A DNA stretch of 27,720 bases from Monosiga brevicollis MX1 (taxonomy: Eukaryota > Opisthokonta > Choanoflagellata > Craspedida > Salpingoecidae), in contig NW_001865047.1 of NCBI RefSeq assembly GCF_000002865.3, positions 711,938 through 739,657 of the forward strand. Direction: 5' to 3'. This document shows, piece after piece, positions 1 through 27,720 of the stretch (positions are counted from its first letter, which is position 1; the number at the start of each line of letters is the position of its first letter). Made by a program: the position numbers and the translations under genes. The notes under the pieces are model-generated. The model had not been told where the DNA came from. It saw nothing but the letters and a program-made list of their open reading frames with translations, and searched no databases.

Positions 1-153
1 CGTCGTTGTCGTCCCGTTGGCCAGGCCAGCATCCGTCATCGTGTTGGTCGACCCCATCGCCGTGGTTGTAGGCATCGTCGTGGTCGTGGTCGTCGTAGGC
101 ATCGTTGTGGTCGTGGTCGTGGTCGTGGTTGTCATGGGCTCGGTGTAGTTGAC
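1..153 (-). repeat. Thr-rich low-complexity coding repeat at the window edge
   Basis: In the frame of the HYR exon this encodes runs of Thr broken by MP and AMG (PMTTTTT..., MPTTTTTT, MPTTTAMG). The DNA is an imperfect GAC/GTC-type triplet repeat. Such Thr-rich stretches often act as O-glycosylated stalks next to a membrane or wall anchor. The C-terminus lies outside the window, so whether the protein has a membrane anchor is unknown. Confidence 0.7.
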
Positions 154-3100
154 CCAGCTAAAAAGCGGCGCCACCCGATCCAACACGTTAAACTCCACAT
201 ACTGACTCACGTTGTTGCCGCACACATCTGTCACCGTAAAGGTCACAAAGTCCAGGTACGTGGCCGCACATCCCGGCACCCGCGACGTGTTGTCATAGTT
301 GTTCGTCCACGTCACCTCGTCGCCACAAGTGTCATACGCGCTGCCGTTGCCATGCGTCGCAAACCAAGTCGCAAACTGCGCCCCGTTGCCCATGCCGTCG
401 CACTCCACCGTCAAATCACTCGGCGCCGGTGCCAGCGTCGGTGCCTTGGTATCAATCACCTCCAGCACCTGCGTCGCATTGTCCGTGTTCCCGCAGTGAT
501 CCGTCGCCAGCACCCCACGATACAACGTTCGCTCATGCGCGCATCGTCCCGGCACCGCCTCGTCCGAAAACGTCACCACAGGGTCCGTATCGCACACATC
601 CGTCACGTTCATGTCCGACTCGCTCGGGATCGCATCACACTCATAAATCCCGTCCGCGCGCACACCCAGCAGGGCGGGCGGCCGGCGATCCACAATGTCA
701 ATGTACGACTCGATGGCCGCCGTGTTGTTGCAAATGTCCGTCGCGTAAAACGTCACGTTGTGCCGGCCCACCGACCCGCAGCTCACCTGCAGCGCATGCC
801 GGTCAAACGCCCACCGCACCGCGTCGCCGCACTGGTCCTCCGCCGTGCTGTTGCCGTGGATGGCCAGGTATTCGCCGATGATCGTCTCCGTCGAGTTGGG
901 ATCGCACTCCACCGTCAGCGTCTCCGGTCCCACGGGGAAGAGCGGACCCGTCGTGTCCACCACCGTGATGGTCTGCGTCTGCGTCGTGCTCAACCCGCAC
1001 GCGTCCGTCGCCGTCCACGTTCGTTCCACCTGATAGGCGTGACCACAGGCCGCGTCCTCGGGTCGCGCCGCCACCTGCTGCTCAGACACAAACGTCACCG
1101 TCACATTGGTGTCACATGCGTCCCCGGCCCGTACCACCGGCATGTCCGGTAGCTCCTCGTGGCACTCAATCGTCACGTTGGCCGGGAAGTTCTGGAAGTA
1201 CGGCGCCGTCGTGTCCCGGCGCACAATCTTGGCCGTCGTCGTCGTCGTCAGACCGCAGGGATCGTGTGCCGTAAACGTCACCGTCACCTCGCCCGTCTCA
1301 CTGCACGATGCCTCCAGACCCGCCTTGACCTCCTCGAAGTTGTTGCTGTACGTAATCGTGCCACCGCACTGGTCCGAGGCCATGGCCCCGCCCACCTGGT
1401 CCAACCACGGCTGGATCTCGTCCATCTGATCCGTGTTGTCGCACTCGAGCGGTAGGTCACGCGCCTCCACATCAAACACGGGGGCCACGTTGTCCGACAC
1501 CGTGTACGTCACCGACGCCGTGCGCTCGTTGCCGCACGGGTCCGACGTCCACCACGTCCGCACAAACGTGTACTCGTCCACGCACCGTCCGTCCGTCCGC
1601 TCATCCCAGAACGTCACGTTGACGTTGTCGCCGTCACACTGGTCCGTCGCCGTCACCGTCGTTCCGTCCGGTAGGGCATGGCACTCCGCCGGGTAAGCCT
1701 GCTTGGGCGGCAGGCCCACAAACTGAGGTGCCACGTTGTCCGTCGTCGTAAACACGGCCACCGACATGTCATGGCCTCCCTCCGTAAACGTCACCGACAC
1801 GTTGTACATGTGCGCCGCACAGCTGGCCGACGCTCCCTGCCAACCCACGTACGCCGACGAAATGGTCGGCGCACCGCAGTCGTCGTGGTCGTCCGGCTCG
1901 GCCCCAAACTCCTGCGCCGCCCACACACGCTGCTCCACCGTAAACGTGTCGCACGTCGACGTGCTGTCCTGCGGTGGCGTCTCAAACGTGCAGCGCACGC
2001 ACGCCTGGCCCGCTTCCAGACACTTGAACCCCGGCACCACCGTGCAGTTGTCAAAGCACCCGTCGATCCCGCCCAGCACACCGTCGTCGCACTCCTCGCC
2101 GGCCACGTGCAGACCATCACCGCAGATGGGCACGCACGACGGTGGCCCTTGGTTCCACGACCCGTCATTCTGGCACTGTCGCAAGCCGCTGTCCTCATTG
2201 GCCAGCTCAAAGCCCGTGTCACACGTGTACGTCGCCACGCTCGGATACCGATTGTCCAGCGACGTCCGCACTTGCCCGTGCGCAATGGTCGGCGCCACAT
2301 CGCACATGCGTCCAATGCAAGCCGTGGCTCCCGTGCCCAGCGTAACGTAGCCCGTCGGGCATGGCGTGCACGCCTCGTCCTGCGAGCTGCTCTTGTACGT
2401 GTTGATGGCACACTCGGTGCACGCACCCGTACCCGAGTTGTAGCCGTACCCCGCTCGGCACAGGCAGTCCGACTGCGCCTGCTGTCCGTTGGTGCTCGAA
2501 AACGCCGGGCATGGCTGGCACGTGTTGCCTGCACTCTGGCCAACCTTGTATGTGTCGACGCCGCAAGCCCGGCACGTGGGCTCGGGGTTGGTCCAGCTCT
2601 GGTCGGTCTTGCACACCGTCGAAGCTGATCCCACCAGCTCGTAGCCCGCCCCACATTGGAACGTCACCGTGGCCGGGTACCGCGATACCGTGGCACTGAT
2701 CGAACCGTAGGTCGGTGCCACCAACGCGTCACACAGCTTGCCCTGGCATTCCACCTCCGATCCCGTCCATGACGTGTCCGGGTTGCAAGTGCGCGTCGTC
2801 GTTCCGCTCTGACGCTCGTAACCCGCATCGCACGTGTACGTGGCCGTTGAGGGATACTTGTTGTTGTTCGTGGTCGATACGACGCCGTTGGTCGGTGCCG
2901 ATAGTGCTCGGCACGTCTTGGCCACACACGTCGGTGGGTTGGCATTCCAGCTCAACGTCGTGCCCGATGCCACACACGTGGCCGAGCTTGACCCAGACAG
3001 CGTGTAGCCGGCGTTGCATGTGTACGTCAACACGTCGCCCACAATCGGGTTGCTCACCACCGTGGCCACACCAAAGCTGTACGTGGGAACGGCCGGGCAC

Positions 3101-6100
3101 GGCAGCGGCTGGCACGTCGGCGCAGAGCCCGAGAAGGTGCGAGTGGCTTGGCAAGTGCGTGTCGCACTGCCCACCAGTTGGTAGCCGTCGTTGCACGAGT
3201 AGGTAATCGTGTCGCCGTAGTACGTGTTTCCACTGACCCGACCGTTGGCCGGTGCCGTCGCCGAGCCACAGCTCACGCGCGTGCACGTCATGGCCGAGCC
3301 ATCCCACGATACGCCCGAGGACGACGCCACGCAGGCGCGGCTCACATCGCCCGAGGCCCGTTCGTAGCCCGGGTTGCAGCTAGTGCGGATGGCATCGCGT
3401 TGCGTGTGAGGTGGGAACAATAAGTGATAGATGTGTCGCAAGGAAAGAAAAGAAAAGACAAAAGAAAAAACATGGACGGGGCACGCACACACCTGTACTC
3501 GGCAGTGACGGGGTAACGACGTGTCGAGTCCGAGTAGGAGATGGCACCATTGGAGACCGAGCCCAAGGAGGGGCAGGTCAGGCCAACACAGGTTCCAATC
3601 GAGGCGCCGCCACAGCCCGAGCTCGTGTAGCCATTGGGGCAGGCCGGGCAAGTGTAGCATGATGTCGTGAATGCCTGCCATGCATTCCAAGTGCCCATGC
3701 CACCATGCTCGTCATGAGGCCCACAGCATGTAACTCGTACAAAAGCATTTGCAACATGACACGGGCAACACTTACGTTGTCTGGTTGGTATTTGCCAGCA
3801 GGACAGCTCACACACGAACCAGCATTGGTCGTGCCACAGCCGCTTCGGTAGTATCCAGCCGAGCACGCCCCACAGCTTGTGCAAGAAAAGTACTGGTGAC
3901 TCGAGCTCGCCATGTATGTGTTCACAGGGCAGAACTGACACGAGCCCGGCCCAGAGCCACCACCGCATCCCGTGAGGTAGTAGCCCGCAGAGCAGGTTCT
4001 GCAACTGGTGCAGGTGGTGCCACGGTAACCACTCTGAGGCTGATATTGCACCGAGGTACAGGCTGTGCACGACCCAGTCGAGCTACCGCCGCAACCAGTC
4101 TGACGATAGCCAGGGTTGCACGCCGTGCCGCTACTGCTACACGAGTTGCATGTGGTGTAGCGATGGCCCGTGCTGGTCATAAAAGTACCACTAGCGCAGT
4201 TGGTGCAAGTTCCTGCACTCGTCGTGCTGGGGCCCGCCAAATAGGTCCCGGCACCACATGTGTTCCATGGTGAACAGCTCGTGATCCGGTGTGAGCTGCT
4301 ACTAATGTAGGTGGCACCGGCACAGGCCGTGCAAAAGCCGGCTCCGATACGAAGGCTGCCGCTGAGCGTCTCTGTGAAATAGTTTCCGGCGTTGCAGGTG
4401 GTAGCTGCCAAACAGGATGACGTGCGATGGGATGTTGACAACTGGTAAGTGCCAAATGCGCACGCCTAAGATGTGGTGATGCCACGAACAAGCGAGGATG
4501 TGTCAGCGTTTGGGGGGGTTCCAAGGCAACGATGAGCGCGAATGTGAAAGTCAATCGTCCAACGTACCGTGCAACTGGTCCCACTCTGGGAATTGCATGT
4601 ATACCCCGTGCCTTGGCCGCACGTCGGGCAGGATGTGCAAGAAGTCAAGCGATGGCTCGTTTGCGACTGATAGGTGTTGGCTGCGCACGATGTACAAGAG
4701 CCAGCACTGCTGGAACCACACGAGGCCTGATATTGGCCAGCACCACAAACAGTACCGGCGGTCGAACACGACTTGCACGAGCTCTGCCCCGTCGAGGTTT
4801 GGAATGTCCCCTAGACAGCGTTCATAACTGTGTCAGCTTCCAGCTGTGTGCGCGACAGCTAGTTTTGATCGAAAACATACCGAAGCGCAGTCTGTGCAGC
4901 CTGTTGCCATTGCTGAGCTTGAATAAGTTCCCTAAAACGTGTTGAACCATTCAAGTTACCAAATGGATTGTTCGTCACTCGTCGTGTGCGTGCCAAGTAC
5001 GGACCACAGGGCAATTTGTGCATGCTGTGTTCGTGTTCAAAGAGCTTGCGTATTTACCAGCCGTGCATGCTAAACAGGGATAGAGATGAGACTGCGTGTG
5101 CGGCGGCTGTCCAAATACCTTTTCTCAAATGCGCTGGTTGAAAATCGCTTTACGACGCACCTTGGCAACCATCAATCTCGATGTTTGAAGACAGCTTGTA
5201 GTAACCAGCTTGGCATACACACGAGTTGCAGCCTTGGGCATCGCAAGCGCTGGTGCAGAGGTTGCACGTGCCATCACAGTTCTCGTCACAGTGGGAGTCA
5301 TACGCACATCTGCGCAAGTTTTCATCACAACACCAACCCGGCTTCAGTGAGCATAATGACCCTCAAACTCTTTTGATACAAGCCGAGCGAGATTTTCAAG
5401 TTTCCTGACCCATCGCAGTCGCAACCTACGAACCCATGTGCATCAAAAGCAACAAAAATCAAGCCATGAAACCAGGTGCATTCACCAGCGTTGAAATTAA
5501 ACGCAGATATACAACATACCTCCACCCCACCAGCTGTCCTGTAAGCCGTGCGGGTTTCAAATAAAGTAAAAGGCGGCGCGGATGGAGCAGACGATGAGAC
5601 AGTTTTGCTGGCAAGAGGTTGCAACGCAGCTCTGATCTCTGGAGGATGACATCACTTACACAATCGCAAGAGTCGTCACAAGTTTGGACATCACAGCCAG
5701 TTTTGCAGCCCTAGTTGCAAAAAAAAAAGACAAATAATGAGTCAAAACCTTTGGCATGCTAGTGCACAAGACACAAAGTGGAAGGAAGCCGGTCGCCAAG
5801 CCTGAAGCCGGACAAAGACGTACATAATCATCGCAATCATAGCTAGCAGGGCAACCATTGTTGCAGCTCGTCGATGCGCACCCATTGCAATAACCACCCT
5901 TGCTGTTTCCAGCGGGAGTGTATGCAGCATCTCGTCGCTGGCGATATGCAATTGAATACTTCTCCGGGTTTTCGATCAGTCCTCGAATGCTTACGGTCTG
6001 TTGTTGATTATCCTTGCCGTTGTCAGCATCGCAGGATGCAAGCCTCTGGAGCTCCGTCAAGGTTTGAGCCCGAGGCAGGTATGCAACAGCTGTCACTGCG

Positions 6101-7332
6101 ACATGCTGTGTCCAGAGGGAGCGCAGCGAGTAGGGTTGAAATGATGTGATCATGTCTTGTAATTGGGAGCAGTGACCACCGGCCTCAGATGGATCATAAG
6201 CGAGTTGTAGCCAGGGAAGACCGAGGTCTGTCTTGACAACGTCTGACAGAATTGTATGAACAGCTGAGCAGATGTTTGACTGCGACGTCACGCATGCTTG
6301 CTGCACAACGTCTTGCCAAGTGAGGCCATCTCGACCAATCGAGTAGGTCACATGAGCTGAGACTTGGTCTTTATCAGTCGTTGCGTAGTGGATCATTGAC
6401 TTTGGCAGGTACAAAATGTCACCGGGAAGCATTGTGAAAGTGTCACAGACCATATTGTCGATCTGGGCATAGTCAAAGCTAGTGCAACCTACACGTTGTC
6501 CGCGGCAGCAGAACATGAAACTTGTTGGACAGGATCATGGTTTTTTTTTTTTTTTTTTTTCATATCCATATATTTTGCAGTGGCGTACCTTCAACGTGTT
6601 TAATTTGAATTTCATGCAACTGGGCTAGTTCTGCCGGTGAAGCCGAGGGCCAAGTCTGACTACTGTTGAGAGCTTGACATAGGTGCCATTCTTTTTGGCC
6701 AGTGACTTGAACCACAAAAACGTCATAGCTACCATGGCGGAGCACAACGAGGTGAGATACACGGGCGGCAAACGGGTAAGCGGGCAGCACACGCCAGGGG
6801 GCAGAGGCACTGACGGATCCGTGTGTGGCTTCAAGGCATGAGCTTGACCGGCGGAAATATACGCGTGGGCCGTGACCTCGGGAGAGCCAAAGACGTCGCT
6901 GATGAGCATTTCAATTGGCTCTTTACTTACGCTCATGTGCTCGCGCCGAATGACGGCAGATTGGCCAGAGCGATAGAATTGGTCACTGTAGTCCATCCAG
7001 GTGGCGGCCTTGGGGAAGGGGAGCTTGGTGCTGTTGGCGGTCTTGAAGGAAAGAGCACTATCATCGTAGAGCTGCTGATATAGCTCGGTCATGAAGACAT
7101 CAATGTTTTGAAGGTCACCAAACCAGGAATCCAAGGGCATCAAGCTGTCCAGGTGGCGGGAAATGTGCAGGTAGTTGCGACGATAAAAGTTTTTGAAAAA
7201 GGTTGAGGCAGCGTTGGGGCCAACGAGGTCTGCAAGTTGAAACGGGTGAGCATGGTTGGCTGCGGGCATGGCTGAGAGCAAGATGCACAACAGCAAGGTG
7301 GCCAGCGTGGCCGGGTGGCCAGCGGCCGGCAT
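1..7332 (-). CDS. Secreted JmjC (Cupin_4-like) / Cys-rich / sushi / HYR multidomain protein, 3' end beyond window
   Basis: Start ATG is at 7332. It opens a signal peptide with a hydrophobic core (LATLLLCILLSA). Exons on the minus strand: 7332-6815, 6728-6589, 6488-5824, 5710-5660, an unresolved stretch, about 5340-5161, 5069-5005, 4931-4881, 4810-4568, 4465-3776, 3674-3493, 3379-1. All resolved junctions are GT-AG and keep frame. Residues about 30-400 form a JmjC/cupin domain of the MINA/NO66 type, with HTD at 170-172 and a third His at 253. Cysteine-rich GCC2/GCC3-like repeats follow, then six sushi domains, a CGDG...GEECDDG repeat, about seven HYR-like domains and a Thr-rich stretch. About 2,050 residues are visible with no stop before the edge. 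The JmjC family hydroxylates proteins using Fe(II) and 2-oxoglutarate. Activity here, outside the nucleus, is inference. Alternative: two fused neighbouring genes, which exon 6488-5824 argues against. Confidence 0.8.
155..1960 (-). other. Tandem HYR-type immunoglobulin-like domains (about seven)
   Basis: Units of about 80-95 residues begin with D-x-x-A-P-x-F or a variant and contain LTVEC, VTIEC or LPLEC. They then have a D-x-C-G/D segment and end with VTFTATDxCGN or a similar motif before the next D-x-x-A-P. Starts readable in order are APQFVG, APVFDV, APYFQN, GPLFPV, PPALLG, APTLAP and APLFSW. HYR domains are extracellular beta-sandwiches that usually act in adhesion or as spacers. The pair of cysteines in each unit is conserved. 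There are many N-x-S/T sites, consistent with a glycosylated surface protein. One uninterrupted exon encodes the whole tract. Confidence 0.8.
2010..3674 (-). other. Six sushi (CCP) domains with an embedded Cys-rich segment and a DUF4215-type repeat
   Basis: Each sushi unit has four cysteines, a central Y-x-C-x-x-G-Y/F motif and a Trp near the last cysteine, for example YSCNPGYERASG, YSCNDGYQLVG, YTCNAGYTLSG, YTCDAGYERQSG, FQCGAGYELVG and YTCDTGFELANE. Units one to five are tandem. A GCC2-like segment (CGVDTYKVGQSAGNTCQPC) then separates unit six. After it lies CGDG...GEECDDG...DGC, the signature of the Myxococcus-type cysteine repeat (DUF4215). Sushi domains usually mediate protein binding on surfaces. 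Intron 3380-3492 splits the first unit inside the codon before CNPGYE. Confidence 0.82.
3493..5710 (-). other. Cysteine-rich GCC2/GCC3 (ephrin-receptor-like / TNFR-like) repeat region
   Basis: Small exons encode repeated units of about 40-50 residues such as C-x-x-C-x-x-G-x-Y-x-S-x(5)-C-x-x-C, for example ACTAGKYASSLNTNTACTNC and CASGTFQTSTGQSSC. The part 5161-5340 has denser cysteines (CDENLRRC, HCDENCDGTC, CTSACDAQGC), more EGF- or furin-like. These folds are disulfide-bonded and extracellular, which agrees with the signal peptide of the same gene. Introns 3675-3775, 4466-4567, 4811-4880 and 4932-5004 are phase 0, so units could be shuffled as exons. The donor at 5004 (GTCCGT) is weak. Confidence 0.75.
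5970..7250 (-). other. JmjC/cupin domain region of the large secreted protein
   Basis: The segment reads FKNFYRRNYLHI near its start. Later come HAYISAGQAHALKPHTD, spliced directly to YDVFVVQVTGQKEWHLC, then MLPGDILYLPKSMIHYA and SAHVTYSIGR. This order matches the Cupin_4/JmjC proteins MINA and NO66: metal-binding HxD, a strand ending in a G-K-x-W motif, then PGD.LYLP...H with the distal His. The triad predicted from my exon model is H170, D172 and H253. A helical region of about 150 residues follows, where the relatives have a dimerization and winged-helix part. The intron inside the HTDP/YDV motif spans 6729-6814, with phase 2. Family assignment rests on motif recognition only. Confidence 0.72.
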
Positions 7333-7888
7333 GTTCGCGTTGATGGCACCAGAAAGAAAGGCAATGGGCAGCCTCACGGCCACACTACCCAAGCCAGGTC
7401 AAATCCAACAGGCTGTGGTGGAAATGCACAATGTGGTTTCCAGAAAGGAGCGAAGAGCAAAAAATGACAGTGCGTGAGTGCCAGCGGTGGAAACAAAAGC
7501 GCCGTCCACCACTTTGAATGCAGTCGAGGTGGATGAGAAATAGGTGTGTGTGTGTGTGTATTGTGGAAGGGGTCAAGGTGAGCGCGGGGTGGCGGTTATC
7601 CCAGAGCAGCGCTCGCTGGAGGTGCGGCCCGACGAGGAAAAAAAAAACAAAATCGTGGTGGAGAGAAACTGTGCCCCAGCGGCCCGTCGATCCGCAACAC
7701 ACCTCGCAAAGGAAAGGGGCGGAGGTTGCTTTCTTGTGGCCGGCGATCTGGATGCCCGAGCACACCTCACCAGCGAGCAAGAGCGCAAGCGAAGGGCGGT
7801 GACGCGGAAGAGATGAGTGATGCTCAACCAACCGCAAGACATGGAATTACACAAACTCGATGACCTGCTGGGAAATGTGCTCGCAACA

Positions 7889-7995
7889 CACCCACACACA
7901 CACCCACACACACACACGAACTGACACATACCCATACATTCGTTCACACACACAAACACACACACACACACAAACATACACACACACACACACAA
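7889..7995. repeat. CA-rich imperfect microsatellite
   Basis: An interrupted (CA)n tract broken by CC, GAACT and CAT words, about 560 bp upstream of the start codon of the minus-strand JmjC-fusion gene. The interval 7333-9051 holds no gene I can support. It contains this tract, a CT tract, a poly-G run and short degenerate repeats. Its open frames are low-complexity translations of the repeats. Confidence 0.9.
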
Positions 7996-8088
7996 TGCAT
8001 GATGTCCTCATTCAAACATGAACCCCATACGTGCCCACTCCATTTCTGCAATGTGAAATGTCAACATCAGTTTCTACATCACCTTTTG

Positions 8089-8260
<172 letters not shown>

Positions 8261-8700
8261 TCTCCACCCCCAATGACAGTTCCACCCACAAATCATAGAG
8301 CTCGTTGTCTCACGTCAGAACCAAGCGCTGACGTACAGACGTAAACGAGGTGGTGGTGTGCTGTGGCTTTGGATCTCGCCAACACACCCGTATTGGTCCC
8401 TGTTCCCCCGACAGGCAAGACAATGGCCACATCGGTCCCAGTCCCCCGCAGGCTAGACAATGGCATGACGACCATGCCACCCCCCATAAACGTGGCGGCA
8501 GAGTCAGAAATTGTCACATTCGACAATAATAACGTCATGGGCATTTGATGAGTGAGGGAGTTGATCCGGAGGGAAAAAAGCCAGTGCACAGCTGCAACTG
8601 TAGAGAGCGAGCAATGTGAAATTCATTCATGACACAAAGACAAGCGAGCGAACAGCACTCGCTGATCACAAAAGGTTTTCACAGCATCGCCATCTTGTGT

Positions 8701-8737
8701 TTTTTTTTTGGCGGGGTGGGGGGGGGGGGGGGGGGGG
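8701..8737. repeat. T9 run followed by a G-rich run ending in G20
   Basis: Nine T are followed by GGCGGGGT and then twenty uninterrupted G up to 8737. Such a run could form a quadruplex or be a sequencing or assembly artefact, because homopolymer lengths are often unreliable. No gene overlaps it. Confidence 0.85.
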
Positions 8738-9051
8738 CAAAAGAGGCAAAGAAACGGCTCAAAACGCCAGAGCACATCTGCTGGCCACACGACATGGTAT
8801 GCAAAACAAAGAGTGAATCGTCCCTGAGGATGTGGGAGATGCGGACGAGCGTGTTAAATTTATGTCACAAATGCCAACATTGCAACTGGTGTTCACGCCA
8901 CTCGGGCGCACATGACCTGTATTGAGCCAGATCAATCAGTCCTTGGATGAAACACAAAATCAAAGACACTGTTCGATTGAGAGGTTAAAAAAAAAGTCCG
9001 AGACTATTTTCTGGCCACAAAATCGAGCAGGCTTGGAGCTGATGGGTGGAT

Positions 9052-11269
9052 TTAGGCGGTCCACTTGGCAACGCCCGACTGCTGAGTCACCGTGTCGTCA
9101 AGGGCAGCGTAGGCCACCTTCTCGTTGACAACCTCAATGCCGAGACCGTAGTAGCCCCAGAAGACGTGCGCATAGGGATCCCAGGTCTAAAAGCGCGTCA
9201 AACCAATTCGTTGACATGAGAATAATGTCATCCAAGCAGGCAGACTTTTTGTTTTTTTTTTATGTTCATCAACATCAGGAAGAACACGAGACGAGGGAGC
9301 TCACCTTGCCACCATCGCGGGTCTCAACAAAGTAGGCCTTGGGTGCCAGTTCACCGAGCTCGCCGCCGACAGCCCAGCCCAGGTTCTCGTTGGCAAAACG
9401 GATCTAAGTGCAGCATCATCATGAGCCGCAAGAAGAGAGGGGAAACGACAAAAAAAGGATGAGGGTGCCAAAGAAGCCGGGTGGCAGGGAGGATGCACGA
9501 GATCAGATGGATAAGAATGCGCGTACATCAATCAAAGAGAATCCGCCAATGTTGGAGTCCTGGGAGTAAAAGGTACGGTTCCAGGTCTCGCCGTCGTGGG
9601 TGCACCAAATACCGGCGCCGTCAAAGGGAAGATCCATCGACTCGCCAACAGCGCAGCAGTGCGTCTCAGAGGTGCAGTCAATGCCTATGAGAAGAGCAGA
9701 GAGGATGATGAATGAGGGAGGTGGCTCCATGCCCGTGCACCATGGGCGTGGTTCCGGCGACGAGGCGAGACAAGGGGGACAAACCATTGAAGTAAAAGGT
9801 ATCGTTCTGGGCGAATTGCGTCTTCCAAGTCTTGCCACCATCAACAGTCTGTTAAACGCGGTTGATTCGTGGATGAACACTTGATGCAAGCATGGTCATG
9901 GACATTTAACCAAGGCAACTGGCCAAGAACAGCGCACGCAAGACCTACCTTGATCAGCTGAGCCTTGTAGCTGCCGGTGGTGTTTTGAAGACGGTGGGCC
10001 CCAAGGTCCTTGCGCCAGCGGCCAAATTCATCCTGGAAGACAGACTTGCGACCACGAGCAGCCATCTTGTCCCCAGGGAGGCGGGCGCGAAGGGCAGCAG
10101 GCAAGTCATCTTGGTCGTCATCCTGCTCCTGCTGGGGGAACTCACCAGCGGTGATGTCTGGGGAAGCGCACCAGCAAGCCAGATGAGTGTGGGGCGTGGG
10201 GAAATGCGGGAAAGCGTAACGGTAAGCTCAATGCAACGTACACCAAGTGTTTTCCGAGGGATAGGCGCCGTAGCGGGCAAAGGTGAAGAGCTCGGGAGCA
10301 GGGCGCTGCTCAAAGAGAACGCCACCATCGTGGGTGATGGCAGCACCACCATAGCCAAAGAAAGAGTTGGCACAGCCAAAGCGCTCGCCGTCGTTGTCAG
10401 TGGAGATGTAGCGGATGGACTGGGAGTGACCGCCACCGAGCGAGTCGTTGAAAGTGCGGCCATCGTCCTTGGAGTAGAGCTCGTTGAAAACTAATGGACA
10501 TATCATTAAATGATGAAGAAGAAGAAGATCAAGAGTGAGAATGGGCAAGATCAAAATCTGAGAGGAATGCATGTGTTTGTGTTTGTGTTTGGGCGAAGCA
10601 GGTCCAGTAGCCTCCGCCTTGGCCTTGGCTTTGGCCTTGTTTTCGTCTCCATGCAAAATCACAAAAAAATCGTACCAGCGGTCACAATGACAGTGTTCTC
10701 CGAGCATTCGCAGTCGAAGAGCAGCAGGTCGTTGTTCAGGTTGCCCTGAGTCGAGTTCCAGGTGTGGCCACCATCAACCGTGTGCAAGATCTCGTTACCA
10801 AGACCGTTGACGGCGCCAGCCAGAAAGCCTAAAACAGAGGAGACGACACTAGGGTTCAGCAAGGTACGAGTCCGCCCAAGGACCAGCTGCCAGATTGTCT
10901 CCACAACAAGATAAACACGACCAAAGACAAAATGACGACGAAGAAACAGGGCGGTCGGGGGCCATCAACAACACTGCACCAGGCAGTCCGATCTTCAATC
11001 CCCGATTCCCGATTCCCTGATCCTGCCCTGATGCGCCTCGCTGATCAGCGCCGATCGCAGCGATCGCAGATCCACTGATATCGGCGGGGCCAGAAAAAAC
11101 AAAAACAAAAAAGAGAGAGAGGGAACCGCGATCGCGCACCTTCATCCTCGTTCTTGAAGGTGATACCAATGTTAATGGTCAAGCCAGGGTTGGAGATGAT
11201 CTCCCACTTGCCCTCTTGGCCCAGGGCCAGGGCCGTCAAGGCCAAAACGGCAGCGATCCGCAACAACAT
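9052..11269 (-). CDS. Secreted BNR/Asp-box beta-propeller protein (sortilin- or Ycf48-like repeats)
   Basis: Eight exons on the minus strand: 11269-11140, 10828-10676, 10490-10242, 10157-9949, 9848-9785, 9684-9527, 9403-9305, 9186-9052. All junctions are GT-AG and frame-consistent, giving 398 residues. The protein starts MLLRIAAVLALTALALGQ, a clear signal peptide. Asp-box/BNR motifs recur: VDGGHTW, KDDGRTF, VDGGKTW, HDGETW and RDGGKTW. They are followed or preceded by G-W-A-V-G-G-like strands, as in sortilin and photosystem assembly factor propellers. A charged insert (EQDDDQDD...) interrupts the middle. There is no transmembrane segment, so it is probably secreted or luminal. The substrate or partner is unknown, and sialidase catalytic residues were not recognised. 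Confidence 0.85.
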
Positions 11270-11275
11270 CTCTGC

Positions 11276-11510
11276 AGAAGAAGAAGAAGAAGAAGAAGAG
11301 AAAATCCTAAAAAACAAATGAGAGACGAGAGACAGAGAGTCAGAGAGAGACAAGAGAAGAGAGTGGGTGTGACAGAGGTTTGGTCGGTTTGAGAGAGACA
11401 CAAAGAGAGAGACAGAGAGACAAACAGACAGACACACAGACACACAGACAGACACACAGACAGACACACAGACAGACACACAGAGACAGACAGCCAGAGA
11501 GAGAGAGTAA
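11276..11510. repeat. GAA triplet run and GACA/GACAC-rich simple repeats upstream of the BNR gene
   Basis: About eight GAA units occupy 11276-11300, directly upstream of the BNR gene start codon. A purine-rich GAGA and GACAGACACACA repeat follows from about 11330 to 11510. On the coding strand of the BNR gene this is a pyrimidine-rich 5' flank. The long Cys-Val-Ser-Leu frames here are repeat translations. Confidence 0.9.
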
Positions 11511-11589
11511 ACAGAAGAGAGCTACCCAGAGCGTCAAACAGAGCGGGCGATCACTGACATGACCAGGAGCAAGACCCGTTGCTATCGCA

Positions 11590-11930
11590 CACCATAGAGA
11601 CTTATTGAAGAAGATAATGAATTTAATGAAGGTTTTCTTGTATTATCATGCCATTATATTAATGGTATTCCATTAGGTTGATGTTGTTAAAAAGGTGGGT
11701 TAGTGTAGCACACAAGGTGAGATTTCGACTGATGGGTGTTCAGCACAACTCGTGATTTTCAGTCGCACACAGATACCACTGCTACAACTACACATTAAAC
11801 TACATAAAGTATGAAACGTGTATAAGGTAATTACATTGTCAATATTTGAGATACGACAATAACTTCATTTATATCTTCAATAGCTTGATGTGGGTCAAGA
11901 ATAGAGACAATTTTGTTGCTGGAAGGGATG
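11590..11930. other. AT-rich intergenic island between divergent genes
   Basis: This stretch is markedly AT-rich compared with the flanking GC-rich DNA and holds no supported gene. It lies between the start of the BNR gene (minus) and the start of the sulfatase fragment (plus), so it may include both promoters. At 11651-11675 there is an alternating inverted repeat: CCATTA, TAT, TAATGG, TATT, CCATTA. Confidence 0.6.
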
Positions 11931-12170
11931 TCAGCATTTTGCGGATGTAAACAAAACACGGCGACAATTGGACGCCCCGCGATTTTGTGAAATTTTGTCG
12001 CTGGCGACGGAGCGAGCGAGCGGCGATTGCGGCAGATCGGACACCTGTAAACCGATGTTGCCTGTACAGAAGCACCCTGAGATTTGAAGCACAAAGAATC
12101 AACTGCGCTGGCTCCTTTTTGTTGATTTTTTGATCAACTGCCCCCCTCTCGCACGCGCCCTGCCTCAACC

Positions 12171-13276
12171 ATGCGAGAAGCAGCAACAGATCGGGCCACG
12201 CCGATCGGCAGCGGTTGGCCCCAACACTGGCATCTATTGGCCCTACTTGTGCTCAATTTGGGCCAAATGGCTCAAACCAAGGCCCCTCCCAACATTGTCT
12301 TCTTCTTGGTTGACGACCTGGGCCACTACAACGGTGAGTCCTGCGATCAGCACGGCCGGTCAGCTCTTGGCCATCCCTGACTTTGACCAACCCTAACCAC
12401 GCGCGCCTGTGGCGTACCACTAGTGGGCTACGAGGGCAACTCCAACGCCACCAGCCCCACTCTTGATCGACTGGCTTGGTGAGGTGATTGCCTCGGCGTT
12501 GTGCTCAGCGGGCTGCCGCTCGCTTTTGATGGACAACAAACGGCCAGCATTGCCTGCCTCTCACGTCACAGCTGCCGCCGTGTGCCTCACTAGAGAAGGC
12601 ATCATTTTGAATCGACATTACGTTTACAAATTCTGCTCCCCTACCCGATCATCTTTTATGAGTGGACGTTTGCCCGTCCACGTCAACATTCAAGTCCGTC
12701 TGGCTCTTTTCTTTTTTTTTTCTCGCAAGTGTGTGGCTGCGGCTGTGCCAGCCGACCTCACGCCTGCCTTCACACAGAACAACCCTTCTAGCAAGAACGG
12801 CGGCGTAGATCTCCGCATGACCACCATTGCCGAAAAGCTCAAACAAGCAGGGTACGACAATCTGTGTCAACCCAACGTAGATGGTAGCTTTGTCTGCCAC
12901 TGCCATTCACTCCAGCTTGGCTCAACCCACCCTCTCATGTCCAACATGTGTTGGAAACCGCGTCTCAAGGTATCGAACCCACACCTCTGGAAAGTGGCAC
13001 GGTAAGTCGAATGAGCACGCCCAATGGGGGCGGGACATGATCCAATAATTGGCTGGCTCGCCTCATCTGGTACTCGGCCATACAACTATGGTAGCCGGCG
13101 GCTATGTGCAGGGCATGGTACCCATTCATCGTGGCTTCGACTCGAGCATTGGCTTTTGTACGTTGTTCTTCATATTGGCCTGAATACCAAAGGGACGATT
13201 TTGATCTGAGACCAGCTGACAGTGCGTTTGATGCTACGTTGTGTCGTGTAGTGAATGGGAACGAAGATCACTACAC
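12171..13276 (+). pseudogene. Arylsulfatase (sulfatase family) N-terminal fragment, probably a pseudogene
   Basis: Seven short exons splice in frame: 12171-12333, 12424-12478, 12594-12693, 12778-12851, 12970-13001, 13095-13157, 13252-13276. They encode APPNIVFFLVDDLGHYN, then VGYEGNSNATSPTLDRLA, EGIILNRHYVYKFCSPTRSS, AEKLKQAGYRTHTSGKWH, IHRGFDSSIGF and NGNEDHYT. These are the metal-binding DD, the CxPxR motif whose Cys becomes formylglycine, and the GKWH and RGFD motifs of type I sulfatases such as arylsulfatase B. Two lesions appear. The codon split by intron 12479-12593 reads TG|A, a stop where relatives usually have Arg. No C-terminal exons are found before the CT repeat at 13811. Only about 170 of the usual 450 or more residues remain. 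Expression is not excluded. Confidence 0.75.
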
Positions 13277-13809
13277 GTGAGTTGTCGTCTTGGAATGCAA
13301 ATGTCCCTCGCTTGCCGTGACTTGGATCACGCCTGTTCGAGTGGTCAGCTCAAATGGGCTCAACAAAATGACTTCGTGACATTCCCCCGCCGGCGTTGCA
13401 ATCACCGAGTCATGTCTAAAGAAGGGATGGAGACACAGCAGGCGGGTGAGAAGCCGACCAAGGGCATTCAACAGCCCTCCTGTGCCTTGTTCTGCATCGT
13501 ATTGCCGCACCCGCTTCGACAAACGCGCGTGTTGGTAGTTGATAAGGATAAGTGATCCCACAAAGCTCGCGGCGCATGCAAGCCAAGCGTCGCGCTCGAA
13601 CAACCCCCCCAAAAAAGTGAAAAAGGCTGGCTACACTTCCACCGTGACCGCCACCGTGACCATCACACTTTCACGCGACCATGCGCGCGACCAAACCCTG
13701 ATCGTCTATTTTTGGCGGACAGGGCTTCGCTTAAGTAGCAAGCAACGTCTTCATTCTGTGCATTTCCATTTGGAACCATCGCAGTAAAGCAAGCCATTCC
13801 TGTTGTGTT

Positions 13810-13957
<148 letters not shown>

Positions 13958-14154
13958 GCTTGCTTGTGGGATTGGGTTTGGCGGGAAAACGTGCTTTTGT
14001 CGACAACTCACCACTGCCACTGCCACTGACATTTGCCACTGCCACTGCCACTTGGTTTTGGTTTTGGTTTCGTTGTAATTTTCTTGCTCGGGTCTGCACC
14101 TTGAAGGTCACTGTCAGCTTCTTGTTGTGTGCTTTTGCTCCAACCTTCGCCGTC

Positions 14155-15073
14155 ATGGATCCGTCGGACCTGTTGTCACAACGCCGCAAAGTCGAACAGC
14201 TCGAGGAGCTATCCAGTCAATGTACGGAGTGATCGCCAAACACCATGCAATACGCCTGACGCTTTTGCAGAAATGCATTGCTTACCCGTTCCATGACTCC
14301 TCCGCCCCTCAACCCCAAATAATGTGTTTTTTGTTATGGCAGTGAAGGACTTGCAAGAACTCGTTGTCCAGCGGCAAGCTCAAGAGGACAAACATTTTAA
14401 ACGCCTGGAGACGCGCCTGAGTTTGGTGGAGCAAAGGCTCGAGAAATCGGAAGGGCCTGCCATGCGGAGCGAAGATCGGTCTGCAAGTGAGCTGCAAGAT
14501 TTGTCGGCAGAGCTGGTCCAGCTGGAGGAAGACGTCGGCCGGTGTCCTGAAGGACAAAGTCATGAGGCTCTCAAGGCTGAGACCGAGAGCATCAAGCAAA
14601 GCATTGAGGAGCTGCGAGCTGCCAAGGAGCAAAAGGACAAGGAGAATGCACTCAAGGCCGAGGAGCTGCGAGCTGCCATGAAGCAGAAGGACGAGGAGCT
14701 GCGAGCTGCCATGAAGCAGAAGGACGAGGAGATGCAAAGAAGCTTTGATCAATTTGCGCTCGCGGCCCACAATCATATGTTGGCCAGTTGCCTCAGCGAC
14801 TGGCTGCTTTCAAGGTTGCATGCCGACCAAATTCCGTGGACTGGCCATCCGCCGCGGGTCATCGACCTCAGCAATTTTCTCAACATTGCGTTGGGCTACG
14901 GCGACGTACCGCGCCCATCATTTGAGTATATAGAGTGGTGTTTCACGCAGGCTCCCCTTGAAGCTCAATGGCAGATGCTCCAAGCCTACAGGGAATGTTG
15001 CAACAAGCTGAGAGCAAAGCACGTGTCGCCTGATCAATTTTTTGCTGCCGTGGAGCAACAACTTAGAATGTGA
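14155..15073 (+). CDS. Coiled-coil protein of unknown function
   Basis: Two exons, 14155-14221 and 14343-15073, join in frame across a GT-AG intron and give 265 residues starting MDPSDLLSQRRKVEQLEEL. Residues about 8-175 are heptad-like and rich in E, K, Q, L and R, which predicts a long coiled coil. A 33-bp unit encoding EELRAAMKQKD is perfectly repeated at 14660-14725, with a diverged copy at 14606-14638. The C-terminal 100 residues are globular-looking and hydrophobic (LASCLSDWLLSRLH, VIDLSNFLNIALGYGD, FEYIEWCF). I recognise no family. There is no signal peptide or membrane segment, so it is probably cytosolic. The start is the first ATG of the frame and fits the intron phase. Confidence 0.7.
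14606..14725 (+). repeat. 33-bp coding tandem repeat within the coiled coil
   Basis: Two identical 33-bp units lie at 14660-14692 and 14693-14725. A related unit (GCCAAGGAGCAA instead of GCCATGAAGCAG in the middle) lies at 14606-14638, separated by 21 bp. Each unit adds 11 residues, three coiled-coil turns, so copy number can change without shifting frame. Confidence 0.95.
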
Positions 15074-15871
15074 GCGTTGCGCCCGGCTCGCTTTGTGCGG
15101 TGCGCCTTGTCTCGTTTCTTTCTCTCCGGCAAACCCAGCCTTGCTTCAATCGATACTGCTCCTCCATGTCATTTTGGTAATGAGGTCTTTACATGGGAAA
15201 GATCACGGCGATCGGCAGTGTGTTGCCGCACGACTGACTGCTGTGCAACCACGGCCTCTGGTCTTACTGATTGTCCCCGTGTAACTCTCTGCCCCTGTGT
15301 CTCTCTGTCCTTGCACCTCTGTCTCTCTGCGTGTGCCTCAAGTGCCGGCCTCTGCCTTTTTCTTCAACTCTCGCTCCGAAGAGAGAGAGAAGAAGAAGAG
15401 GTCGTGTGGTCCCTAAGCACGTGTGATGTTAGGTCAGGATCTGACAAGAAGCGATCCAACTCTAATACATGCCAACGTCACTGCCACACCTGCACAACGC
15501 GTGAGACACTATGATGACTAATATAGGATCACACCTGATGACCCGAAACGCCACACTTGGCAACAGTCCTCTTTTCCTTTGAGTTTTGTCCTTGGTTGAA
15601 CCTCTCTCTCAGTTGCCGTGAGTTTGACATTTAGGATGTCGTTCTCTCTGAACTTTCTCTCAAAAGCCTCTGTGTCTCTAAAATCCCTTTGCTCACACAT
15701 GGCTTTGAAATTTTCTGCATCCATGTTTCTCCGTCTCTCTGCCCAGCCTCTGGCGCTGCCTTCTGTCTCTTTTGGTCTCTTCAGCCTCCCAGCGTGGACA
15801 ACCGTTTCCAACAAACAAAGTCTCTCTCTCTCTCTCTCTATCGCGTGTGTTGCAGTCCGCGATCGCCGACG

Positions 15872-15872
<1 letters not shown>

Positions 15873-15949
<77 letters not shown>
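15873..15949. repeat. (CA)n microsatellite
   Basis: A pure CA run of 77 bp in the pyrimidine-rich interval 15074-16227. That interval holds CT-rich simple sequence, the CA run and no gene I can support. It ends about 280 bp before the FG-GAP gene start. Confidence 0.95.
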
Positions 15950-15952
<3 letters not shown>

Positions 15953-16227
15953 CAACGGTGCAGTTTGCGATCATCGACGAGCTGCTCCTCTTGTCTCCCT
16001 CCTCTCCCTATCCCCTCCTAACCCTCCTAATACTCCTCTCTCTTTCCCCTTCTCCTTCTCCACCGCCTTCCCTCGCCCCCACCTCTCTCCCTCTCCTTGC
16101 GCTTTTTTTTTTATCAAGAGTGCAGTGACATTTCTCTTCTCTCTGACCTTGGAACCATCGCCCCCGCCACTCCCCCGCGCCGTCCGTCAAACGAAACCAG
16201 CGCGCAGAGGCAGAGATCAACGGGTCC

Positions 16228-17480
16228 ATGATGATGCATGCGGCACTCATCCCCTGGTTGATCGGGGCCCTGTGCCTGGCCGTTCACGTGTACTCGCAGC
16301 AAGTGCCCAGCTTGACGGTGGACGAGGATGGCACGCTGCACATCAACTCGACCAAGCGCGTCATTGTCAATGGAATCGACGTGGCCGAGGCCGGCACCAC
16401 ACTCCTTGATTTCCTCGAGAACAACCCCAAAAAGTCGTCTCGACATGAGCCATGTACGCATATTCGGTCGTGGGTGCCGACCTGGACCGGGATGGCCATG
16501 TGGACATTGTGAGCGCGAGTCGGAACGATGACAAGCTGGCTTGGTACAAAAACCTTGGCAATGGTCAGTTTTCCGACGCGATCAACATTTCCCTCGAGGT
16601 TGATGGCGCCGTGTCGGTTCATACGGCCGATTTGGATGACGACGGAGACCTGGATGTCCTTGCGTTTGGAAGCTCCAATAACTCCATCGTTTGGTTTGAA
16701 AATGACGGTCAAGGCGGTTTCATGATCAGCCACGTTATCGACAGCAATGCCCCGGGTGCAACCGATGTCATCGCCGCCGATCTTGACGACGATGGCGCCC
16801 TCGACGTTGTTGCTGCCGTGAGTTTGGAGAACAAAGTGGCTTGGTACCGCAATCTGGGTGGGTCCTTTTCAACGCAGCAAGTCATTTCCACCAACGTCCA
16901 GGATGCCCGTGCAGTGTATGCTGCGGATTTGAGCGGCGATGGGCGCTTAGACGTCCTCGGCGTGAGCGACAACAGCGACTATGTCTGCTGGTTTCGTAAC
17001 ATTGACGGATCCACTTTTGCTGCACGTGAGCTCATTGCCACCAACATCATAGACCCGCGTGACGTGTACGCCGCTGATCTCGATGAAGATGGTGATGTGG
17101 ATGTGTTGTCTGCCAGTCTGGCAGATGGCACCATCGCCTGGTACCGCAATGATGGTGATGGCAACTTCACCAAACGCATCATCACAACGTCGGCTTCTGG
17201 GGCGCATGCCGTGCGCGCGGCCGACGTCGACGCGGATGGCCATCTCGATGTCCTAAGTGCCAGTGCATATGCCAATGCCATTGCCTGGTATCGCGGCAAT
17301 GGTCGGGGCGACTTTTCAGAGCCCATTCCCATCACCACGAACGCTCAACGCGCCTACAGCGTCGAGACGGCCGACCTCGACGGCGATGGAGCCCTCGACG
17401 TCCTTAGCGCCAGTGCCTACGATCACAAGATTGCCTGGTACCGCAACGATCAATGGGCCTGGCGAGCTCGCTTTTACTAG
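16228..17480 (+). CDS. Secreted FG-GAP/VCBS-repeat protein with an apparent frameshift
   Basis: Two overlapping frames make one protein. The first starts at 16228 with a signal peptide (MMMHAALIPWLIGALCLAVH) and runs to about 16446 through VNGIDVAEAGTTLLDFLENN. The second, open from 16449 to the TAG at 17478-17480, holds seven repeats of about 48 residues. Each repeat carries a calcium-binding loop (DLDRDGHVD, DLDDDGDLD, DLDDDGALD, DLSGDGRLD, DLDEDGDVD, DVDADGHLD, DLDGDGALD) followed by V-L-S-A-S and I-A-W-Y-R-N. This is the FG-GAP/VCBS propeller pattern, as in integrin alpha chains. No intron of workable size and phase links the frames, so a one-base lesion or a sequence error near 16446-16449 is likely. 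The protein is probably extracellular. The ligand is unknown. Confidence 0.8.
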
Positions 17481-17542
17481 CAGTCCAGCTGACCCCGCCT
17501 TGACCTTGCTGCGCTTTTTCCCATTTCCCCTTCTCAAGAGTG

Positions 17543-17555
17543 AAAAAAAAAAAAA
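17543..17555 (+). other. A13 run downstream of the FG-GAP gene
   Basis: Thirteen A lie 62 bp after the stop codon of the intronless FG-GAP gene. With the lack of introns this is compatible with a retroposed copy, though a chance A run is possible. Confidence 0.5.
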
Positions 17556-17856
17556 TTGATGGCTCGAGTTGCACGCCAATCTGCCGTAATTTTGTTTTCT
17601 TGGTCATTTGCAGTCACATGTCAACGCCCTCCCTCTTCCCGTGCATAAGAAAAGAAAAGGTATCCATGGACGTATCATGCTAAAGAAGCAGAGAAACAAG
17701 ACACATGGGTGTCGCCATCAAGTTGTCAATTCAGTGCATTACGACCGTCGCACGCTGGGCAGACCGCGTGATGCTAGAAACCAAAAAGACGCCTTGCTGG
17801 AGAGCGTTTGCTTTCGGATACAGGCATTACAAGAACACGGGCGGGTTTCATCGAAT

Positions 17857-18611
17857 TTAATCGAAGAGGGAGAAACCATCCATGTCCTCATCCTCAGACT
17901 CCTCGGGTTCGGGGGCCTTCTCCTCGGCCTTGGCCTCACCAGCACCACCGGCAGCGGCAGCAGCGGGGGCGGCGGCGCCACCAGAGGGGACGGAAGCAAG
18001 CTTCTCCTGGCCCTCGGCGATCAGCTCCTCGAGCTCCTTGTCAGCCAGCTGGGAGATGACCTAGAGAGGGTTGAAGCAAACATGACATGATATTCAGAAT
18101 GAGCACTGGGCTTGTCCAAACAAGAGTACCAAGCCAATGTATGATGCACGAGTGGATCAACCATGGTTGAGGAGGAGAAGAAGGTGTCACATCAACGCCA
18201 GAACGCAACCGTGAAGCAAACAAACACGGGAGCAACCACATCATGCCGTATCCTTGTGGGACCAAACATAACGCGCGAGGATGCATTTTAATCTGGGCCT
18301 CTGAAAGACCGCCCAAGTCAACAGCGACCAGACTGCTCCGAAGAGCAATCTGGCTGATGCTTCCTTGACGGTGAGTAAGAGGCCGTGTCGGCTCAAAGGT
18401 GTTTGACCGTTGTGTGGTGTGGTTGTGTGGTGGGAAACAATATTGCATTCTTGTGTGGATGAGTAGGTGTTGGTATGCTTCGACTTACAGTGTTGAGCTG
18501 CTCATCATCGACGCTGACACCGACAGACTCGAAGATCTTCTTGAGATCGGCCGCAGAGGGCTTGGCGTTGCCACCGAGGGCAGCCAGAAGGTAAGCCGCG
18601 ACGTACCGCAT
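17857..18611 (-). CDS. RPLP2: 60S acidic ribosomal protein P2
   Basis: Two exons, 18611-18489 and 18060-17857, join in phase 0 to give 108 residues, the usual P2 length. The N-terminal helix bundle reads [20 protein letters not shown]...KKIFESVGV, the dimerization part conserved in P2. It is followed by [16 protein letters not shown], an Ala/Gly-rich hinge, and an acidic tail ending [12 protein letters not shown]. The tail differs slightly from the common DDDMGFGLFD ending. P2 pairs with P1 on P0 in the ribosomal stalk and recruits translation GTPases in the cytosol. The single intron, 18061-18488, is long for this window (428 bp). No recognisable gene lies upstream between 18612 and 19902. 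Confidence 0.96.
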
Positions 18612-19902
18612 GCTGAGAGAAAAAAAAAGATGATGAAAATGGGAAGTGAGTAAGCGGTCAACATCCGGGTGGCCGACAACGAAGACAGCAAAGTAGGAGC
18701 AAGGTGTATATGGAATGGTACGCTGGTTGCATAACTCGGTCAAGTAATCCCCGAGCTGATGCCAAATTGGCAAGGTGCTACGGGATGAACCGCAAAAGCA
18801 CCACGTGTGCGTGATGATCGAGCTGCGACAAGATGTGCGTGTTGCTCGAACTGGAGGTCACCCAACTCTGGAGACAAGAGGAGAAGAGGAAGAAGAGGAG
18901 CTAGCTACCGTGCGCGGTGGCAACGGCAGATTGGAGCGTATGCACTCGCCACAAGAGCGAGCCAGCATCGCCAGCCAAGATCCGTGTCACTGCCTCTTTT
19001 CACTCTCTGCTCCTCGTCGCTCCATGTGCACACGCCACACGCTCATCTTGTCCAGCTCAGCCAACCGGCAACCAGCGCACCACACCAACACCAACGCCAA
19101 CACCATCACCACTACCACTACCAGGAAGCAGGGGAAGCGGGCTGCCGTTTTCACGGGGGACGTACTTTAAGGTTGATAAGACCGGCGAAGTACGTTTCAA
19201 CGCGACAAAGCAGGGAAAGAGTAAAGTGACCACCGCACCATATGGTGGGTCTGTTTATACGGCCTGGTGCTGCGCCGACCCCCTATGGCTGTAAGCTTGT
19301 AAGGTTAAGGAAGCGCGGGCAGACAAAAGAATCTCGTGTGGCGAAACGCGTTGGAAGCTGGATCAGGGTTCAAATCTCGAATGTCAGACTGTTCAACTTT
19401 TTTTCTCCCCCAAGAAAAAAAAGAAAACTGAGCCACTGGCCTTACACTTGGTAGCAAAGAGAGACAGAGAGAGAGAGACAGAGAGAGAGAGAGAGATACA
19501 CAAGACACTCACGCACACTCAGTGGCGGCGGTGCCATTCAGATATGGGGGCAGGGATGGTCGGCGGCTTCTTTTGATCAGTCAATTTGGAAGATATGCGT
19601 GGGAAGGGGTGAAGTGTCCTTTTCGCTGGCTTGACTGCCGTGTCGACGCAGCCACCAGCAATTGAAAAGACGGAAAATCGGCCAGCCAGGACAGGCGTGT
19701 GCCAGAGTTTGGACCACCACCAGAGTTTGGCAGGTTGCATCGAGCTCCTCCAGCGCGGCGGCAGGATGAGCAGGATTCTCTCTAAGATTATACAAGGACA
19801 AACAAAACAAAAACAAAAAAAGACACGGGGGCCAGGAGCAAGTCGGCGGGCAGAGGTGTGCTGGGCTGTCCGGGCAGGATTCCGAATCAACAGAGTAGAG
19901 GC
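18612..19902. other. Interval without a supported gene
   Basis: This 1.3-kb stretch separates the P2 start from the 3' end of NDUFA5. Open frames of 60-140 codons exist on both strands but lack recognisable domains and overlap one another. A GA-rich simple repeat occupies about 19457-19497. It probably includes the P2 promoter and NDUFA5 3' region. Confidence 0.5.
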
Positions 19903-20754
19903 TTAGGGCCATTTCCATTGTCCTGGCGCGGGCTCCTCGTCCAGTTGTTGCCAGGGCTCGTGCTGCAGCATCAACTCGGCCAGCTTCAGCTCATCCTCAG
20001 CCTGCAACAATAGCAGCACATGTGTCCGTGAGTCAAGCTCGACCCCTCGGCTCGCAGCATGCTAAGACTCGAGACCTTGGTGCGCAGAAAGAGTGGCTAG
20101 AGCTCACCTGCACAATAATCTGCTCAACCTGGAGACCAGGAAAGTTGGCCTCAAAAGCATCAACATCCTCGCTCTGCACAAAATGACGCCGTGAGCAACA
20201 GGCCTGACAGCGCTCCAACAGTTGACCAGAACAATCTAGAGGGTCCGACCGGCAAGGCACGCCTGGCTGACCTTTTCCAAAATGGCCTGACGCTCCTTGG
20301 TGATGGCCTCTACCTTGGAACGGTACGCGGCGCTCTGTGGCATGCGGCCCACTACCTGCAGCGTAGCGCCGTACAGACCCGACAGCACCTGCCCCGCGCC
20401 AAACCCCCAAAGGTCAGCACACACACACACACTTGCGCATAAACCAACAAAAAGCTAACGCGCAGGTGGATTTCGTACCTCCTGAGGGTTGGCGACCTTG
20501 TGCAGGCCTGTAATGCCGGTCGTCTGCGCATCAGCCAAGAGTCGAGCGCCGCTATATGAGTCGCCCGCCAGGGAAAAAAGAAAAACCGACCCCTCCATGC
20601 TCCGTTTGGCCCCGTTTTAGCCACACGAGCAAGATGCCAACGCCATGACACCACAAAAACATCGCAACCGCGCCGTCTGCACGACTGCCTTGCACCCCCG
20701 GCTCGCTTCTTCGGCGCTTACCTTGCGCAGGGCGTGGCGGAGGTACGAAGCCAT
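19903..20754 (-). CDS. NDUFA5: NADH dehydrogenase [ubiquinone] 1 alpha subcomplex subunit 5 (mitochondrial complex I)
   Basis: Five exons on the minus strand: 20754-20722, 20523-20479, 20388-20272, 20173-20108, 20001-19903, all phase 0, giving 119 residues. The N-terminus MASYLRHALRK joins TTGITGLHKVANPQE. Next come VLSGLYGATLQVVGRMPQSA and AAYRSKVEAITKERQAILEK, then an acidic helix. The end, EEPAPGQWKWP, is the diagnostic NDUFA5 C-terminus (human ends ADQWKWPI). This is an accessory subunit of the complex I peripheral arm in the mitochondrial matrix. The acceptor at 20524-20525 was preferred over one at 20552-20553 because only it keeps frame with the start exon. The PTP gene ends about 405 bp upstream, on the same strand. 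Confidence 0.95.
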
Positions 20755-20776
20755 GTCGACGGTCACACAGACTGAA

Positions 20777-20781
<5 letters not shown>

Positions 20782-20807
<26 letters not shown>

Positions 20808-20808
20808 T
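20782..20808. repeat. Short GA tract just upstream of NDUFA5
   Basis: About thirteen GA units on the plus strand, beginning 28 bp upstream of the NDUFA5 start codon. On the NDUFA5 coding strand this is a CT tract, likely in the 5' UTR or core promoter. Confidence 0.85.
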
Positions 20809-20976
20809 GAAGCCAGGTAAACCTGTAAACAACAGTTGTTTTGCATGGATTGCCGCTTGGTCAAAAGGATAACGAAAGACAAAAAAGACAAAAAAAGAAA
20901 AAAAGTTGGATCAGATGGAAATTTGTCTGCTGCACAACACAAAGTGCCCGGCGATGAACCGCACAACGGTAGCCGA

Positions 20977-20984
20977 CACGCACG

Positions 20985-21071
<87 letters not shown>
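20977..21071. repeat. (CA)n microsatellite between the phosphatase and NDUFA5 genes
   Basis: CACGCACG leads into an uninterrupted CA run of about 80 bp. It lies in the 405-bp spacer between the stop of the phosphatase gene (21160) and the NDUFA5 start (20754). Confidence 0.95.
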
Positions 21072-21072
<1 letters not shown>

Positions 21073-21159
21073 GGGTTCCTATCAAGTCAACGAAATCAAA
21101 AAAGAGAGAGAATGGCAGGTAAGCTGCCGTAGCTGCTGTAGTCAATGGCTCACTAAGGA

Positions 21160-26371
<5,212 letters not shown>

Positions 26372-27120
26372 GGCGTTGTACGGCGTTGGTGCAGAAGGGG
26401 AGCCGGCTGGGGTTGAGCCGGTTTCCAGCCAAGGCGTTGAGGGCGGTTACCCAAGGACGAAAGAGGGGAGAGGAGCAGCTAAAAGGAAAAGGAGGGGATG
26501 AGGGCGTTGATGTATGAGCCCGATCGATCCGATCCACGTGCGGCCCCGCTCGACCTGCTGCCAGGACCAGTTTGAGCCGGCGAGCAAACGAGCAGAGTGA
26601 GTCCGAGCCGGGCAATGGAGCAAAAATGGCGAGCTCACACTCTCTCTGTTCTGCCCAGGGCCAGCTATGCAGGATGTGCATTCAAAGCAGACCCATTGGC
26701 ACTGGATCAAATGCTATCCGAGCTCGCACACGGCGACGCGTCGCGCGCAGTGAACTTTTTTTTTTTTTTTTTGGAGAGAGAGAGAGCTCGCTGCCACTTT
26801 TTTCCAAGGCAGAGAGAGGACGAGAGAGGAGGATCAAAGGCAGAGATGGGACAAGGCGGCGGGTGTGGATTCAGAGAAACGAGGTCAAAGCACGAGATGG
26901 ATAACGTTAATCACAAGCTGTATCAGAGAGAAAGAAGCGCTCAGAGACTTGAGCCAGAGATGAGCACACAGAGCAGAGAGAGAGACAGAGAGAGACGAGG
27001 AGCGGAAAGCGGGAAAGAGAGACGTTACGTACCCGCACTCGTTGAATGACAAATGCAACAACGAGAGACTTGTTGAAGCGATTTATGGACTTGTTGAAGA
27101 GAGTCTTATTTTTTATTAAC

Positions 27121-27266
27121 AAACACCAACAAAATACATGGTACTTTGTGTAGGTGTTTATACACTTTTAGTGTTATAAGCAACCACTATGTTAAGGATT
27201 ATTTATTATCACTATCTTCGTCTACACAAATGACCGGCTTGTTTACAACAGTAGTTGAAGCCGGTC
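27121..27266. repeat. Cluster of three inverted repeats (hairpins) in an AT-rich stretch
   Basis: Hairpin one: AAACACC (27121-27127) pairs with GGTGTTT (27153-27159), with an inner ACAAA/TTTGT pair. Hairpin two: ACACT (27162-27166) pairs with AGTGT (27170-27174). Hairpin three: GACCGGCTT (27232-27240) pairs perfectly with AAGCCGGTC (27258-27266), with an inner CAAC/GTTG pair. Function is unknown. Confidence 0.7.
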
Positions 27267-27587
27267 GTGTTTATTGAATTGTGGTCCTCAAGCTTTTCCC
27301 CGCAAACTCATTCAAAATTTTGCGTTCCCGTGTGTGTGTTCGGCGACCTAAGGCAATTCAAGAGGCCGAACAAGATCCCATGACCATGGCCCCTCTGGCC
27401 CCGCTGCCAAATCGTCATTAGATGTTCACATCATCATCATCATCACCATCATCATTATTATTCGTGTCCATATCCCAACACCCCGACCAGCGCTTCAACG
27501 GCAACACCGCCATTCGTAAACCACTTGAACGAGTTGTTGTCACCCTCTATGTGAAGCCTTGATCGTTGCTCCTTAGGCAATCTCTCT

Positions 27588-27720
<133 letters not shown>

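Follow-up and report, generated by a model that had tools for sequence, protein, structure and literature searches.

The window is a stretch of 27,720 nucleotides from Monosiga brevicollis MX1 (GCF_000002865.3, NW_001865047.1, positions 711,938-739,657), and the gene described here lies on its minus strand, from 7332 to 1. In the gene model, 13 exons are joined in phase across 12 GT-AG introns, each 70-121 nt long, and the splice sites were picked manually to suit the reading. A gene finder that worked without homology help missed most of its head exons. The first in-frame ATG is at 7332, and a stop at 7401-7399 closes the frame upstream. The product, 2056 aa with no stop and still open at the window edge, consists from N- to C-terminus of a putative signal peptide, a JmjC head, R-Q-R-R, Cys-rich/ephrin-like repeats, six sushi domains and an HYR array (Table 1). 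Its start reaches a mean hydropathy of 3.09 over the best 10 residues, against 0.35 in L012, a MINA-like gene with no hydrophobic start that is kept in the same genome.

Table 1. Features of the JmjC-headed gene, in window positions.
Feature	Position	Strand	Basis
Start codon and predicted signal peptide, ~residues 1-27, MPAAGHPATLATLLLCILLSAMPAANH	7252..7332	-	gene model, hydropathy; cleavage point estimated
Exon 1: signal peptide and first half of JmjC head, ends just past HxD	6815..7332	-	model, alignment
HxD motif H170-T-D172, exon 1	codons 6825-6817	-	head alignment
Exon 2: JmjC core, K185 (TGQKEW)	6589..6728	-	model; aligns to a MINA lysine
Exon 3: H253, helical tail, furin-type site, first Cys-rich module	5824..6488	-	model
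Third metal ligand H253, exon 3	codon 6390-6388	-	model
R-Q-R-R, residues 402-405, predicted furin/proprotein-convertase site, head/stalk boundary	5932..5943	-	motif scan
Exon 4, Cys-rich	5660..5710	-	model
Exon 5, micro-exon	5520..5538	-	model
Exon 6, micro-exon	5410..5425	-	model
Exon 7, Cys-rich	5161..5309	-	model; C17 paralog match 57%
Exon 8, Cys-rich/ephrin-receptor-like repeats	5005..5069	-	model
Exon 9, Cys-rich/ephrin-receptor-like repeats	4881..4931	-	model
Exon 10, Cys-rich/ephrin-receptor-like repeats	4568..4810	-	model; C17 paralog match 52%
Exon 11, Cys-rich/ephrin-receptor-like repeats	3776..4465	-	model; C17 paralog identity 81%
Exon 12: last Cys repeat and beginning of first sushi	3493..3674	-	model
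Exon 13, runs beyond window: sushi, Cys repeats, HYR array, Thr-rich linker	1..3379	-	model, Pfam; C17 99% identical
Near-identical tract common to this gene and the C17 paralog	4..3438	-	99.2% DNA identity

The first-pass annotation had read exon 6488-5824 as running without interruption from JmjC motifs (LPGDILYLPKSMIHYA) via a helical tail to the cysteine-rich unit GYCNGCASTSC, and had proposed that further in-frame exons reach sushi and HYR domains. Its coordinates were right and the frame is open, the exon being enclosed by the open frame 6534-5656. The JmjC part and the first Cys module both lie within exon 3 alone, in a single frame; no in-frame stop separates the JmjC and Cys-rich parts of the window gene, and the same junction recurs in paralogs. 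The HMM search that had been suggested for the spliced protein matched Pfam JmjC_2 (E 2e-18), Cupin_8 (8e-8), Sushi (7e-47, 6 stretches) and Ephrin_rec_like (1e-6), as well as HYR_4C at 7e-6 and 26.6 bits, slightly below the 27-bit cut-off. No family was returned by an NCBIfam search. At the level of the spliced model, the fusion of a JmjC head to a Cys-rich/sushi/HYR stalk in one gene is thus confirmed.

Two paralogs share this arrangement. The C17 paralog is collinear with the window protein over residues 7 to 2055, except 519-558, and L020 (contig C35) is a diverged paralog collinear over window residues 23-2020 at 50% identity. The stalk of C17 is 99% identical to that of the window gene, and outside the near-identical tract the DNA identity is 95% over 3659-3446 and 81% over 4381-3768. 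The tract itself likely reflects gene conversion or recent recombination. C17 has a membrane segment and a tyrosine-rich tail, and its gene model contains no kinase. As C17, with its nearly identical stalk, shows no kinase, the window gene was not filed as RTKB. It is very probably a membrane receptor like C17, by analogy with the membrane segment and tail seen in C17 beyond the part covered by the window.

The single gene noticed at first proved to belong to a large family, some of whose members are receptor tyrosine kinases. At least 33 JmjC_2 loci were obtained from 43 places and one more, merged into loci; because the domain searches scored the best candidates alone (e.g. the best 150 of 303 and the best 135 of 686), such counts are lower bounds. 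Twenty-five loci were read, the other eight being C25, C28, C34:180k, C48:864k, C51:1150k, C54:464k, C55:892k and C56:446k. The head was followed by Cys-rich repeats in 20 of the 25 (window included), and the models of L012, L014, L017, L025 and L029 had no Cys-rich stalk, the last four being poor models. At 12 or more of the 33 loci, an Ephrin_rec_like match lay on the same strand no more than 7 kb downstream (random mean 0.22); among the matches listed, the controls gave none upstream and one on the opposite strand. Signal-peptide-like starts were present in 11 of the 20 head-plus-stalk models, which are those with a readable 5' end. The start of L020 was taken from an upstream frame, and that of L026 is the weakest. 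The paralog models came from a homology-boosted gene-finding script and are partly wrong, with retained introns and merged upstream genes. This script still missed the membrane segment and kinase N-lobe of C51, and since real exons were skipped, the exon ends of the paralogs are approximate.

Seven of the 20 head-plus-stalk loci carry a membrane segment followed by an active kinase, a pseudokinase, a tyrosine tail (C17) or an SH2 domain. Pseudokinase-like domains were found in L024, L032 and L033, and kinase motifs are intact in L037 and, as far as it was read, in L036; the SH2 domain is that of L038, whose link to the head/stalk part spans an assembly gap of 300 N. Eight models run off the DNA examined before any transmembrane-like stretch. 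Four others (L010, L018, L019, L031) reach a stop without one, so that some family members may be purely secreted, or these models may be wrong.

The C51 gene (L026+L037) was identified as RTKB2, since one published tail peptide, SEEVYGAVVD, and the core of the second, EEVYEAIAD, are both encoded in it; among the loci examined these peptides occurred in L037 only. Six tyrosine repeats were counted in this gene, together with Cys, HYR-like, sushi, EGF, TM and kinase parts, and the published figure legend gives Cys, HYR, SCR, EGF, TM and RM2 (PMC3584944). The words JmjC and cupin have no occurrence in the available text of that paper, in which the kinase construct begins at residue 1450; the JmjC-containing model places the kinase start at ~1422-1432. 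The predicted N-terminal JmjC head is a new addition to the description of RTKB2. Another M. brevicollis receptor, RTKC8, likewise has a Cys-rich and HYR ectodomain, a TM segment and a tyrosine kinase, and the available text of its paper also contains neither JmjC nor cupin (PMC10263333).

By sequence, the closest solved relatives of the heads are MINA (RIOX2) and NO66 (RIOX1), of Pfam JmjC_2 (PF08007), which share the HxD...K...H site. Profile matches of 4e-24 to MINA and 2e-20 to NO66 bear out the earlier description of a MINA/NO66-type JmjC joined to extracellular modules. The alignment covered 17 of the 20 heads, L013, L016 and L027 being excluded as near copies or poor models. The metal triad and lysine, H142, D144, K157 and H225 of the aligned head (protein residues 170, 172, 185 and 253), are invariant in all 17, and in 20 of 20 heads when read by eye; K185 is presumably the 2OG-binding residue. 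Three cysteines are also invariant across the 17 heads, at places where MINA has no cysteine. An invariant His occupies the position of the MINA Asn just before HxD, and the chemistry of the head may therefore differ from that of MINA. The match to MINA stops near profile position ~261, with the tail beyond unmatched. MINA and NO66 carry C-terminal dimerisation and winged-helix domains.

Values of dN/dS were 0.15-0.31 in the five unsaturated comparisons out of seven; the other two were saturated, among them that of the window head with C17, so the range comes from other comparisons. On the open frames and these five values, decaying gene copies were rejected. Weak scans for a bacterial or viral source of the heads, each based on one short pattern, gave one bacterial relative, in a Polyangia MAG (30%), and no match among viral contigs. 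The deep order of the head tree was unresolved, 6 of 15 inner branches being open, and L012 formed a very long branch. The conserved residues suggest that the head probably binds its cofactors and is catalytic.

A strict furin-type site was found at the head/stalk boundary in 11 of the 20 models, never more than 8 residues from the Cys-rich part, and only once elsewhere in 19,919 residues. The strict motif is absent in the other nine, including C17, the closest paralog, which has QRR without the P4 arginine; L018 has KQRR ~30 residues earlier than the boundary site, and the region is poorly modelled in L021, L023 and L027. Judged from the motif and its placement, cleavage of the window protein at this site is likely. 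Notch, the insulin receptor and other furin-cut receptors are cut at R-x-[KR]-R within the ectodomain, to which the site predicted here is comparable; we know of none in which the N-terminal piece is an oxygenase.

The JmjC oxygenases described so far are chiefly intracellular enzymes, and MINA and NO66 modify ribosomal proteins in the nucleus or nucleolus. In contrast to these, the window family has a signal-peptide-like start, extra conserved cysteines, a furin-type site and a receptor stalk of extracellular modules, with membrane segments in seven paralogs, and it was not filed in the functional class of ribosomal oxygenases. The secreted or surface location first proposed for the product is well supported by the hydrophobic signal peptide, the non-MINA cysteines, the furin-type site and the membrane and phosphotyrosine-signalling parts of the seven paralogs. 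The window gene almost certainly encodes a secreted or surface oxygenase-headed protein. A JmjC domain behind a signal peptide has been described in JMJD8, presented by its authors as the earliest case of a JmjC protein in the ER lumen; as described, it is a JmjC-only protein retained in the ER with no receptor fusion, unlike the receptor-fused family here (PMC5684140). In the literature searched, no precedent was found for a JmjC hydroxylase as the outermost domain of surface receptors or receptor tyrosine kinases.

We propose that a MINA/NO66-type 2-oxoglutarate/Fe(II) oxygenase forms the outermost domain of a large surface receptor-like protein. The head would be active within the secretory pathway, whose lumen already supplies Fe(II) and 2-oxoglutarate to other hydroxylases, and would hydroxylate its own Cys-rich stalk or partner glycoproteins. 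A furin-like protease would then cut head from stalk, the head remaining bound or being shed, and the stalk would signal via tyrosine phosphorylation. On balance we favour this account as a whole, with an active outermost oxygenase, cleavage and tyrosine-phosphorylation signalling. We suggest only tentatively that the main substrates of the head are its own stalk or co-secreted proteins.

The same cleavage could instead release the head as a free secreted oxygenase acting in trans on matrix, prey or neighbours, with the stalk left as a separate receptor. The site at the junction and the signal-peptide-like starts would suit such shedding. However, 2-oxoglutarate and other cofactors are scarce outside cells, which counts against activity there; the head is still fused to the stalk in 20 of 25 loci, suggesting a role in cis; and no gene encoding just a head behind a signal peptide was seen, although four of the five stalk-less loci were poorly modelled. 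We regard release as unlikely, if the most serious competitor. It is also rather improbable that the head is no hydroxylase and serves as a sensor, binding Fe(II), 2-oxoglutarate, oxygen or a related small acid to regulate the receptor. Its place at the outer end, where ligands usually bind, on proteins with kinase, pseudokinase, tyrosine-tail or SH2 parts would fit sensing, as would the retention of cofactor residues even with a dead-looking kinase, but complete conservation of HxD...K...H suits catalysis at least equally, and the conserved cut would disconnect a sensor from the receptor if the halves came apart. A mere folding or processing prodomain without catalytic role would, like those of proproteins, stand N-terminal to a furin-type site, yet active-site residues retained in all 20 heads and dN/dS far below 1 in five comparisons make this quite improbable. 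That two adjacent genes were merged by a false exon chain is rejected as very improbable, for although the chain was built without transcripts and its splice sites were chosen to fit, it is in phase, exon 3 spans the junction in one frame, C17 and L020 show the same order, and the published numbering of the RTKB2 kinase sits close to that of the JmjC-containing model.

The preferred reading, an oxygenase-headed receptor, concerns a family in a single-celled relative of animals, in which some members are receptor tyrosine kinases with an intact-looking JmjC head and in which ectodomains and signalling halves appear exchanged between genes. Speculatively, these proteins may form a class of choanoflagellate receptors headed by extracellular 2-oxoglutarate/Fe(II) JmjC enzymes, through which tyrosine-kinase signalling would respond directly to oxygen, iron, a metabolite or a partner that carries a hydroxylation, with heads and stalks recombined and cytoplasmic halves swapped. 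The family poses a testable question, whether choanoflagellates sense oxygen, iron or metabolites, or hydroxylate surface proteins, via receptors.

The window gene, on the minus strand from 7332, was modelled with 13 exons, the splice sites being picked by hand, and the model encodes 2056 residues so far, its reading frame still open where the window ends. Its 12 introns measure 70-121 nt and are of the GT-AG type throughout, with the phase kept at every junction. The first-pass annotation had proposed a JmjC domain fused to a Cys-rich/sushi/HYR array, and its exon 6488-5824 indeed runs from JmjC into Cys-rich sequence in a single frame. The predicted protein has a signal-peptide-like start, the JmjC head, a helical tail and R-Q-R-R, followed by a stalk of Cys-rich and ephrin-receptor-like repeats, sushi domains, further Cys repeats, a HYR array and a Thr-rich linker. 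Pfam matches were obtained for JmjC_2, Sushi (six stretches), Ephrin_rec_like and Cupin_8, with HYR_4C scoring slightly below the cut-off. The solved structures nearest to the head are the ribosomal oxygenases MINA and NO66, the match being stronger with the family profile. A lumenal or extracellular location of the protein is well supported. Since a diverged paralog (L020) shows 50% identity to it across residues 23-2020, the head-stalk architecture has persisted through a long divergence.

At least 33 distinct JmjC_2 loci were counted in the genome of 39.5 Mb and 57 contigs. Of the 25 loci read, window gene included, 20 encode a JmjC head with Cys-rich repeats behind it. Independently of gene models, at least 12 of the 33 loci are followed within 7 kb, on their own strand, by an Ephrin_rec_like match; among the matches listed, none was upstream and one was on the other strand. 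Placing loci at random on these contigs 2000 times (the sizes of two contigs were estimated) gave 0.22 Ephrin_rec_like neighbours on average and 3 at most. Three JmjC-head loci, C28:278k, C34:180k and C44:982k, have similar scores (134.5-139.6 bits); of these, C44:982k (L031) is among the 25 read.

A membrane-spanning end was read in 7 of the 20 head-plus-stalk loci. The C17 gene (L030), the closest paralog of the window gene, ends in a transmembrane (TM) segment (GGAVAAVVLVAIVIIFVVRRRR), past which lies an acidic tail carrying several tyrosine motifs. L032 and L033 encode a TM segment, tyrosine-kinase domains and tyrosine-rich tails; they look like pseudokinases, having neither an HRD motif nor the lysine normally present. 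L024 resembles them, with a TM segment and a pseudokinase-like domain. The motifs CAAK, HRDLAARN, DFG and WMAPE are all present at the end of the C51 gene (L037), together with six tyrosine repeats. The kinase of the C38 gene (L036) has CAAK and HRDLAARN in the part read, the DFG exon lying outside that part. The C55 gene (L038) has a TM segment and a tyrosine tail, with SH2 domains past a 300-N gap. No TM-like stretch was found in L010, L018, L019 and L031, whose models all reach a stop, that of L031 (C44:982k) after the sushi domains; eight further models leave the fetched DNA before any such stretch, and the twentieth locus is the window gene. Beside the tandem pair on C41, a stretch in L016 encodes a TM segment and NTTYELA motifs, perhaps the end of its neighbour L015.

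The C51 gene contains one tail peptide of RTKB2 given in PMC3082566, SEEVYGAVVD, and the core of the second, EEVYEAIAD, and neither string occurs in the other loci searched. By these peptides the gene is identified as RTKB2, and the genome as that of Monosiga brevicollis or a very near relative. In the available part of PMC3584944, RTKB2 is drawn with Cys, HYR, SCR, EGF, TM, kinase and RM2 regions, and the kinase construct begins at residue 1450. With the head included, our model places the kinase start at about 1422-1432, and without it about 350 residues earlier, so the published protein is long enough to contain the head, which was apparently left without a label there. It may already be annotated in automatic domain databases. 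The words JmjC and cupin do not occur in the available text of the tyrosine-kinase papers PMC10263333, PMC8662651 and PMC3584944. No description of a JmjC-headed receptor was found in the titles and abstract openings that searches of the open-licence literature listed, a collection without the genome and kinome papers on M. brevicollis from 2008.

Over window positions 3438-4, a tract that takes in sushi and HYR exons, the DNA identity to the C17 gene on another contig is 99.2%. Identity is 95% for 3659-3446 and 81% for 4381-3768, with only short pieces of 74-81% further upstream, and synonymous change is saturated in exon 3. This pattern probably reflects gene conversion affecting the stalk, with differing heads joined to it. 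The C38 and C55 genes share a 7.0-kb block of 95.6% identity that begins near the head's start and ends about 25 residues before the TM segment; past it the TM and cytoplasmic halves differ, C38 having the kinase and C55 the tyrosine tail and, across the 300-N gap, SH2. Judged from such alignments, heads, stalks and cytoplasmic halves are exchanged between genes.

Two other features of the window are listed below. Open frames with a membrane-spanning-like stretch lie upstream of the phosphatase exons on the same strand, and this gene near the JmjC gene is perhaps a receptor tyrosine phosphatase; the frame 26446-25682 gave no Pfam match. The FG-GAP_3 frame perhaps encodes a surface protein. Elsewhere in the genome, many PF07714 matches (about profile 13-203) among those listed, on C7, C9, C16, C48 and other contigs, sit in single open frames of about 650-800 aa and make up a large, repeated family of kinase-like sequences.

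Further features of the window
Feature	Window positions	Strand	Basis
Protein-tyrosine phosphatase (PF00102), two exons	22799-21896 (exons with the match); gene perhaps 26446-21160	minus	Pfam
Open frame, FG-GAP_3 repeats in 7 stretches	16449-17477	plus	Pfam

An alignment of 17 heads shows no variation at the three residues of the HTD motif, at the lysine or at the third metal histidine, and reading by eye gave these same residues in 20 of 20. The dN/dS values of head exons in close pairs were 0.15, 0.31, 0.25, 0.29 and 0.23; two more comparisons, one of them window versus C17, were saturated. The JmjC head looks functional on these grounds, and a head acting purely as a sensor is a serious rival to the reading favoured below. 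Three core cysteines are invariant among the aligned heads, with none in MINA at the corresponding places; in the MINA-like gene L012 two of them are missing, and the only Cys near the third falls in a stretch whose modelling is doubtful. Where MINA has Asn directly before the HxD motif, the heads invariably have His. The sole prokaryotic relative of the head found by pattern scan is in a Polyangia MAG (L039, 3001-3309; 30% identity).

In 11 of 20 models the furin-type sequence R-x-[KR]-R precedes the first Cys module, at no more than 8 residues from it in each case; elsewhere in the models, 19,919 residues in all, it occurs once. Dibasic near-matches are present in the C17 gene, L011, L013, L018 (about 30 residues earlier) and L024; L010 reads RQSR, and the region is badly modelled in L021, L023 and L027. 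An enzyme shed at this site is the other serious rival. For the JmjC-headed receptors we infer catalysis, cleavage, substrate and signalling coupling, the favoured reading being as follows: the oxygenase head would become active in the secretory pathway and modify its own stalk or companion proteins; it would be cut at the furin-type site and stay bound or be shed, and the stalk would signal via phosphotyrosine.
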